From Clostridium sp. BJN0001 (GTDB taxonomy: Bacteria; Bacillota; Clostridia; Clostridiales; Clostridiaceae), in NCBI RefSeq assembly GCF_022869825.1, contig NZ_CP094971.1, positions 1,985,501 to 2,049,500 of the forward strand: a stretch of 64,000 nucleotides of DNA, given 5' to 3'. Of the stretch, positions 1 to 64,000 are shown one piece after another. Below the pieces are notes generated by a model. It was not told the DNA's origin, did no database searches, and saw only the letters and a list, made by a program, of their open reading frames with translations. Each line of letters starts with the position of its first letter. Within the stretch, counting starts at the first letter, position 1. The translations under genes were made by a program, and so were the position numbers.

Positions 1-196
1 ATTCTATAAAAAGTACTAATACTAATACTAATGTAAGAATTCCTATCATTATGATCATTGGTATTCTTCCATTTTTAGGTATGGTAAATATCTTAGATAA
101 TGTAAGTCCTGCCATAAATAAAATAACATACAAACATAATAACAAAAAACTCTTACCCGGTTTTTTAAGGCATTTTCTATAATTTATTGTCTTCAT
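1..196 (-). CDS. Membrane protein, N-terminal part only (runs off the window)
   Basis: An open frame of 65 codons starts with ATG at 196 and runs off the left edge without a stop. The ATG follows an AAGGATGAG-like ribosome site. The visible part starts with a basic segment (MKTINYRKCLKKPGK), then a hydrophobic helix at about residues 17-34, a short polar loop (PKNGR), and a second hydrophobic helix at about 46-64, so it is an integral membrane protein. It is transcribed divergently from nadA. The family is not recognisable from this fragment. Confidence 0.6.
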   Translation of the reverse strand, partial: MKTINYRKCLKKPGKSFLLLCLYVILFMAGLTLSKIFTIPKNGRIPMIIMIGILTLVLVLVLFIE

Positions 197-324
197 TTTA
201 AACTCTCATCCTTTACATAATATTCTAAATATTATTATAAAGGATTTTTTTTGATAAATCATCTCAAAATAAGCAATATTATAAATATCTATAAAAAAGT
301 TTCTAATATTTTTACAATATTTTA

Positions 325-354
325 TTGTAAATTTAAAAGAAATAGTGCTATAAT
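325..354 (+). promoter_or_regulatory. Sigma-A-type promoter of nadABC
   Basis: TTGTAA (325-330) and a perfect TATAAT (349-354) are 18 bases apart. The predicted transcript starts near 361, about 47 bases before the nadA ATG. Confidence 0.7.
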
Positions 355-365
355 CATTTTATTAT

Positions 366-381
366 GTGTATATACACGTGT
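366..381 (+). promoter_or_regulatory. Candidate NAD-pathway repressor operator (NiaR-like)
   Basis: A perfect 12-base palindrome GTGTATATACAC (366-377) overlaps a perfect 8-base palindrome ACACGTGT (374-381). Both sit at the predicted transcription start, between the -10 box and the nadA ribosome site (AGGAG, 393-397), a position where a bound protein would block transcription. NiaR represses NAD genes in many Firmicutes and binds short TGT/ACA dyads. Assignment to NiaR is inference; no niaR gene lies in the window. Confidence 0.45.
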
Positions 382-407
382 AAACATTAATTAGGAGCTG
401 TGTAAAT

Positions 408-1325
408 ATGACCGACAATTTAAAAGATAAAATTTTAAAATTAAAAAAAGAGAAAAATGCAGTAATACTTGCTCACTACTATCAGCCTGCTGAAATTCAA
501 GATATAGCTGATTTTGTAGGAGATTCTTATTATTTAAGCAAAGCTGCAAAAGACTCAAATGCAGACGTAATTGTTTTCTGTGGTGTAAAATTTATGGCTG
601 AAAGTGCAAAGATATTATCTCCAGAAAAAAAAGTTATAATGCCATGTATAAATGCAGGATGTTTTATGGCTGATATGGCTGCTGAAAAAGAAATAATAGA
701 TATGAAAAAGAAATATAAAGATGCTTTCACAGTATGTTATATAAATTCAACATATAAAGTTAAAGCCCACTGTGACGTAACTGTTACATCATCAAGTGCA
801 ATTAAAATTTTAAAAAATATAAATTCTAAGAAAATACTTTTTCTTCCTGATAAAAATCTTGGAGAATATTTATCAGAATTCTTTCCAGACAAAGAATTTA
901 TATTATGGAATGGATTCTGCAATTGTCATGAAAAAATAAAAAAAGAAGATGTATTAAATGCAAAAGAAGTAAATCCTGATGCAGAGATTTTAGCGCATCC
1001 TGAATGCACTAAAGATATACGGGATATTGCAGACTATATAGATAGTACTTCTGGAATAATAGATTATGCTTCTAAAAGCTTAAAAAATAAATTCATAATC
1101 TGCACTGAAGAAGGCGTAATTCACGAACTAAAAAAAAGAAATCCAAATAAAGAATTTATAATTCCAGGTGGCAAGATAGAATGTTTAAGTATGAAAAAAA
1201 CTACTCTATCAAACTTATACGATTCACTTCTTAATATGGAAAATGAAATTCATTTAGATGAAAATATACGAAAAAAAGCTTTAACATCACTACTTAATAT
1301 GCATAAGCTTGCAGAATCAAAATAA
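408..1325 (+). CDS. nadA: Quinolinate synthase A
   Basis: NadA condenses iminoaspartate with dihydroxyacetone phosphate to quinolinate in de novo NAD synthesis, using a [4Fe-4S] cluster. The 305-residue length is normal. The N-terminal ILAHYYQ segment (about 20-26) and three cysteine contexts typical of cluster ligands are visible: AGCFMADM near 85, GFCNCH near 172 and ECLSMKKTT near 263. The start ATG follows AGGAG by 10 bases. It is the first gene of nadABC; nadB begins 19 bases after its stop. The preceding promoter and overlapping palindromes suggest repression by an NAD-responsive factor. Confidence 0.95.
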   Translation: MTDNLKDKILKLKKEKNAVILAHYYQPAEIQDIADFVGDSYYLSKAAKDSNADVIVFCGVKFMAESAKILSPEKKVIMPCINAGCFMADMAAEKEIIDMKKKYKDAFTVCYINSTYKVKAHCDVTVTSSSAIKILKNINSKKILFLPDKNLGEYLSEFFPDKEFILWNGFCNCHEKIKKEDVLNAKEVNPDAEILAHPECTKDIRDIADYIDSTSGIIDYASKSLKNKFIICTEEGVIHELKKRNPNKEFIIPGGKIECLSMKKTTLSNLYDSLLNMENEIHLDENIRKKALTSLLNMHKLAESK

Positions 1326-1344
1326 TATATGGGGGAATTTTTTT

Positions 1345-2652
1345 ATGAATAAATCAGTTGATGTACTAATTGCCGGTTCTGGAGTATCAGGTCTTAACTG
1401 TGCATTAAATTTAAGAAAAGATTTAAATGTTCTTGTAATCTGCAAAGACAGTATAAATTCTACAGATACAAACCTTGCTCAAGGAGGTATATCCGTAGCA
1501 AAAGATACGAACGATATAAATTTATTTATTGAAGACACATTAAAAGCTGGAAAATATAAAAATAATAAAGATAACGTAAAAATACTTGCTAAAGAATCAA
1601 GAAATTCTTTAAATTCACTTATAAATATGGGCTTAAATCTTGATAAAAACTGTAATGGAACGCTTAATTATACAAGAGAAGGAGCACATTCTATAAACAG
1701 AATAGTTCACACAAAAGATAATACTGGTGAAAACGTAGAAAATGTTTTAATTAAAAATGTAGAAAAAAATAAAAATATAACAGTTTGGGAAAATACAACT
1801 CTTATAGACATAATAGAAAACAATAATACATGTTTTGGAGCTAAAATAATAAAAGAAAATAAGCAGATAAATGTATATGCAAAATCTGTAGTTCTTGCAA
1901 CTGGAGGTATAGGTGGACTTTATAGAAATTCTACAAATCAGAGATCACTTAAAGGTATCTCTTTAAATATATCGTCAAAACATAATATAGAGCTTAAAGA
2001 TATAAATTACATACAATTTCATCCTACTGCTTTTTATGAAGAAAATTTAGAAAAAAGAAGACTTTTAATATCTGAATCTCTTCGTGGAGAAGGGGCTCTT
2101 CTTACTGATATAAACGATAAAAGATTTATAAATGAGCTGCTTCCTAGAGACATTGTATCTGATGCTATATATAAAAGGATGGATTTAACTGATACTCCAT
2201 ATGTAAAGCTTGATATAAGTTTTAAAGATTCTACTTATCTTAAAAAACGTTTTTCACTCATATATAGTGAATGTTTAAAAAGAGGTACAGATATAACTAA
2301 GGAATTTATAAAAGTATCTCCTGCTCAGCATTTTTTCATGGGAGGAATAAAAGTAGATTCGGATTCTTCAACATCTATGAAAAATTTATATGCAGTTGGT
2401 GAGACAAGCTGTACTGGAGTTCATGGTGCAAATAGACTTGCTAGTAATTCGCTTCTTGAAGGTCTTGTCTTTTCAAAAAAAGCAGCACAAAAAATAAATT
2501 TACTTATAGATACTATAAAATCAAAAATAATTAATACTGGATATATTACTGATTCTTTAAATTTTTTGCAATCTCAAAATGAAGAAAATGCACTAAATAT
2601 AATAAAAAGAAATGGAGGAAGAATCGATGATAAATCGCTTAGCTATAGATAA
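1345..2652 (+). CDS. nadB: L-aspartate oxidase
   Basis: NadB oxidises L-aspartate to iminoaspartate, the substrate of NadA. The N-terminus has the FAD dinucleotide-binding signature AGSGVSGLNCA (about residues 9-19), followed by NLAQGGISVA and the FAD-proximal ATGGIGGLY, and near the C-terminus GANRLASNSLLEGLVF. It belongs to the succinate dehydrogenase/fumarate reductase flavoprotein family. At 435 residues it is about 100 shorter than the E. coli enzyme and lacks most of the C-terminal helical domain. ATG 1345 is preferred over an in-frame upstream TTG because it follows GGGGGAA. Its 3' end overlaps nadC by 26 bases. Confidence 0.93.
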   Translation: MNKSVDVLIAGSGVSGLNCALNLRKDLNVLVICKDSINSTDTNLAQGGISVAKDTNDINLFIEDTLKAGKYKNNKDNVKILAKESRNSLNSLINMGLNLDKNCNGTLNYTREGAHSINRIVHTKDNTGENVENVLIKNVEKNKNITVWENTTLIDIIENNNTCFGAKIIKENKQINVYAKSVVLATGGIGGLYRNSTNQRSLKGISLNISSKHNIELKDINYIQFHPTAFYEENLEKRRLLISESLRGEGALLTDINDKRFINELLPRDIVSDAIYKRMDLTDTPYVKLDISFKDSTYLKKRFSLIYSECLKRGTDITKEFIKVSPAQHFFMGGIKVDSDSSTSMKNLYAVGETSCTGVHGANRLASNSLLEGLVFSKKAAQKINLLIDTIKSKIINTGYITDSLNFLQSQNEENALNIIKRNGGRIDDKSLSYR

Positions 2653-3466
2653 TATAATAAAAAATGCGCTCCTTGAAGATATACCATATGAAGACATTAC
2701 TACAGATTCAGTAATCTTTCAAGATAGTACATCTAAAGCAGATTTAATATGTAAAGAAGACGGAATAATATGTGGTTTAAATGTATTTAAGAGAGTCTTT
2801 GAAATACTAGGAAATGTAGATGTTAACTTATTTAAAGAAGATGGAGATTATATAAAAGAATCAGAAATTGTAGCTAAAGTAAAAGGAAATACAAGAAACA
2901 TATTAAAAGGTGAAAGAACAGCATTAAACATTCTTCAGAGAATGAGCGGCATAGCTACTCTTACACATAAATTTGCAGAAAAAATAAAAGATACTGATGC
3001 TAAAATATTAGATACAAGAAAAACAACTCCTAATTTGAGAGTTCTTGAAAAATATGCCGTATTAAAAGGCGGTGGACATAACCACAGATATAATCTTTCA
3101 GATGGAATTCTTTTAAAAGACAATCACATAAGTGCTGCAGGCGGAGTTAAAGAAGCTATTTCCCTTGCAAGAAAGAACTCTTCTTTTGTAAGAAAAATAG
3201 AAGTTGAAACAGAGAACTTAAATATGGTAAAAGAAGCTCTTGAATGCAAAGCAGATATAATAATGCTTGATAATATGGATATAGAAGAAGCAAAAAAAGC
3301 AGTTTTATTAATAAATAAAAGAGCCTTAACTGAGTTTTCTGGAAATGTATCTCTTGAAAACGTAAGAGAAGCCGCACAAACAGGAGTTAATTATATATCA
3401 GTCGGTGCTCTTACTCATTCTGTAAAATCACTTGATTTAAGCCTTAAAAATTTACACAACTGTTAA
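2627..3466 (+). CDS. nadC: Nicotinate-nucleotide diphosphorylase (carboxylating)
   Basis: NadC converts quinolinate and PRPP to nicotinate mononucleotide, the last step of this pathway branch. The family motifs LNILQRMSGIAT, DTRKTTPNLRVLEKYAV and GGGHNHRYNLSDGILLKDNH are clear, as is the C-terminal barrel segment VGALTHSVKSLDLSL. The protein has 279 residues, normal for the family. The start at 2627 lies 7 bases after GGAGGA inside the end of nadB; an ATG at 2612 in the same frame precedes that site and is less likely. The overlap suggests translational coupling. A terminator follows at 3563. Confidence 0.95.
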   Translation: MINRLAIDNIIKNALLEDIPYEDITTDSVIFQDSTSKADLICKEDGIICGLNVFKRVFEILGNVDVNLFKEDGDYIKESEIVAKVKGNTRNILKGERTALNILQRMSGIATLTHKFAEKIKDTDAKILDTRKTTPNLRVLEKYAVLKGGGHNHRYNLSDGILLKDNHISAAGGVKEAISLARKNSSFVRKIEVETENLNMVKEALECKADIIMLDNMDIEEAKKAVLLINKRALTEFSGNVSLENVREAAQTGVNYISVGALTHSVKSLDLSLKNLHNC

Positions 3467-3562
3467 TTTAAATTTAGCTTATAAAAGGCAGGTATTATAA
3501 AAAATATAAATATACTCTAATTCGACATATTAGTAGATTAAATTACCGTCTTTAAAGAATTT

Positions 3563-3600
3563 AATATAACTGGAAATTTATTTTCCAGTTATATTTTTTA
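3563..3600 (+). terminator. Intrinsic terminator of nadABC
   Basis: A perfect 14-bp stem (3563-3576 with 3582-3595), loop TTTAT, followed by T residues. It lies between convergent genes and may also slow transcription from the minus strand. Confidence 0.85.
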
Positions 3601-3614
3601 TTATTAAAATTTAA

Positions 3615-5315
3615 TTATTTAAAATTATATTCTGTGACTATTGGTTCTCTATTTTTAGTCTTATCATTAAAATATTCATAAAATGATAATCCAAGAAAAC
3701 TTCCTGCAATGTTATATACATTAGTAAATCCTAAATTCTGAAGAGCCCTAACCGCATTATAACTTCTCTGACCTGTTCTGCAGTGAAGATATACTGGTCT
3801 ATCGCTCGGAATTTCATTCACTCTTTCTCTTAGCTCGCTTAATGGAATATTTACTGCATTTTTAATATGCCCATTCTCGTATTCATTTCTTTCCCTTACA
3901 TCAATAATATACTCATTACTTTCAGCAAGTTCACGCACTTTAGATACAGTAACCTGCTTGAAATCCCCATTTAATAAATTTGAGCCAACATATCCTGCAT
4001 AATTTACAACATCCTTTGCAGTTGAAAATGGTGGTGCATAACATAATTCAAGATCCTTAAGATCCTCTACAGTTGCTCCAAACTTTATAGCTGTAGCTAT
4101 TATATCAATTCTTTTTGTAGTATCACCTTTTCCTATAGCCTGAGCTCCTAAAATTTTTCCTGTTTCTTTTTCTATCAGCATCTTAAAATGTATAGGTGAT
4201 GAATCCTTCATTATTGAAACTTTATCTGAAAGTATAACATTTACTACATCATAATTTATTTTCATTCCAAGAACTTTTATTAGTGATTCATTAAGTCCTG
4301 TTGCGGCTGCATTATAATCAAATACTTTAATTGCAGATGATCCTATATATCCTTTATTTAATGTACTCTTGTTGTTAATATCATCAGCAACACTTCTTGC
4401 AGCTTTTTGTGCAGGACCTGCAAGAGATAATTTCATCATAGAATGAGTAAGGCTATTATATACTTCAATAGCGTCCCCTACTGCATAAATATCATCATCA
4501 TTAGTCTTATAATTTTTGTCAACTTTTATCGCTCCAGTTAATCCAAGTTCTATCCCCGCTTCTTTTGCAAGAGCTACTTCTGGTAATACTCCTATTGCCA
4601 TTACTACTGCCTTTGCTTCAATCTTTCTTCCACTTGAAAGAACTACAGCATCATCTTCAAAGCTTTCAACTTTATCATTTACTATAAGGTTTATTCCATT
4701 ATCATAAATTTCTTTATGCAGTATTTGAACCATATCATAATCAAACGGTCTTAAAATCTGTTCTCCTGCTTCTATAAGTGATACTTTGTATCCAGCTTCT
4801 CTTAGATTTTCAGCTACTTCAACTCCTACAAATCCTCCACCTATAACTGCAATATCCTTAGTTTTTATTTCCATAACAAATCTATTTAATTTATCAATAT
4901 CTAAAACATTTCTTACTGTAAATACATTCACTTTTTCAATCCCATTAATTTTAGGCACAATAGGATGTGCTCCTGGTGATAAAATAAGCTTATCATAATT
5001 TTCTTTATATATTTCATGCGTAATCATGTTCTTTACATTTACAGTTTTATTCTTTCTATCAATTGAGATTACTTCACTATTTACTCTTGCCTCAATATTA
5101 TATTGTTTTTTAAACTTTTCAGGACTCATTAGTACGAGTCTTTCAGGTGATTTAATTACTCCACTTAAGTGATAAGGAAGTGCACAGTTTGAAAATGATA
5201 CATGAGGTCCTCTTTCAAACATTATTATTTCATCTTTTTCGCTGTTTCTTCTAAGTCTTGCTGCTGCTGATGCACCACCTGCAACTCCTCCTACTATAAG
5301 TATCTTCTTTTTCAT
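3615..5315 (-). CDS. CoA-disulfide / persulfide reductase fused to rhodanese
   Basis: A 566-residue flavoprotein. The FAD site GGVAGGASAAARLRR starts near residue 7. The SFSNCALPYHLSG segment holds the single redox-active cysteine (about residue 44) of the CoA-disulfide reductase/NADH oxidase class. A second Rossmann motif VIGGGFVGVEVAENL near 155 binds NAD(P)H. Residues from about 460 to 550 are a rhodanese domain with active-site loop HCRTGQRS. Relatives reduce CoA disulfide, CoA persulfide or polysulfide. ATG 5315 is chosen over 5321 because it lies 8 bases after GGAGG. The single-domain rhodanese gene is 30 bases upstream in the same operon. The exact substrate cannot be read from sequence. 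Confidence 0.85.
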   Translation of the reverse strand: MKKKILIVGGVAGGASAAARLRRNSEKDEIIMFERGPHVSFSNCALPYHLSGVIKSPERLVLMSPEKFKKQYNIEARVNSEVISIDRKNKTVNVKNMITHEIYKENYDKLILSPGAHPIVPKINGIEKVNVFTVRNVLDIDKLNRFVMEIKTKDIAVIGGGFVGVEVAENLREAGYKVSLIEAGEQILRPFDYDMVQILHKEIYDNGINLIVNDKVESFEDDAVVLSSGRKIEAKAVVMAIGVLPEVALAKEAGIELGLTGAIKVDKNYKTNDDDIYAVGDAIEVYNSLTHSMMKLSLAGPAQKAARSVADDINNKSTLNKGYIGSSAIKVFDYNAAATGLNESLIKVLGMKINYDVVNVILSDKVSIMKDSSPIHFKMLIEKETGKILGAQAIGKGDTTKRIDIIATAIKFGATVEDLKDLELCYAPPFSTAKDVVNYAGYVGSNLLNGDFKQVTVSKVRELAESNEYIIDVRERNEYENGHIKNAVNIPLSELRERVNEIPSDRPVYLHCRTGQRSYNAVRALQNLGFTNVYNIAGSFLGLSFYEYFNDKTKNREPIVTEYNFK

Positions 5316-5345
5316 AATCATTTCCTCCTTATATATTCTGCCTTA

Positions 5346-5666
5346 TTACTTTCTCTTTGATCCTGCATATGATCCTACTCCGCCAGAAACATTTACAACA
5401 TCAAATCCTTGTCTTCTAAGCATTGAACATGCTCTGCTACTCCTTGAACCAGACTGGCATACAATATAATATTCTTTAGCTTTTTCCATATATTTATCTG
5501 GATTCTCTAAAAGCTTACCCATCGGAATATTTTTAGCAGATTTTATGCTTCCACCTCTATACTCATAATCTTCTCTTATATCTATAAGGTCTATTTTTCC
5601 TATAAGACTATCTATATCATTAACATTAATAACTTTTTCATCAACTTTTTTTAAAAATCCAAACAT
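5346..5666 (-). CDS. Single-domain rhodanese-like sulfurtransferase
   Basis: A 106-residue rhodanese domain. The fold signatures DIREDYEYRGGSIKSAKNIPMG and the active-site loop VCQSGSRSSRAC are present, with the persulfide-carrying cysteine at the start of CQSGSRS. Such proteins carry sulfane sulfur to partner enzymes. It has no signal peptide and is cytoplasmic. It is 30 bases upstream of the CoA-disulfide reductase/rhodanese fusion, so the two probably handle persulfide sulfur together. The start follows TGGAGGAATG. The physiological donor and acceptor are unknown. Confidence 0.88.
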   Translation of the reverse strand: MFGFLKKVDEKVINVNDIDSLIGKIDLIDIREDYEYRGGSIKSAKNIPMGKLLENPDKYMEKAKEYYIVCQSGSRSSRACSMLRRQGFDVVNVSGGVGSYAGSKRK

Positions 5667-5855
5667 TTTTCATTCCTCCATAATTCTATCTTGAATAACC
5701 TTATTATTTAGTTTTAACATCCAAAATCAAATTTATAATATTTTTTTCAAGTTTTATTTAATCATTTACTATACCTAAATTATATTCAATATATTAAACT
5801 CTTTCTGTAACTAAGTCACCAACATAAATATTTAATCTAATATATACTTTTAATA

Positions 5856-6401
5856 TTATTTTTTCTCTACAATTACAAGCAGTGGTGCATCATCACTCCT
5901 ATTAAAAAATGAATGGTACATAACCCCATATTTACCTTTAGGAATCTCTTTTAAATAATTAAGTATTACTTTTTCCTCATTTTTTCCTTCGCTATGACCT
6001 CTATATATTGCAATAGACATCATTCCACCATGATTTAAAATAGTTAATCCATCTATAATACTTTTAAGCGATGTTTCAGCTTTTGTTGTTATAGACTTAT
6101 CTTCTCCCCCTGGTAAAAATCCCAAGTTATACATTATAACATCACAATTTTCTTTTACATATTCTTTTATTTTTTCATGTGAGTCATTTATTACTTTAAC
6201 ATTTTTATTTTCTTTCTCATTATAATTTTGGCATACGTTTTTTTGAACATCAAATGCAAATACTCTTTTAAATCTTCTCTGCAAAAAATCTGTATCATGC
6301 CCGTTTCCAAGAGTTGCGTCAACTGCTACATTTCTTGACTCTTCAAAATTATCTATGATATAGTGAGCTATTTCACTGATGTCCGAAACATATTTAAACA
6401 T
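5856..6401 (-). CDS. SAM-dependent methyltransferase, YtqB/MnmM-like
   Basis: A 181-residue class I methyltransferase of the rRNA_methylase (YtqB) family. Motif I DATLGNGHDTDFL (about 28-40), the FDVQ acidic loop, the NLGFLPGGEDKSITT catalytic-region motif and GHSEGKNEE are all characteristic. In Bacillus this family includes MnmM, which completes the mnm5U modification at the tRNA wobble position; that this gene does the same is inference. The start at 6401 follows AAGGGGAAATT. The frame continues upstream in a hydrophobic stretch with no ribosome site, which I exclude. A tRNA terminator lies immediately upstream. Confidence 0.8.
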   Translation of the reverse strand: MFKYVSDISEIAHYIIDNFEESRNVAVDATLGNGHDTDFLQRRFKRVFAFDVQKNVCQNYNEKENKNVKVINDSHEKIKEYVKENCDVIMYNLGFLPGGEDKSITTKAETSLKSIIDGLTILNHGGMMSIAIYRGHSEGKNEEKVILNYLKEIPKGKYGVMYHSFFNRSDDAPLLVIVEKK

Positions 6402-6446
6402 ATAATTTCCCCTTTTTTCTATCTTAAAATATAAAAAATAGAACAT

Positions 6447-6494
6447 AAAAAAAAATACTAACAGCAAGTGCACTTTTCACAAGCCGATAGTATT
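6447..6494 (-). terminator. Terminator of the first tRNA-Gln gene
   Basis: On the minus strand a stem of 12 positions (6483-6494 with 6454-6465; one mismatch, one G-U) is followed by a run of nine T residues. It begins 6 bases after the tRNA CCA end. Confidence 0.7.
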
Positions 6495-6499
6495 TAAAC

Positions 6500-6574
6500 T
6501 GGTTACCATGGTAAGACTCGAACTTACAACATGCAGAGTCAGAGTCTGCTGTTCTACCATTGAACTACACGGTA
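6500..6574 (-). tRNA. tRNA-Gln (anticodon CUG), copy 1
   Basis: A 75-nt cloverleaf on the minus strand: acceptor TACCGTG/CATGGTA (one G-U), D stem GTTC/GAAC, anticodon stem GCAGA/TCTGC with loop CTCTGAC giving anticodon CUG, T stem GTAAG/CTTAC with loop TTCGAGT, discriminator A and an encoded CCA. It is identical to the copy at 6711-6785. Confidence 0.95.
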
Positions 6575-6595
6575 TTATTTCCGACAACAGATACT

Positions 6596-6624
6596 ATTAT
6601 ATAGCATATATTTTAAATTTGCAA
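6596..6624 (-). promoter_or_regulatory. Promoter of tRNA-Gln copy 1
   Basis: Minus-strand TTGCAA (6619-6624) and TATAAT (6596-6601) are exactly 17 bases apart, 22 bases before the mature tRNA 5' end. Confidence 0.8.
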
Positions 6625-6674
6625 GTTTTTTTCGTTTTTATTTACTTTATTAGATATATTTATTAAATTATAAT

Positions 6675-6705
6675 AAAAAAACCAGTAATTATAAAAATTA
6701 CTGGT
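6675..6705 (-). terminator. Terminator of the second tRNA-Gln gene
   Basis: A perfect 10-bp stem (6681-6690 with 6696-6705), 5-base loop, then TTTTTT on the minus strand. It separates the two tRNA genes into independent units. Confidence 0.85.
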
Positions 6706-6710
6706 TAAAA

Positions 6711-6785
6711 TGGTTACCATGGTAAGACTCGAACTTACAACATGCAGAGTCAGAGTCTGCTGTTCTACCATTGAACTACACGGTA
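6711..6785 (-). tRNA. tRNA-Gln (anticodon CUG), copy 2
   Basis: Base-for-base identical to copy 1 over all 75 positions, including the CCA end. It has its own promoter (6806-6834) and terminator (6675-6705). Confidence 0.95.
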
Positions 6786-6805
6786 CTGTCTTAACGACAT
6801 GTTCT

Positions 6806-6834
6806 ATTATACATAATATTTTAACATAATGCAA
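6806..6834 (-). promoter_or_regulatory. Promoter of tRNA-Gln copy 2
   Basis: Minus-strand TTGCAT (6829-6834) and TATAAT (6806-6811) with a 17-base spacer, 21 bases before the tRNA. Confidence 0.8.
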
Positions 6835-6843
6835 GTATTTTTT

Positions 6844-6878
6844 ATAAAAAATCAGCTATCTAAATTTTTAGATAGCTG
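6844..6878 (-). terminator. Terminator of the isocitrate dehydrogenase gene
   Basis: A 12-bp stem CAGCTATCTAAA (6853-6864) with its complement at 6867-6878, followed on the minus strand by a T run. It starts 15 bases after the stop codon. Confidence 0.8.
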
Positions 6879-6892
6879 CATTTTTATTCTTC

Positions 6893-8107
6893 TTATTTAG
6901 AAAGAATTTTCTCTAAATTTTCTCTAATTGCTTTTATAAAGCCAAATGTATCTACTTTATTTACAGTTACTCCTTCAGCAATTACTGCTAAGTCGCCTGT
7001 CATTGTTCCCTGTTCAACTGTATCTATACATGCCTTTTCAAGAGCATTAGCAAAATTTATCATATCAGAGTTTTTATCAAATTCTCCTCTTTTTCTTATA
7101 GCTCCTGTCCATGCAAATATTGTTGCTATTGAATTTGTTGATGTTTCTTTTCCATCTAAATAGTCGTAGTACTGATCCTGTACTGTTCCATGTGCTGCTT
7201 CATATTCATAATTTCCTTCTGGAGACACAAGAATTGAAGTCATCATAGCAAGAGAACCAAATGCAGTTGCAAGCATATCACTCATAACATCTCCATCATA
7301 ATTTTTACATGCCCATATAACATTTCCACTACATTTTATAATCTTTGAAACAGCTGTATCTATTAATGAATAATAATATTTTATGCCTAAGCTTTCAAAT
7401 TTCTCTTTATATTCATTGTCATATAAATCCTGAAATATATCTTTAAATGTATGATCATACTGTTTTGAAATAGTATCTTTTGCTGCAAACCATAAATCCT
7501 GCTTTGTATCTACTGCATACTGAAAACATGTTTTTGCAAAATTTTCTATTGAATTTATCATATTATGCATACCGCATACAACACCTGGAGCATCAAAATT
7601 ATGTATAAGTTTTCTTTCTTCTGTTCCATCTTCTGCTGTAAAAACGAGTTCACATTTTCCTTTTTTAGGTATTTTCATTTCAACTGATTTATAAATATCA
7701 CCATATGCATGTCTTGCTATAGTTATAGGATTTTTCCATGATTTTATGTAAGGTTTTATAGGTTTAACTACTATAGGTGCTCTAAATACTGTACCATCAA
7801 GAATTGATCTTATAGTTCCATTAGGACTTTTCCACATTTTTTTCAAATTATATTCAGTAACTCTTGCAGCATTTGGAGTAATTGTTGCACATTTAACTCC
7901 TACTTTATACTTCTTTATTGCATTAGATGCATCAACTGTAACCTTATCGTCAGTTTCATCTCTATGTTTTAATCCTAAATCATAATACTCTGTATTTAAA
8001 TCAATGAATGGAGTTAACAATTCTTTTTTAATTGTGCCCCATACTATCCTTGTCATCTCATCTCCGTCCATCTCAACTATTGGATTTGACATTTTAATTT
8101 TTTCCAT
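6893..8107 (-). CDS. icd: NADP-dependent isocitrate dehydrogenase, eukaryotic-type (type II)
   Basis: A 404-residue homodimeric-type enzyme converting isocitrate to 2-oxoglutarate. The start VEMDGDEMTRIVW, VGVKCATITPNAARV, MWKSPNGTIRSILDGTVFR (substrate-binding Ser/Asn/Arg), WACKNYDGDVMSDM (metal-binding aspartates), AAHGTVQDQYYDY and ETSTNSIATIFAW match the cytosolic/mitochondrial eukaryotic class, not the E. coli class. ATG 8107 follows AGGGGGC; longer in-frame extensions overlap a strong promoter at 8145-8173 and are excluded. NADP preference is from family knowledge. It supplies the carbon skeleton for the glutamate synthase encoded at 10-16 kb. Confidence 0.93.
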   Translation of the reverse strand: MEKIKMSNPIVEMDGDEMTRIVWGTIKKELLTPFIDLNTEYYDLGLKHRDETDDKVTVDASNAIKKYKVGVKCATITPNAARVTEYNLKKMWKSPNGTIRSILDGTVFRAPIVVKPIKPYIKSWKNPITIARHAYGDIYKSVEMKIPKKGKCELVFTAEDGTEERKLIHNFDAPGVVCGMHNMINSIENFAKTCFQYAVDTKQDLWFAAKDTISKQYDHTFKDIFQDLYDNEYKEKFESLGIKYYYSLIDTAVSKIIKCSGNVIWACKNYDGDVMSDMLATAFGSLAMMTSILVSPEGNYEYEAAHGTVQDQYYDYLDGKETSTNSIATIFAWTGAIRKRGEFDKNSDMINFANALEKACIDTVEQGTMTGDLAVIAEGVTVNKVDTFGFIKAIRENLEKILSK

Positions 8108-8144
8108 ATATTTTTGATGCCCCCTATTTAATTTTATACATTTA

Positions 8145-8173
8145 ATTATACAATATGACTTTCTTTTTATCAA
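8145..8173 (-). promoter_or_regulatory. Promoter of the isocitrate dehydrogenase gene
   Basis: Minus-strand TTGATA (8168-8173), 17-base spacer, TATAAT (8145-8150). It supports the downstream start at 8107. Confidence 0.75.
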
Positions 8174-8202
8174 TAAAGTAAAATTATGCTTTTATTACTT
8201 AC

Positions 8203-8243
8203 AAAAAAAGATATGCACAATTATATTAAACCGTACATATCTT
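8203..8243 (-). terminator. Terminator after the small membrane protein gene
   Basis: An 11-position stem (8208-8218 with 8233-8243, one G-U) followed by a seven-base T run on the minus strand. Confidence 0.65.
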
Positions 8244-8250
8244 AAAAACA

Positions 8251-8538
8251 TTATCTATTATTCTCATCAACGTCATCAACATCTTCATAATCAACGTCAA
8301 TAATCTTCCCCTTAAAGTCTTCATCAAATTTATGCATACTGTCATGCTCATTATCAAGGCTTCTCTTAAAATCATCTGCTTTTTTTTGTTTTATGTATTG
8401 TCTTACTTTATTTACAACATAGATGACTGCGATAACTCCTAAAATAATAGGCAAAAGCTGTATAAAAAGCATCGCTACAAGCACTATTACACATACTATC
8501 CCTATCATATACACAAATTTTCTAAACCCTTCACTCAT
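8251..8538 (-). CDS. Small membrane protein of unknown function
   Basis: A 95-residue protein. Residues about 8-45 are almost wholly hydrophobic, either one long or two closely spaced membrane helices. They are followed by a basic segment (KVRQYIKQKK) and an acidic cytoplasmic tail rich in Asp and Glu (DYEDVDDVDENN). No family is recognisable. The ATG at 8538 has AGAGG nine bases upstream; a TTG three codons earlier sits too close to it. The gene stands alone between terminators. Confidence 0.75.
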   Translation of the reverse strand: MSEGFRKFVYMIGIVCVIVLVAMLFIQLLPIILGVIAVIYVVNKVRQYIKQKKADDFKRSLDNEHDSMHKFDEDFKGKIIDVDYEDVDDVDENNR

Positions 8539-8616
8539 GTAACTCAACCTCTATAATATTATTTGTCATATACATATTATATTGCTTTTTCTTAATATTG
8601 TAAACAAAATCTAATA

Positions 8617-9798
8617 TCATTCTTTACTTCTTTTTATAAAGAGTAGAGAAAAAATAAGCACTACTGGAAATATTAATGCTGAAAATATACCTTTTTTTAT
8701 ATCTCCTGAAAACATCTGTGTAACAATTCCTACTACAAAAGGTCCACTAGAGCATCCAACGTCTCCTCCAAAAGCAAGAAGTGCAAACATAAATGTTCCT
8801 CCACCCTTTATTCTCTCAGCTGACATAGAAAATGTTCCTGGCCAAAGTATTCCAACAGATAATCCACATAATCCACAACCTAATAATCCTATTACTGAAT
8901 TTGTACTAAGCGATATCATTAAATAGCTTATTATACAGAGAATTCCGCTTAAAATCATAAACTTTTTAAGGCTTACCTTACTACTTTTTTTAGAATATAA
9001 AAGCCTTGAGCTACCCATTAACAAAGCAAAAAAACATGGTCCTAATAAGTCTCCTATATTTTTATTAACATTTAATCCTTTTTCTGCAAAATATGATGCC
9101 CACTGGCTTACTGCTTGTTCACATGCACCAGCACATATCATTAATATAATTAAAATGTAAAATAGTTTATTTCTCATAAGATGCTTTACAGGCATACTTT
9201 CATTTTCTTCATTTAATGCCTTTATAGGCACCTTAAAGAATAATATTGTATTAAAAATCGGAATCATTGCCCATAATACTGATAATATTGCCCAATTATT
9301 AAGTCCAAAGAATGCAAAAAACAATGTAGAAAAAAGTATAACTCCTGCTTGTCCCCAACAATAAAATGAATGTAGAAGACTCATCTTCGCTGATTTATCA
9401 TTTGTTGGACATGCTTCCACTATAGGGCTTATCATTACTTCTATTATTCCACCACCAACTGCATATAAAGAAGCCGAAATTACTATGCCTATATATGGAT
9501 TTTCTAAAGCATTTGGAAGAATAGCTAAAAGTATCAGACCTAATGAAGAAAAAATATGAGCTATTATAACTGAAGCTCTATACCCTATCTTATCTATAAA
9601 TACAGCTGAAAATAAATCTATTATAAGCTGTATTGAAAAATTTAGTGCTATTATAAATGTTATTTTATCAAGGGGTATGTTATACTGCTTATTTAAAGTT
9701 ACAAATAAAAGAGGTAAAAAATTATTAACTATTGCCTGAGTTATGTAACCTATAAAACATGCATAAACTGTATAATTGTAATTATTTTTTATTTTCAT
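8617..9798 (-). CDS. Major facilitator superfamily transporter
   Basis: A 393-residue integral membrane protein with about 12 hydrophobic helices and a central cytoplasmic loop near residues 195-210 (KALNEENESMPVKH), the usual 6+6 MFS layout. A basic loop after helix 2 (DKIGYRAS) resembles the MFS loop 2-3 signature in a weak form. Residues SEGR-like sugar or drug motifs are not clear, so the substrate is unknown; some FucP/sugar-type carriers have a similar length and look. The start follows CAGGAG with normal spacing. It is a single gene; the gltBD terminator lies upstream. Confidence 0.8.
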   Translation of the reverse strand: MKIKNNYNYTVYACFIGYITQAIVNNFLPLLFVTLNKQYNIPLDKITFIIALNFSIQLIIDLFSAVFIDKIGYRASVIIAHIFSSLGLILLAILPNALENPYIGIVISASLYAVGGGIIEVMISPIVEACPTNDKSAKMSLLHSFYCWGQAGVILFSTLFFAFFGLNNWAILSVLWAMIPIFNTILFFKVPIKALNEENESMPVKHLMRNKLFYILIILMICAGACEQAVSQWASYFAEKGLNVNKNIGDLLGPCFFALLMGSSRLLYSKKSSKVSLKKFMILSGILCIISYLMISLSTNSVIGLLGCGLCGLSVGILWPGTFSMSAERIKGGGTFMFALLAFGGDVGCSSGPFVVGIVTQMFSGDIKKGIFSALIFPVVLIFSLLFIKRSKE

Positions 9799-9864
9799 AA
9801 TTATTACTCCTGTGCATTAATATACTACAAATTATTTTAATTCCTAAACTTTATAAAAGCAAGC

Positions 9865-9900
9865 AAAAAAATAGACTGCCATTAAAATAGCAGTCTATTT
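9865..9900 (-). terminator. Terminator of the glnA-gltBD operon
   Basis: A perfect 11-bp stem (9869-9879 with 9890-9900), 10-base loop, and a seven-base T run on the minus strand. Confidence 0.85.
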
Positions 9901-9957
9901 TACCCTATTTTCCGTAAGAGAAAGATTTCTCATAAGTTTTTATTTGAATTCTATTAT

Positions 9958-11433
9958 TTATTTTCTAAGAAATTTATCAACAGCTTTTGTTACTGCTAAT
10001 CCTTCACTTATTGCAGTTACAACAAGTGACTGTCCACGTCTAGCATCTCCTATTGCAAATACTTTAGGTACATTAGTTTCAAATTTTCCAAAGTCTGCTT
10101 TTACGTTACTTCTTCCATCTGATTCAACGCTAAATGCTTCTTTTAAATAATCCTGTGATCCTAAGAATCCCATTGCTATTAAAATAAGTTCTGCTTTTAC
10201 ATTTTTCTTAGATCCTTCAACTTGAGATGGAATTCTTCTTCCGTTATCTCCCATCTTCCACTCAACCTTAACTGTATCAACACTTTCAAGTTTTCCATCT
10301 TTATCTGTATAAACTTTAGTTACAGTAGTTAAATATTCTCTTGGATCTTTTCCATAAAGTTTTATATATTCATCCTGACCATAGTCAATTTTAAGGATTT
10401 TAGGCCATTCTGGCCATGGATTATCCTCTGCTCTTTCTACTGGAGGTTTTCCCATTATCTCATACTGAATAAGTGATTTGCACTTGTGTCTTAATGCTGT
10501 AGCAACACAGTCAGTTCCTGTATCACCACCACCTATTACGATAACATTCTTATCTTTTGCTGAAATAAATTCATTGTCTTCATGATTTGAATCTAAAAGA
10601 CTCTTAGTATTTTTCTTTAAGAAATCTACAGCAAAGTAAATTCCTGATTTAACATCTTCTCTTCCCTCTGCATTAAGATCTCTTGGATTAGATGCACCTG
10701 TTGCAATTACAACTGCATCAAATTCATCTAAAATTTTCTGTGCATCATAGTTTTTACCTATATCCGCATTTGTTACAAATTTAACTCCTTCTTCAGCCAT
10801 AAGTCTTATTCTTCTTAAAACAACATCTTTATCAAGCTTCATATTAGGAATTCCATACATTAATAATCCACCTGGTCTATCGCTTCTTTCAAATACTGTA
10901 ACCTTATGTCCACACTTATTAAGACCATCGGCTGCTGCAAGTCCTGAAGGACCTGATCCTATTACAGCTACTTTCTTACCTGTTCTCTTAAGTGGTGCAT
11001 TTGCTTTTACTATTTCGTTCTCATATGCAGTATCAATTATAGCTCTTTCATTTTCTTTTATTGAGACAGGGATTCCATTTAATCCTTCTGTACATCCTGC
11101 TTCACATGGTGCAGGACATACTCTTCCTGTAAACTCTGGAAATGGATTATGCTTTATAAGTCTTTCATAAGCAAGATCCCATTTTCCTCTGTATACTAAA
11201 TCATTCCATTCTGGGATTAAGTTATGAATAGGACATCCTGATACCATTCCCTTAAATAAAACTCCAGCCTGGCAAAAAGGAACTCCGCAATTCATGCATC
11301 TTGCTCCTTGAATCTGCTGTTTTTCAAGTGGAAGTCTTAAATGAAATTCATTATAATCCTTTAATCTTTCATCTATATCTCTATTTTTGCCTTCTTCTCT
11401 GTCATATTCTAAAAATCCTGTTGGTTTTCCCAT
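9958..11433 (-). CDS. gltD: Glutamate synthase small (beta) subunit
   Basis: GltD passes electrons from NADPH through FAD and Fe-S clusters to the large subunit. The 491-residue protein begins with a domain carrying two cysteine groups (CMNCGVPFCQ near 47-56, and VCPAPCEAGC near 105-114). Then come the FAD motif IGSGPSGLAAADGL near 155 and an NAD(P) motif VIGGGDTGTDCV near 295. The length and layout match the GltD/NADPH-dependent family. It starts 12 bases after gltB with a GGAGGGAT ribosome site and ends the operon. Confidence 0.95.
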   Translation of the reverse strand: MGKPTGFLEYDREEGKNRDIDERLKDYNEFHLRLPLEKQQIQGARCMNCGVPFCQAGVLFKGMVSGCPIHNLIPEWNDLVYRGKWDLAYERLIKHNPFPEFTGRVCPAPCEAGCTEGLNGIPVSIKENERAIIDTAYENEIVKANAPLKRTGKKVAVIGSGPSGLAAADGLNKCGHKVTVFERSDRPGGLLMYGIPNMKLDKDVVLRRIRLMAEEGVKFVTNADIGKNYDAQKILDEFDAVVIATGASNPRDLNAEGREDVKSGIYFAVDFLKKNTKSLLDSNHEDNEFISAKDKNVIVIGGGDTGTDCVATALRHKCKSLIQYEIMGKPPVERAEDNPWPEWPKILKIDYGQDEYIKLYGKDPREYLTTVTKVYTDKDGKLESVDTVKVEWKMGDNGRRIPSQVEGSKKNVKAELILIAMGFLGSQDYLKEAFSVESDGRSNVKADFGKFETNVPKVFAIGDARRGQSLVVTAISEGLAVTKAVDKFLRK

Positions 11434-11445
11434 AACTTATCCCTC

Positions 11446-14400
11446 CTATCTTCCTTTAACTTCTTCGAAAGTCTTAATCTGTGCATCAGCATCACTACAT
11501 CCAAGATTCTTGTATTTTTCAATAGTTTCAACAACTTTCTTATAAGCCTTTGGAATTATTTTTACAAAATTATCTTTTTCTAAATCAAAGCTGTGTAATA
11601 TCTTATTTGCTTTCTTAGAACCTGTTACATTAGCATGTTCTTCTATAAGATTTTTAACTATCTCTTCATCATCAATATTTAATTCTTCCATAAGAATCAT
11701 ATCCTTGTTTATTTTTATATCAAAGTCATTATCTTCTTTATAAAGGTAAGCAATTCCGCCGCTCATACCTGCTGCAAAGTTAACTCCTGTCTTTCCAAGA
11801 ACTACAACTTTACCGCCTGTCATATATTCGCATCCATGATCTCCAACTCCTTCAACTACTGCCGTAGCTCCTGAGTTTCTAACTGCAAATCTTTCACCTG
11901 CAATACCGTTTATAAATACTTTTCCTGATGTTGCTCCATAAAGTGCAACATTTCCTACTACGATATTATCATCTGCTATGAATGTTGATTTCTTCGGAGG
12001 ATATAAAACAAGCTTTCCGCCTGAAAGTCCTTTACCAAAGTAATCATTAGCATCTCCTTCAATTTCAAATGTAAGTCCATTTGGAATAAATGATGCAAAG
12101 CTTTGTCCTGCACTTCCATTACATTTAATCTTTATTGTATCTTCTTTTAATCCTTCAGTACCATTAACTTTTGTAATTTCAGAACCTAAAATAGTACCAA
12201 GTGTTCTGTCTGTATTTGTTATATCTATTTCAAAACTTGTTTTTGTTCCATTTTTAATTGCTTCATTACACTTTTCAATTAATACAGTCTCATCTATAAC
12301 ATTATTTAATTTATGATCATGCTTCTTTGATGGATTGTATCTTACAACTTTTCCTCTATATTTATCAGGAGTATATAAAATTGAACTTAAATCAATATTT
12401 TTAGCCTTCCAGCCTCTTATATTTTCTTTCTGTTTTAATTTATCTACACGTCCTATCATTTCATCAACTTTTCTAAATCCAAGCTTAGCCATTATTTCTC
12501 TAAGTTCTTCTGCAATATAATACATAAAGTTTATTACGTATTCAGGCTTACCTTTAAATCTCTTTCTAAGAACTGGATTCTGTGTAGCTATTCCAACTGG
12601 ACATGTATCCAAATTACAAACTCTCATCATTGCACATCCAAGAGTTACTAGAGGTGCTGTAGCAAATCCAAACTCTTCTGCTCCAAGAAGTGCTGCTATT
12701 GCAACATCTCTTCCTGTCATAAGCTTACCATCAGTTTCTATTCTTACTCTATCTCTTAATTCATTTAAAAGTAATGTCTGATGTGCTTCTGCAAGACCAA
12801 GTTCCCAAGGAAGACCTGCATTTCTTATTGAGTTTTTAGGTGCTGCTCCTGTTCCTCCATCATATCCTGAAATTAAGATTACATCAGCTCCACCTTTTGC
12901 AACTCCAGCTGCTACTGTACCAACTCCACATTCAGATACTAATTTAACTGATACTCTAGCATCCATATTAGCATTCTTTAAGTCATAGATAAGCTGAGCT
13001 AAATCTTCTATTGAATAAATGTCATGATGTGGTGGTGGTGATATAAGTGATACTCCCGGAGTTGAGTGTCTTGTTTTAGCAATCCATGGATATACCTTGC
13101 TTGCTGGAAGCTGTCCTCCCTCTCCAGGTTTTGCACCTTGTGCTAATTTTATCTGAATCTCATCTGCATTTACAAGATACTCAGATGTAACTCCAAATCT
13201 TCCTGATGCTATTTGTTTTATAGAACTTCTTCTTGAATCTCCGTTAGCATCTTTAATCCATCTTTCTTTATCTTCTCCACCTTCACCAGTATTAGATCTT
13301 CCGCCTATTCTATTCATTGCAATTGCAAGAGTTTCATGTGCTTCTTTAGAAATAGATCCATAACTCATAGCACCTGTCTTAAATCTCTTTACAATTTCTG
13401 ATGCTGGTTCAACTTCATCGATAGAAATTTCTTTAGAATTATGCTTAAATTCTAATAATCCTCTTAATGTAACTTCACTATTTGAATCATCTATCATATC
13501 AGAATATTCTTTAAATAATTTATAATCTCCATTTTTAGTTGCCATCTGGAGTTTATGGATTGTAAGAGGATTATATAAATGTTCCTCCTGTCCATCATCT
13601 CCTGAACGCAATTTTTCAAATCCAGGACTATCTAAAGTGAAGTCTGCTGCATAAGTCTTATCTTTAAATCCTCTTTTATGTCTTATTTCTGCTTCTTTTT
13701 GAATTTCTTCAAGGCCTATACCGCTTATTCTGCTTATTGTATTTGTAAAATATTTATCTATTACTTTCTTATTTATTCCAATTGCTTCAAATATCTGTGC
13801 TCCTATATAAGACTGGATAGTTGAAATTCCCATTTTAGATAAAATTTTTGTAATTCCGTGTAATACTGCACTGTTATAATTTTTTACTGCTGTATTTAAA
13901 TCTTTATCTAAAAGTTCTTCTTCTATAAGTGCTCTTACAGCTTCATATGCCATATATGGATTTATTGCTGATGCTCCAAATCCTAATAATGTTGCAAAAT
14001 GATGAACTTCTCTTGGTTCTCCTGTTTCAAGTATAATTCCTACAGATGTTCTTGTACCTTTTTTTACAAGATACTGATGAAGTGCTGATACTGCAAGAAG
14101 TGAAGGAATTGGTATTTTATTTTCACATACGTTTCTATCAGAAAGAATAAATATTGTATATCCTTTTTCAAAAGCTTCTTGTGCTTCTTCAAATAAATCA
14201 TTTAAAGCTTCTTCAAGTGATTTTCCTTCATCATATACTATATCTAATACTTTTGATTTTAAGTTTCCTTCATTTAAAGTCTTAATTTTAGCAAGCTGTT
14301 CATTAGTAAGTATTGGACTATCAAGCTTTATTAAATTACAATTTTGAGGTTTATCTTCAAGGATATTTCCCTCTGGTCCAACATATACATTAGATGCTGT

Positions 14401-16023
14401 AACAATTTCTTCTCTTATTGCATCTATTGGTGGATTTGTAACCTGTGCAAATAACTGCTTAAAATAATTAAATAAAGGTTGTGGTTCTTTTGATAAAACT
14501 GCAATTGGAGAATCCATTCCCATTGCTGCTATTGGTTCTGCACCATTTTGTGCCATAGGAAGCATTGTTGTCTTTACTTCTTCATAAGTATATCCAAATG
14601 TTTTCTCAAGTCTTATTCTTGTTTGCTTATCATATTCAATCTTGAAATTATTAGGTTTCTTTAAACTATCTAATGTTACAAGATTTTCATCAAGCCACTT
14701 TTTATACGGATATTCATCTGAATATGTATGCTTAAGTTCATTATCATCAATTACTTCTTTCTTAGTAGTATCTACAAGAAGCATTCTACCTGGTCTTAAT
14801 CTATCTTTCTTTAAGACTATTTCAGGATCAACATCAAGTGCTCCTACTTCTGAAGAAAGAATAAGTCTTCTGTCTTTTGTTATATAATATCTACATGGTC
14901 TTAAACCATTTCTATCAAGTACAGCTCCTACTTTTTCTCCATCTGTAAATACTATAGCAGCAGGTCCATCCCATGGTTCCATAAGAGTTGCATTATATTC
15001 ATAGAATGCTTTTTTCTCTTCTGTCATTGTATCGCTTCTATACCAAGGTTCTGGAATAGCCATCATTACAGCTTTTGTAAGATCTATTCCGTTCATATAC
15101 ATAAATTCAAGATTATTATCTAAAATTGCAGAATCCGAACCTTCTTTGTTTATTATAGGGAGTACTCTGTTAAGATCTTTTCCTAAAGCCTTAGATCTTA
15201 TATTTGTTTCTCTTGAATAAATTTTATTTACATTTCCTCTTAATGTATTAATTTCACCATTGTGAATCATATATCTATTAGGATGTGCTCTATCCCAACT
15301 TGGAAATGTATTAGTTGAATATCTAGAATGTACAAGTGCAAGAGATGTTTCAACTCTTTCATCTTCTAAATCTTTATAAAATTCTCTAAGCTGAGTAGAT
15401 AAAAGCATTCCTTTATATACTATTGTTTTTTCAGAAAAAGACGCTATATAGAATGTTTCATTTAAAAATTTACTTATCCATCCCGCTCTTTTTTCAATAG
15501 TTCTTCTTACAATATAAAGTTTTCTTTCAAACTCTTTTCCTCTTTTAACATCCCATGGTCTTTTTACAAATGCCTGCATAATATATGGCATTGTTTCAAG
15601 AGCAGCTTTTCCAAGAATTGAAGGATTTGTCTTTACATTTCTCCAACATAAAAGTTCTAAATCCTCTTCTTTTATTATATCTTCAAAGAGCTTTATAGCT
15701 TCGTTTCTAGCCTTTTCATTCTGTGGCATAAATGTCATAGCTACAGCATAATCCTGCATTTCAGGTAATGTAATGCCTTTACTTAAAAGTTCTTCTTTAA
15801 AAAATCTGTGAGGAATATTAAATAATATTCCTGCACCATCTCCTGTATTCTCATCTGCACCAGTTCCGCCTCTGTGCTTTAATCTTTCAAGGATAGTAAG
15901 ACAATCGGAGAGCACTGCATGAGAAACTTTTCCATCAATATTAACTATTGTTCCAATTCCACATGCATCATGTTCTAAGTTTGAATTATATAACCCTTGA
16001 TTATTTGGATTATTTTTATCCAT
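11446..16023 (-). CDS. gltB: Glutamate synthase large (alpha) subunit
   Basis: GltB releases ammonia from glutamine and reductively transfers it to 2-oxoglutarate, making two glutamates. The protein has 1525 residues, the full bacterial length. An N-terminal class II amidotransferase domain starts at Cys about 21 (HDACGIG), which becomes the N-terminal nucleophile after propeptide removal. The FMN synthase domain includes [15 protein letters not shown] [28 protein letters not shown] and [12 protein letters not shown], followed by the 3Fe-4S cysteines [15 protein letters not shown]. The C-terminal beta-helix domain has [14 protein letters not shown] glycine repeats. It lies 65 bases after the ANTAR gene and is co-directional with glnA. 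Confidence 0.96.
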
Positions 16024-16088
16024 TTTTTACTCCTCCTATAAATAGTATTTTTAACAAATATATTAAAACTTATTTATAAATCTGCAAT

Positions 16089-16658
16089 TTAAAATAATTT
16101 TCCTTCTTCGCTCAAAATAAGCTCAGCAATATCACGCATTCTTCTTCCTGAATCCATGCTTAGCTTCTGCATATATCTAAACGCCTCAGATTCCCCCATA
16201 TTTGAAACTTCCATAAGCCTTCCTTTAGCTTTTTCTAATACTTTTCTATCTTCTAACGTATGTTCAAGTTTTTCTACTTTATCTTTAAGCATCCTTATTC
16301 GTCTTCTACTTTGGAATATAAGATCAACTGAATTCATTAAAAGAACAGTTGAAATTTTTGTTCCTATACAGTATATATCTGTATCTTCTTCTATAAATGA
16401 CTTATAAGGCTCATTTACTATAGCAAGAAAACTTGTATAATCACGTATATTTTCATATACATCAAGTAAGCTCATATCTTTAAACTTATATCCTACAATT
16501 GCAAGATCCGGTTCATTTTGCATAACTAATCTCATAAGTTCGCTACCTGAAGTACATATATTAGAAACGCTATAACCATCTTGGCATAAAATCTTCTTCA
16601 GCTTTTGGGCAATTTCAATATTGTTTAATGCAATAATAATATTTCCATTTCGCTCCAT
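16089..16658 (-). CDS. ANTAR-domain antiterminator with degenerate receiver (NitR-like)
   Basis: A 189-residue protein. Residues 1-120 fold like a response-regulator receiver, but the acidic pocket is ALNN instead of two Asp, and the usual phospho-acceptor position reads AIVGYKFKD, with no Asp at the strand end. Residues about 130-188 are an ANTAR RNA-binding domain: LEHTLEDRKVLEKAKGRLME followed by SEAFRYMQKLSMDSGRRMRDIAELIL. ANTAR proteins bind hexaloop hairpins and prevent terminator formation. It sits 31 bases after glnA; in clostridia an ANTAR gene (nitR) next to glnA is known. The glnA leader here carries a matching hairpin/terminator, so this is probably its regulator. Confidence 0.85.
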   Translation of the reverse strand: MERNGNIIIALNNIEIAQKLKKILCQDGYSVSNICTSGSELMRLVMQNEPDLAIVGYKFKDMSLLDVYENIRDYTSFLAIVNEPYKSFIEEDTDIYCIGTKISTVLLMNSVDLIFQSRRRIRMLKDKVEKLEHTLEDRKVLEKAKGRLMEVSNMGESEAFRYMQKLSMDSGRRMRDIAELILSEEGKLF

Positions 16659-16689
16659 AGCAACCCCCGCCTAAAATAAACGAAAAATA

Positions 16690-18021
16690 TTAATATCTAT
16701 TAAGATACTTATCTATTTCCCACTCATGTACTTTTGTTCTATAATCATCCCATTCTCCATCTTTTGCACATATATAATTATTAAATATATGATCTCCTAA
16801 CGCTTCTTTAGCAATTTCGCTTTCTTTCATAAAGTTTACTGCTTCATAAAGGTTATTTGGAAGACTTTCAATTCCTGCTTCTTTTCTTTCCTCATTATTC
16901 ATTGCGAATATATTATTAGAAATTTGAGCAGGTGGAGTTAATTTTTCTTCGATTCCATTAAGTCCTGCTGTTAAAAGTGCTGCAAGTGTTAAATAAGGGT
17001 TAGCACTTGGATCTGGACATCTAAGTTCAATTCTTGTTCCTAATCCTCTTGATGCTGGTACTCTTATTAATGCAGTTCTATTACTGCATGACCATGCTAA
17101 ATAAACTGGTGCCTCATATCCTGGGACTAATCTTTTATATGAATTTACAAGTGGATTTGTTATTGCTGCTAATCCTTTTATATTATTTAAAAGACCTGCG
17201 ATAAAGTTATATGCAATTTCGCTTAATCCATTTTGATCATTTTCATCTGCAAATACATTTTTTCCATCTTTAAATAATGAAATATTTATATGCATTCCTG
17301 AACCATTTATTCCAAATACAGGCTTTGGCATAAATGAAGCATAAAGTCCATGTCTTTGAGCAATTGATTTTACTACTAACTTAAATGTCATAATATCATC
17401 AGCTGTCTTAAGTGCATCACCATACTTAAAATCAATTTCATTTTGTCCTTCTGCAACTTCATGGTGAGATGCTTCTATTTCAAATCCCATATCTTCTAAA
17501 GCAAGTGTCATATCTCTTCTTGCATTTTCTCCTCTGTCTACAGGAGCTAAATCAAAATATCCACCTCTATCTTGAGTCTTTACTGTGGCGTTTCCATTTT
17601 CATCTGTTTCAAATAAGAAAAATTCACATTCTGGTCCTACTTTCATTCCATATCCTAATTTTTCAGCTTTTTTAATAGCTCTCTTTAATGCATATCTAGG
17701 ATCTCCTGTAAATGGTGTACCATCTGGCTTATATACATCGCAAATTAATCTTGCAACTTTTCCTTGCTGTGGTCTCCATGGGAAAATGACAAAACTATCT
17801 AAATTAGGTCTTAAGTTCATATCTGATTCTTCAATGTTTGCAAATCCATCAATTGACGATCCATCAAACATACATTCATTATTCAATGCTTTTTCTAACT
17901 GCTTATCTGTTATTGCTACATTTTTTAACTGACCAAAAATATCGGTAAATTGAAGCCTAATAAATTTTACTCCATTATCTTTTACCATTTTTACAATATC
18001 TTCTTTACTATACTTTGACAT
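16690..18021 (-). CDS. glnA: Glutamine synthetase type I
   Basis: GlnA joins ammonia to glutamate with ATP. The 443-residue protein is the shorter GSI-alpha form without an adenylylation loop. Landmarks are [10 protein letters not shown] near 25, [10 protein letters not shown] (the Asp-50 region), the metal-binding GPECEFFLF near 130, [13 protein letters not shown], the ATP-binding [20 protein letters not shown] near 235 and the substrate-binding [24 protein letters not shown] (written here as RVPASR and [12 protein letters not shown]). It heads the glnA-ANTAR-gltBD operon. Expression is likely attenuated by the leader at 18041-18106 and released by the ANTAR protein encoded next. Confidence 0.97.
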
Positions 18022-18040
18022 CTTATAATCCCCCTTTTTC

Positions 18041-18106
18041 TATAAAAAAAGCGTCCATTGGAAACCATGACAGTATCATGAATAACTTCTGAACGCCTTT
18101 GCTCAA
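18041..18106 (-). promoter_or_regulatory. glnA leader attenuator: ANTAR-type hexaloop hairpin overlapping a terminator
   Basis: In the leader RNA, TTGAGC and GTTCAG (18101-18106 with 18089-18094; two G-U pairs) close a 6-base loop AAAGGC, with A at loop position 1 and G at 4, the ANTAR target rule. The same 3' arm is the 5' arm of a terminator: GCGTTCA (18090-18096) pairs with TGGACGC (18051-18057), extendable by A-T pairs, followed by seven T residues. The two structures exclude each other. A second hairpin CATGA/TCATG (18066-18080) sits in the terminator loop with a 5-base loop, so the usual second hexaloop is not clear. Confidence 0.65.
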
Positions 18107-18123
18107 TCTTTTTCTTATTTAAG

Positions 18124-18152
18124 ATTATATATGATTTATTTACTTTTATCAA
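18124..18152 (-). promoter_or_regulatory. Promoter of the glnA operon
   Basis: Minus-strand TTGATA (18147-18152), 17-base spacer, TATAAT (18124-18129). The transcript would start near 18117, about 10 bases before the hexaloop hairpin. Confidence 0.8.
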
Positions 18153-18157
18153 TACCC

Positions 18158-18187
18158 TTTCACAAAAATATTAATATTTTTGTGAAA
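18158..18187. repeat. Perfect 30-bp palindrome upstream of the glnA promoter
   Basis: The 15 bases 18158-18172 (TTTCACAAAAATATT) are the exact reverse complement of 18173-18187. It lies between the Lon-like gene stop and the glnA -35 box, 5 bases from the latter. It could end Lon transcription or be an operator. There is no T run beyond the stem in the minus direction. Confidence 0.6.
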
Positions 18188-18205
18188 AAACTTTATTTTT
18201 TTAAG

Positions 18206-20521
18206 TTATCTTCTATTTTTCTTTTTATTTTTATTATATTTTGAAATTTCATTTTCAATACTTTTATAAAAATCAGACAGAGTTTCGTTATCTTTTAACA
18301 AAAATACTTCTATAGCATCTTCTATATTATCTATGGTAAAAAGATGAAAATTATTATTTTCAATATCTTCCTCTACCTCTGATCTTAAAATTAAATTGTC
18401 TCTATTTAAAGAAGGAAAAACCACCCCTTTATTTTTTGTACAATCTACTATACTGCACACTTTATGAAATCCTTCAATTTTTTGATTAAGCCCTCCTATA
18501 GGCTGAACTTCTCCAAACTGATTAAGTGAACCAGTAACTGCAATGTTCTGTTTTATAGGGTGTTTGCTAAGTGAAGATAATATACATAGCATTTCAGCTA
18601 CAGATGCACTGTCTCCTTCAACAACTCCATATGTCTGTTCAAAACTTAACTGAAAATTTACTGGAATTATATCATATGGATCTAATACACCGCTTAATAT
18701 CGCTTTTAAAATCATAATAGATTTTTCATGAATGCTTCCACTCATGTTAGATTCTTTATGAACATCTATTATTTTTCCTTCTCCCTTAGATGCAATACAT
18801 GTTACTTTCATAGGTTTTCCTATACTAAAATATGAATTTCCAACAACAGAAAGTGCATTAATGCAACCTATTTTCTCACCATTTATATCTATCATCATCT
18901 TTTTATTTTTATATTCACTATAAATTTCATCTTCTATTTTTTCATCATTATATATTGTTTTTAAAATTTCTCTCTTTGTTATTTTACTTTCCCCATCAAA
19001 AGTGCTGCTATTATTTGCCATTACAAGTGTTCTTAAAAGGTAATAATCATCATTTGATATTCTATTTCTATCATCTGTAATTCTTGAAAGATACTTTATA
19101 ACTTCAAATAATGCATCTTCTTCAATTCCCATCAAATTGTTTTTTTCAATTATATCACCAATTTTATATTCAATCTCACTCTCTGACTTCTTATCGCAAA
19201 TAACATCCAAAGTATCTTCTACTTTTATTGGAAATAATCTTTTAAAATCATCATCATTCTTATAAAGGAACGAATATGTCGAATAATCTCCAATTAATAT
19301 AATCTTAACATCAACCGGTATTTTTTGTGGTTTAATTGTTGATACGGAAAATAAATCCATATACTTTTTTACAAAATTATAATTGACAGAGTTATCAAAC
19401 ATCATTTTTTTTAAATAGTAATAAGTTGAACTATTTTGAAGAATTGCATCCATTCTTAATATTATACATCCATCATTTGCATTTAATATACTTCCAGCAC
19501 TTATCATTCCTGCTTCGGAAACATACGTTCCATTAGAAAGTGTCTTATACTCTATTGATCCTATAAGATTAAGAAGACTCGGATCTTCTTCATATATTAC
19601 TCTTGGATGATCATATTCAGAATTATCAACTAATACATTCACAGTAAACTTTGTAAAAATCTTTTTCAATTTATCTTCATCATCTTCAAGATTCATTGAA
19701 TAACATTTAACTATTTCTTCTTCAATTTGTTCGAACATATTATTTAAAAAATTAAGAGCATCTTTTTCGTATTTAAATTCATCATAAACGCTAAATTTTA
19801 TATCTTTTAAATTATCATTTAAAAAAATTTTATAAATTTCTTTTAGCCTTTCTATAGAATCAAGTTCAGCTTTTTTTAATTTTTCTAAAATAACTTCAGC
19901 CTGCTTCTTTAAATCAATTACATCATTGCTTATAAGTTCTTGTTTTTCTTCTTCAAGCATATCATATTCATTTTCTGTCATCTGCTCTTGCGAATCATCC
20001 TTAAGTGGAATAAATACAAAACCATTATTTGTATTTTTGACATCAAATTTTTTATTTTTAGCAATACTCGTAAGCTCTGATATATATTTATTTCTCTTTA
20101 ATATAATCTCCTGAAGTATATTCTCCTTCTCTTCATCTTCAGAAGAAGATTCATAAAATTTTAATATATAATCTAGATACTTTTCTTTAATTTTATCTGT
20201 TTCTTTCTTTAGTTTTTCCCCATTTCCATTTTTTAAAAAAATAGGAATAGTCTTTAACTCATCTAAATAAGTTATATAACATATATCATCCGGAGATTCT
20301 TTTTTAGAATAAAACTTTTCTAAATCATTTTTTAATTTTTTAAGCCTATCGCTTGAAAAAGAACCTATATAATAAATATTATAACCTTTACTTTTTATAC
20401 TAAGATTTTTTTCTATTTCATATAAAACATCTTCTCTTTGATAAGTTTCATCATTTTTTAAAACCCGATTTTGAAAATTCTTTTTAAAAATAACTTCATT
20501 TGGAGTAAGCTCTCTATACAT
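18206..20521 (-). CDS. Lon-like serine protease with degenerate ATPase part
   Basis: A 771-residue protein of the AAA_32/Lon family. The N-terminus (YRELTPNEVIF) and GYNIYYIGSFSSDRLKKL align with the family's start and P-loop, but the GTG(K/R)-type Walker A is replaced by GSFSSDRL. The Walker B region reads DGCIILRMDAI. From about residue 560 the proteolytic domain is intact: VEGDSASVAEMLCILS holds the nucleophile Ser, and GGLNQKIEGF the Lys of the Ser-Lys dyad. It is cytoplasmic. ATG 20521 has only a weak GTAGAGA site; a TTG six codons upstream is the alternative. The substrate is unknown, and an ATP-independent activity is inference. Confidence 0.8.
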   Translation of the reverse strand: MYRELTPNEVIFKKNFQNRVLKNDETYQREDVLYEIEKNLSIKSKGYNIYYIGSFSSDRLKKLKNDLEKFYSKKESPDDICYITYLDELKTIPIFLKNGNGEKLKKETDKIKEKYLDYILKFYESSSEDEEKENILQEIILKRNKYISELTSIAKNKKFDVKNTNNGFVFIPLKDDSQEQMTENEYDMLEEEKQELISNDVIDLKKQAEVILEKLKKAELDSIERLKEIYKIFLNDNLKDIKFSVYDEFKYEKDALNFLNNMFEQIEEEIVKCYSMNLEDDEDKLKKIFTKFTVNVLVDNSEYDHPRVIYEEDPSLLNLIGSIEYKTLSNGTYVSEAGMISAGSILNANDGCIILRMDAILQNSSTYYYLKKMMFDNSVNYNFVKKYMDLFSVSTIKPQKIPVDVKIILIGDYSTYSFLYKNDDDFKRLFPIKVEDTLDVICDKKSESEIEYKIGDIIEKNNLMGIEEDALFEVIKYLSRITDDRNRISNDDYYLLRTLVMANNSSTFDGESKITKREILKTIYNDEKIEDEIYSEYKNKKMMIDINGEKIGCINALSVVGNSYFSIGKPMKVTCIASKGEGKIIDVHKESNMSGSIHEKSIMILKAILSGVLDPYDIIPVNFQLSFEQTYGVVEGDSASVAEMLCILSSLSKHPIKQNIAVTGSLNQFGEVQPIGGLNQKIEGFHKVCSIVDCTKNKGVVFPSLNRDNLILRSEVEEDIENNNFHLFTIDNIEDAIEVFLLKDNETLSDFYKSIENEISKYNKNKKKNRR

Positions 20522-20628
20522 ATATATCTCTACTTTCAATTAAACAAAGATTAAAAGCAGTCTCCTCCTTATAATATCTCTATATAATATTAATATTCCA
20601 GAATAGAGAAATTAGAGATAGTTTTTTA

Positions 20629-21672
20629 CTAAAACATAGTAATTTGTTCGACTGTATTTTCTTTAAACGAAGAAACGCTTACACCTAAAAGTCTTACTTT
20701 AAGTTTAAATCCCTCATTAAAAATAAGTTCTTTAACTACATTAAATATATCTTCACCTCTATAAATATAATAATTTAAAGTTTTACTTCTTGTATGTATA
20801 TGAAAATCTGTTGTTTTAAATTTAAATGTGATAGTCTTTCCTGTTACATTTCTTTTATTAAGCATATCATTAACTTCAAAGCACAAAGGCTTTAAAATAC
20901 TAAGCATCTCATTTTTATCTAAAATATCATCTTTTAATGTAACTTCTTTTCCGCATGATTTAGAATCTATTTTTTCTTTAACCTCACGCTTATCAATTCC
21001 TCTTATCCTTTTATATACATCTTCTCCTGATTTTCCAAGATAATTTATAAGAAATTCTTCTGAAAGACTATATAAATCTTTTACCGTAAAGATCCCCATA
21101 TTATTAAGTTTTAATAATGATACTTTTCCAATCCCATAAATTTTATTTATTTTTAAAGGAAATAAAATATCAGGGATCATATCTTTTGAAATAATTTTTA
21201 TTCCATTTGGTTTATTCCATTCAGATGCAATCTTTGCAAGAAATTTATTATATGATATTCCAACAGATAAAGTAAGTGATGTTTTTTTAAACACTTCTTT
21301 CTTTATAGCCCTTGCAATTTCTAATGCATTATCATGTACTTGAGATATATCTAAAAAAGCTTCATCAATAGACATTTTTTCAATCTTACTCGTATATTTC
21401 TGAAATATACTAAATATTATATTTGATACTTCTTTATATCTACTATATCTTCCATCAAGATATACCCCTTGTGGACATTTTTCCATAGCCATAAAAATAG
21501 GCATACTTGAATATATTCCATATTCTCGTGCTTCATATGAACATGTTGAAACAACACCTCTTCTTTTTATACTTCCTACAATAACAGGTTTTCCTTTAAG
21601 AGATTCATCATCATGCTGTTCAACTGATGCAAAAAAAGCATCCATATCAATATGAAGAATATTATTACACAT
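20629..21672 (-). CDS. dinB: DNA polymerase IV (Y family)
   Basis: An error-prone lesion-bypass polymerase of 347 residues. The catalytic motifs are ILHIDMDAFFASVEQ (first Asp near residue 9) and SIDEAFLDIS near 100. The steric-gate region RRGVVSTCSYEAREYGI, a helix-hairpin-helix (INKIYGIGKVSLLKLNNMGI) and the little-finger domain are present. The C-terminus EQITMF resembles the QxxLF-type sliding-clamp binding motif. ATG 21672 is preferred over an in-frame GTG five codons earlier. It is followed by the Lon-like gene after a gap of about 107 bases; a short AT-rich inverted repeat (TCTCTAT/ATAGAGA) lies between them. Confidence 0.93.
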   Translation of the reverse strand: MCNNILHIDMDAFFASVEQHDDESLKGKPVIVGSIKRRGVVSTCSYEAREYGIYSSMPIFMAMEKCPQGVYLDGRYSRYKEVSNIIFSIFQKYTSKIEKMSIDEAFLDISQVHDNALEIARAIKKEVFKKTSLTLSVGISYNKFLAKIASEWNKPNGIKIISKDMIPDILFPLKINKIYGIGKVSLLKLNNMGIFTVKDLYSLSEEFLINYLGKSGEDVYKRIRGIDKREVKEKIDSKSCGKEVTLKDDILDKNEMLSILKPLCFEVNDMLNKRNVTGKTITFKFKTTDFHIHTRSKTLNYYIYRGEDIFNVVKELIFNEGFKLKVRLLGVSVSSFKENTVEQITMF

Positions 21673-21715
21673 AAATAAAATCACCACTTTTCATATTTTC
21701 TTTTATTTTATAATA

Positions 21716-21765
21716 AAAGGTTGATGACTGGATATTAAAAATATTTTTTCCAGTCATCAACCTTT
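21716..21765 (-). terminator. Terminator after the DUF4003-like gene
   Basis: A perfect 16-bp stem (21716-21731 with 21750-21765) with an AT-only 18-base loop, in the 114-base gap before dinB. The downstream T run is short. Confidence 0.75.
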
Positions 21766-21786
21766 ATATTATTAAATTCACAATTT

Positions 21787-22701
21787 TTAAGCAAGAATTT
21801 CATCAAATACACTCTGATTTTTATTTACACTTGTTGCATATACACCATATGCTAAGAACTCGTCTACAAATTTCATATTTATAATTTTTCTTCTATCACT
21901 CATAAGTACACTTGTAAGTGCTATCATATTTCTTATTTCAGTATCCATATACATTATATATGCACTTTCTTCAATACACATATATTCTGTTACCTGCTTT
22001 ACAAAATGAATACATCTGTCAACATTTTCATCTAAGAGTTCCAAATCTGCTACAGGTAGAAATTGAGCAGGTATTTTAAGTTTACTTTCATCAAGTTCTT
22101 TATTAAGTATTTCGCAAATACGTATTTTCTTTTCAACATTTTTATTATTTAAAATCATAGATGCTAACATTGATTTAGAAAAAGATGAATTACTATATAA
22201 TTCTAAAACATTTGATATTTCATCTTTTGTATTATTATTTAATGCAAACATTACACATAATAAATAATTTTCATTAAGAAGCGTATACATTTCTTCAGCA
22301 ATTTCTATATATTTCTTGTAATCTTTTTTATCGGCATATCTGCATATTGTATATGCTGATAAAACAAGCTGCTCTGATATTGGCATATTTTTATCAATCA
22401 TAATATCATAAACACAAACTATATCATTTAAAATTTTTTCCTGCATAAAACCCTGATTGCTTTCAATTAAAAAAGATAAAATATATAAAGTATCGCCTCT
22501 AAACTGAGATGTCTTAGATGTCTTTTCTTCAATTGTATTTCTGATTACCCTTATTCTTTCACCATCTATATATCTTCTTTTATAACCATTTAACATAGAT
22601 GCAAAATGGTTGATTAATTCTCCATCAAATCTTAAAGTCTCAGATGCTTTTCTAAAATTTCTGATAGTAAAATCACACACTTCTCTAATATTATTATTCA
22701 T
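21787..22701 (-). CDS. DUF4003-like protein of unknown function
   Basis: A 304-residue soluble, largely helical protein with no signal peptide or membrane segment. The central IRNTIEEKTSKTSQFRGDTLYILSFLI region (written in part: EEKTSKTSQFRG) resembles DUF4003 family members, which have similar length and no known function. It has many short hydrophobic helices and no metal or nucleotide motif I can see. The start follows a GGGGGG-type ribosome site (minus-strand TGGGGGGATAATT). It is transcribed divergently from the gene at 22900 and ends in a strong terminator. Confidence 0.6.
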   Translation of the reverse strand: MNNNIREVCDFTIRNFRKASETLRFDGELINHFASMLNGYKRRYIDGERIRVIRNTIEEKTSKTSQFRGDTLYILSFLIESNQGFMQEKILNDIVCVYDIMIDKNMPISEQLVLSAYTICRYADKKDYKKYIEIAEEMYTLLNENYLLCVMFALNNNTKDEISNVLELYSNSSFSKSMLASMILNNKNVEKKIRICEILNKELDESKLKIPAQFLPVADLELLDENVDRCIHFVKQVTEYMCIEESAYIMYMDTEIRNMIALTSVLMSDRRKIINMKFVDEFLAYGVYATSVNKNQSVFDEILA

Positions 22702-22899
22702 AATTATCCCCCCATAAATCTCTCATTACTTTTATTATATCATAAATAGAATGCTATAATAACAATTAATTTCAAATAATCAATCCACAATTATCTACAA
22801 TAATAATGTTATTTTACCCTATAAAGATATTAAATTATTAAATATTATGTTATAATTAACAGTATGATTAATCTATTTTATTTCTAAAGGAGAATCAGC

Positions 22900-23322
22900 A
22901 TGAGTTTAAAAGATAAATTTAATGGTTATTTTCAATCTGTATATATGCAAAAATACGGTGATAGAATTACAAGTAATCAAGGTACTGTATTATCAGTAAA
23001 ATTAGTTGAAAAAAATTATTTTATAATAAAGTTACTTTCAGCAGAACTAGTTTTAAAGCCTCAAGTTGGAAAAGGAATAGTAAAATGTTATTATAATAAG
23101 AAAAGATGGTTTAAAAAGCCTGAATTTATTACATTAAAACAAGGTCATAAAGTTATAATAATGGGCCTTAAAGGTGCTAAAACCACTAAAAAACATAGCA
23201 TAGAAGATATTCAGGTAATCAACATTATAAATCTTACTACTAATAAAGACCTTGTTCCTGTTGATCATAGTCAAATTAAAAAAGCACGTCAGCAGGCAAA
23301 TTCGATGATGATGAGAAAATAA
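22900..23322 (+). CDS. Small basic protein of unknown function
   Basis: A 140-residue protein, lysine-rich, without signal peptide or membrane segment. Residues about 25-100 alternate hydrophobic and polar positions as in a beta-barrel (GTVLSVKLVEKNYFIIKLL, KVIIMGLKGAK), and the C-terminal 25 residues are a basic helix ending in NSMMMRK. No family is recognised. A perfect ribosome site (AAAGGAG) lies 7 bases before ATG. TATAAT at 22851-22856 may be its -10 box. A strong terminator follows at 23333. Confidence 0.65.
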   Translation: MSLKDKFNGYFQSVYMQKYGDRITSNQGTVLSVKLVEKNYFIIKLLSAELVLKPQVGKGIVKCYYNKKRWFKKPEFITLKQGHKVIIMGLKGAKTTKKHSIEDIQVINIINLTTNKDLVPVDHSQIKKARQQANSMMMRK

Positions 23323-23332
23323 TTAATAAAAT

Positions 23333-23383
23333 AGAACCTATAAAATAGACATTAAAAAAACTATTTTAATAGGTTCTTTTTTT
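23333..23383 (+). terminator. Terminator after the small basic protein gene
   Basis: AGAACCTAT (23333-23341) pairs with 23369-23377, and AAAATAG inside it pairs with CTATTTT, leaving one bulged A. A T run follows. Confidence 0.85.
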
Positions 23384-23402
23384 GTATACTTTTTAAGATA
23401 TT

Positions 23403-25670
23403 TTATTTATAAACAATTTTATCTACCAATGAATAAATATTATGTTTATAAGCATATATAGTAAGATATTTCTTATATCCCCATCTGCTTTCTTTATATA
23501 ATTCTACACTTTCTTTTGGAACATAAACGTCTAATTTATTATCCATAGAACTAAGTGATTCTATTTCAGGAGGATTTAATGCAAATATATTAATTCTATT
23601 TAATTTTTCACACCCAAAATTATTATACTTTGGCATATATTTAAACATGGAACCGAAAGTTATTTCATTTAAATTTATGCACTCGCAGCATGAATACTTG
23701 CCAAGCTTTTCTATAGACATAAGCTTTATCTTTTCTAATAAATCACACATATAAAACACGTAATCTCCTATACTTCTTATATTATCTTCCATGTCTATAT
23801 TAATTATCTCTTTTAAATTATCACACATATAAAAATTATAATTTTCTATTACTTCTAATAATTTATTAATTTTTATATTAGTCAAATTTTTGCACTTTGA
23901 AAATGAAGCAGTTCCCAATGTGTTTACATTTTCAGGAATCTCGTATTCTTTTTCATCTTTTGCCTCTGGATAATAAATTAATTTTGTCATATCATTGTTA
24001 AATAAAACCCCATTAACTGACTTTAATGATATATTGTGATCTTTAACATAAACATTTTTAAGATTTTCACAATCACTTAAAGCATATTCCTGAATATCTG
24101 TAACATTTTTAGGTATAGTTATTTGAAATTCATTTCCAACATATTGTATTAGCAAATTATTTTCTATTGCTAATTCTTCATTAATTATATTGTCTGGATA
24201 AATCTTATCTTTAAGCTCCATCCATCCCGCTGAATTTATATATTTTCCATAAGAATTTGAAGGCACATAAATATTAAACGATTCTAACATAAGAAAAAGT
24301 CTTCTATTAATTTCTGGAGGCTCTAGTGAATTTACATATAACACTCTAAAATTATCATCTTTTGACCATTTAAAAAACATATAAGTGCTGGCAATACTAC
24401 TTACACTGCTTGGAATGCTATATTTATAATCGTTCCTTCCTACTGGATATGATATAAATTTTGTTTCGTCTTTATTATATAAAACCCCTTCAATATCTTT
24501 ATAATACTTATTTCTTTCATCTACATGTATTTCTTTTAAATTGAAACACCATTCAAAAGGATTTCCTTCAATAGTTTCAACATTTTCAGGGATACTGATA
24601 TTTGATATTCCTGTACCAAAGAAACATTTATTTCCTATAAATTTTACCTCTTTAGGAAATTCAATTTCTTTTAAATTTAGATTGCCTAAAAATGCTCTTT
24701 CTCCTATATACTTTAATTTGCTATTTTCACCAAATATTATTTTTCTAAGAGCTGGCACTTCTATATACGTATAATTATAAGAGCGGTATACCGATTTGAA
24801 AAACACCTCATTTTCTATAACTTCAACAGTATCTGGAATTATTAATTCTTCTAAATAAATATTCCAAAAAAAGGCTTGAGATTTAATAATACGTAGCTTT
24901 TCCGGTAAAATTAAAGTTGAAAAATTGCTATTTTCAAATCCATATTTTCCGATTATTGTAACATATTTTTTATTATAAGAACTTGGTATTACTAAATTAT
25001 CTGGTAAGTCATCTTTATTTTTAGCATATACAGTATAAGCTTTTTCATCTTCATTTAATTCAAATCTAAAGAATCCCAAACTTGAAGGAATATGCTCCTT
25101 GAAAGGAAAAATTAAATCTTTATATTCATTCCAATTATAAAAAGACTTATAAACTTCAGTAGCTTCTTTTGGTACTTTAATCTCTAAATATGGTGAAGTC
25201 TCAAAGAAAACTATTCTTTCTAGTTTAGCAGGATATTTTGAATTTAAATAAACCTGTTGAAGGTTTGAGCATGAATGAAATGCAGCAGTTTTTATACTTT
25301 CTATACTTTCTGGAAGCTCAATACTTTCTAAAGATATACATTTGTAAAAGGCAAAAGATCCTATACTTTTTATATTGCTATTATCCTTAAATATTACAAT
25401 AGCTAAATTTTGACATTCTGAAAAAGCATTCTTTTTAATTTTAGTTACAGGAAGACCTTTATATTCACTTGGAATAATTATAATATAAGGAATATCACTT
25501 TTATTTTTAGCCGATATGGTATAGCTTTTTCTATTATCATTAAGCTCAAATTCAAAATAACTATAAGACTCAATTTCAGAATTACTTTTTTTAAGCATAT
25601 TATTTTGCTTTACAAAAATATCATCATCATTTATATCTATAACGTCATTAAATCTTTTCTTGTTTTCCAT
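23403..25670 (-). CDS. BspA-like leucine-rich repeat protein (LRR_5), no signal peptide
   Basis: A 755-residue repeat protein. Units of about 23 residues with the LRR_5 pattern I..IG..AF..C.NL..I.LP recur, for example IKSIGSFAFYKCISLESIELP near 100, YIGERAFLGNLNLKEIEFP near 325 and LGTASFSKCKNLTNIKI near 585. Three segments start with (F)ELN..K.YT(I/V).AKN, which suggests internal duplication. Segments with YVPKES/EVY.S..W..YK (for example LDVYVPKESVELYK) recur three or four times. Such proteins usually act at the surface, but here the N-terminus is charged and has no signal peptide or anchor, so it is predicted cytoplasmic. Function unknown. Confidence 0.85.
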   Translation of the reverse strand: MENKKRFNDVIDINDDDIFVKQNNMLKKSNSEIESYSYFEFELNDNRKSYTISAKNKSDIPYIIIIPSEYKGLPVTKIKKNAFSECQNLAIVIFKDNSNIKSIGSFAFYKCISLESIELPESIESIKTAAFHSCSNLQQVYLNSKYPAKLERIVFFETSPYLEIKVPKEATEVYKSFYNWNEYKDLIFPFKEHIPSSLGFFRFELNEDEKAYTVYAKNKDDLPDNLVIPSSYNKKYVTIIGKYGFENSNFSTLILPEKLRIIKSQAFFWNIYLEELIIPDTVEVIENEVFFKSVYRSYNYTYIEVPALRKIIFGENSKLKYIGERAFLGNLNLKEIEFPKEVKFIGNKCFFGTGISNISIPENVETIEGNPFEWCFNLKEIHVDERNKYYKDIEGVLYNKDETKFISYPVGRNDYKYSIPSSVSSIASTYMFFKWSKDDNFRVLYVNSLEPPEINRRLFLMLESFNIYVPSNSYGKYINSAGWMELKDKIYPDNIINEELAIENNLLIQYVGNEFQITIPKNVTDIQEYALSDCENLKNVYVKDHNISLKSVNGVLFNNDMTKLIYYPEAKDEKEYEIPENVNTLGTASFSKCKNLTNIKINKLLEVIENYNFYMCDNLKEIINIDMEDNIRSIGDYVFYMCDLLEKIKLMSIEKLGKYSCCECINLNEITFGSMFKYMPKYNNFGCEKLNRINIFALNPPEIESLSSMDNKLDVYVPKESVELYKESRWGYKKYLTIYAYKHNIYSLVDKIVYK

Positions 25671-25771
25671 TACCTTGATTACTCTCCTTTACTATAAAAT
25701 TTTTCTTCTAATAATAATATATTCAAAAAATAATATTCAAGTTCCTTTTTTATTATTAAGTAAATGTAATT

Positions 25772-25811
25772 AAAAAAAGCTGACCCCTATTCAATATAGG
25801 GATCAGCTTTT
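25772..25811 (-). terminator. Terminator of fchA and the polysaccharide operon
   Basis: A stem of 15 pairs with one C/A mismatch (25775-25790 with 25796-25811), 5-base loop, then a run of seven T on the minus strand. Confidence 0.85.
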
Positions 25812-25837
25812 AGCTATCTAGTCTTTTTTATTAATTA

Positions 25838-26458
25838 TTAAGATACTATTTCTTTTTTCAATTTCTCTGATTTCTCTAATATGTCATCTAATTCTTTATA
25901 AATATGTAAATACTTATTCTTATCTTTCAAAAAATCCAAATTTACTTTTACATTTATAATAGAACTTTCAATTGCCGCATGAAGAAGTACTGCTGAAATT
26001 TGAAGATCTGAAAAAAGCATTTTATTTCCGTATTTTTTCATAATCTCTAAATTATTATAAAATTCAAAAGATCTTTTGCAAAGTCTATATGGTACTTCCA
26101 TAGCTTTTACTGTATTTTCTTCAATAGCTATGCTTCTCTTTTCTTTTTCATCTTCTGTATTTTTAGGCATAGAATAACTATTCATAAGAAACATAAAATT
26201 CTCTTTGTCTTCCTGCATAAATGATAATGATTCTTCAATAAATTTATCGCTTTCTTTTTTAAATCTATTTATTTTTTCTTTTTCATCATCTGAAAGCTGT
26301 TCATACTTTTTCTTCCCAATAGTAAGTGAATAAACCATCGAATTTAAAGAAGCTGATAGTGCAGAAATAAAGCCTGCTACTGCACCGCCTCCTGGTGCTG
26401 GTGAACTCGAAGATAAATCTTTCAAAAACTCACTTATTTTTTGATTACTAAATTCCAT
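25838..26458 (-). CDS. fchA: Formiminotetrahydrofolate cyclodeaminase / cyclohydrolase family
   Basis: A 206-residue protein of the FTCD_C family. The signature SSSSPAPGGGAVAGFISALSASL (near 16-38; core PAPGGGAVAG) is the substrate-binding loop, followed by the helical bundle typical of the family. In anaerobes this enzyme converts 5-formimino-THF to 5,10-methenyl-THF, or serves one-carbon metabolism. It starts 15 bases after the O-antigen ligase gene stop with an AAGGAG site, so it is probably co-transcribed at the end of the polysaccharide operon, although the functions seem unrelated. Confidence 0.9.
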   Translation of the reverse strand: MEFSNQKISEFLKDLSSSSPAPGGGAVAGFISALSASLNSMVYSLTIGKKKYEQLSDDEKEKINRFKKESDKFIEESLSFMQEDKENFMFLMNSYSMPKNTEDEKEKRSIAIEENTVKAMEVPYRLCKRSFEFYNNLEIMKKYGNKMLFSDLQISAVLLHAAIESSIINVKVNLDFLKDKNKYLHIYKELDDILEKSEKLKKEIVS

Positions 26459-26473
26459 AAGTACTCTCCTTAA

Positions 26474-27700
26474 CTAAAAATTTTTATTATCCATTATCGA
26501 AATTATATATCCTAAATATATCCAAAAAATAATACTTATAAAGCTTATAATATATATAAGATTACTTTCAAAAAGATTTACAACTAATATGCCATTAACA
26601 AGTGAAAACAAAATAGTACTTCTAAATTTTGCTTTCTTATTAAGATTAGACATTTTATTAACTAAAAATAAGAATACTGTTATAAGAAAAATCATAAATA
26701 TTATAAGTGGGATCATTCCATTAATGAGCGCTATCTGAATATAAATGTTATGAATTCCACCCCAGTCTAATCCTGGAAGATCTGTCACTTGAGGTCTTGC
26801 AAGTCTTACAGCTTCTACAAAACTACTATTTCCAATTCCAACAAATGGATGCTTTTGAATTGCAATAAGAGCTGATTCCCATATATAGCTTCTTCCACTT
26901 GTAAAATATCTTATTGATAGATTATTAATATTAATTAGCGTAAAAACTATAATAAGAAATGGTACTAATACTGTAACTGCCTTTATTATTCTCTGTTTTG
27001 AATATACTATTATAAGTGTAAAAACTATAGTAAGAAGTAGAAGAAATGCACTTCTTCCTTTCGAATAAAATAAAGTCACAATCTGAATTAATATATTTAT
27101 TTCAAAAAATATTTTATATTTATATTTTATATTTCTTGTGCATAAATATAATGATATAACTATTGCAATTGCAGCAGCTATAGATAGTGAATTTTTATTT
27201 TCAAACAGTCCATTAGTTCCCCCATAATACATTTTTTCTATATTTATGTATTTATCTGTGAATTTCAAAACTGCTGAAACCAATGATACCACAAACATAA
27301 ATATTGAATAAAAAATGCTTATTATATTTATTTCTCTAATAATCTTTTTCTTTTCTGTAAATACATCTATTGAAAATACTGACATAAAAAGTACTGCATT
27401 TATAACCCATGCTTTTATATTAGAGATGTCTTTATAAAAAATTACATTAAAAATAAATGTAACAATAATAAAAATGCTGAGTATAATATCAAAATTATAA
27501 AGTTTTCTTTTTCTATAATCCTTAAAAATAGTAAATATAATTAAAAGCATTCCCCATAAAAGAGCTATTTTAGAAATAATATTTATATGCGGAATTTCCT
27601 TTATTATTGTAACTGTTGTAAGACTAACAAATAAATAGAAGATTTTAAAATAGAACCTGTTATCTAAAAAATTATATATTTTTTCTGCTATACTTTTCAT
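26474..27700 (-). CDS. O-antigen ligase/polymerase-like membrane protein (Wzy_C)
   Basis: A 408-residue integral membrane protein with about 10-11 hydrophobic helices. A large extracytoplasmic loop near residues 265-310 contains RSYIWESALIAIQKHPFVGIGNSSF and LPGLDWGGIHNIYIQ, the pattern of the Wzy_C/O-antigen ligase family (conserved Arg and the HN motif). Family members polymerise or ligate lipid-linked glycans outside the membrane. Its start lies inside the end of the preceding GT gene (29-base overlap). It is the last glycan gene of the operon. Ligase versus polymerase cannot be decided from sequence. Confidence 0.85.
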   Translation of the reverse strand: MKSIAEKIYNFLDNRFYFKIFYLFVSLTTVTIIKEIPHINIISKIALLWGMLLIIFTIFKDYRKRKLYNFDIILSIFIIVTFIFNVIFYKDISNIKAWVINAVLFMSVFSIDVFTEKKKIIREINIISIFYSIFMFVVSLVSAVLKFTDKYINIEKMYYGGTNGLFENKNSLSIAAAIAIVISLYLCTRNIKYKYKIFFEINILIQIVTLFYSKGRSAFLLLLTIVFTLIIVYSKQRIIKAVTVLVPFLIIVFTLININNLSIRYFTSGRSYIWESALIAIQKHPFVGIGNSSFVEAVRLARPQVTDLPGLDWGGIHNIYIQIALINGMIPLIIFMIFLITVFLFLVNKMSNLNKKAKFRSTILFSLVNGILVVNLFESNLIYIISFISIIFWIYLGYIISIMDNKNF

Positions 27701-28835
27701 TTACTTTTTTATACACCTCGTTTAAGTTCTTTACTAACACACTTTCTGAATAATTTAAAACAGCCATATCATGTATTTTCTGTTTATCATAAAAGTCATA
27801 ATTATCTTTAACCCATATTAACGCATTTTTTATACTCTCCACATTGCCTTTCTCTGCTATTATTCCATTATCTTCATTTATTATGTCTTGAGCTCCTCCA
27901 TTATCAGCACCTATAACAGGTTTTCCTGATGCCATAGCTTCAATATATACAACTCCAAATGTTTCATGCATTGATGGAAGTGCAAAAGCATCTGAATTTG
28001 CCATTTCGCAAGCTACCTCACTTCTTGATAATGCTCCTAGAAGCTCTATATTACTTCCCATATTATTTTTTATGATAAGTTCCTTAAGTTTCTCCCTCTC
28101 AGAACCATCACCACCTATTTTCAAAAAACAGTTTGAATCATTTTTAAAAGCCTGTGTAAATGCATTTATAAGATCTTCCATGCCTTTTCCTTCTTCTAAA
28201 AAAGCACATGAGAAAAAAATAAATTTGTTTTTATTTTCTTTCTTCTTAAGCTTAAACAGACTTAAATCAACCATATTAGGAACTACTTGTATGTCTCTAT
28301 CTATGTATCCTTGTATTTCTTTTTTTAATCCACTGCCGACTGTTAAAAGCACATCTGCTTTTTTATATGTATCAAAAATATACTTTCTATAAGATTTTCT
28401 ACAATATCTAGCATATTTTAATGAAGAATGTTCTGTAAGTACAAATGGAATATTATATTTTGAAGCTACATAGCTAGCAGAAACTCCTCCAAAAAACGCT
28501 GAATGTGCATGAATCATATCTACTTTTCCTTCATTTTTTACAATCAGTTTATATAATTGTTCCATTCTTTTATTAAATAGCATAAACATTAGTGGATTTT
28601 TAGGTAAATAATTATAATCTTTATACCTATATGTCATAAGTGAATCTTCAAATACATTACTAATGCCACGTTTTTGTTTTTCTTTAAATATCTTCGGTAA
28701 AGGCCAAATTTCATTATATGCAACTGTTACCTTTATCCCACTTTTTTGAAGAGCTTTAAACTGTTCTTTAAAAAAACTTCCATGAACTTTATTGTTAATA
28801 CTTGAATACCAAGAAGGTACAACCATTATATGCAA
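27672..28835 (-). CDS. Glycosyltransferase family 4
   Basis: A 387-residue GT-B enzyme. The N-terminal domain begins MHIMVVPSWYSS with HGSFFKEQF. The C-terminal domain has FIFFSCAFLEEGKGMEDLINAF, the donor-binding LPSMHETFGVVYIEAMASGKPVIG (written in part: ETFGVVYIEAMASGKPVI) and GGAQDII. The E-x7-E pattern (ETFGVVYIE) is complete. It probably adds a hexose from a nucleotide sugar to the lipid-linked glycan at the inner membrane face. TTG 28835 is the likely start: it lies 9 bases after GGAG and gives the standard N-terminus. It overlaps the preceding gene by 10 bases. Confidence 0.9.
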   Translation of the reverse strand: MHIMVVPSWYSSINNKVHGSFFKEQFKALQKSGIKVTVAYNEIWPLPKIFKEKQKRGISNVFEDSLMTYRYKDYNYLPKNPLMFMLFNKRMEQLYKLIVKNEGKVDMIHAHSAFFGGVSASYVASKYNIPFVLTEHSSLKYARYCRKSYRKYIFDTYKKADVLLTVGSGLKKEIQGYIDRDIQVVPNMVDLSLFKLKKKENKNKFIFFSCAFLEEGKGMEDLINAFTQAFKNDSNCFLKIGGDGSEREKLKELIIKNNMGSNIELLGALSRSEVACEMANSDAFALPSMHETFGVVYIEAMASGKPVIGADNGGAQDIINEDNGIIAEKGNVESIKNALIWVKDNYDFYDKQKIHDMAVLNYSESVLVKNLNEVYKKVNEKYSRKNI

Positions 28836-30121
28836 CTGATATCACTCCTTAGAATATCATTTAGCTTTTTAGCAACAGCTTCCCATTCGTAATTTAGATC
28901 TGGTTTTTTAAGCAGATCATTTTTCTGATGAAATTCTATAACTTTATAAATTTTATCTAAAATCTCATCTGTATTATTATCTGTTACAATACATTTCTCA
29001 TTATTCTCTGTTATTGATTTTATAGGATCATTTTGATCTCCATAAATCACAAGAATTCTAGCTTTGCAACCAAAATAATCATAAATTTTAGCAGGAATCT
29101 GTTTAGAATTTTTGTTTCCAAACAATAGAAGAAGCTGACTATTAATCATAACTTTTAGTGCTTCGTTAAAAGGTATCCTTCTAGAAACTTTTGCAATATC
29201 AAGCTTTTCTAATTTCTCTTTCATCTCTATATCATCAATGTTTCCAAAAAATAAAACATTAATCATTTCATATTTTTCTCTATCATTTTCCTTTAACTTA
29301 TATAAAGCATCAACAAATGGTTTTATATCTCTAAGTTTAGAAAATATTTCTCCTGCATATATAAAATTAATCTTATCTTTCTTTATAACATCAGGAACTT
29401 CATTTAAAGATAGTTTATTATATAATTTCTGATCAAATCCTCTATTTAAAATATACGTATTCTTATAAGTTAGCTTTTTATAATCTTTCATATAATCATT
29501 TCTGTTTGATTTTGTTACAAAAATAAACTTATCTGCTACATTTACAATCTTCTTTTCCATATGCTTTTCTATTATTTTCTTTAATATGAAATTTTTCTGC
29601 CTTGTAGAATCCTTAAGCCATGGGTCACTCCAATATGTAATCCATGGTATATCTTTAAACTTCTTTTTTAAATATAAAGCACAAAGATGCGATGAAGGCG
29701 GTTCATGCATAGAAAAAAGCACATCAAATTTTTCTTTTTCCATAAGATTTTTAGCATATTTTGATGCTTTTTTTGCCCATATATAATACATATCTGGAAT
29801 TACTACAGCATTTTTTATCTTCCTAAGTAGTTTTCTCTTTCTACTTATTTTATTTGATATCTTATTTACTGAATCTGACCTTCTTCTAGGAATGATTTTA
29901 TCAAAAATGAATCCACCATCAATTTTATGAATTACTATATTTTTATCCATCATATTATAAAGCTCATCATCATAATATATTGAATCACACGGAAAGTCTA
30001 CTGTAAGAAGATGAACTGTATTCTCTTTAATTTCTGCAAGTTTATTTAAATACTGAAGTGTTTCAATTGCTGCAGAATTATTTATGATAGGTGAATAGCA
30101 TGCTATAAATAATATCTTCAT
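28826..30121 (-). CDS. Glycosyltransferase, GT4-like
   Basis: A 431-residue protein with a GT-B layout: MKILFIACYSPIINNSAA at the start, FDVLFSMHEPPSSHLCAL and WITYWSDPWLKDS in the acceptor domain, and NFIYAGEIFSKLRDIKPFVDAL in the donor domain. The LLLLFGNKNSKQIPAKIYDYFGC segment takes the place of the usual E-x7-E loop, as in divergent GT4 enzymes. No membrane helix. It starts 7 bases after the flippase gene stop and overlaps the next GT gene. The sugar is unknown. Confidence 0.85.
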   Translation of the reverse strand: MKILFIACYSPIINNSAAIETLQYLNKLAEIKENTVHLLTVDFPCDSIYYDDELYNMMDKNIVIHKIDGGFIFDKIIPRRRSDSVNKISNKISRKRKLLRKIKNAVVIPDMYYIWAKKASKYAKNLMEKEKFDVLFSMHEPPSSHLCALYLKKKFKDIPWITYWSDPWLKDSTRQKNFILKKIIEKHMEKKIVNVADKFIFVTKSNRNDYMKDYKKLTYKNTYILNRGFDQKLYNKLSLNEVPDVIKKDKINFIYAGEIFSKLRDIKPFVDALYKLKENDREKYEMINVLFFGNIDDIEMKEKLEKLDIAKVSRRIPFNEALKVMINSQLLLLFGNKNSKQIPAKIYDYFGCKARILVIYGDQNDPIKSITENNEKCIVTDNNTDEILDKIYKVIEFHQKNDLLKKPDLNYEWEAVAKKLNDILRSDISCI

Positions 30122-30128
30122 ATTATAT

Positions 30129-31667
30129 TTAAACTTCCCTCCTGATTTTCTTTTTTATAAGACCTACTATTTCATCTATTTCATCTATTTTTAATACATT
30201 TGATGAAACAAAATATACTATAATTCCTACTATAGAACATATAACAAGTCTCATAAGTGATTTAGATATATAATTTTTCAAAAATAAATACATTACAAAA
30301 ACTAAAATTCCCATAATAATGGAATTTAAAATTATTAACATCATTTTTTTTATTATATCATTTAACTCTATCTTTTTGTTAATTTTTATTATGCTTATAA
30401 AAAGTAAAAACTGTGTTACTGCCATAGCAATTGAAGATGCCAATGTTATTCCGATAATTCCCATATGTTTTGACATCACTATGCTTAAAATTATATTTAT
30501 TATTACTCCAATAATTCCATTTATCGCAGTAATCTTTGTTTTTCCCATTGAAAATAACGTTGAATTTAAAATATCACGCACTGCTGTAAATGATGTTCCT
30601 ATGCCATAACCAATAAGTGCAGATGATGTTAAACTCATTCCATTTTCATCCATAAAATAAACAGCTTTAACTACATCTTTACCAAGTATTGATATTCCTA
30701 TTCCGATAGGCATTAAAAATATAAAAACATATATTACTGATTTTTTTATCAGAGTTACAAACTCATCCATCTTTCCTTCGTTAAGTCTATTAGCCATTAA
30801 TGGATATATAATACTCGTTACAGAGGCAGTTACTATATTATTTATAAAAAAAACAAGCTTCTGTGAAAATTCAAGAGCTGATATAGATCCGCTTCTATGA
30901 AGCGATGCTGCCAAATTCTTATCTACAACCATATTTATTGAATTAGCTCCTGCTCCAATAACAACAGGAATTATTAAATAAATAATTTTTTTTACATTTT
31001 CATCCTTAAAATCAATTATAAACTGATATTTATAATTATGTTTTAAAAGAGATGGAATCTGAACCACTACTCTTAAAAAATTTCCTATTACATTTGCTAC
31101 TGCAAGACCTGTAATATCAAAATTTCTAAATAAAACTAAATATAATATCATAGGAAAATTAAAAAATAATCCCAGTATAGATGGAATAACAAAATCTTCA
31201 TTCATCTGCAAAAGTGCAGTAAAACATGCATTTATAGATAAAAACATTATATTTATAATAGTTATTCTCGTTAAGAACACAGCCAAAACTTGAGTTTCTT
31301 TTTGAAGATTTTTAGATGCAAAAATTTGTACTATGTATGAAGCATTAATAAAACAGAGTATAAATACAAAAATAGATATAATAAATAAAATATTTATTAT
31401 ATTATTTGCAAATTTATACATATCCTTTTGAGATTTTTCATTTCGTATTCTGCTAAGTGTTGGCAAAAAAGAAGTAGCTATAGCAAGACCAATTAAAGTA
31501 AATATAGTATCTGGTATTCCAATTGCTATTGAATATGCATCAGTATTTATACCAATATTAAAATTTTTGGTTACAAGAATATCTCTTACAAAACCAAGTC
31601 CTCTGCTTATTAACGATACAACCATTATAATGAACGTTGATTTTAAAATACTACTTCCTTTTTTCAT
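30129..31667 (-). CDS. MurJ/Wzx-type lipid-linked glycan flippase
   Basis: A 512-residue membrane protein with about 14 hydrophobic helices. The N-terminal SLISRGLGFVRDILVTKNFN matches the MurJ/MviN start (conserved Arg residues), and MVVDKNLAASLHRSGSISALEFSQKL fits the central MurJ region (AASL..GSISAL.YA). The family flips undecaprenyl-linked precursors across the membrane. In this cluster it more likely serves the surface polymer than lipid II, but the sequence cannot decide. ATG 31667 follows GGAG by 6 bases inside the end of the WecG/TagA gene, a 17-base overlap. Confidence 0.85.
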   Translation of the reverse strand: MKKGSSILKSTFIIMVVSLISRGLGFVRDILVTKNFNIGINTDAYSIAIGIPDTIFTLIGLAIATSFLPTLSRIRNEKSQKDMYKFANNIINILFIISIFVFILCFINASYIVQIFASKNLQKETQVLAVFLTRITIINIMFLSINACFTALLQMNEDFVIPSILGLFFNFPMILYLVLFRNFDITGLAVANVIGNFLRVVVQIPSLLKHNYKYQFIIDFKDENVKKIIYLIIPVVIGAGANSINMVVDKNLAASLHRSGSISALEFSQKLVFFINNIVTASVTSIIYPLMANRLNEGKMDEFVTLIKKSVIYVFIFLMPIGIGISILGKDVVKAVYFMDENGMSLTSSALIGYGIGTSFTAVRDILNSTLFSMGKTKITAINGIIGVIINIILSIVMSKHMGIIGITLASSIAMAVTQFLLFISIIKINKKIELNDIIKKMMLIILNSIIMGILVFVMYLFLKNYISKSLMRLVICSIVGIIVYFVSSNVLKIDEIDEIVGLIKKKIRREV

Positions 31668-32388
31668 TCTTTTCTCCAATATATTTATATTCTAATGCTT
31701 TAAAAATAAATTCAGGAATCTTGAAAAGTCTCTTTATCCTAAAAGGCTCTACAATTACTCTATAAAGCCATTCAAGTCCAAATTTTATCATCCATTTTGG
31801 AGCTCTTTTAAGCTTTCCAGAGAGAATATCAAATACTCCTCCTACAGCCATAAATACATCTATATTACTTCTATGAATAATTTTATTTATAAATATTTCC
31901 TGCCTTGGTGAGCCCATTGCAACAAAAATAGCCCATGGTTTAGATTCCTCTATCTCATTTATTAAATTGTCACAATTATTAATATCAAAAAATCCGTTAT
32001 GATATCCTACTATCTTTAAATTTTTATAATCATGCTTTATTCTCTTTACACATTCTTCTAAAATGTCCTGCTTAGTTCCTAAAAGATAAACAGATTTTCC
32101 TTCCTTATCTCCTTTTTCTAAAAGCTTGATTGCTATATCAAATCCTGCTATCTTTTCTTTTACAGGAGTTTTCAAAAGTTTTGATGCAATAACTGTTCCT
32201 ATTCCATCAGGAATTATAACTGAATATTTTTCTTTAAAATTTTTATTTAACTCTTTATTATAAAATCCATTTAATAAAATAGATGGATTTCCTGAAACTA
32301 TATTAACTTTATCAAGTTTCTCGATGTAATTCATAAAATCATCAATTTTTTCACTAAATACATCAAAAGAAAGTATCTTTATAAACAT
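31651..32388 (-). CDS. WecG/TagA/CpsF family glycosyltransferase (GT26)
   Basis: A 245-residue GT26 enzyme. VSGNPSILLNGFYN, IIPDGIGTVIASKLL (catalytic Asp in PDG), VYLLGTKQDILEEC, VGYHNGFFD, FVAMGSPRQEIFINK and AVGGVFDILSGKLKRAPKWM are the family's ordered motifs. TagA-type enzymes add the second sugar (ManNAc) to undecaprenyl-PP-GlcNAc. That points to a teichoic-acid-like or other lipid-carried wall polymer. Its ATG abuts the TPR gene stop; the basic C-terminal tail is normal for membrane association. Confidence 0.92.
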   Translation of the reverse strand: MFIKILSFDVFSEKIDDFMNYIEKLDKVNIVSGNPSILLNGFYNKELNKNFKEKYSVIIPDGIGTVIASKLLKTPVKEKIAGFDIAIKLLEKGDKEGKSVYLLGTKQDILEECVKRIKHDYKNLKIVGYHNGFFDINNCDNLINEIEESKPWAIFVAMGSPRQEIFINKIIHRSNIDVFMAVGGVFDILSGKLKRAPKWMIKFGLEWLYRVIVEPFRIKRLFKIPEFIFKALEYKYIGEKNEKRK

Positions 32389-33486
32389 CTATTTCTCCTG
32401 TCTATTAAGCATCTTATCTATATCTTGTACAACCTCGTCATCAGGTTTTAATTTTTTAGCAATTTCAAGAGTTTTCTTTGCCATATCTATATCATTCATA
32501 TTTATATAGCACATTACAAGATTTGTACAAATATCAATATCTTTAGATGCTTCAAATGCTTTTCTAAAGTATTTCACAGCTTCACTATAATCTCCTATAA
32601 GTGCAAAATTCATTCCAAGCTCATTTACCATCTCAAGAATTCCTGAATCTAAAGATATTCCTTCTCTAAGATAATAAATTGCTTTTTCATAATTCTCAAG
32701 CTTTCTATATGAAACTCCTAAATAATAATATATAAGAGGGTTCTTTTCAAATTGCTCAAGAAGTGGAACAAGATATGCAATCGCTTTTTCAGGTTGTTCA
32801 TGAACCAAATCAGTAGCCTTTTCAAAATGGCTCAAATTAGTAATATTTCTTATAAAATTATTAACTAAGCTATCTCTTTTTCCGCCTCTTCTTAGATATT
32901 CATTTATCTTTACCTCTGCTCCTTTATAATCCTTATCATCTTTTAATATAAGAGCTTCATAAAGATATGGATCAGCAAGCTTTTTGAATTTTTCTTTGCA
33001 CATATCTATATCATAATAAAGTATATCTGAAAATCCAGAATCCTTTTCTCTTATTTTTTCACCTACAGCAAGAAGTTTTACTATTATTTCCTTCTCTCCA
33101 TTATATCTAAAAAGTCCTCGTAAAAATATATAAGCATCTAAGAAATTATCTTTCTTTACTCTGTCTGCTATAACACTTTTTATACATTCCTCTGAATCAG
33201 GTATGTATGATAATATAAGAGAATAATCATTATTAAATTTAAGTTTTTCATCTGCTCCAAGTGCAGTAAACATTCCTTCTATAAAATAATATATAGGAAT
33301 ATTATGTATCTTAAGTTCATTTTGGGCATTCTCTGCAACATATTCTGCGCTAATAGGAATGTATAAATCTTTACACTCAAACTCTATATTATCTGGTATT
33401 TTAATTAGTTTCTTAAATCCTTTTTCATCTATCTCTAAAAATAACATTTTGCTTAATTTATCTTTATAAAATGTTTTATAATTCAT
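32389..33486 (-). CDS. Tetratricopeptide-repeat protein
   Basis: A 365-residue soluble protein. From about residue 235 there are at least three TPR units: KNPLIYYYLGVSYRKLENYEKAIYYLREGISLD (near 250; core YLGVSYRKLENYEKAI), ELGMNFALIGDYSEAVKYFRKAFE, and NLVMCYINMNDIDMAKKTLEIAKKL. The N-terminal 200 residues match no family I know. TPR proteins scaffold complexes; as the first gene of the polysaccharide operon it could organise the assembly enzymes, which is inference. The start follows GAGGTG; a strong promoter lies 33-61 bases upstream. Confidence 0.85.
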   Translation of the reverse strand: MNYKTFYKDKLSKMLFLEIDEKGFKKLIKIPDNIEFECKDLYIPISAEYVAENAQNELKIHNIPIYYFIEGMFTALGADEKLKFNNDYSLILSYIPDSEECIKSVIADRVKKDNFLDAYIFLRGLFRYNGEKEIIVKLLAVGEKIREKDSGFSDILYYDIDMCKEKFKKLADPYLYEALILKDDKDYKGAEVKINEYLRRGGKRDSLVNNFIRNITNLSHFEKATDLVHEQPEKAIAYLVPLLEQFEKNPLIYYYLGVSYRKLENYEKAIYYLREGISLDSGILEMVNELGMNFALIGDYSEAVKYFRKAFEASKDIDICTNLVMCYINMNDIDMAKKTLEIAKKLKPDDEVVQDIDKMLNRQEK

Positions 33487-33518
33487 AATTCACCTCAAAG
33501 TTTATTAATTACTAACTA

Positions 33519-33547
33519 ATTATATAGTTTTTAATTCCTTTATGCAA
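33519..33547 (-). promoter_or_regulatory. Promoter of the surface-polysaccharide operon
   Basis: Minus-strand TTGCAT (33542-33547), 17-base spacer, TATAAT (33519-33524), just upstream of the TPR gene. All genes down to fchA are tightly packed with no internal terminator seen. Confidence 0.75.
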
Positions 33548-33556
33548 AATATATTT

Positions 33557-33595
33557 AAAATGCCCACTTAAAATAATATCTTAAGTGGGCGTTTT
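33557..33595 (-). terminator. Terminator of the phosphoglucomutase gene
   Basis: A 15-bp stem AAAATGCCCACTTAA (33557-33571) with its partner at 33581-33595 (one G-U), 9-base loop. A-T flanks on both sides could make it work in both directions. Confidence 0.75.
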
Positions 33596-33614
33596 AAATT
33601 AAATATTCTAAATA

Positions 33615-35342
33615 CTAATTTAATTTGCTATTAATAATTTCCATAACCTTGCTTTCAAATTCTTTTATTTCTTTTTTTGAACCTTCAAGACTACTTCCTT
33701 TAACTGCTAAATAAACCTTCATCTTAGGTTCAGTACCTGATGGTCTTACAACGAAATAAGATCCATTTTCTAAAATATATTTTAAAACATTTGATTTTGG
33801 AAGTTTTATTTCATTCTTAACATTATTTTTAAGATCTTCCTCAACGCTTTCCTTATAGTCAAGTCTCTTTATAACTTTTACTCCATCTATCTCTGATATT
33901 GGTGTATGTCTCATATTTTCAAGGCAAGCTCCAATCTTTTCTTGTCCTTCCTTACCTTCTAATACGAGAGATACTAATTTTTCATTATAATATCCATATT
34001 TCTTATATATATCCATTAAAGCATCATAAAGGCTCATACCTTTTTGCTTATAATAAAGTGCCATTTCGCATACAAGCATTGAAGCTATTACAGCATCTTT
34101 ATCTCTTACAAATGTTCCTGCTAAATATCCATAGCTTTCTTCAAATCCAAAAAGATATGTCTTGTTCTTTGCTTCATTGAATTCTCTGATTTTTTCACCT
34201 ATATATTTAAATCCTGTTAAAACATCTATAAGTTCAACGCCAAAGTCTTCAGCAATAGTTCTTGCAGCTTCTGTTGTAACTATTGTTTTTACTACAACTC
34301 CATTATCTGGAAGATTTCCTGTTTCTTTTAATGAACTTAATACATAATGAGTTAATAAAATACCTGTCTGGTTTCCAGTTAATACTTTATACTCACCAGT
34401 AGAATCCTTAACAACAACACCTATTCTGTCGCAATCTGGATCTGTTCCGAATATAATATCAGTATCTTGTTTCTTTGCCATATCTAGTGCGATATTAAAT
34501 ACATCTGCATTTTCTGGGTTTGGATATGATGTTGTAGGGAAATCTCCATCTGGCATTTCCTGCTCTTTAACAACAGATACATTAGAATATCCAAGTTCTT
34601 TTAAAACAGTTCTTACTGGAATGTTTCCAGAACCATGTATTGGTGTATAGATTACTTTAAGTGTATCTGCTTTTTCCTTAACTAAATCTTTTCTTATTGA
34701 TAATCCCTTTACTTTTTCATAGTAAGCTTCATCAACATCTTTTCCAATCATGTTTAAAAGATTCTTATTTAATGCTTCTTCTTTAGATATTTTCTTAACT
34801 TTTGAAAAATCATCTACTTTATTTACATGATCTATTACTATATTAGCTTTATTATCTGTAAGCTGGCATCCATATTCATCATATGCCTTATATCCATTAT
34901 AGATCTTAGGGTTATGTGAAGCTGTAACAACTATACCACCTGAACATTTTAAATGTCTTACTGTAAATGATAATACTGGTGTTGGTCTTAAACTTTCATA
35001 TAAATAAACCTTTATTCCATTTGCACAAAAAGTTGTAGCAGCTGCAAGTGCAAACTGATCTGACATATGTCTTGAATCATATGCTATTGCAATTGAAGGA
35101 TTTTTAAAGTTTTCATTTAAATAATTTGCAAAGCCTTGACTTGCCTTTGATACAGTATATATATTCATTCTATTGCTTCCAGCACCGATCATTCCTCTAA
35201 GACCGCCTGTACCAAACTCAAGATCCTTGTAAAATCTATCTTCTATTTCTTTTTCATCTTTAACATTTTTTAACTCATTTTTTGTTTCGTCACTTATAAA
35301 TTCTGAATTCATCCATAAATTATATTTTTCTTTATAATTCAT
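33615..35342 (-). CDS. Alpha-phosphoglucomutase / phosphomannomutase
   Basis: A 575-residue enzyme of the alpha-D-phosphohexomutase family (PgcA-like). The phosphoserine loop is VTASHNPKIYNGYKAY near 145; the metal loop is FGTDPDCDRIG near 305; the sugar-binding loop is FGFEESYGY near 405; and the phosphate-binding VVRPSGTEPKMKVY is near 535. The N-terminal FGTGGLRG is also typical. It interconverts glucose-1-P and glucose-6-P for UDP-glucose and thus fits the adjacent glycan operon. The start follows GTAGGAGGT with good spacing; -10 TATAAT lies about 32-37 bases upstream of the ATG, with a poor -35. Confidence 0.93.
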   Translation of the reverse strand: MNYKEKYNLWMNSEFISDETKNELKNVKDEKEIEDRFYKDLEFGTGGLRGMIGAGSNRMNIYTVSKASQGFANYLNENFKNPSIAIAYDSRHMSDQFALAAATTFCANGIKVYLYESLRPTPVLSFTVRHLKCSGGIVVTASHNPKIYNGYKAYDEYGCQLTDNKANIVIDHVNKVDDFSKVKKISKEEALNKNLLNMIGKDVDEAYYEKVKGLSIRKDLVKEKADTLKVIYTPIHGSGNIPVRTVLKELGYSNVSVVKEQEMPDGDFPTTSYPNPENADVFNIALDMAKKQDTDIIFGTDPDCDRIGVVVKDSTGEYKVLTGNQTGILLTHYVLSSLKETGNLPDNGVVVKTIVTTEAARTIAEDFGVELIDVLTGFKYIGEKIREFNEAKNKTYLFGFEESYGYLAGTFVRDKDAVIASMLVCEMALYYKQKGMSLYDALMDIYKKYGYYNEKLVSLVLEGKEGQEKIGACLENMRHTPISEIDGVKVIKRLDYKESVEEDLKNNVKNEIKLPKSNVLKYILENGSYFVVRPSGTEPKMKVYLAVKGSSLEGSKKEIKEFESKVMEIINSKLN

Positions 35343-35418
35343 TTATATACCTCCTACATATATATATTCCAATTTTTATTATACAATAAATAATTTTTTA
35401 AATAAACACCTTTTGCTT

Positions 35419-35474
35419 TAAAAAAAGCTGCCTCAAAACAATAATTATTTATAATAGTTATTGTTTTGAGGCAG
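35419..35474 (-). terminator. Terminator of the bL25/Ctc gene
   Basis: A perfect 17-bp stem (35428-35444 with 35458-35474) followed by a T run on the minus strand. Confidence 0.9.
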
Positions 35475-35498
35475 TTAAAAATAAAATTCAAACCTATT

Positions 35499-36119
35499 TT
35501 ATTCTGCTGGTTTAGCTTCTGTATCTGCTGCTACTGCTGTATTGTCATCAGAATCATCTGATGCTTCTGGCATTTCTTCATCAGTAGTTATTGAAGCAAT
35601 AACATCTGCTGCATCTTCTCCTAATTTAACATTAGCTGGCATCTTTAAATCAGCACATGTATAAACAGTTCCGATAGTTCCGTTACTTACATCTAATTCA
35701 ATTTCCTTTGGTAAGTTTTCAGCTGTACAGATTACCTTTATTGAATCCTTATTAGTCTGGAATACTCCACCTTTTCCTGATACAAGTGCTTTTCCTACAA
35801 ATTTAATGAATACTTCTGTTTCCATTTCTTGATCTTTTCCAACTTCTTCTAAATCAATATGAATAATTTTCTGAGAAACAGGGTTCTTCTGAACTTCCTT
35901 AATTACGGCAGTTCCTTCTTTATCTTCTATTTTAAAACCTAATACTCCGTGTTCTCCAACTTTTGTTAGTTCTTTTTCAAGATCTAATCTGCTTACTTTA
36001 AACATTTTGTTTCCAATTTCTTTTCCATAAACTACTCCTGGGATATTTCCTTCCCTAAGTACTTTCTTTGCTTCATGATTTACTGAATGTTGTCTTGATG
36101 TTAAAACTAATTGTTCCAT
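35499..36119 (-). CDS. ctc: Ribosomal protein bL25, Ctc (TL5) form
   Basis: A 206-residue protein that binds 5S rRNA in the large subunit. Residues 1-92 are the L25 domain (SRQHSVNHEAKKVLREGNIPGVVYG, core EGNIPGVVYG). Residues 93-185 are the TL5/Ctc C-terminal beta domain (VPIKF-type VFIKFVGKA, GGVFQTNKDSIKVICTAENLPKEIELDVS). The last 25 residues are an acidic, disordered Asp/Ala/Glu tail. The start has a GGAGGAG site. It is a single gene with its own promoter (36232) and a leader of about 105 bases that contains a stable hairpin. Confidence 0.95.
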   Translation of the reverse strand: MEQLVLTSRQHSVNHEAKKVLREGNIPGVVYGKEIGNKMFKVSRLDLEKELTKVGEHGVLGFKIEDKEGTAVIKEVQKNPVSQKIIHIDLEEVGKDQEMETEVFIKFVGKALVSGKGGVFQTNKDSIKVICTAENLPKEIELDVSNGTIGTVYTCADLKMPANVKLGEDAADVIASITTDEEMPEASDDSDDNTAVAADTEAKPAE

Positions 36120-36170
36120 TATGAACTCCTCCTAAAAATTGTGACATTCAATTCTTTACCATTACTTATG

Positions 36171-36194
36171 TAGCAAATTACAAATAATCCGCTA
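36171..36194 (-). promoter_or_regulatory. Hairpin in the ctc leader RNA
   Basis: In the predicted 5' UTR a 10-bp stem (two G-U pairs) closes a UUUG tetraloop: TAGCGGATTA (36185-36194) with TAATTTGCTA (36171-36180). There is no T run, so it is not a terminator. It may bind a protein such as L25 or stabilise the RNA. Confidence 0.4.
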
Positions 36195-36231
36195 AAATAA
36201 ATTGGCCTAATCTTTAAAAGGTTGGGTCTTT

Positions 36232-36261
36232 ATTATAGTTTTTTAATTTAAAAACTGTTAA
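36232..36261 (-). promoter_or_regulatory. Promoter of ctc
   Basis: Minus-strand TTAACA (36256-36261), 18-base spacer, TATAAT (36232-36237). The rest of the 291-base gap (36262-36410) is A/T only in long stretches; I see no gene in it. Confidence 0.65.
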
Positions 36262-36410
36262 AGAATTATGAAAAGTTTTTTTTAATTTGATGTAATTTGT
36301 GAATTATATAACATTTAGCAAGAAAATTCTACATAACTCACTATATATTATATCATTATATAATTATTTTTCAATTATAAAGTATACTCATATTTTAATG
36401 AGCCTATTCT

Positions 36411-36935
36411 TTAGATAGGACGTCTTTTATAAACCTCTTTATAAAGAACTTCTCTATATTTTGTAAAATGCTCTTTATCTAATTTTTTATCTGAACTTAA
36501 TATTATAAGTGGTAAATTTTTTTGACCTTCCTGCATTGGTGGCTGAAGATACTTATAATCATTTGCCTTGAATCCAAATTTCTTATAAAAATCAATTCTT
36601 TTTACTGCTTCTACTGTATTAGGCGGCTCGACTTCTAAAATAATATCTTTATTAAATCTTAATTTGAAATCATGAAGCATCTTAGTTCCAATTCCCTTTG
36701 AATGAAAATTTTTCATTACTGCAAGATGTTCTATATATAAAAAATCTTGAAATTCCCATTCCCCTATCATTCCTAAAATATTACTTTTTTCACTATACGA
36801 AAATATTTTATACAAAGGATTATTTAGCATTTCTTTATGTCTTTTATATGTTCGTCTTTCACTTTTTGGAAAATTATCAACAAGTATTTTATAAAAAATG
36901 TCAAACTGCTCATTTTTTAATACGTCTAATTTCAT
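36411..36935 (-). CDS. GNAT-family N-acetyltransferase
   Basis: A 174-residue acyltransferase-fold protein. The FLYIEHLAVMKNFHSKGIGTKMLHDF segment (near 64-89) is motif A with the acetyl-CoA pyrophosphate loop (K-G-I-G-T), and FYKKFGFKAND near 117 is motif B. The N-terminal half (LDVLKNEQFDIFYKILVDNFPKSERR) matches clostridial members of unassigned substrate. It is the last gene of the zapA-U32-mutS2 group, 10 bases after the previous stop. The acceptor substrate is unknown. Confidence 0.88.
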   Translation of the reverse strand: MKLDVLKNEQFDIFYKILVDNFPKSERRTYKRHKEMLNNPLYKIFSYSEKSNILGMIGEWEFQDFLYIEHLAVMKNFHSKGIGTKMLHDFKLRFNKDIILEVEPPNTVEAVKRIDFYKKFGFKANDYKYLQPPMQEGQKNLPLIILSSDKKLDKEHFTKYREVLYKEVYKRRPI

Positions 36936-36945
36936 ATCTATCTTC

Positions 36946-37206
36946 CTATTTATTTCTGTAATACTCTACTATATCTTCAATTTTATCAAATTTATATCCT
37001 GCAGCTTCATAACAATCTAAAACTGCAAATTCCATTTCTTTTTGAGGAATATCATTAAATGTCTTATAATTATATCCTCTATCTATATATGAATTTAAAA
37101 TTGCTTCTTTTAAATCTTCTTTCGGTACTCCTTCTTCCTGAAAGATTTTTAGGAAGAAGTCTCTTGTTTCATTTAATTTTTCTTCATCTGATAATATTAT
37201 ACTCAT
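36946..37206 (-). CDS. Small conserved-looking protein of unknown function
   Basis: An 86-residue acidic, helical protein with no membrane segment. It starts inside the end of the TudS/DUF523 gene (4-base overlap ATGA), which indicates translational coupling and supports its reality. Two similar stretches, LKEAILNSYIDRGYNY and EFAVLDCYEAAGYKF, look like a duplicated helix-turn unit. No family recognised. Confidence 0.7.
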   Translation of the reverse strand: MSIILSDEEKLNETRDFFLKIFQEEGVPKEDLKEAILNSYIDRGYNYKTFNDIPQKEMEFAVLDCYEAAGYKFDKIEDIVEYYRNK

Positions 37207-37940
37207 TTCTTATCTTCCCCATCTTCATTTATTATTTTTTCCACTTCTTCTTTAGAAAAACCTGTTGCTTCTACAATTTCATCAACACTTTCAAAACCAA
37301 GCATATCTCTCGCGAGTGAGACCATAAGCCTTTTTACATTATTTCTTACAGTTTCAGGAAGCATATCATCTGAAACTAAATTAGATGATAAATCAAATTC
37401 AGTTTCACACCTTTGTTCCTGTTCATCCATTTTAAATGATTTTATAAGCTTTGCTTTATTCTTATCAAATTTATCTAAATATACAAGTTTTTTATCTTCC
37501 TCAAAGTCTTGTTCTGATAATACATCTATACCATTTTTCTTTAAAATAGATGCTGTAAGCCCACAGCCTTTTATTTTTTTATGTGTAAATGTACCATCAT
37601 AAACATAATTCACTCCACATGATGGACTTCCTTCTTTTAATATTGCCTTTTTTATACCAGCTTTTTCTGCAATTTTGAGTGTTTCCTCTGCACCTTTTAA
37701 ATAATTTTGAGTAACATCATCACCATCACATGTAATAATTTTTCCTGAATCATCTAAAATCTCATCAGCTGCATTTTGAAGTTCAGAAGGTTTTCTTGGT
37801 GTTTTAAGTCCTCCGAGCTGTTCAGGACATATAATAAGTGCCTTCCCCTCTTTTAAAAGGTGAACACACATATCATTTTTATTATTTTTTCCACTATATT
37901 TGCAATTAACCCCACAAAGGCAAGCACTAATTAAAAACAT
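37203..37940 (-). CDS. DUF523 (TudS-like desulfidase family) with C-terminal extension
   Basis: A 245-residue protein. Residues 1-150 are DUF523: MFLISACLCGVNCKYSGKNN with clustered cysteines, ICPEQLGGLKTPRKPSE, AILKEGSPSCGVNYVYDGTF and GCGLTASILKKNGI. Family member TudS removes sulfur from thiouracil with an Fe-S cluster held by conserved cysteines. The C-terminal 80 residues (MLPETVRNNVKRLMVSLARDM, then SVDEIVEATGFSKEEVEKII) form a helix-turn-helix-like tail, not part of the minimal domain. It has an AAGGAG site and follows mutS2 by 13 bases. A role in thio-nucleobase repair is inference. Confidence 0.85.
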   Translation of the reverse strand: MFLISACLCGVNCKYSGKNNKNDMCVHLLKEGKALIICPEQLGGLKTPRKPSELQNAADEILDDSGKIITCDGDDVTQNYLKGAEETLKIAEKAGIKKAILKEGSPSCGVNYVYDGTFTHKKIKGCGLTASILKKNGIDVLSEQDFEEDKKLVYLDKFDKNKAKLIKSFKMDEQEQRCETEFDLSSNLVSDDMLPETVRNNVKRLMVSLARDMLGFESVDEIVEATGFSKEEVEKIINEDGEDKK

Positions 37941-37953
37941 TAAAACACTCCTT

Positions 37954-40317
37954 CTAATTCTTAAGTACAGCTATGGTTACTCCGTCTCCACCTTCACCGT
38001 ACTCTCCAAGCCTATATGACTTAACATGCGGATGATTTTTCAGCATTTTAGTTATCGCTTTTCTAAGGACTCCAGTTCCTTTCCCATGAACTATAGTTAC
38101 TTCTCCAAGGTTTGCCCTATATGCATCATCTAAATATTTATCAGTTTTCATACACGCTTCTTGAGAATCAAGACCTCTAAGATCTACTCTTGATTCAACT
38201 CTTGATAAGTTTAATTTAACTTCTCTCTTCTTTTTTATTTTTTCTTTCTTTACTTGTTTTGATTTTCTAAGATCATCTAGTTTTACAGAAACTTTCATAA
38301 TTCCTGCTTCAACTAATACTTCATTTTTATTATCTGGTTTTGTAAGAATAATAACTTCCTGATTTAAAGATGGAAGATATGCCGGCATTCCTTCTTCTAT
38401 TTTCTTTAGTTTTTCCCCACTATCCTCTTCTTTTTTATAAGATAACATCTTTTCTTTATCTTCAAGACTGTCTTTAAGTTTCCTTCTTTCTTCTTCAAGT
38501 CTTTTTCTTCCGCCGCCTTCTATACCCATTTTTTCAAGCGTTCTCATTGCTTTAAGTATTTCATCAGCCTCATCCTTAGCGCTGCTTATTATATCACGAG
38601 CTTTTATTTTTGCTTCATCATAAGCTTTTTCTCTTGCTTTTTCTAGTTTTTCATACTTTTCATCATATTTATTTTTAAGCTTTTCAGCTTCTATTTTTAA
38701 TACTTTAGCATTTCTTTCATCATCTTTAGCTTTTATACTTCTTTTTTGAAGATCACGTATTAAATCTTCAAACTGAAGATTGTCATCAGATACATAATTT
38801 TTAGCTCTTTCAATTATATAATCTGAAAGACCTAGCCTTTTTGAAATCTGAAATGCATTAGATTTTCCTGGTATTCCCACAAGAAGCCTGTATGTAGGCT
38901 GAAGTGTATTTATATCAAATTCAACAGAGGCATTTTCAACTTTATCTGTCTTTAAAGCATATGCTTTAAGCTCACTGTAATGTGTAGTTGCTATCTGTTT
39001 TGCTCCTCTTTCACGTAGTGTTTCAAGAATTGACACTGCAAGTGCTGCTCCTTCAGTAGGATCAGTTCCAGCACCAAGTTCATCAAAAAGTACTAACGAT
39101 GTATCATCAGCTTTTTTCATTATATGTACTATATTTGTCATATGAGCAGAAAATGTTGATAAATTCTGTTCAATGCTTTGTTCGTCTCCAATATCTGCAA
39201 ATATTTCTCTATAAAATGCTATTGATGAATTTGACTGTGCTGGTATAAGCATTCCTGAAAGTCCCATAATATGAAGAAGTCCAACAGTTTTAAGAGTTAC
39301 TGTTTTTCCTCCTGTATTAGGTCCTGTAATCATTAGTGTATCAAAATCATCACCAAGATAAATATCTGAAGGAACAACCTTTTCACTATCAATAAGAGGA
39401 TGTTTTGCACCTTTTAAGCAAAATTTTCCGTCTTCTTTTATATAAGGTCTTACTGCATTTAAACTTAATGCATACTTTGCTTTTGCAAAAATAAAATCTA
39501 AATCTATAAGTACATTAAAATTACTTTCACATACAGCTGAATTTTCTTTTACTTTTAATGTAAGGTTTCTTAAAATAGCTTCTATCTCTGCTTTTTCTTT
39601 TAAAGAAAGTTCTAATATCTCATTATTTAAATTTACAACACTCATAGGCTCTATAAAGAATGTTGAACCTGTTGAAGATTGATCATGTACAAGACCTGGC
39701 ACTTTGCTCTTATATTCAGATTTTACTGGAATAACATATCTTTCTCCTCGCATTGTATATAAAGCATCTTGAAGATATTTAGAATTCGCCTTTACTATAG
39801 AATTTACTTTTTCTCTTATAGATGAATTTTTTTCTTTTATACTCTTTCTTATATTAAAAAGCTTTGCGCTTGCTTTATCATTTATTTCTGTCTCAGATAC
39901 TATTGCTTTTGAAATCTCATCTTCAAGCTGTTTTAAAGGTTCTAGAATATAAATAATATCTTCTAAATTTTTATATTGTTTTTCACTTTCTTCTCTTTTA
40001 AAAAACTCTTTCATGTTTCTTGAAACTCTAAGCATACTTCCTATTTTAAGAAGCTGTTCAGGTATAAGAGAAGCATCTTTTTTTGCTTTTTGTAATCCAT
40101 CTTTTATATCAAAAAGCCCTTCAAGTGGAGGTGCTCCTTTTTCAATAAGCACATAGAGTGCCTCATTACATTCATCAAGTTTTTTATTTATTTCATAAAC
40201 ATTATCATAAGGGGTTAGTTCATCTATAAGTTTTCTGCTTGTTTTCGTTCTTGCATACTTTTTCACTTTTTCTTTTATCTTATTAAATTCTAAGACCCTC
40301 ATTGATCTTTTATTCAT
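37954..40317 (-). CDS. mutS2: Endonuclease MutS2
   Basis: A 787-residue MutS homologue that lacks the mismatch-recognition domain. The ATPase has Walker A ITGPNTGGKTVTLKTVGLL near 330, Walker B LVLFDELGAGTDPTEGAAL near 410 and THYSELKAYA. A long coiled coil spans about 515-640, and the C-terminal Smr nuclease domain (about 710-787) has VDLRGLDSQEA and the HGKGTGVLR motif. MutS2 suppresses recombination or rescues collided ribosomes in relatives. It starts 18 bases after the U32 gene. Full length, no defects seen. Confidence 0.95.
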   Translation of the reverse strand: MNKRSMRVLEFNKIKEKVKKYARTKTSRKLIDELTPYDNVYEINKKLDECNEALYVLIEKGAPPLEGLFDIKDGLQKAKKDASLIPEQLLKIGSMLRVSRNMKEFFKREESEKQYKNLEDIIYILEPLKQLEDEISKAIVSETEINDKASAKLFNIRKSIKEKNSSIREKVNSIVKANSKYLQDALYTMRGERYVIPVKSEYKSKVPGLVHDQSSTGSTFFIEPMSVVNLNNEILELSLKEKAEIEAILRNLTLKVKENSAVCESNFNVLIDLDFIFAKAKYALSLNAVRPYIKEDGKFCLKGAKHPLIDSEKVVPSDIYLGDDFDTLMITGPNTGGKTVTLKTVGLLHIMGLSGMLIPAQSNSSIAFYREIFADIGDEQSIEQNLSTFSAHMTNIVHIMKKADDTSLVLFDELGAGTDPTEGAALAVSILETLRERGAKQIATTHYSELKAYALKTDKVENASVEFDINTLQPTYRLLVGIPGKSNAFQISKRLGLSDYIIERAKNYVSDDNLQFEDLIRDLQKRSIKAKDDERNAKVLKIEAEKLKNKYDEKYEKLEKAREKAYDEAKIKARDIISSAKDEADEILKAMRTLEKMGIEGGGRKRLEEERRKLKDSLEDKEKMLSYKKEEDSGEKLKKIEEGMPAYLPSLNQEVIILTKPDNKNEVLVEAGIMKVSVKLDDLRKSKQVKKEKIKKKREVKLNLSRVESRVDLRGLDSQEACMKTDKYLDDAYRANLGEVTIVHGKGTGVLRKAITKMLKNHPHVKSYRLGEYGEGGDGVTIAVLKN

Positions 40318-40335
40318 TTCTTCACATCCTAACTA

Positions 40336-42687
40336 CTACTCTACTTTTCGTTTATAATGACCTCTTGTATAGTTGTTATCTTTTCTTTCTTCTTTTTTAT
40401 AAACTTCATCTAAAACATAATTTACTTCGTTATAATCTTCTGTTGTGAAATCCACTCTAAAATTACATATTCCAAACCTTTTTAACTCATCCATCTCATT
40501 TATTATATCTGTAGGAACAGAGTTTAGTATGTGACTTCTACATGAATTATCTGTATATATAAAGAATTTTTCATTCATTCTGTCAATAAGACAATATTCG
40601 TCTTTAAGACATGCATTATTACAACTTTTATTTGAACTTTTATTTCCAAATGTGCTTCCTATAGGACAATATTCACTTACCATAAGTTCAGTTTTTCCAT
40701 AGATATTTACTGCTGATGTCTTTTTCTTTCTATCTTCTGATATTTTTCTTATTTCAGATTTTGTAAGTTCAAGACTTAACGAAACTATATCAATATCTTT
40801 AAGATAAAATTCTAATGCTTCAGTATTAAATACATTAAGTTTATAATCTCCAATTATAAAAATTTCATCCTTATAATGGTTTATAATTCCAGCATTTGAT
40901 GTTATTATCCCATCTATACTATCCTTTACAGAATCAATTGTTTTTATAATTTCATTAAATTCCTGTTTAACTACAGATGGTATGCTTATAAATATCCTCT
41001 TTCCATCTACTTTTCTTATATCTTCTATACCTAATGCATTCTTATATTTAGACGAAAAAATATTTAGTGCAATATTTAAAGTTTTTTCATTTTCTAATAA
41101 AGCCTTTAACTGTTCTTTAAATAAACAACTATATATTATCCCTATTTCTTTTTGAGATTTATTTTTTTCAAATGTAAATTCTTTTTTATCTGGTAAACGT
41201 CTATATGAAGATATTTTCTGATCACTTATTTTATTAAATAAATCACGTCTTAAACTATTAAGTGACGAAATTCTTACAAATCCTTCTTCAAAAGCGCTAA
41301 AAATTATATCTGAAAATTTATATGCTACATCTCCAGATTTCTTTAATGCTTTTTCTATTCTTTCTTTTGAAAGAGGACTACTTTGTGCTTTTTCTACAAT
41401 GTCCCCATATACTTCATATATATTTCCTTCATATTCAGTTTTAATTTTAAGAGGTTCATTTGTCTTAAAAATAACTTCTGCTTTTAAATTTATCTTTTTT
41501 TCATAAGACTTTATATCTTTATCTAATGAATCAATCATCATTTTATCTGATGTCTTATATAATATATTTCCCTTTTTATATCCGTTTTTAGGAAAAAGCT
41601 TTACACTCTGTCCTTTAAAAGCTTCATTTTTTTCATTACCATTTACTATAATTTTGCTTAAAGTAAATCCTTTTTCTAAAAACCTTATTCCATCTCCTAA
41701 GGCTACGTCTCTTTCAAGAAGTACTTCTCCATTATCCTTAACCTGACCAATTCTTACGCCTGTATTTTTAGGATAATTAAAACTCATCATATCTTTTCCT
41801 GTATTCTTATAAAGATATGCTTTTGCAAATCCTTCTCTATTAAAAAGTTTTAATAGCATTTCTTTGCCATTTTTTATATCATATTTACTATTTTTTAAAT
41901 ACTTATCTACTGCATTTCTATAAGATTTTGTTACTCCTGCAACATATTCAGGTTTTTTCATTCTTCCTTCTATTTTTAAAGATGACGTACCGCTCTTTAC
42001 TATATCTTCTATATTGTCAATAAGGCATGTATCTTTTGTGCTTAAAAGATATCCTTTTTTTTCTTCGCCTTTTTTGCCTTTTATTGTATAAAGCATCCTA
42101 CATGGCTGTGCACATCTTCCTCTATTTCCGCTTCTTGTTCCTATCATAGAACTCATAAGACACTGTCCTGAATAACATACACATAATGCACCATGAACAA
42201 ATATTTCTGTTTCTATATTTAAATCATTTGATATATATTTTATTTCATTTAAAGATAATTCTCTTGATAATACTATTCTCTTTAATCCTTTTTTATTAAA
42301 ATATAATGCTCCTTCAGGATTATGAATTGTCATCTGTGTAGATGCATGAAGTTCAAAATCAGGATATGTTTTCCTTAATATATTAATAAGACCTGTATCT
42401 TGAATAATAAGAGCATCTACCCCTATTTCATATAAAAATGCTGCATAATCAGCTGCTTTTTTAATTTCATCATCTTTTAAAATTGTATTTATTGTAACAT
42501 ATATTTTTACATTATATATATGAGCATAATCTACTGCCTTTTTCATATTATCATCGTCAAAATTTGATGCATATGCCCTTGCAGAAAACTTATCTCCTCC
42601 AAGATATATAGCATCTGCTCCATTATTTACTGCTGCAATTAAACTCTCCATTGATCCTGCTGGAGCTAATACTTCTATGTTTTTCAT
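40336..42687 (-). CDS. U32-family peptidase-like protein (RlhA type)
   Basis: A 783-residue protein. The N-terminal barrel begins EVLAPAGSMESLIAAVNNGADAIYLGG. The U32 signature EIFVHGALCVCYSGQCLMSSMIGTRSGNRGRCAQPCRMLY (core CVCYSGQCLMSS and GRCAQPCR, near 165-200) carries four cysteines that in relatives bind an Fe-S cluster. A DUF3656-like middle part and a C-terminal second barrel with more cysteines (EYCPIGSTFGN, CNNACLKDEYCL) follow. Long U32 proteins such as RlhA/TrhP hydroxylate rRNA or tRNA rather than cutting protein. Which RNA is acted on cannot be told. GGAGG lies 6 bases before ATG. Confidence 0.9.
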   Translation of the reverse strand: MKNIEVLAPAGSMESLIAAVNNGADAIYLGGDKFSARAYASNFDDDNMKKAVDYAHIYNVKIYVTINTILKDDEIKKAADYAAFLYEIGVDALIIQDTGLINILRKTYPDFELHASTQMTIHNPEGALYFNKKGLKRIVLSRELSLNEIKYISNDLNIETEIFVHGALCVCYSGQCLMSSMIGTRSGNRGRCAQPCRMLYTIKGKKGEEKKGYLLSTKDTCLIDNIEDIVKSGTSSLKIEGRMKKPEYVAGVTKSYRNAVDKYLKNSKYDIKNGKEMLLKLFNREGFAKAYLYKNTGKDMMSFNYPKNTGVRIGQVKDNGEVLLERDVALGDGIRFLEKGFTLSKIIVNGNEKNEAFKGQSVKLFPKNGYKKGNILYKTSDKMMIDSLDKDIKSYEKKINLKAEVIFKTNEPLKIKTEYEGNIYEVYGDIVEKAQSSPLSKERIEKALKKSGDVAYKFSDIIFSAFEEGFVRISSLNSLRRDLFNKISDQKISSYRRLPDKKEFTFEKNKSQKEIGIIYSCLFKEQLKALLENEKTLNIALNIFSSKYKNALGIEDIRKVDGKRIFISIPSVVKQEFNEIIKTIDSVKDSIDGIITSNAGIINHYKDEIFIIGDYKLNVFNTEALEFYLKDIDIVSLSLELTKSEIRKISEDRKKKTSAVNIYGKTELMVSEYCPIGSTFGNKSSNKSCNNACLKDEYCLIDRMNEKFFIYTDNSCRSHILNSVPTDIINEMDELKRFGICNFRVDFTTEDYNEVNYVLDEVYKKEERKDNNYTRGHYKRKVE

Positions 42688-42720
42688 TAATTTCCTCCAA
42701 AATTTTTACGATAATAAGAG

Positions 42721-43860
42721 CTATCTATTTTTCTTTTTATTTATTTTAGGTGCTATAAACTCTTTCTTAGCTTTTGCAAGTTCTATATCCTTCTCTACTA
42801 TTTCAGATTTTAATTTTAATATTCTAGACTCAAGCTGCTTTACTTTTTTGTTTCCCTTTTCAGAATTTTTATTTTTTTGCTGTATTATTTTTTCTTCAGT
42901 ATCTTTAAGTTTCCTATCTGATTCAATATAAAGTTCGCTAACTCTATCTAATTCTTTTTCATTATCACCGTATTTTTTTTCAAATTCTGCTCTTTTTATC
43001 TTTTCATTCTCAAGTTGTGATTTTAATTTATCAATTTCATTATTTATATCATCATCTGATTTTTCTTTTATCTCTGACTGTTTTAAAAGTTCATTATTTT
43101 TTTCTTTAAGTTCCCTGTTTAAGCCCTTTATACGTTCAATTTCTAAGCTTACTTCAACATTTTTATCGTCTGAGAATTTTAATTTTTCTTGTAATTTGCT
43201 ATTTTCGAAAGTAAGATCTTCATTTCTCTTTTTCAATTTTTGTATATGATTATCCTTACCTTTACTATCGGTACTTAAATTTTTCTGACTTTCTCTTAAT
43301 TCCTCAATTTTTTTATAAAGGAACTTGTTTTTATCTTTTATATCTAATATTTCTTTATTTAAAACTTCATTTAAATTTTTAACCTTATCTATTTCTTCTT
43401 TTAATTCATCATTTTCTTTTTTTAATGTACTGCATTCTTTTCTCTTTTCATTTAGTTCCTCAGATAGTCCTTTATATTCTTCTTCTATCCCTTTATAATG
43501 TTCTTTAAGTTCATTTTTTATACCCTGATTTGATGTCTTATATGCATCCTTTTCATTATTTACTCTTTGAAGTACTTCTGTCAGATTATGAATCTGCTCA
43601 TTTAATTTTGTATTTTCAGTCTTTAATTCATTTTTACCATCAGTAATAGTCTTTACTCTATCTTTCATCTCATACAATTCATCTGCCATATTTACTGCTG
43701 TAAGAATACTTGCAGACGCAGTACTTAATGTTGAATTAATAGATTTTATCTCTTTTATCTTGCTGTCAACATACTGTGCAACTTCAGATAAGTATTTTTC
43801 GTTTTTGTCCCCTTTTAATTTATAACTACTCCCATTGATATTAACTGTTACTTTTATCAT
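42721..43860 (-). CDS. zapA: ZapA-domain cell-division protein with long coiled coil
   Basis: A 379-residue protein. Residues 1-90 are a ZapA domain (VTVNINGSSYKLKGDKNEKYLSEVAQYVDSKI, core EKYLSEVAQYVD, and ASILTAVNMADELYEMKD). The remaining 280 residues are almost continuous coiled coil rich in Glu and Lys, ending in a basic KINKKKNR. ZapA tethers and bundles FtsZ; the usual protein is about 90-130 residues, so this one is three times longer. ATG 43860 follows AGAGG by 8 bases and is preferred to GTG three codons earlier. It heads the operon with U32, mutS2 and others. Confidence 0.82.
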   Translation of the reverse strand: MIKVTVNINGSSYKLKGDKNEKYLSEVAQYVDSKIKEIKSINSTLSTASASILTAVNMADELYEMKDRVKTITDGKNELKTENTKLNEQIHNLTEVLQRVNNEKDAYKTSNQGIKNELKEHYKGIEEEYKGLSEELNEKRKECSTLKKENDELKEEIDKVKNLNEVLNKEILDIKDKNKFLYKKIEELRESQKNLSTDSKGKDNHIQKLKKRNEDLTFENSKLQEKLKFSDDKNVEVSLEIERIKGLNRELKEKNNELLKQSEIKEKSDDDINNEIDKLKSQLENEKIKRAEFEKKYGDNEKELDRVSELYIESDRKLKDTEEKIIQQKNKNSEKGNKKVKQLESRILKLKSEIVEKDIELAKAKKEFIAPKINKKKNR

Positions 43861-43892
43861 AATCCGCACCTCTAAATTACTTATATATTATA

Positions 43893-43921
43893 ATTATAGG
43901 ACATTTAAATATATAAAACAA
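43893..43921 (-). promoter_or_regulatory. Promoter of the zapA-U32-mutS2 operon
   Basis: Minus-strand TTGTTT (43916-43921), 17-base spacer, TATAAT (43893-43898), about 33 bases before the ATG. Confidence 0.7.
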
Positions 43922-44008
43922 TTGAATTGTATATACTTTTTCTTTCCTTTTAATAATTTTGTGATATACTTATTTTAATTGTTAATTTTAATAAGACAGA
44001 TTTAGGCG

Positions 44009-45367
44009 GTGAGGAACATTAATATTAAATCATTTTTAAGTATAATTATTTCAAAATTTATTGCATTTACTTCAAAACATCTATTAAAAGGAGGAAGTAA
44101 TTTTCCTGGTAAGATCGCATTAAAAATTGATAAAACTATACTAAAGACAGTAAGCAGAGGCTATAGAGTAATATTAATAACCGGGACAAACGGAAAAACA
44201 ACAACTACAAGCATGATTTATAACATTCTTAAGCAAAATGGAAATTATGTAATAACAAATAACACAGGTGCAAACCTATATCCTGGAATTGTTGCATGCT
44301 TTATTGCTAATTTTTCACTATTTAAAAAGATCAAAAACAGATATGCTGTTATTGAAGTTGATGAAGCTAATGTAAAATTCATCACAGAATACATAACTCC
44401 TGAAATAATAACAATAACAAACTTGTTTAGAGATCAGCTCGATAGATATGGGGAAGTTTATACTACTTTAAAGAAAATACTTGAAGGAATAAAAAAAGTT
44501 CCAGATACGAAACTTATCTTAAATGCAGATGAATCTCTTTTAGGAAAACTTGACATAAAAAATGAAGTTATTTATTACGGATTTAATGAACCAATAAAGA
44601 ATAATAACGCTCCTGATATAAATGCAGATGCAAAGTTTTGTAAGTTCTGTAAGGCACCTTATAAATATAATTTTATAACTTATAATCACCTTGGTGATTT
44701 TTACTGTCCTTGCTGTGGATATAAAAGACCAAAGCTTACTTACTCTGTTGATAAAATTTTAAATTTATCATCTGAATCTTCAGTAGTACTTATTAACAAT
44801 ACTGAAATTATGATAAATCAATCTGGTGTTTACAATATTTATAATGGACTCTGTGCTTATTCATGTGCAAAAGAACTTAGCATACAGGATTCTTCAATAA
44901 AATTATCATTAGCTACTCAGAATTCAAGTTTTGGAAGACAAGAACAATTTAATATAGATGATAAAAACATTCATATTATTCTTGTAAAAAATCCTGCAGG
45001 ATATAATCAAGCATTAGATACACTTTTATTAAATAATGGAGATCTTTCTGTTTTATTTATGTTAAATGATAATTATGCTGATGGTAGAGATGTATCATGG
45101 ATATGGGACGTTGATTTTGAAAAAATAAATATACTTGATATAAAAAATATTTTTATTTCAGGTATAAGAATGTATGATATGGCTGTAAGATTAAAAGTTG
45201 CAGGTCTTGATGTAAATAAATTTGTTTTAGATGATAATTACGAAACTCTTACAGAAAATTTAAAAGCTGCTTCATCTGATAACATTTATATTCTAGCAAC
45301 TTATACAGCAATGATAAACTATAGAAAATTTCTTTTCTCAAAAGGCTATATAAAAAAATTGTGGTAA
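44009..45367 (+). CDS. murT: Lipid II isoglutaminyl synthase, Mur ligase-like subunit
   Basis: MurT with GatD amidates D-Glu of lipid II to isoglutamine. The 452-residue protein has the Mur ligase P-loop LITGTNGKTTTTSM near 56, VIEVDEANVKF, ITNLFRDQLDRYGE and a C-terminal DUF1727 domain with DGRDVSWIWDVDFE (catalytic aspartate region). Four cysteines in CKFCKAPY and CPCCGYKRP form the zinc ribbon seen in MurT. GTG 44009 is the only in-frame start giving a full N-terminus, but its ribosome site (AGGCG) is too close, so the exact start is uncertain. gatD follows 18 bases later. Confidence 0.93.
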   Translation: MRNINIKSFLSIIISKFIAFTSKHLLKGGSNFPGKIALKIDKTILKTVSRGYRVILITGTNGKTTTTSMIYNILKQNGNYVITNNTGANLYPGIVACFIANFSLFKKIKNRYAVIEVDEANVKFITEYITPEIITITNLFRDQLDRYGEVYTTLKKILEGIKKVPDTKLILNADESLLGKLDIKNEVIYYGFNEPIKNNNAPDINADAKFCKFCKAPYKYNFITYNHLGDFYCPCCGYKRPKLTYSVDKILNLSSESSVVLINNTEIMINQSGVYNIYNGLCAYSCAKELSIQDSSIKLSLATQNSSFGRQEQFNIDDKNIHIILVKNPAGYNQALDTLLLNNGDLSVLFMLNDNYADGRDVSWIWDVDFEKINILDIKNIFISGIRMYDMAVRLKVAGLDVNKFVLDDNYETLTENLKAASSDNIYILATYTAMINYRKFLFSKGYIKKLW

Positions 45368-45385
45368 ATTGAAAGGAGGATTTTT

Positions 45386-46108
45386 ATGAATTTAACTATT
45401 TGTCACCTTTATCCAGATTTACTTAATGTATATGGAGATTTAGGTAATGTTTTAATATTAAAATATAGAGCATCTCTTCGTGGAATCAATGTGAACATAG
45501 TAAACTGTTCATTAAATGATAAAATAGATATAAATAATACGGATATTATATTTTTTGGTGGTGGCCAAGATTATGAACAATCGATTGTATCTAAAGATTT
45601 AAATGCATGTAAAAAAAATGATATTTCAGAATATATAGAAAGTGAAAAAGTATTTATGGCTATATGTGGAGGCTATCAGCTTCTTGGTAAATACTATACT
45701 TCACCTGAAGGTGAAAAAATCGAAGGTCTTGGAATACTCGATATATATACTGAGGGCGGAGATAAAAGATTTATCGGAAATACAGAAATATTCTGTGAAA
45801 AGTTTAATGAAACATATGTAGGATTTGAAAATCACTCAGGAAGAACTTATATAAATAAGCATACTCCTCTTGGAAAATGCATACATGGGTATGGTAATAA
45901 CGGAAGTGATGGCTATGAGGGTTGCATATATAAAAATACATTTGGAACATATTTTCATGGATCATTTCTTTCAAAGAATCCTGAATTTGCAGATAGACTT
46001 CTTGAAACTGCACTTCAAAAGAAATATGCTGAAAAAATAGTTCTTAACGATTTAGATGATTCTTATGAAATAAATGCAAAAAAACATATAATTGAATTAT
46101 TAAAGTAA
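45386..46108 (+). CDS. gatD: Lipid II isoglutaminyl synthase, glutamine amidotransferase subunit
   Basis: GatD supplies ammonia from glutamine to MurT. The 240-residue class I-like (CobB/CobQ type) amidotransferase has FFGGGQDYEQ near 52, the nucleophile Cys in MAICGGYQLLG near 94, and the His of GTYFHGSFLSKNPE near 190. LYPDLLNVYGDLGN at the start is the family signature. AAAGGAGG precedes ATG. It forms a two-gene operon with murT that ends at an 18-bp terminator. Confidence 0.95.
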   Translation: MNLTICHLYPDLLNVYGDLGNVLILKYRASLRGINVNIVNCSLNDKIDINNTDIIFFGGGQDYEQSIVSKDLNACKKNDISEYIESEKVFMAICGGYQLLGKYYTSPEGEKIEGLGILDIYTEGGDKRFIGNTEIFCEKFNETYVGFENHSGRTYINKHTPLGKCIHGYGNNGSDGYEGCIYKNTFGTYFHGSFLSKNPEFADRLLETALQKKYAEKIVLNDLDDSYEINAKKHIIELLK

Positions 46109-46112
46109 ACTT

Positions 46113-46159
46113 AATTGACATTTAGTTAAATTAAAAATTTTAACTAAATGTCAATTTTT
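46113..46159 (+). terminator. Terminator of murT-gatD
   Basis: A perfect 18-bp stem (46113-46130 with 46139-46156), 8-base loop, T run. The right flank overlaps the stop of the convergent deacetylase gene. Confidence 0.9.
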
Positions 46160-46925
46160 ATTTTCTCTTTACTCTATCAATAACATTATGTTTTCTAAGA
46201 TATGAATATTCTTCATCACTTATATCATTTAATGATTTGAATTCGTATCCTAATTTTTTATAAAGACTTATTATACTCTGAAGTGATGCTGTTGTTGTTT
46301 TCTTATTTTCAAGATCATGCATAAGTACAACTTCTACTTCTCTTTTTCCAGCCTGCTTTCTTATTGTTTGTTCAATTTCACATTGAGGTACAAGCGTTCT
46401 TAACGCATCCCCAGAATCCACATTCCAATCAATATAATCAATTTCTTCATTTCTTAGTTCGCTTCTTATCATTTTTAAAATTGAAGAATTTGCAACATGA
46501 TTATCTGATCCTCCAGGCATCCTGACAAACTTATGCTTCATATCACTTCCTCCTGCACTTTGAATTATCTCCATACATTTTTTTAAATCATTTATATAGT
46601 AATTAACAGATGAATAAAGAGTATGATATTCATGATTATAGCAGTGTGGAATTACAGCCATATTAAGATTCAATATTCTCTTTAATGTATTTAAATTTTC
46701 TTCTGCATTTTTACCTATAACGCAAAATGTAGCTTTTACATTATTAGATTCTAGTATGTCTAAAATTTTATCTGTATTATTAAATGAAGGCCCGTCGTCA
46801 AAAGTTAAAAACACCACCTTTTCATTTAATTCAGAAATTGGTTTATTTTCCTTCGCATACGTTTTAAAATTGACTAAGATGACAATAAATAATACAGTAG
46901 AAATAATTTTTATTATTCTTTTCAT
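46158..46925 (-). CDS. Exported polysaccharide deacetylase (NodB domain)
   Basis: A 255-residue protein with an N-terminal signal or anchor helix (residues 4-22, KRIIKIISTVLFIVILV) and the cut-like TYAKE. The NodB domain shows TFDDGPSFNN (catalytic and metal Asp) near 41, IPHCYNHEYH (metal His), RMPGGSDN near 138, DWNVDSGDA near 170 and LMHD near 200. It probably removes acetyl groups from peptidoglycan or a wall polymer outside the cell. GAGGTG precedes ATG. It is convergent with gatD and divergent from the carboxypeptidase gene, a cell-wall neighbourhood. Confidence 0.9.
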   Translation of the reverse strand: MKRIIKIISTVLFIVILVNFKTYAKENKPISELNEKVVFLTFDDGPSFNNTDKILDILESNNVKATFCVIGKNAEENLNTLKRILNLNMAVIPHCYNHEYHTLYSSVNYYINDLKKCMEIIQSAGGSDMKHKFVRMPGGSDNHVANSSILKMIRSELRNEEIDYIDWNVDSGDALRTLVPQCEIEQTIRKQAGKREVEVVLMHDLENKKTTTASLQSIISLYKKLGYEFKSLNDISDEEYSYLRKHNVIDRVKRK

Positions 46926-47002
46926 TTGTTTACACCTCTTTTCTCTTACTTTATTTTGTTCAGAATTCGATTTAATATTATATATTTTTTATTTTTTCTT
47001 CG

Positions 47003-47031
47003 TTGTTATTAATATTTATAAATGTTATACT
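47003..47031 (+). promoter_or_regulatory. Promoter of the D-Ala-D-Ala carboxypeptidase gene
   Basis: TTGTTA (47003-47008), 17-base spacer, TATACT (47026-47031). It lies upstream of the TTG start at 47072 and argues against longer starts. Confidence 0.7.
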
Positions 47032-47071
47032 TAAAATGTTTAAAAATATATTAGAAGCGGAGAGATACACC

Positions 47072-48367
47072 TTGAACAGAAAAACACTTATAAAACAATT
47101 GGCATTAGGACTTATACTCACATTTACATTACCTGTAAAAGCAGTATATGCTGCTACTAATTCATCTTCAAATCTTCCTGATATTCAGGCAGAAGCAGCA
47201 CTTGCAATGGACTATGAAACAGGTGAAGTTATTTATGAAAAAGATGGAGATTCTAAAAGATATCCTGCAAGTTGTACAAAGCTTTTAACAGGTCTTCTTC
47301 TTGCAGAAAATAAAAGTAAAACAGATGATATTACATTTACCGATTCGGCAAAACAACAGCCTGAATATTCTATAAATATAAATTTTATGCATAATTCCAT
47401 GAAAGTTGGAGATACTATGACAGCTGATGATGTTATGAAAGGACTTCTTCTTTTCTCTGGAAATGATACTGCATATATGATAGCTGATAATGTTGGTGGT
47501 TCATCAGATGGTTTTTCTGATATGATGAATGAAAAAGCTGCTTCACTTGGAGCTACAAGCAGTCACTTTATAACAGCTAATGGTCTTCATGATGAAAATC
47601 ATTATACTACAGCTTATGACCTTTCTCTTATTACAAAAGCTGCATTTGATAATGACTGGGAAAGAAGCGTAATGGAACTAAAAGATACATCTATTGATGT
47701 AAATGATAAAAAAATTATGCTTGAAAATAGAAACCTTACTTTAGGTGAGGATGGAAATATAGCTGGAAAAACAGGTCATACAAGTCAAGCTGGAGGATGT
47801 CTTGCAGCTGTATATGAACGTGACGGAAGAAAAATTGTCGGAATTATTTTAAAAAGTAAACAGATTGATAATGCTGACATGTCAAAGTTTAATGATATGG
47901 ATAAAATAATGGATTACAGCTTTAGTGCAGAAAAAGAGACATATATGCCAAGTAATTCTGTAGTTTCAGATATAGAAGTAAAATACAAACCTTTTATCTT
48001 CTTTGGCCCTGAAAAAACTTTAAATGCACCTGTAAAAGTAACTCAGAATGTAACATATTACAAAAACAATATAAATGACGCTGATTCAAAAATTGAATAT
48101 GATAATACTTCAAAATCTGCATGGCAGCTTTTAGGAACAAAAGATATAGATTTAACTTATAAAACAAGAAATCATGAAGAAAAAGTATCTGGTACTATAA
48201 CAGTAAGCTTTGGACAGATTTTTAAAGATAATTTAATCACATATTTAGCTGTAATAGTAGCAATTATAATAATTTTATCACTAATATTTATGTTATCTTC
48301 TTTAATAAGAAATAGAAAAAGACGTAATAACAGAAGAAGATATAATTATTCAAGAAGAAGATATTAA
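47072..48367 (+). CDS. D-alanyl-D-alanine carboxypeptidase (PBP5/DacF type)
   Basis: A 431-residue penicillin-binding protein that trims the peptidoglycan stem peptide. It starts at TTG, 9 bases after GGAG. This yields a clean signal peptide (NRKTLIKQLALGLILTF, cut after VYA-A). The catalytic motifs are in order: RYPASCTKLL (SxxK) near 64, FSGNDTAY (SxN) near 127 and AGKTGHTSQAGGC (KTG) near 227. After the PBP5_C domain a C-terminal helix (YLAVIVAIIIILSLIFML) anchors it, with an Arg/Tyr-rich cytoplasmic tail (RNRKRRNNRRRYNYSRRRY). The flavin reductase gene follows after 21 bases. Confidence 0.93.
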   Translation: MNRKTLIKQLALGLILTFTLPVKAVYAATNSSSNLPDIQAEAALAMDYETGEVIYEKDGDSKRYPASCTKLLTGLLLAENKSKTDDITFTDSAKQQPEYSININFMHNSMKVGDTMTADDVMKGLLLFSGNDTAYMIADNVGGSSDGFSDMMNEKAASLGATSSHFITANGLHDENHYTTAYDLSLITKAAFDNDWERSVMELKDTSIDVNDKKIMLENRNLTLGEDGNIAGKTGHTSQAGGCLAAVYERDGRKIVGIILKSKQIDNADMSKFNDMDKIMDYSFSAEKETYMPSNSVVSDIEVKYKPFIFFGPEKTLNAPVKVTQNVTYYKNNINDADSKIEYDNTSKSAWQLLGTKDIDLTYKTRNHEEKVSGTITVSFGQIFKDNLITYLAVIVAIIIILSLIFMLSSLIRNRKRRNNRRRYNYSRRRY

Positions 48368-48388
48368 TAAAAAAGGAGACCTTTAAAT

Positions 48389-48985
48389 ATGAGCAAACTT
48401 AATTTTAAAGGAAGCGTAATGCTAAACCCAACTCCTGTAGTACTTGTAACTTCTAAAAATAACGAAGGAAAAGTTAATGTCTTTACAGTAGGATGGATAA
48501 GTACAGTATGCACAAAAGAACCAGTTATTGCAATGGGAATAAGACCATCACGTCTTTCACATGAATATATAAAAGAAAGTGGTGAATGTGTAATAAATCT
48601 TCCTTCACGCAATATGGTTAAAATAGTAGACTACTGTGGAGTTGTTTCTGGCAGGAAAGTAGATAAAATCAAACATTTTGGTTTAAAACTTAATAAAGGA
48701 GTACAAATTGATACTCCATCACTTGATATGTCATCTGTAGCATTAGAATGTAAGCTTATGAGCATTACAAATCTTGGTACACATGATTTATTTCTATTAA
48801 AAATAGTTAATGTTAAAGTAGATGAATTTCTTTTAGATAAAAATAATAAAATATGTTTAGATAAAGCTGATTTAATATGTTACAGTCACGGAGAATATTA
48901 TGCACTTAATAAAAAACCTCTTGGAACATTTGGATATTCAGTAAAAAAGAAGCATAGAAAATCTACTAACAAGAATAAAGATTAA
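48389..48985 (+). CDS. Flavin reductase-like / flavoredoxin family protein
   Basis: A 198-residue FMN-binding split-barrel protein. NPTPVVLVTSKNNEGKVNVFTVGWIS near residue 13 (core VTSKNNEGKVN) and VIAMGIRPSRLSHEYIKESGECVINLP (core GIRPSRLSHEYI) are the family's flavin-binding segments. Members include flavoredoxins and NAD(P)H:flavin reductases in anaerobes; the partner cannot be told. It has no signal peptide and a lysine-rich C-terminus. AAAGGAGA precedes ATG. It lies 21 bases after the carboxypeptidase gene and is probably co-transcribed. Confidence 0.88.
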   Translation: MSKLNFKGSVMLNPTPVVLVTSKNNEGKVNVFTVGWISTVCTKEPVIAMGIRPSRLSHEYIKESGECVINLPSRNMVKIVDYCGVVSGRKVDKIKHFGLKLNKGVQIDTPSLDMSSVALECKLMSITNLGTHDLFLLKIVNVKVDEFLLDKNNKICLDKADLICYSHGEYYALNKKPLGTFGYSVKKKHRKSTNKNKD

Positions 48986-49006
48986 TTTAAAATCGAGATA
49001 ATTATA

Positions 49007-49037
49007 AAAAACTTTCGCCATTTGGGCGAAAGTTTTT
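49007..49037 (+). terminator. Bidirectional terminator between flavin reductase and yitT-like genes
   Basis: AAAAACTTTCGCC (49007-49019) pairs perfectly with 49025-49037; T runs flank it on both strands. Confidence 0.9.
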
Positions 49038-49039
49038 AT

Positions 49040-49882
49040 TTATTCATCAAAACTTGAAAATCCCTTTCCTAACACCTCAGTTGTTTCTGCAACAGTAATA
49101 AACGCTTTAGGATCATTCTCTTTTATAAACTTCTTTAACTTTATAAATTGACTTCTCTTCAAAATTGTAAGAACCATACATGTATTTTTTCCTGTAAAAC
49201 CTCCCTTTCCATAAAAAACTGTACATCCTCTTGAAATATTCTTTATTATATAGTTTGAAATTAGCTTTTCTCTGCTTGTAAAAATCATTATCTGTTTTGA
49301 TAAATTAAATCCATATATAAGCTTATCTATAAGTGTTCCTGTTATATATATACTTATAAGTCCAAAAAGACCAAGTTCAACTCCAAAAGTATATAATGCA
49401 AGTAAAACTACTATAGAATCTGAAATAAGAAGTCCTTTTCCAAAATCAATATGAAAATATTTTGATAAAAGTTTTGCAGTAATACTCGTTCCACCTGTTG
49501 TCGCATTTTGAGAATACATGAGAGCTGTTCCTATTGATAATATAAGGCTTCCAAAAATAGATGCAAGAATCAGATTATCCGTAACAGGCATTGATACTAA
49601 AAATTTTTCAAATACTACTATACCAAATGTAAGTGTAAATGCTGCATAAACACTCTTTATTCCAAACCTGCCTCCTATAAATACAAATGCCAAAATAAAT
49701 AATATTACATTACATATAAGCATTACAATTCCAGTATTTATTTTAAAAAGCGAATTAACTATAAGTGCAAGTCCTGTCACTCCACCGTTTGCAATACTAT
49801 TAGGGAAGAAAAAATATTCAAGAGATATAATATCAAAACATACACCTATAGTTATAAAAATATATTCTTTTAAAATCTTCAT
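49040..49882 (-). CDS. YitT family membrane protein (DUF161 + DUF2179)
   Basis: A 280-residue protein with about five to six membrane helices in the N-terminal 190 residues, including PNSIANGGVTGLALI and YSQNATTGGTSITAKLL, the duplicated YitT glycine motifs. A cytoplasmic DUF2179 domain follows (SREKLISNYIIKNISRGCTVFYGKGGFTGK, core RGCTVFYGKGGFTG). Function is poorly defined; some relatives are linked to amino acid or formate-type transport. ATG 49882 follows GGAGGAAGT; the upstream in-frame stretch is excluded. It is a single gene. Confidence 0.88.
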   Translation of the reverse strand: MKILKEYIFITIGVCFDIISLEYFFFPNSIANGGVTGLALIVNSLFKINTGIVMLICNVILFILAFVFIGGRFGIKSVYAAFTLTFGIVVFEKFLVSMPVTDNLILASIFGSLILSIGTALMYSQNATTGGTSITAKLLSKYFHIDFGKGLLISDSIVVLLALYTFGVELGLFGLISIYITGTLIDKLIYGFNLSKQIMIFTSREKLISNYIIKNISRGCTVFYGKGGFTGKNTCMVLTILKRSQFIKLKKFIKENDPKAFITVAETTEVLGKGFSSFDE

Positions 49883-49970
49883 ACTTCCTCCATAAAAACT
49901 TATAAAGTGTATAAACACTTTAATAAAATAATATTTTTATTTTATATCATTTAGACTTATTTATTCATAT

Positions 49971-50789
49971 TTACTCTGATTTTATAAATTTCTTTTCTAT
50001 TATCGAAACAGCCTTATACATAATAAAAGCTACAAAAGCTAAAATAACTATACTCATCATTACCATATCAAGTTCTGCTATTTGACCTCCATAGATTATT
50101 AAAAAACCAAGTCCCTTTTTAGCCACTAAAAATTCTCCCATTATTACTCCTACCCATGATAGTCCAACATTTATTTTAAGTGCTGATATAAAAACTGGAA
50201 TGGAGTATGGAAAAATAAGATATTTTAATATTTGAAATCTATTTGCCCTGAAGGTTTTCATAAGCATCATTTTTTCATCATCTATTTCATTAAAAGCTGT
50301 AAGTATGCTTATGATTGTTGTTACTATTGAAATAAGAAGAGTTATTGCAATTATTGAGGCCATACCATTTCCTATCCAAAAAATAATTATAGGTGCAAGA
50401 GCAACTTTTGGAAGAGCATTTAAGACTACAAGATACGGATCAAGTACTTTTGAGGCATTCTTAAACCACCACAAAAGGACAGCAATAAATCCGCCAAGAA
50501 CAGTACCTAAAAGAAATCCTATTATGGTTTCATAGCACGTAACATATATATGAGTAAAAATGCTTCCATCATTATATAATGAAATAAAACACTCTATAAT
50601 TCTTGATGGACTTGATGTTAAAAATGGATCTATCCATTTTAAGTCTGCTGCAATTTGCCAGAGAAAGATAAAAACAACAAGTATAACTATTCTTATTACT
50701 GTTATCTTAATTTTCTCTCTTTTCACTTTTTTTAAATATTTTCTATGCTCTAAGCTACCAATATATTTATCCTTCCTCTTTCTAAACAT
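49971..50789 (-). CDS. ABC transporter permease (SsuC/TauC type)
   Basis: A 272-residue permease with six or so helices. LGTVLGGFIAVLLWW and the cytoplasmic EAA-like loop (LMLMKTFRANRFQILKYLIFPYSIP, core RANRFQILKYLIFPYS) contact the ATPase. ALPKVALAPIIIFWIGNG is the hallmark of the nitrate/sulfonate/taurine/thiamine-precursor permease group. Its ATG shares one base with the ATPase stop (TAATG). It is the third gene of the SBP-ATPase-permease operon. The ligand is unknown. Confidence 0.9.
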   Translation of the reverse strand: MFRKRKDKYIGSLEHRKYLKKVKREKIKITVIRIVILVVFIFLWQIAADLKWIDPFLTSSPSRIIECFISLYNDGSIFTHIYVTCYETIIGFLLGTVLGGFIAVLLWWFKNASKVLDPYLVVLNALPKVALAPIIIFWIGNGMASIIAITLLISIVTTIISILTAFNEIDDEKMMLMKTFRANRFQILKYLIFPYSIPVFISALKINVGLSWVGVIMGEFLVAKKGLGFLIIYGGQIAELDMVMMSIVILAFVAFIMYKAVSIIEKKFIKSE

Positions 50790-51547
50790 TATTTATCAAG
50801 CTCCTTCCATAAGAGATCAAAATATTCTTTGAATTCAGACTCTTCTCTTTTCTGAAATGGAGTAAGATCTTTATTTTTAAAATTAATATCTATAATTCTT
50901 TTTATTCTGGATGGACGCTTGCTTAAAACTATTACTCTCTGTGCAAGTGAAATTGCCTCTGCTATATCGTGAGTTACCATTATTGCAGTCTTTTTTTCAT
51001 TCTTAATTATCTTATACACATCATCACAAACAAGAAGCCTTGACTGATAATCAAGTGCAGAAAAAGGCTCATCTAAAAATAGTATCTCTGGATTTAACGA
51101 AAGAGTTCTTATAAGTGCAACCCTCTGCCTCATTCCACCTGAAAGCTCTTTTGGGTAATAATCTTTAAATTTATAAAGTCCATACTGATTTAAAAGAAAG
51201 TCAACCCTCTTTATAGATTCTTTATTTAATTGTTTTTTAATCTTTAATCCCAAAATAACATTTTCATAAACGGTATACCATTCAAACAGATTGTCTTTTT
51301 GAAACATATATCCAATCTTATCAACATTTTCATCTATACTAGAATTCTCATAGAGAACCTTACCAGCTGATGCTTCTAAAAGACCACTTAAAATATTCAA
51401 AAGCGTTGATTTTCCACATCCAGACGGACCCAGTATACATATAAAATCGCCTTCATCAACATTAAAACTTATATTCAAAAGCGCACGAGTTTCACCATTT
51501 ACTGAATGATAATTTTTAGAAACATCTGATATCTTTAGTAGACTCAT
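50789..51547 (-). CDS. ABC transporter ATPase (SsuB/TauB type)
   Basis: A 252-residue nucleotide-binding subunit. Walker A LGPSGCGKSTLLN near 40, Q-loop YMFQKDNLFEW near 85, signature LSGGMRQRVALIR near 130, Walker B ILFLDEPFSALD near 150 and the switch His VTHDIAEA near 192 are all intact. It powers the import system encoded with its neighbours. It starts 29 bases after the binding-protein gene and is coupled to the permease by a 1-base overlap. Confidence 0.95.
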   Translation of the reverse strand: MSLLKISDVSKNYHSVNGETRALLNISFNVDEGDFICILGPSGCGKSTLLNILSGLLEASAGKVLYENSSIDENVDKIGYMFQKDNLFEWYTVYENVILGLKIKKQLNKESIKRVDFLLNQYGLYKFKDYYPKELSGGMRQRVALIRTLSLNPEILFLDEPFSALDYQSRLLVCDDVYKIIKNEKKTAIMVTHDIAEAISLAQRVIVLSKRPSRIKRIIDINFKNKDLTPFQKREESEFKEYFDLLWKELDK

Positions 51548-51576
51548 CTCTTGTCACCCCTTTACTAAAAGATTAG

Positions 51577-52593
51577 CTATTTATTCATTGCTTTATCAGC
51601 AAATGAATTATCAACTATCTTATCATATGAAGGTCTTTCCTTTAAAAGAGAATTATCATAATCTTGAATTATATCCATGAGTTTATCAAGATTTTCTTTT
51701 TCAATTCGTGGATTTTTGGCAAGTGAATCTATCTTTCTATAATTATCAAGAACAGTAACAATTGTCTGCTTATCTGTTCCTGGGAAATAATCTATTATCT
51801 CATCAGCAATCTGAGAAGTATTATGATGAAAATACCACTGCTGTCCTTCATAAATAGCATTAGTAAAACCTTGAACTATTTCTTCATTTTCTGCTATATA
51901 TTCTTTAGAAGCAAAGAAACATGTATATGGTATCTCTCCAGAATCTTCTCCAATTGAAGCAACAATCTTACCTGATCCTTCTTTTTCTATAGCTGAAGCT
52001 GTTGGTTCAAATAATGTTACATAGTCACCAGTATTACCTTTAAATGCTCCTGCAGTTGCTGCAAAATCAATATTATTTACCATATTTACATCTTTTTTAG
52101 GATCAATATTATTTTTTTTCATTACGTATTCGAAAACCATCTCAGGAACACCACCAGGACGTCCTCCTATTACATCTTTACCTTTTATATCCTGCCAATC
52201 AAAATGATCTGTCTTCTCACGTGATACTAAAAATGAACCATCTTTCTGTGTAAGTCCACAAAATAGAACAGGATAATTCTCTCTTCCTTGATTATTTATA
52301 TAAATTGTCTGCTCAGGTCCACAAAATCCTACATCAGCTGATTTACTCATAACAGCCTGCATAGTCTTATCTGCTCCTTGTCCTGTCTGAAGGTCTATTT
52401 CTATACCATTATCTTCGAAATATCCTCTGTGTATTGCAATATACATAGGAGCATAAAAAATAGAACGTGTTACTTCATTTAAACGTACAGTAGTTAAATT
52501 ATTAGATTCATTTCTATTTGAGCAACCAACCTGAGAAATTAAAATTAACGCAATTCCTAAAATAGAAAGAAATTTTTTAATATATTTTTTCAT
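51577..52593 (-). CDS. ABC transporter substrate-binding lipoprotein (NMT1/SsuA type)
   Basis: A 338-residue lipoprotein. The signal peptide ends in the lipobox LISQVGC, with acylated Cys at about residue 24. The mature part has the NMT1/THI5-like fold: FYAPMYIAIHRGYFEDNGIEIDL, ADVGFCGPEQTIYINNQG and GGRPGGVPEMVFEYVMKK. This class binds sulfonates, taurine, pyrimidine precursors of thiamine and similar ligands. I see no TPP riboswitch upstream, so a thiamine role is not supported. GGAGAAAGG precedes ATG. An IS110 element lies about 100 bases upstream, so the promoter may be affected. Confidence 0.9.
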   Translation of the reverse strand: MKKYIKKFLSILGIALILISQVGCSNRNESNNLTTVRLNEVTRSIFYAPMYIAIHRGYFEDNGIEIDLQTGQGADKTMQAVMSKSADVGFCGPEQTIYINNQGRENYPVLFCGLTQKDGSFLVSREKTDHFDWQDIKGKDVIGGRPGGVPEMVFEYVMKKNNIDPKKDVNMVNNIDFAATAGAFKGNTGDYVTLFEPTASAIEKEGSGKIVASIGEDSGEIPYTCFFASKEYIAENEEIVQGFTNAIYEGQQWYFHHNTSQIADEIIDYFPGTDKQTIVTVLDNYRKIDSLAKNPRIEKENLDKLMDIIQDYDNSLLKERPSYDKIVDNSFADKAMNK

Positions 52594-52802
52594 AACCTTT
52601 CTCCTACTAAAATAAGTATACTGTATAATATGAAGAATATTGTGTATGTTGTGTTACTTTTTATGATATAATTTCTTATTGAGATAAATATTTAGACCAG
52701 CTAATAATAGTCAAGTAAATTTCTAAAAAATATTAATTCTAAAAAAGTGCATAGCAAACAAACCGTTCAAAAACACGAACGATTACAAAAACAGGAAATA
52801 AA

Positions 52803-54104
52803 TTAAGCTACCTTATGTAGATGCTTATTTTCTAAAAACATTTGTTTATGTAGTTTAGGATCTCTTTGTTCAAAGGGCGTTTGATCTCGAAGAACAGCAA
52901 AAATATAATTCAATATTTTGTGCATTATAGCAACCAAAGCAACTTTAGCTTTTTTGCCTTTTAGATTAACTTGATAGTATTCCAATAAAACTTTGTTTAT
53001 AGGGATTCCATTACGATTACGCCTAATTGAGGCAAGAGCTACAGCATACAATGCTCTTCGACCGATTCGAGTTCCACGTTTGGATATTTTGCATTGGTCA
53101 CCTTGAAATTTACCAGACTGATTAATAGAACTGTCTATACCAAAGAAAGCTACAAGATGTTTAGGCTTAATAAAGCCGTTAATATCACCTATTTCAGCTA
53201 TTAAAGTAATAGCTGTTAAGCGTCCTATTCCTGGAATTGAATTTATTAATTCAATATTATTTCTGATAGATTCAGGAAATTCAGATGATTCAATCAGTGT
53301 GTTGATTTCATTTAATAAGTTATCTATTTGTTCTTCAAAAGCTTTTATTAATGCCAAAGAACTAGATATTTTAACAGACAAACCGCTTAGCGGAACGCCA
53401 ATAGTCGCAGCTTCTTTTGCAACAGCAATTAACTTTGAATAGATGTTTTCAGACCAAGTTAAACCTTTTTTAGATTTTTCAACAAGAATTTTTAGTATAT
53501 CTTCTTTTGAGGCATCTATTATTGATTTTGGAGTTGGATAGTTACTTAAAATTTCAAGTGATGTATTAGATGTGGAATCTGAAAATACAGTATTGTAATT
53601 TGGAAAGATAACTCTCAAATCAGCAGATAACTTCTTTTTATAAATAGAACATGTATCTGTAAGCTTATAGTATTCTCGCACGATATTTTTCAAAAGAAAA
53701 ATATCAAGATCATTTGGCGTAGATAACTTAATATTTTGAAATTTTCCTATGTTCGCAATAGATAAAGCATCTTTTTTATCATTTTTCACTTTTCTTATAT
53801 CCACATTTTTGTTACACTTAGTAACGAGTGGATTGATAACAAATGTGTTATCAAAATTATTATTAAGATAGTGGAAAAGAGATAAGTGGTACACACCAGT
53901 GGACTCCATGAAAATGCCAGTTTTCATGTTAAACTCTTCTTCCACTTTTTTTATTTCATTAACTAAGTAATTGAAGCCGCTTACGTCATGCTTTATCTTA
54001 AATGATTTTTTATAAACATCACCATTAGGTGCGAGTATTGCAGCATATGAAAAATCAGCTGAAACATCAATTCCAACTACAGGACTATTAAAAAATTTAG
54101 ACAT
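52803..54104 (-). CDS. IS110-family transposase (DEDD recombinase)
   Basis: A 433-residue transposase. The N-terminal RuvC-like DEDD domain has VGIDVS (Asp13), MESTGVYH (Glu67) and RKVKNDKKDALSIA (Asp109, Asp112). A coiled-coil region follows, then the Transposase_20 domain with the helix-hairpin-helix INSIPGIGRLTAITLIAEIGD and FFGIDSSINQSGKFQG, whose Ser is the likely nucleophile by analogy with IS621. The C-terminal GTRIGRRALYAVALASIRRN is typical. ATG 54104 follows AAAGGAGATATAT; an in-frame upstream extension is excluded. IS110 recombinases act with an RNA guide from the element's own non-coding end. Confidence 0.95.
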   Translation of the reverse strand: MSKFFNSPVVGIDVSADFSYAAILAPNGDVYKKSFKIKHDVSGFNYLVNEIKKVEEEFNMKTGIFMESTGVYHLSLFHYLNNNFDNTFVINPLVTKCNKNVDIRKVKNDKKDALSIANIGKFQNIKLSTPNDLDIFLLKNIVREYYKLTDTCSIYKKKLSADLRVIFPNYNTVFSDSTSNTSLEILSNYPTPKSIIDASKEDILKILVEKSKKGLTWSENIYSKLIAVAKEAATIGVPLSGLSVKISSSLALIKAFEEQIDNLLNEINTLIESSEFPESIRNNIELINSIPGIGRLTAITLIAEIGDINGFIKPKHLVAFFGIDSSINQSGKFQGDQCKISKRGTRIGRRALYAVALASIRRNRNGIPINKVLLEYYQVNLKGKKAKVALVAIMHKILNYIFAVLRDQTPFEQRDPKLHKQMFLENKHLHKVA

Positions 54105-54130
54105 TGTATATATCTCCTTTAAATTAAATT

Positions 54131-54311
54131 TGAGATAGAATAGAACTTCCAATCTATCAGATAGCTTATAACCTTGTTTGTGACACGGGTAATTCCCAAA
54201 GGGAAACCCAACCAGCTAAACATAGAATTCTACCTGATGGAATGATACGCTAACTTACGGGTATAGGTTCTAAATAAACCTCCCAGGAGGGATACATCTA
54301 TCTTCTATTCA
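54131..54311 (-). ncRNA. Candidate IS110 bridge RNA
   Basis: Upstream of the transposase, about 180 nt begins just after a TATAAT (54317-54322) and can fold extensively. A short hairpin CCTCC/GGAGG is followed by loop 1, closed by AACCT-type pairs (ACCT with AGGT, ATAC with GTAT). Loop 2 is closed by TAGCT/AGCTA and holds GGGT..CCC TTT GGG..ACCC. The 5' part (GATAGA) can pair with the 3' part (TCTATC). Two internal loops in series, the length and the position match bridge RNAs of the IS110 group. Ends are approximate. Confidence 0.65.
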
Positions 54312-54346
54312 GGAGTATTATACTAAACTATATTAAATTTGGTTAG

Positions 54347-54522
54347 ATTCCTTTTGGAATTTAAATAAAAAACTATTTTAAGTATGAAATGCATATTCCC
54401 TATCGGGGCGTAGGCAGAGTAATAAATAAGAATATTAAGAATAATTAGAAATGTAATGTTCGTTAGTAGACTAAATGGTTTTCTATCAAATGTTACAACT
54501 AGATTATACAAGGAGGGTTACA
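54347..54522. other. Non-coding gap between the IS and the DUF975 gene
   Basis: No gene is seen. It starts with a perfect palindrome ATTCCTTTTGGAAT (54347-54360) at the proposed insertion edge. It also contains a GC-richer patch near 54392-54418 (CCCTATCGGGGCGTAGG) and an inverted repeat TTAGT/ACTAA (54463-54474). The DUF975 ribosome site AAGGAGGG ends it. No good promoter is visible. Confidence 0.5.
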
Positions 54523-55227
54523 ATGATTAGCAGATATGAATTAAAAAAACATGCTAAAAATAGACTTAAAAAAAGATGGATTCTGGCAGTTTCAGGTCTT
54601 CTAATATATGAACTTATCATTGCGATAGGAACATATCTTCCAGAAATTATAGGATATACAGAAGAAGGAATAATGTATGATATATTATCTGTTACAGGAA
54701 TACTTTTAACTATTATTACTATTGCTGGCTATAATAAATTTTCTATTAATTTTGCCTCATCAGATGATAAACCATATTTATGTGATATATTTTTAGCATT
54801 CAAATTTCCGTTAAAAACTATAATTACATATTTATTGATTGGAATTATTTCATGTATACCAGCATTACCAGCTCTTATTGCAGGACTTATTCTATATTAT
54901 AAATTTAATATGTCAAATATAATATTAATAGTATTTTTAGTTATTTTTGTACTTTTGGCACTTATATGTTCAATACCTTTTTCTCAAAGTCTTTATATAC
55001 TTGTAAATGACCCTTCACAAAGAATACTTAAATATATAACTCTAAGTTATTCAATGATGAAAGGTCATATTATAGAATATATAGTTCTTACATTAAGTTT
55101 TATTCCATGGTATATTTTTGTATTTATTACTGCTGGACTAGGTGTTTTCTATGTAATGCCTTATCAGCAGACAACTCTTGCTTCATTCTATTTAAGAATT
55201 AAAAATTCATATATAGATAGTTTATAA
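54523..55227 (+). CDS. DUF975 membrane protein
   Basis: A 234-residue integral membrane protein with about five to six hydrophobic segments. The N-terminal MISRYELKKHAKNRLKKRW and the end QTTLASFYLRIK with LSYSMMKGH in between are typical of DUF975, a family of unknown function common in Firmicutes. ATG 54523 follows AAGGAGGG by 5 bases; an upstream in-frame ATG at 54475 lacks a site. Its stop overlaps the convergent topB stop by 6 bases. The IS110 element directly upstream may have separated it from its promoter. Confidence 0.85.
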   Translation: MISRYELKKHAKNRLKKRWILAVSGLLIYELIIAIGTYLPEIIGYTEEGIMYDILSVTGILLTIITIAGYNKFSINFASSDDKPYLCDIFLAFKFPLKTIITYLLIGIISCIPALPALIAGLILYYKFNMSNIILIVFLVIFVLLALICSIPFSQSLYILVNDPSQRILKYITLSYSMMKGHIIEYIVLTLSFIPWYIFVFITAGLGVFYVMPYQQTTLASFYLRIKNSYIDSL

Positions 55228-57378
55228 AAATTCCATTTCCCATTTAAATCTTAATATTTCTTTATCATAAACATATCTAAAATATGCAGAGAAGGTATTT
55301 CCTTTTCTGCTTTTTAAATTTCTAAATCCAACTTTTCCATTCTTAAGTAAAAGAATAATCATCTCTTTTGATACTTTTTTACCAAATGATAAAATATATT
55401 TATCATTTTTCCATATAGTAAACTTGCAGCCATTTTTCCAATTGGTACATCCAAAGCTCTTTTCATATTCAATTACAGGATTGCCACATATAGGGCATTT
55501 CCCAAGTACTTGAGCATCAGATGGTGCTTCTACTTTAAATCTATCTACAGCACTCATATCGTTCTTTATAAGTTCAACTGAACTTTTTGTAAAATCAATA
55601 ATAAAATGAAGGAACTCATTTTTTTTAAACTTTCCTTTTTCAATATCACTTAAAGTTTTTTCAAGTTTTCCTGTATAGTCTAAATCAAATAATTCTTTTA
55701 CAGGAAATGTTTCAACAATATTTTTTCCAAGTTCAGTTGCTATAAGACTCTTTCCTTTATATTTTATATATCCTATGTCTTTAAGCTTCTTTATGGTTTC
55801 TGCACGTGTTGCTGGTGTTCCAATACTAAATCCACTTAATATTGATTCCATCATATCATTTGAATCTTCTTTTTCCTCAGCGCCTTTTCCGCATGTTTCC
55901 ATAACTCTTAAAAGTGTCTTTTCTGTATGATGCTTAGGTGGTTTTTTAGTAACTTTAGATATCTTAAGACTTTCCTCATTTAAAATATCACCCTTATTTA
56001 CTTGTGGAAGAATAACATCTTTCGATTTTATATTCTCTATTTTCTTCCATCCATCTTCAATCTTTACTTTCCCTTTTGCGATAAATACTCCTTTAATATC
56101 CTCTTTCTGATCTTTTATAGTAATTTTTGTTTCTTCTGATTTTGCAGCTAACATAAACTGCATAAAAAATCTGTTTCTAATAGCTTCATAAACTATTTTT
56201 TCATCAGCTGTCAGATTTGAAGGTTTCATGTAAGTAGGCGTTATAGCACTATGGCTTTCAACTTTTGATGAATCAAATATTCTTTTGCTTTCAGAAAATT
56301 TTAATTCATTCTCATAAGCAAAACCTTTTTTTAATATATTAAACACTTTTTTTACTCTGTCTTTTAAACTTTCATCTAAAACAAAACTTGATGTTCTTGG
56401 ATATGTAGTATATTTTTTTTCATATAATGACTGTGCAACCTTTAAAACTTTATCAGAAGTCCAACCTTTATACTTACTTGTTATATATCCCTGAAGATTC
56501 GAAAGATTGAAAAGTCTTGGAGGATATTCAAGTTTCTCCTCAGTTTTTTTATCAATTATAATGCCTTTAGTGCCATTTATAATCTCAGCTATGTTTTTTA
56601 AGTCCTGCCTTTTTTCAAACTTTTCATTATCATTTTCATAATATAATGCTTCTATTTTTTGATCATTTTTATCTATAAATATACACAAAAGTTTATAATA
56701 ATCAGAGGATACAAAGTTCTCTATCTCTTTATCTCGATCATAGATTATCTTTAATGTAGGCAGAAGTACTCTGCCTATATTAATTGTTTTACTCTTTTCA
56801 AACTTATATTTTAATGTACTTACAGATGTTAAATTAATTCCAATTATCCAATCAGTTAATTGTCTTCCTATTCCAGCGTCTTGCAAATTCTTCATTTCTT
56901 TATTATCTTTAAGGTTTTCCATTCCATTTTTTACTTCATCTTGAGTCCACTCATTTAAAAGTAATCTATAAACTGGCTTTTTCACCTTAAAATATCCAAG
57001 AATCTCATCTGCAATAACCTGACCTTCTCTATCAAAATCTGTAGCAGAGACAACACTTGATACATCATCTCTATCAATAAGACTCTTAATTATAGAAAGC
57101 TGCTTTGTAGCTCCCTTATCAGCAACATCTTTTGATACATTATCAGATTTTACCTTATATTTAAATTTTTCAGGTATAAACGGGAACTTTTCAAATCTCC
57201 AGGCTTTCATATCTTCATTATAATCCTTCGCATCATATAATTGAAGAAGATGACCAAAAGCCCATGTTATATAATACTTATCACTTTCAAAATACCCATC
57301 TTTCCTCTTTTTTATATTTAATGCATCTGCTATATTCTTCGCAACAGATGGTTTCTCTGCAATAATTACTTTAGACAT
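55222..57378 (-). CDS. topB: DNA topoisomerase III
   Basis: A 718-residue type IA topoisomerase. The TOPRIM domain starts VIIAEKPSVAKNIADAL, with SATDFDREGQ carrying the metal-binding acidic residues. The active-site region is YEKKYTTYPRTSS near 310 (catalytic Tyr in TYPRTSS). GTPATRAETIKKL and an ending zinc-finger-like repeat (CPICGNPVIEYEKSFGCTNWKNGC, core CPICGNP and GCTNW) complete it. It relaxes or decatenates DNA. ATG 57378 begins the conserved MSKVIIAEKPS. It is convergent with DUF975, with overlapping stops, so no terminator separates them. Confidence 0.95.
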   Translation of the reverse strand: MSKVIIAEKPSVAKNIADALNIKKRKDGYFESDKYYITWAFGHLLQLYDAKDYNEDMKAWRFEKFPFIPEKFKYKVKSDNVSKDVADKGATKQLSIIKSLIDRDDVSSVVSATDFDREGQVIADEILGYFKVKKPVYRLLLNEWTQDEVKNGMENLKDNKEMKNLQDAGIGRQLTDWIIGINLTSVSTLKYKFEKSKTINIGRVLLPTLKIIYDRDKEIENFVSSDYYKLLCIFIDKNDQKIEALYYENDNEKFEKRQDLKNIAEIINGTKGIIIDKKTEEKLEYPPRLFNLSNLQGYITSKYKGWTSDKVLKVAQSLYEKKYTTYPRTSSFVLDESLKDRVKKVFNILKKGFAYENELKFSESKRIFDSSKVESHSAITPTYMKPSNLTADEKIVYEAIRNRFFMQFMLAAKSEETKITIKDQKEDIKGVFIAKGKVKIEDGWKKIENIKSKDVILPQVNKGDILNEESLKISKVTKKPPKHHTEKTLLRVMETCGKGAEEKEDSNDMMESILSGFSIGTPATRAETIKKLKDIGYIKYKGKSLIATELGKNIVETFPVKELFDLDYTGKLEKTLSDIEKGKFKKNEFLHFIIDFTKSSVELIKNDMSAVDRFKVEAPSDAQVLGKCPICGNPVIEYEKSFGCTNWKNGCKFTIWKNDKYILSFGKKVSKEMIILLLKNGKVGFRNLKSRKGNTFSAYFRYVYDKEILRFKWEMEFL

Positions 57379-57447
57379 GTTATTTTCCCTTTCTCTATTT
57401 TGTCAGCACTATATATCTTATCATTAATTCAATAAAAAATATAGTTT

Positions 57448-57945
57448 TTACATTTCATTAAGCATCCATATATAAAAATTAAGTACAGACGCATAAATTG
57501 TCCATACAAAATATGGTAACAGAAGTATCAATGAAATAACCCCATCTTTTTTATAAAATCTATAAATTGTAAAAATAATAAATAATATAAGAATTATAAT
57601 TTCAATAAATGCTAAACCATATAATCTTAGTCCAAAAAACAAAATAGGCCATAACATATTAAGGCCAAGCTGAATAAAGTAAACAAAAAGTGCAGATGAT
57701 ACATCAATATTATGTTTTTTAAGCTTGTATATCCTATATGACGCATATCCCATAAGAATATAAAGAATTGTCCAAACTATAGGAAATATAAATCCTGGAG
57801 GCGAAAAAAACGGTTTCTTAATGTTTTGATATATATTTTTCATATCAGAAATAATAAAAGAAACTATACCTGATAAAAAAAGAGGAAGAAATGTAAGAAT
57901 TATAAGATCTAAAATATTTGTCTCTTTAGATACTTTATTTTTCAT
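57448..57945 (-). CDS. TspO/MBR family membrane protein
   Basis: A 165-residue protein with five hydrophobic helices. FFSPPGFIFPIVWTILYILMGYASY (core SPPGFIFPIVWTILYILMG) is the TspO signature; the tryptophans after helix 3 (QLGLNMLWPILFFGL) and the ending PYFVWTIYASVLNFYIWMLN are conserved. TspO proteins bind tetrapyrroles and cholesterol-like molecules; their bacterial role is unsettled. ATG 57945 follows a weak AAAGTGAT. It may be co-transcribed with the kinase genes, 48 bases upstream in the gene order on the same strand. Confidence 0.92.
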   Translation of the reverse strand: MKNKVSKETNILDLIILTFLPLFLSGIVSFIISDMKNIYQNIKKPFFSPPGFIFPIVWTILYILMGYASYRIYKLKKHNIDVSSALFVYFIQLGLNMLWPILFFGLRLYGLAFIEIIILILFIIFTIYRFYKKDGVISLILLLPYFVWTIYASVLNFYIWMLNEM

Positions 57946-58008
57946 ATAAATCACTTTCAATAAAATATTATTAATTAATTAATATGTAATTAATTATATT
58001 AATATAAC

Positions 58009-60006
58009 TTAATTAAAATATATATCTGAAAATTCTACATCAACTTTTCTCTTTAAAGAATTAATTTTAGGGAAATGATTTTCTCTTCTCCTATTATTAT
58101 TTGATTTTCTTAAAATTATTTCAAATTTATTTCCAAGACCGGAATGACTAAATTCTATACTTCCTCCTTGAAGCTTAATTAATGATTTTGCAATAAAAAG
58201 TCCTATACCGCTTCCTTCTTTTAATCTATCTAAGGATTTATTTATACATGTAAATATATCAAAAATATATGGTATCTTATCCTGTGATATTAAAGGTCCA
58301 TCATTTTCAATAGCAATTAAAATTCTTTCATTATTTAGCTGCTTTAAAGAAACTGCTATTATTCCATTTTTCTTTCCATATTTAACTGCATTAGAAATAA
58401 TGCTTAATATTGCATATGTAATAAGTTCCTCATCACATAATGCAAAAATCCCATCAGTCTGATTATCAAAAATAATACTGCTTAAATTAAGTTTTGTATA
58501 TTTTTCACAACATAAAACTATTCTACTTATAATATAACCTATATCAACTTTTTCTATATTAACATCAATATTTTTTTTATTTATCTTTTCTGCAAATACA
58601 AAATTGTTTATTGTCCTTGCAAGTCTTAATGAATTTTTTTCGATAGCTTTTGTATTTTTCGATAATTTTTCAAAATCATTATTTTGTATATAAATTTCAT
58701 TAAGCTGTACTGCTGAATAAATCAAATTTATAGGAGTCTGAAGTTCATGAGATACATTCATATAAAATTTTGTTTTTTCATTAAAATCAATAGATAATTT
58801 ATTCATTTCCTGTTTTATTTTTATTTTTTCATCAACAATAGAAGTACTATTTATATATATAGTAAAATACTCATCTGTAATTGGTTGAAAAAAAATTTCA
58901 ACATACTTTTCTCCATTTTCAGTTTTTATATGTCCTACAGATTTTTTTCTTCTTAAATATATATTTTTATCAACATTAAAATATTTTTCTATAAATTGTG
59001 ATATATTCATATTAAATATATCATTTAAATTTTTTATATTTAGTATAGACATAGCTTTTTTATTCATATATCTTGCTTTTTTATTCTTAAACGAAATCAT
59101 TCCATCAAAGCTATCATCTATAAGAACCTTATAATTTCTAATTCCTTTCATAATAAGATTTTCTTTATCTAAAAGTATCTTATTTCTTTTATGCAAATAC
59201 TCTCTTAAGCGTTCATTATTTTCCCTTTTTTTCTTCAAATCATTTTTTAAATAAAAAAAAGATCGTGTAAAAATATCTACTACTATTCTTTTATAAACTA
59301 TATAAGTAATTACTGATGATATCGCAAGTAAACTAATAAGAAAATTGTAATTATTTAAATAAAAAAAAATATATATATTAGCTTTTATACTTATTGAATA
59401 CATAAATAAAATTATGTAATTATTATATTTATGCTCTTCTATAAATATATTTTGTTTATTTTTTTCTATTTTTATAAAATTGTATAATATAAATACATTT
59501 ACCAATATAAAATTTATAGATGATACAATAATCATCCAATAAGGACTTAAATATAATCCAACAAAATATATTGTTAATGATGGGATTATGATGCCAGCAT
59601 TAATTATCTTAAACATATTTATTCCAAAAATACATTTAACTTGCACACTTATTCTTAATTGAATAATTTCCAATTCACTTATTATAATTCCAATCAAATA
59701 GCAATATATTTCAAAATAATCATAATATACACGGTCTATTTGATAAATTTTAAGCAAAATTATAATTATGCATATTAATATTATTAAATTTCCATTTTTA
59801 TAGTAATTCTTTATTATCCTCTTTCCAAAAAAAATATTACTTATAAGAGATGCCATAATAGCAAATGTAAATACCGAATTAACTCTATAAAATAATTTAA
59901 AATTTTCAGAAATAATACTTACATGTAATAAAAATGTAAATACAATTATAAATGCACTTTTTTTAATTATATTTTTATTATTTAGTATTTTAGTAACTTT
60001 TTTCAT
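58009..60006 (-). CDS. Membrane PAS-containing sensor histidine kinase
   Basis: A 665-residue kinase. The N-terminal 240 residues form about eight membrane helices. A coiled coil and a PAS-like domain (IDDSFDGMISFKNKKARYMN) follow. The HisKA box FYMNVSHELQTPINLIYSAV holds the phospho-acceptor His near residue 425. The ATPase domain has the N box ISNAVKYG, the D/G1-like AIENDGPLI and G2 EGSGIGLFIAKSLIKLQGG, all intact. No response regulator is nearby; clostridial kinases of this form are often orphans, some acting on Spo0A (inference). AAAGGTG precedes ATG. It overlaps the upstream kinase gene by 17 bases. Confidence 0.9.
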   Translation of the reverse strand: MKKVTKILNNKNIIKKSAFIIVFTFLLHVSIISENFKLFYRVNSVFTFAIMASLISNIFFGKRIIKNYYKNGNLIILICIIIILLKIYQIDRVYYDYFEIYCYLIGIIISELEIIQLRISVQVKCIFGINMFKIINAGIIIPSLTIYFVGLYLSPYWMIIVSSINFILVNVFILYNFIKIEKNKQNIFIEEHKYNNYIILFMYSISIKANIYIFFYLNNYNFLISLLAISSVITYIVYKRIVVDIFTRSFFYLKNDLKKKRENNERLREYLHKRNKILLDKENLIMKGIRNYKVLIDDSFDGMISFKNKKARYMNKKAMSILNIKNLNDIFNMNISQFIEKYFNVDKNIYLRRKKSVGHIKTENGEKYVEIFFQPITDEYFTIYINSTSIVDEKIKIKQEMNKLSIDFNEKTKFYMNVSHELQTPINLIYSAVQLNEIYIQNNDFEKLSKNTKAIEKNSLRLARTINNFVFAEKINKKNIDVNIEKVDIGYIISRIVLCCEKYTKLNLSSIIFDNQTDGIFALCDEELITYAILSIISNAVKYGKKNGIIAVSLKQLNNERILIAIENDGPLISQDKIPYIFDIFTCINKSLDRLKEGSGIGLFIAKSLIKLQGGSIEFSHSGLGNKFEIILRKSNNNRRRENHFPKINSLKRKVDVEFSDIYFN

Positions 60007-61867
60007 AACTTTCACCTTTCAAAAAAGTTAAATGCATTTCATTTATATTATCTTCTTTTGATAAATATATTATTGAATTTTGAGTCTTTGCTAGATATTT
60101 ATTAATATATAAATAAGAATCAAGATTATCATCTAAGTTTTTACTATAGTAATCTTGTCCATTATCTAAACGATTAGATGCTATCTTAATGTCTAGTTTT
60201 GTAGAATCATTATGTACTATCATATAAATATGACTTGGAAAATTTTTTCCTGTAATGCTCTTATTTAAAATTATATATATCATATTTAATAATATTTTCT
60301 TAACAATATGCAAATCTATAGATGTATAGTATGGTTTATCTGTATTATAAAATGTAAAATTATACCCTTCATTTTTAACATAATCTGAAATAACATTCAC
60401 AAATTCATCTAAGTTTTCAACAATATTACATTTAATATTATTTATATTTAAATTTCCAGATCTTATTTTAGAATTATCAATAATATTATTTGAAATAATC
60501 TGCAATTGAATACACTTATTATAGATAATATTATTATATCTTTTTATCATATCCATATTCTTGTTTTTTACATATATTTTTATAACCTGTACTGCTGAAT
60601 TTAATATACTTACAGGATTTTTTATATTATTACCCACACCATCTAAAAATTTAATATGAAGTATTTCTTGTTTTTTTCTATTCTGAATTTCTTTTTTTAC
60701 TTTTTTTATTTTTACTTTCTCTGTAATATCCTTTATAAGATAGACTTTTCCATCTAATATCTTATATTCATCTAATATAGAAATGCTTACATATTTTTTT
60801 ACATCATTAATGTTCATAACAGCATTATATGAACTTCTATCTAATGAAACATTTATAAATTTCATAACTTTATGAACCTTAGTATTTATAATCTTCTTCT
60901 TATTTTCTATTTTAAACATATTACAAAATTGACTATTTATATATAAGATTCTATTATTATATTCGCTTATAATCATAAGAGAATAAGGTATTTTCTTAAA
61001 AAGATTATAATAAATAATCTTATTCTTTTTATATTCATTATTAGATTTTTCTAAAAAAATATTACTAAATTTTATACTTCTATTAAGACCATCAAGATAT
61101 TCATTTTCTTTTTCTATTTTTGAAAATAACTTTTGACATGGAAAGTTACATACTTTATTTATTGCTAATATTACAAAAAATACATATATAATGCAATTCC
61201 ATTTTGTCATCTCCATATAGATATTTTTATCCTTTTGTATAAAACAGATTGATATTCCTAAGAAATATGGAATAATGCTATATTCAAACAATTTTAATAT
61301 ATTTATGTATTTTCCATTTAATAATTTTATATTTCTAATCTCACTAGCAAAATTAATTATGATAATAAAATCTGCAATATGGAGAAGTGTTATATATAAA
61401 TTTGTATATAATGAATCATTTAAAAGCTTAATAACAAAAGATGTAAATACAACCATATAAACTATTTTGTTTTCAATTTTATTATTATCTACTTCATGAT
61501 GTATATTATTATAAAAAAATAATATCTCTAAAAACATTATTACTTCATTATTTATAAAAAAATAATTTATTGTTAAGTCCGAATTATAAAAACATAAATT
61601 ATAAAACGAAAATGAACAAAATAGACATAAAGGCAAAAAAAATTGCTCCATAAGTTCACTATAATAATTCTCATCTATTTGTTTTAATTCACTTATAACT
61701 ATTGCTAAAATAAAAATAAAAACACAGTAACATATATTATCTGACAAAAAACTTCTATATGAAAAACTTATCTCTGATATATTTCTATATATATATATAG
61801 CAATACATATAAATAAATATAAAATTATCCTATTTCTACTTATATAATATTCGTTTTCTCTATCCAT
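59990..61867 (-). CDS. Histidine-kinase homologue lacking catalytic residues (pseudokinase)
   Basis: A 625-residue paralogue of the next gene: about eight N-terminal membrane helices, a PAS-like domain (KKIPYSLMIISEYNNRILYINS) and kinase-like C-terminus. Aligned with the H box VSHELQTPINLI of its neighbour, it reads VGNNIKNPVSIL, so Asn replaces the phospho-acceptor His. The N box is MIYIILNKSI instead of ISNAVKYG, and the G boxes (GSGIGLF) are absent. It therefore cannot bind ATP or carry phosphate in the usual way. It may heterodimerise with or control the intact kinase. AAAGGTG precedes ATG. The frame is intact, and the 17-base overlap suggests coupled translation. Confidence 0.8.
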   Translation of the reverse strand: MDRENEYYISRNRIILYLFICIAIYIYRNISEISFSYRSFLSDNICYCVFIFILAIVISELKQIDENYYSELMEQFFLPLCLFCSFSFYNLCFYNSDLTINYFFINNEVIMFLEILFFYNNIHHEVDNNKIENKIVYMVVFTSFVIKLLNDSLYTNLYITLLHIADFIIIINFASEIRNIKLLNGKYINILKLFEYSIIPYFLGISICFIQKDKNIYMEMTKWNCIIYVFFVILAINKVCNFPCQKLFSKIEKENEYLDGLNRSIKFSNIFLEKSNNEYKKNKIIYYNLFKKIPYSLMIISEYNNRILYINSQFCNMFKIENKKKIINTKVHKVMKFINVSLDRSSYNAVMNINDVKKYVSISILDEYKILDGKVYLIKDITEKVKIKKVKKEIQNRKKQEILHIKFLDGVGNNIKNPVSILNSAVQVIKIYVKNKNMDMIKRYNNIIYNKCIQLQIISNNIIDNSKIRSGNLNINNIKCNIVENLDEFVNVISDYVKNEGYNFTFYNTDKPYYTSIDLHIVKKILLNMIYIILNKSITGKNFPSHIYMIVHNDSTKLDIKIASNRLDNGQDYYSKNLDDNLDSYLYINKYLAKTQNSIIYLSKEDNINEMHLTFLKGESYEKSY

Positions 61868-61980
61868 AATACACCTTTTTTTGTAAAAATATTTTTGTTT
61901 AATTATATTTTATCATAAAATTGAATTTTTTTTCTATATTTTAATGAATTTTTACATTTTTATTATTCCTATCTTTTTTC

Positions 61981-62009
61981 TTGATTTTTAACATTAATTA
62001 TCCTATACT
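61981..62009 (+). promoter_or_regulatory. Promoter of the small coiled-coil gene
   Basis: TTGATT (61981-61986), 17-base spacer, TATACT (62004-62009), 34 bases before ATG. Confidence 0.7.
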
Positions 62010-62042
62010 AGAAATGAAAGAAAGATTTTGGAGGGGTTATTG

Positions 62043-62231
62043 ATGAAAAAAAATGCTTATGATTTAGCAAGGAATTTAATTGAGGTTATGGCTGATATAG
62101 ATAGAGCCTTGGATCAAAAATCAAAGAGTAAAAATATGAAAGAGATAGAAGCTTTAGATACCAGAATAGATTCTTTAGAAACTAGAATGTATGAGATTAA
62201 AAATAAATTAAAATCAGTTGAAGTTAAATAA
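62043..62231 (+). CDS. Small helical (coiled-coil) protein of unknown function
   Basis: A 62-residue protein predicted almost wholly helical. The heptad pattern EALDTRIDSLETRMYEIKNKL (shown in part: LDTRIDSLETRMYEIKN) indicates a coiled coil. No membrane helix or signal peptide. ATG 62043 lies 6 bases after GGAGGGG and behind a good promoter, and a perfect terminator follows, so it is a real single-gene unit. A TTG five codons earlier is possible but overlaps the ribosome site. No family recognised. Confidence 0.75.
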   Translation: MKKNAYDLARNLIEVMADIDRALDQKSKSKNMKEIEALDTRIDSLETRMYEIKNKLKSVEVK

Positions 62232-62269
62232 AAAGAAGGCTGCTTAAAATTTTATGCAGCCTTCTTTTT
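62230..62269 (+). terminator. Bidirectional terminator between small coiled-coil gene and GH8-like gene
   Basis: A perfect 14-bp stem (62230-62243 with 62256-62269), GC-rich in the upper part (GGCTGC), 12-base loop, T run. It also lies at the stop of the convergent gene. Confidence 0.9.
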
Positions 62270-63422
62270 ATTTAACTTCGTTATAGTATCTATATCCTAT
62301 AAGTGCATTTAAATTATCATAGGAATATACATTTTTTCCATCTTCATTTCCAAATCCACCATAAACAATACTTTCTTTGTTTCTTATCTGATATGATTTC
62401 ATCTTTTTGCCTGCTTTATCTTCTAATTCTGTTTCACCTTTTAATCTTGCTATCTGAACAATCATAGCATATATTGAAGTTGATTCAAATTCTGATGAAT
62501 GTTTACCTGTATCTCTTGAATACGTACAATATACAGCTTTATCATCTTTAAACTTTTCTTTTATCCATTCAAGACTTCTATCAATGTTTTCTCCTGCTTC
62601 AAGTCTATTATATATTATAATCATTGATAAAAGCGTATCTATATTTTCATCATTATCATTATGGTACTCATTATCATCTCTTGTATAGCTTTTGTTATAT
62701 AAAGGAAGTTCATCACTTACATAACCATTATCAATTATCTGAAGAGATTTATCATAAATCTTTTTCCATTTATTGTAATTAAGATTGGAAAGCATATTTA
62801 ATGTTGAAATATCTAAATAACAAAGAGTTGTTGTTTCACTCTTTTCAGTTCCTTTATTAAAATCTGTAATTACATTTTTATCTACAATATTTTTATATAT
62901 TCCATCCGATATTTTAAAAGCATACTTTCTATACTTTTTATCATTCCATTTTTCTGAAGCTGAAAGAAGTGCTTTTACAACTCTAAAATCATCAATAGTA
63001 GCTGAATTATCTGCTTTTTCATCTTCTGATATTCTCCAGCTTATAAGATCTGAATTAAGAATCATATTACTTTCTATAAAATCCAAGGTTCCATCAAACT
63101 TCTCCCTATTATCACTTTTTAAATAATAAAAGAGCATAAGACCTTCTGATTCTGATAATATAGTATGTCCTTTTGTAATATCTCCATCAGATTTTTGATC
63201 TATTAAATTTGTATATACTGCACCTTCTTCATTCATCATATTATTTTTAATGAATTCATATAGATCTTTTTCATCTTCAGATATATATGAATTAGAAACT
63301 ATTTTTGGTGTATAAATAGTTTTATAGTATGGCGATATATAATAATAAGCTATAGCAAAAATTACTGTTACCATAAAAATAGTAATAAAGACTAAAAAAA
63401 TCTTTTTCTTTTTGTTTTTCAT
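62268..63422 (-). CDS. Membrane-anchored glycoside hydrolase family 8-like protein
   Basis: A 384-residue protein with a short basic N-terminus and one helix at about residues 8-28, then an extracellular domain. SESEGLMLFYYLKSDNREKFDGTLDFIE near 90 and SWRISEDEKADNSATIDDFRVVKALL near 130 match the two GH8 signatures (S-E-G with the acidic catalyst and the A-T-x-x-D motif). Six-hairpin family enzymes cut beta-1,4-glucans, xylan or chitosan. Substrate is unknown; a role in the cell's own surface glycan is possible. The lytic transglycosylase gene lies 18 bases upstream, so both may act on the envelope. Confidence 0.6.
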   Translation of the reverse strand: MKNKKKKIFLVFITIFMVTVIFAIAYYYISPYYKTIYTPKIVSNSYISEDEKDLYEFIKNNMMNEEGAVYTNLIDQKSDGDITKGHTILSESEGLMLFYYLKSDNREKFDGTLDFIESNMILNSDLISWRISEDEKADNSATIDDFRVVKALLSASEKWNDKKYRKYAFKISDGIYKNIVDKNVITDFNKGTEKSETTTLCYLDISTLNMLSNLNYNKWKKIYDKSLQIIDNGYVSDELPLYNKSYTRDDNEYHNDNDENIDTLLSMIIIYNRLEAGENIDRSLEWIKEKFKDDKAVYCTYSRDTGKHSSEFESTSIYAMIVQIARLKGETELEDKAGKKMKSYQIRNKESIVYGGFGNEDGKNVYSYDNLNALIGYRYYNEVK

Positions 63423-63440
63423 AATTAAATCCTCTTGTTT

Positions 63441-63995
63441 TTATCCTTTATCATATAAAATTCGATAAACTTTATAATATGTATTTACCTTATCTACATA
63501 TTTCTTTGTTTCCGCAAATGGAATATATGAAAGATTTTCTCCATCCTTTGAACACTCACTATTTTGAAGCCACTTATCTACATTGCTAGGTCCTGCATTA
63601 TATGCAGCAACTATAAGATCTATATTTCCATCGAATTTATCATATAAATATCTTAAATACCAGCAACCCATCCTTATATTATATTCTTCATTATATAAAT
63701 TATCTTTTGAGAAAGATTCAAGTTCCATTTTTTCAGCTATCCACTGACCTGTTTCTGTAGTAATCTGCATAAGTCCTACAGCATCCTTATGTGAATGAGC
63801 ATCATCATCAAAATTGCTTTCGCTTTTCATAACAGCTAAAACAAAAAATGGACTAAGTTTATACTCTTGACTGTACTTATTGACATATTCATTATACTTA
63901 TAAGGGAATATAGCACTCTTTAAAATATATAATGAACCTATTGATATTAATAATATGCAAATTATAAAAATTAAAATTCGTTTCAGGAACCTCAT
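63441..63995 (-). CDS. Soluble-type lytic murein transglycosylase (SLT domain), membrane-anchored
   Basis: A 184-residue protein with an N-terminal helix (residues 5-25) acting as an anchor or uncleaved signal. The SLT domain has the catalytic Glu in MKSESNFDDDA near 58, GLMQITTETGQWIA near 72, and AAYNAGPSNVDKWL near 131. It cleaves peptidoglycan to 1,6-anhydro-muropeptides. ATG 63995 is five bases from the window edge, so its ribosome site and any longer start cannot be checked. It is co-directional with the GH8-like gene 18 bases downstream. Confidence 0.92.
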   Translation of the reverse strand: MRFLKRILIFIICILLISIGSLYILKSAIFPYKYNEYVNKYSQEYKLSPFFVLAVMKSESNFDDDAHSHKDAVGLMQITTETGQWIAEKMELESFSKDNLYNEEYNIRMGCWYLRYLYDKFDGNIDLIVAAYNAGPSNVDKWLQNSECSKDGENLSYIPFAETKKYVDKVNTYYKVYRILYDKG

Positions 63996-64000
63996 ATCTC

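What the first reader, a model, noticed from the sequence alone, without database searches (positions are those of the whole stretch)
54131..54311. Structured RNA in the IS110 non-coding end: candidate bridge RNA
Seen: about 180 nt between a TATAAT and the transposase gene folds into a 5' hairpin followed by two loop-bearing domains in series, with pairing between the ends. Known: IS110-family recombinases such as IS621 use a bridge RNA of about 177 nt from the same place, with one loop for the target and one for the donor. Inference: this is such an RNA in a Clostridium-type host, from a 433-residue transposase longer than the IS621 enzyme.
Basis: partly seen in the sequence, partly recalled or inferred. 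Interest (0 to 1): 0.7.

Follow-up and report, generated by a model that had tools for sequence, protein, structure and literature searches.

The report
Bridge RNA aimed at ribosome-binding sites
The mobile element carries a guide RNA of a recently discovered kind (bridge RNA) that joins the element's own ends to a chosen target, and here the chosen target is mostly the short signal in front of genes where ribosomes attach, so the element slips in just upstream of genes and leaves that signal intact.

Summary
The finding holds. Window 54311-54132 (minus strand) is a bridge RNA of an IS110-group insertion sequence (core to core 52694-54512) with three copies in its genome. A covariance model from 17 sequences finds it in 34 of 225 genomes of the order (15 of the 34 supplied training sequences). 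In 72 of 75 aligned copies a recombinase starts 14-31 nt downstream. Both loops carry guides that follow the neighbouring DNA: left target guide (0 of 20,000 permutations), right target guide (57 of 62 copies at position +3), right donor guide (ACAAG/CTTGT, ACGAG/CTCGT, AUGAG/CTCAT). The helices covary. The three host copies, and 49 of 67 copies tested, sit antisense just upstream of a start codon, with the target's Shine-Dalgarno half left on the gene. Unlike IS621, the RNA starts about 200 nt inside the left end behind its own conserved -10 box, besides a promoter rebuilt at the circle junction. Some genomes keep only the outermost 43-204 nt of that end before a gene: unexplained. New member of a known kind; expression and activity untested.

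The parts
52694..54512 (-). IS110-group element, core to core (one of three copies in the genome)
   Evidence: one other copy identical, one with a single base different
52803..54104 (-). recombinase gene, 433 aa, DEDD_Tnp_IS110 and Transposase_20 domains
   Evidence: D13, E67, D109, D112, S330 invariant in 16 aligned sequences (own plus 15) and aligned with IS621
54132..54311 (-). bridge RNA
54285..54294 (-). left target guide UAUCCCUCCU (anti-Shine-Dalgarno)
   Evidence: matches left flank ACCCTCCT; permutation test
54250..54253 (-). right target guide UUAG, pairs with CTAA
54211..54219 (-). left donor guide UUAGCUGGU
   Evidence: same letters as left donor TTAGCTGGT at the right end
54173..54177 (-). 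right donor guide ACAAG, pairs with core plus right donor CTTGT
   Evidence: follows the right donor
54317..54322 (-). internal -10 box TATAAT, 5 nt before the RNA
   Evidence: TATAAT 4-10 nt before the RNA in 69 of 75 copies, TAAAAT in 2, neither in 4
54503..54508 (-). -10 half of the circle-junction promoter
   Evidence: TTGA[CT][TA]-17 nt-TAT[AG]AT in 58 of 59 junctions
52709..52714 (-). -35 half (TTGACT) of the circle-junction promoter
54511..54512 (-). core CT, left side
52694..52695 (-). core CT, right side
54511..54516 (+). Shine-Dalgarno AGGAGG of the neighbouring gene (ATG at 54523), left on the gene side of the insertion
54446..54511 (-). conserved outermost left-end tip (first letter is the core T), function unknown

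Best explanation
It is the bridge RNA of an IS110-group element. Inferred cycle: the element excises as a circle; the joined ends form a promoter of good consensus (TTGACT-17-TATAAT); the RNA is made from it, or from its own -10 box, and binds the recombinase. The second loop pairs with the element's joined ends (TTAGCTGGT-CT-TGT), the first with the target (ACCCTC-CT-AA). Strand exchange at CT inserts the element. Because the left target guide is an anti-Shine-Dalgarno sequence, insertion mostly falls antisense just upstream of genes and leaves the Shine-Dalgarno half attached to the start codon. Shown here by sequence: RNA conservation and structure, the four guide matches (the left donor guide stops before the core), covariation of three guides plus one changed state of the fourth, insertion sites, junction promoter sequence. 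Inferred: transcription, binding, recombination.
For: Three copies with different flanks, all CCTC-CT then right donor, and left donor then CT. Model R1: 34 of 225 genomes (a lower bound: strict filters, 12 candidates scored per genome), 75 of 75 loci taken from hits, recombinase start 14-31 nt 3' in 72 of 75. Left target guide: 6.33 of 9 matches to its own flank versus 4.61 +/- 0.21 permuted, 0 of 20,000 (27 distinct guides, 67 copies); ten guides without CCTCC match their own flanks in 5-8 of 9. Right target guide: +3 correct in 57 of 62 copies, 0 of 20,000. Right donor guide: all five letters complementary in 29 of 38 distinct RNAs with a readable right donor (counted by hand), in three states. 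Helices covary except the one drawn across the donor loop. Start codon plus open frame beside 49 of 67 sites; shuffled flanks mean 2.2, maximum 6.
Against: No transcript, binding or activity data. The left donor guide does not match the core (UG opposite CT), although the core is part of every pairing in IS621. Some copies do not fit: left target guide 2-3 of 9 in L062, L134 and L196, 4 in L185 and L131; right donor guide imperfect in 9 of 38 (L063, L134, L143, L212, L213, L216 one letter off; L066, L211, L217 decayed or unreadable); L187 and L197 one left-donor mismatch, L134, L143, L212, L213 and L216 also differ. Many copies come from the same genomes and are not independent. In 67 genomes of the genus the neighbouring gene had no full-length DNA match outside its own genome, so no empty site could be examined.
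Confidence: 0.94

Rival explanations
1. The stretch is a structured 5' leader that regulates recombinase translation, not a guide RNA.
For: It ends shortly before the recombinase gene and its Shine-Dalgarno (recombinase start 14-31 nt downstream in 72 of 75).
Against: It would not explain guide letters that follow each element's own flanks and ends. Dual use is possible.
Confidence: 0.04
2. The bridge RNA is real, but the strength of the Shine-Dalgarno pattern is partly a by-product: insertions elsewhere are lost by selection and mainly harmless ones are seen.
For: AGGAGG at the insertion precedes a start codon and open frame in 35 of 40 copies (counted by hand from the listing) against 8 of 23 AGGAGG in the window (one genome region against copies from many genomes), so some selection is likely.
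Against: The guide itself spells the anti-Shine-Dalgarno sequence, and guides with other letters match other flanks.
Confidence: 0.25
3. A chance fold in AT-rich DNA beside a transposase.
For: Single-sequence z is only -1.65.
Confidence: 0.01

Closest known systems
IS621 bridge RNA (IS110 group; PMC11208160, sections 5 and 7 read in full, other parts as passages)
   Same: Left-end location, about 180 nt, target loop then donor loop, LTG/RTG/LDG/RDG logic, CT core, four-letter RTG, promoter rebuilt at the joined ends, DEDD recombinase.
   Different: IS621 RNA starts at the junction promoter; here it starts about 200 nt further in with its own -10 box. No 5' hairpin in the consensus fold (IS621 hairpin recalled). 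LDG does not pair with the core. Recombinase about 100 aa longer than the 328-residue IS621 chain. Target mostly a Shine-Dalgarno; the paper names REP elements as an example of IS110 targets.
ISEc21 seekRNA (IS110 type; PMC11187229, passages read)
   Same: Upstream non-coding region needed for circle formation and movement; promoter formed at joined ends.
   Different: No comparison of RNA or target letters was made here.
IS900 of Mycobacterium avium paratuberculosis (IS110 family; PMC8141618, passages read)
   Same: Preferential insertion motif, insertions rarely in coding sequence. Recalled, not seen in any call: its target lies between ribosome-binding site and start codon, in the same orientation.
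   Different: Not compared in sequence here. If the recollection is right, Shine-Dalgarno targeting itself is not new to the family.

Membership tests
IS110-group bridge RNA | Encoded in the left non-coding end of an element with a DEDD/Tnp recombinase | tested here: met
IS110-group bridge RNA | Target loop: LTG matches left target, RTG complements right target, both with the core | tested here: met
   poor fits L062, L134, L196
IS110-group bridge RNA | Donor loop: RDG complements right donor with the core | tested here: met
   29 of 38 distinct RNAs fully complementary over five letters (hand count), three states; exceptions L063, L066, L134, L143, L211-L213, L216, L217
IS110-group bridge RNA | Donor loop: LDG matches left donor with the core | tested here: inconclusive
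   matches TTAGCTGGT and changes together once (UAACUGGU, L133/L135), but not across the core
IS110-group bridge RNA | Conserved, covarying secondary structure | tested here: met
IS110-group bridge RNA | RNA transcribed, bound by recombinase, needed for recombination | not testable with these tools
   no expression or biochemical data
IS621-type layout | RNA begins at the junction promoter | tested here: not met
   junction promoter sequence in 58 of 59, but the conserved RNA starts about 200 nt downstream
IS621-type layout | 5' stem-loop before the target loop (recalled) | tested here: not met
   consensus fold
IS1111 group | Bridge RNA in the right end | tested here: not met
   RNA lies in the left end; right non-coding end is 107 nt
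IS1111 group | Subterminal inverted repeats of 7-17 bp | not tested
   no search made for them

The most novel reading that the evidence does not exclude
A 'good neighbour' design: the guide mimics the ribosomal anti-Shine-Dalgarno so the element tends to land between promoter and ribosome-binding site, and its conserved left-end tip then serves as the new leader or promoter of the gene. Hosts that lose the element keep the tip as a domesticated leader. Support: of 38 loci examined, 22 carry only a left-end tip, 20 of these 22 beside a start codon with an open frame; homology ends at or before 99 nt in 19 of 22, whereas in complete elements compared with their next relatives it runs through the left end in 34 of 36. 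Against: no sigma-A promoter was recognised by eye in the tip, and relics of ordinary deletion are not excluded.
Probability: 0.3. Interest if true: 0.72.

Novelty: new member of a known kind. Interest (0 to 1): 0.52.

Why it matters
It is a natural set of closely related RNA-guided recombinases whose target loops differ while most of the rest of the RNA stayed similar, so targeting rules can be read from genomes. Aiming at ribosome-binding sites should give the element many similar landing places at low cost to the host (inference), and the internal -10 box raises the question of whether integrated copies can still make guide RNA.

Tried and rejected
An early guess put the right target guide in the first hairpin loop (AUUUAG matches CTAAAT). 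Relatives showed that hairpin to be a covarying stem with unrelated loops, so the match is taken as chance; the real guide is on the 3' side of the internal loop.

A structure for the outer left end was tried by RNAalifold on 33 sequences; it gave an empty structure for real and shuffled columns alike, so it says nothing. An empty site was sought through the neighbouring gene in 67 genomes of the genus; outside the own genome only short partial matches came back. The AlphaFold model is poor (mean pLDDT 65); Foldseek ranks ISCro4 and IS621 first (E down to 3.4e-10) but with TM-scores of 0.30-0.42, so it adds little. No phage record matched. Plasmids gave partial matches only: query 52600-54500, 3 records covering 5-28%; query 54131-54515, 1 record covering 24%.

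In the guide tests 8 of 75 copies dropped out for the left guide (L005, L075, L199, L073, L135, L133, L066, L218) and 13 of 75 for the right guide (no usable right flank in 12; L211 has no CT there). I shifted the left guide by one letter in eight copies with an extra U before GGG (L062, L134, L143, L212-L216). L131, with an inserted A, stayed out of register and counts against. The first right-guide pattern failed and was replaced by alignment columns. L006 was too short for the start-codon test. Five tip loci at contig ends (L084-L087, L091) and L058 (no tip) were not passed.

Searches for IS900 or IS110 with ribosome-binding-site terms found nothing.

Full report
What is there. The window holds an IS110-group element on the minus strand. 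Its genome (2.69 Mb, one contig) has three copies, two identical and one with a single base change, in three different places. In the direction of the recombinase gene each copy reads: host flank ...CCTC, core CT, right donor TGTATAAT, left end of about 400 nt, recombinase (433 aa), right end of 107 nt ending TTAGCTGGT, core CT, host flank.

The RNA. Seventeen distinct RNAs, from the own genome and relatives (several unnamed), align over the whole stretch; variation is strongest in the first loop domain. A covariance model from them matched 34 of 225 genomes of the order (strict filters, 12 candidates scored per genome, so a lower bound; by handle and contig length 15 of the 34 genomes supplied training sequences, 19 did not). 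I then took 75 loci from the hits and all 75 matched. In 72 of 75 a recombinase frame begins 14-31 nt after the RNA (identity 27-100%, start extrapolated from the alignment). Counted on 45 distinct rows, 29 of 52 pairs have a change on both sides, against 5-13 when partners are slid. Consensus: a 7-bp helix joining the two ends; a target domain GAUG/UAUC enclosing an internal loop and a capped stem whose letters change freely but stay paired; a donor domain with a long stem, an internal loop and a capped stem. The only one of nine predicted helices without a double change runs across the donor loop, where pairing with DNA rather than with itself is expected.

The guides. Left target guide: mean 6.33 of 9 letters equal to the element's own left flank, 4.61 +/- 0.21 when flank sets are dealt out anew among the 27 guides, never reached in 20,000 trials. 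Ten guides lack CCTCC; for example GGUUCUUACCU with flank ACTTCTTACCT and GUAUCACCUCU with ATTTCACCTCT. Right target guide: the letter after the core is predicted correctly in 57 of 62 copies (A 27, T 24, C 5, G 1; misses A-T 4, C-T 1), again 0 of 20,000. Right donor guide: ACAAG with CTTGT, ACGAG with CTCGT, AUGAG with CTCAT; 29 of 38 distinct RNAs with a readable right donor are complementary over all five letters (hand count, which lists 45 distinct RNAs). Left donor guide: UUAGCUGGU with TTAGCTGGT, and UAACUGGU with TAACTGGT in L133 and L135. It does not continue through the core, unlike IS621, where the core is part of all four pairings (PMC11208160, section 7). Poor fits are listed under evidence against.

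The target. The left flank is mostly an antisense Shine-Dalgarno. All three host copies sit before an ATG (12, 13 and 15 nt from the core). Of 67 copies with enough flank, 49 have a start codon 9-18 nt from the core with an open frame, 39 of them ATG; shuffled flanks give 2.2 on average and 6 at most; shifted positions give 7-16%. Of 40 copies with AGGAGG at the site, 35 have such a start (counted by hand from the listing); of 23 AGGAGG in the window, 8. The half of the target that holds the Shine-Dalgarno stays with the gene, so the gene keeps its ribosome-binding site but is separated from what lay upstream. Selection against harmful insertions probably adds to the pattern.

Promoters. The joined ends of the circle would carry TTGA[CT][TA]-17 nt-TAT[AG]AT in 58 of 59 copies, as described for IS621 and ISEc21 (PMC11208160 section 5; PMC11187229 passages). 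Separately, TATAAT lies 4-10 nt before the RNA in 69 of 75 copies, TAAAAT in 2, neither in 4. By the usual spacing that would start transcription near the first structured letter. No good -35 was seen there by eye. In IS621 the RNA begins at the junction promoter (section 5). Whether the inner box is used is unknown.

The recombinase. Pfam DEDD_Tnp_IS110 and Transposase_20; relatives with solved structures are IS621 and ISCro4. D13, E67, D109, D112 and S330 are invariant in 16 aligned sequences and line up with IS621. About 80 extra residues lie between the two matched regions (ranges). Two of the 120 listed relatives are already named 'IS110 family RNA-guided transposase', so family membership is not news.

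The outer tip. By eye in the alignment, the outermost 66 nt of the left end are better conserved than the next 130. Thirty-eight loci with a tip were examined (sorted by hand): 6 end at a contig end, 10 keep other element parts or a right end, and 22 have only the tip. These 22 start at the core (rows; extrapolated by 4 nt for L057), are 71-95% identical to the nearest complete element, and homology stops at or before 99 nt in 19 of 22 (141, 167 and 204 in L057, L258, L260). None has a right-end match above 15 of 22 letters within 700 nt, the level of shuffled sequence where that was run. Caveats: L090 has one weak further match (70% over about 80 nt), L082 has a 34% recombinase fragment elsewhere in the locus, L094 and L098 are near duplicates, and the searches that found the loci scored 3-4 candidates per genome. 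In complete elements compared with their next relatives the same search runs through the left end in 34 of 36. I have no proven explanation; the leader/promoter reading is given as the novel case.

Literature. Searches of the held open library for IS110 or bridge RNA with Shine-Dalgarno, ribosome binding site, IS900 and Clostridium terms listed no paper whose title or abstract start joins bridge RNA and Shine-Dalgarno targeting; the four papers concern NusG/RfaH proteins. Passages of PMC7823733 were also read and do not describe the IS900 target. The library lacks most subscription papers, and I recall older reports of IS900 inserting beside ribosome-binding sites, so I do not claim the target choice is new.

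Noticed in passing
L081, L083, L088, L089, L092, L093, L096, L259, L261, L268, L271, L273, L274 and nine others: Solo left-end tips (homology over 43-204 nt), 20 of 22 directly upstream of a start codon with an open frame, without bridge RNA or right end.
   Followed up: partly
L079, L095, L255: Left-end tip with a right-end match beginning 133-230 nt further on and no recombinase match, like non-autonomous or internally deleted copies.
   Followed up: partly
L062, L134, L082 left flanks: Three different elements sit at the same unusual flank TTATTACAGGAATACT (last letter the core T); it fits the guides of L062 and L134 poorly (2 of 9), and L082 has no guide left. Perhaps the end of another mobile element.
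   Followed up: no
L074, L192, L193: Three insertions with the same right flank and nearly the same left flank, apparently in a repeated sequence; their right target guide UGAG fits CTCA.
   Followed up: no
window 54487-54498 and the same place in relatives: Two three-letter words in the left-end tip change together as direct repeats (TTG...TTG in some elements, TCA...TCA in others), which pairing within one strand does not explain (seen by eye).
   Followed up: no
G000:C1 330419, 373415, 450704, 518196: Four copies of a second, distant IS110-type protein (441 aa open frame, 24-25% identical) in the same genome.
   Followed up: no
L080: A copy with an internal deletion that removes most of the bridge RNA and the start of the recombinase.
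   Followed up: no
recombinase, window 52803-54104: After IS621 and ISCro4, Foldseek lists Nop5/Nop56-type box C/D RNA proteins for the low-confidence model.
   Followed up: no
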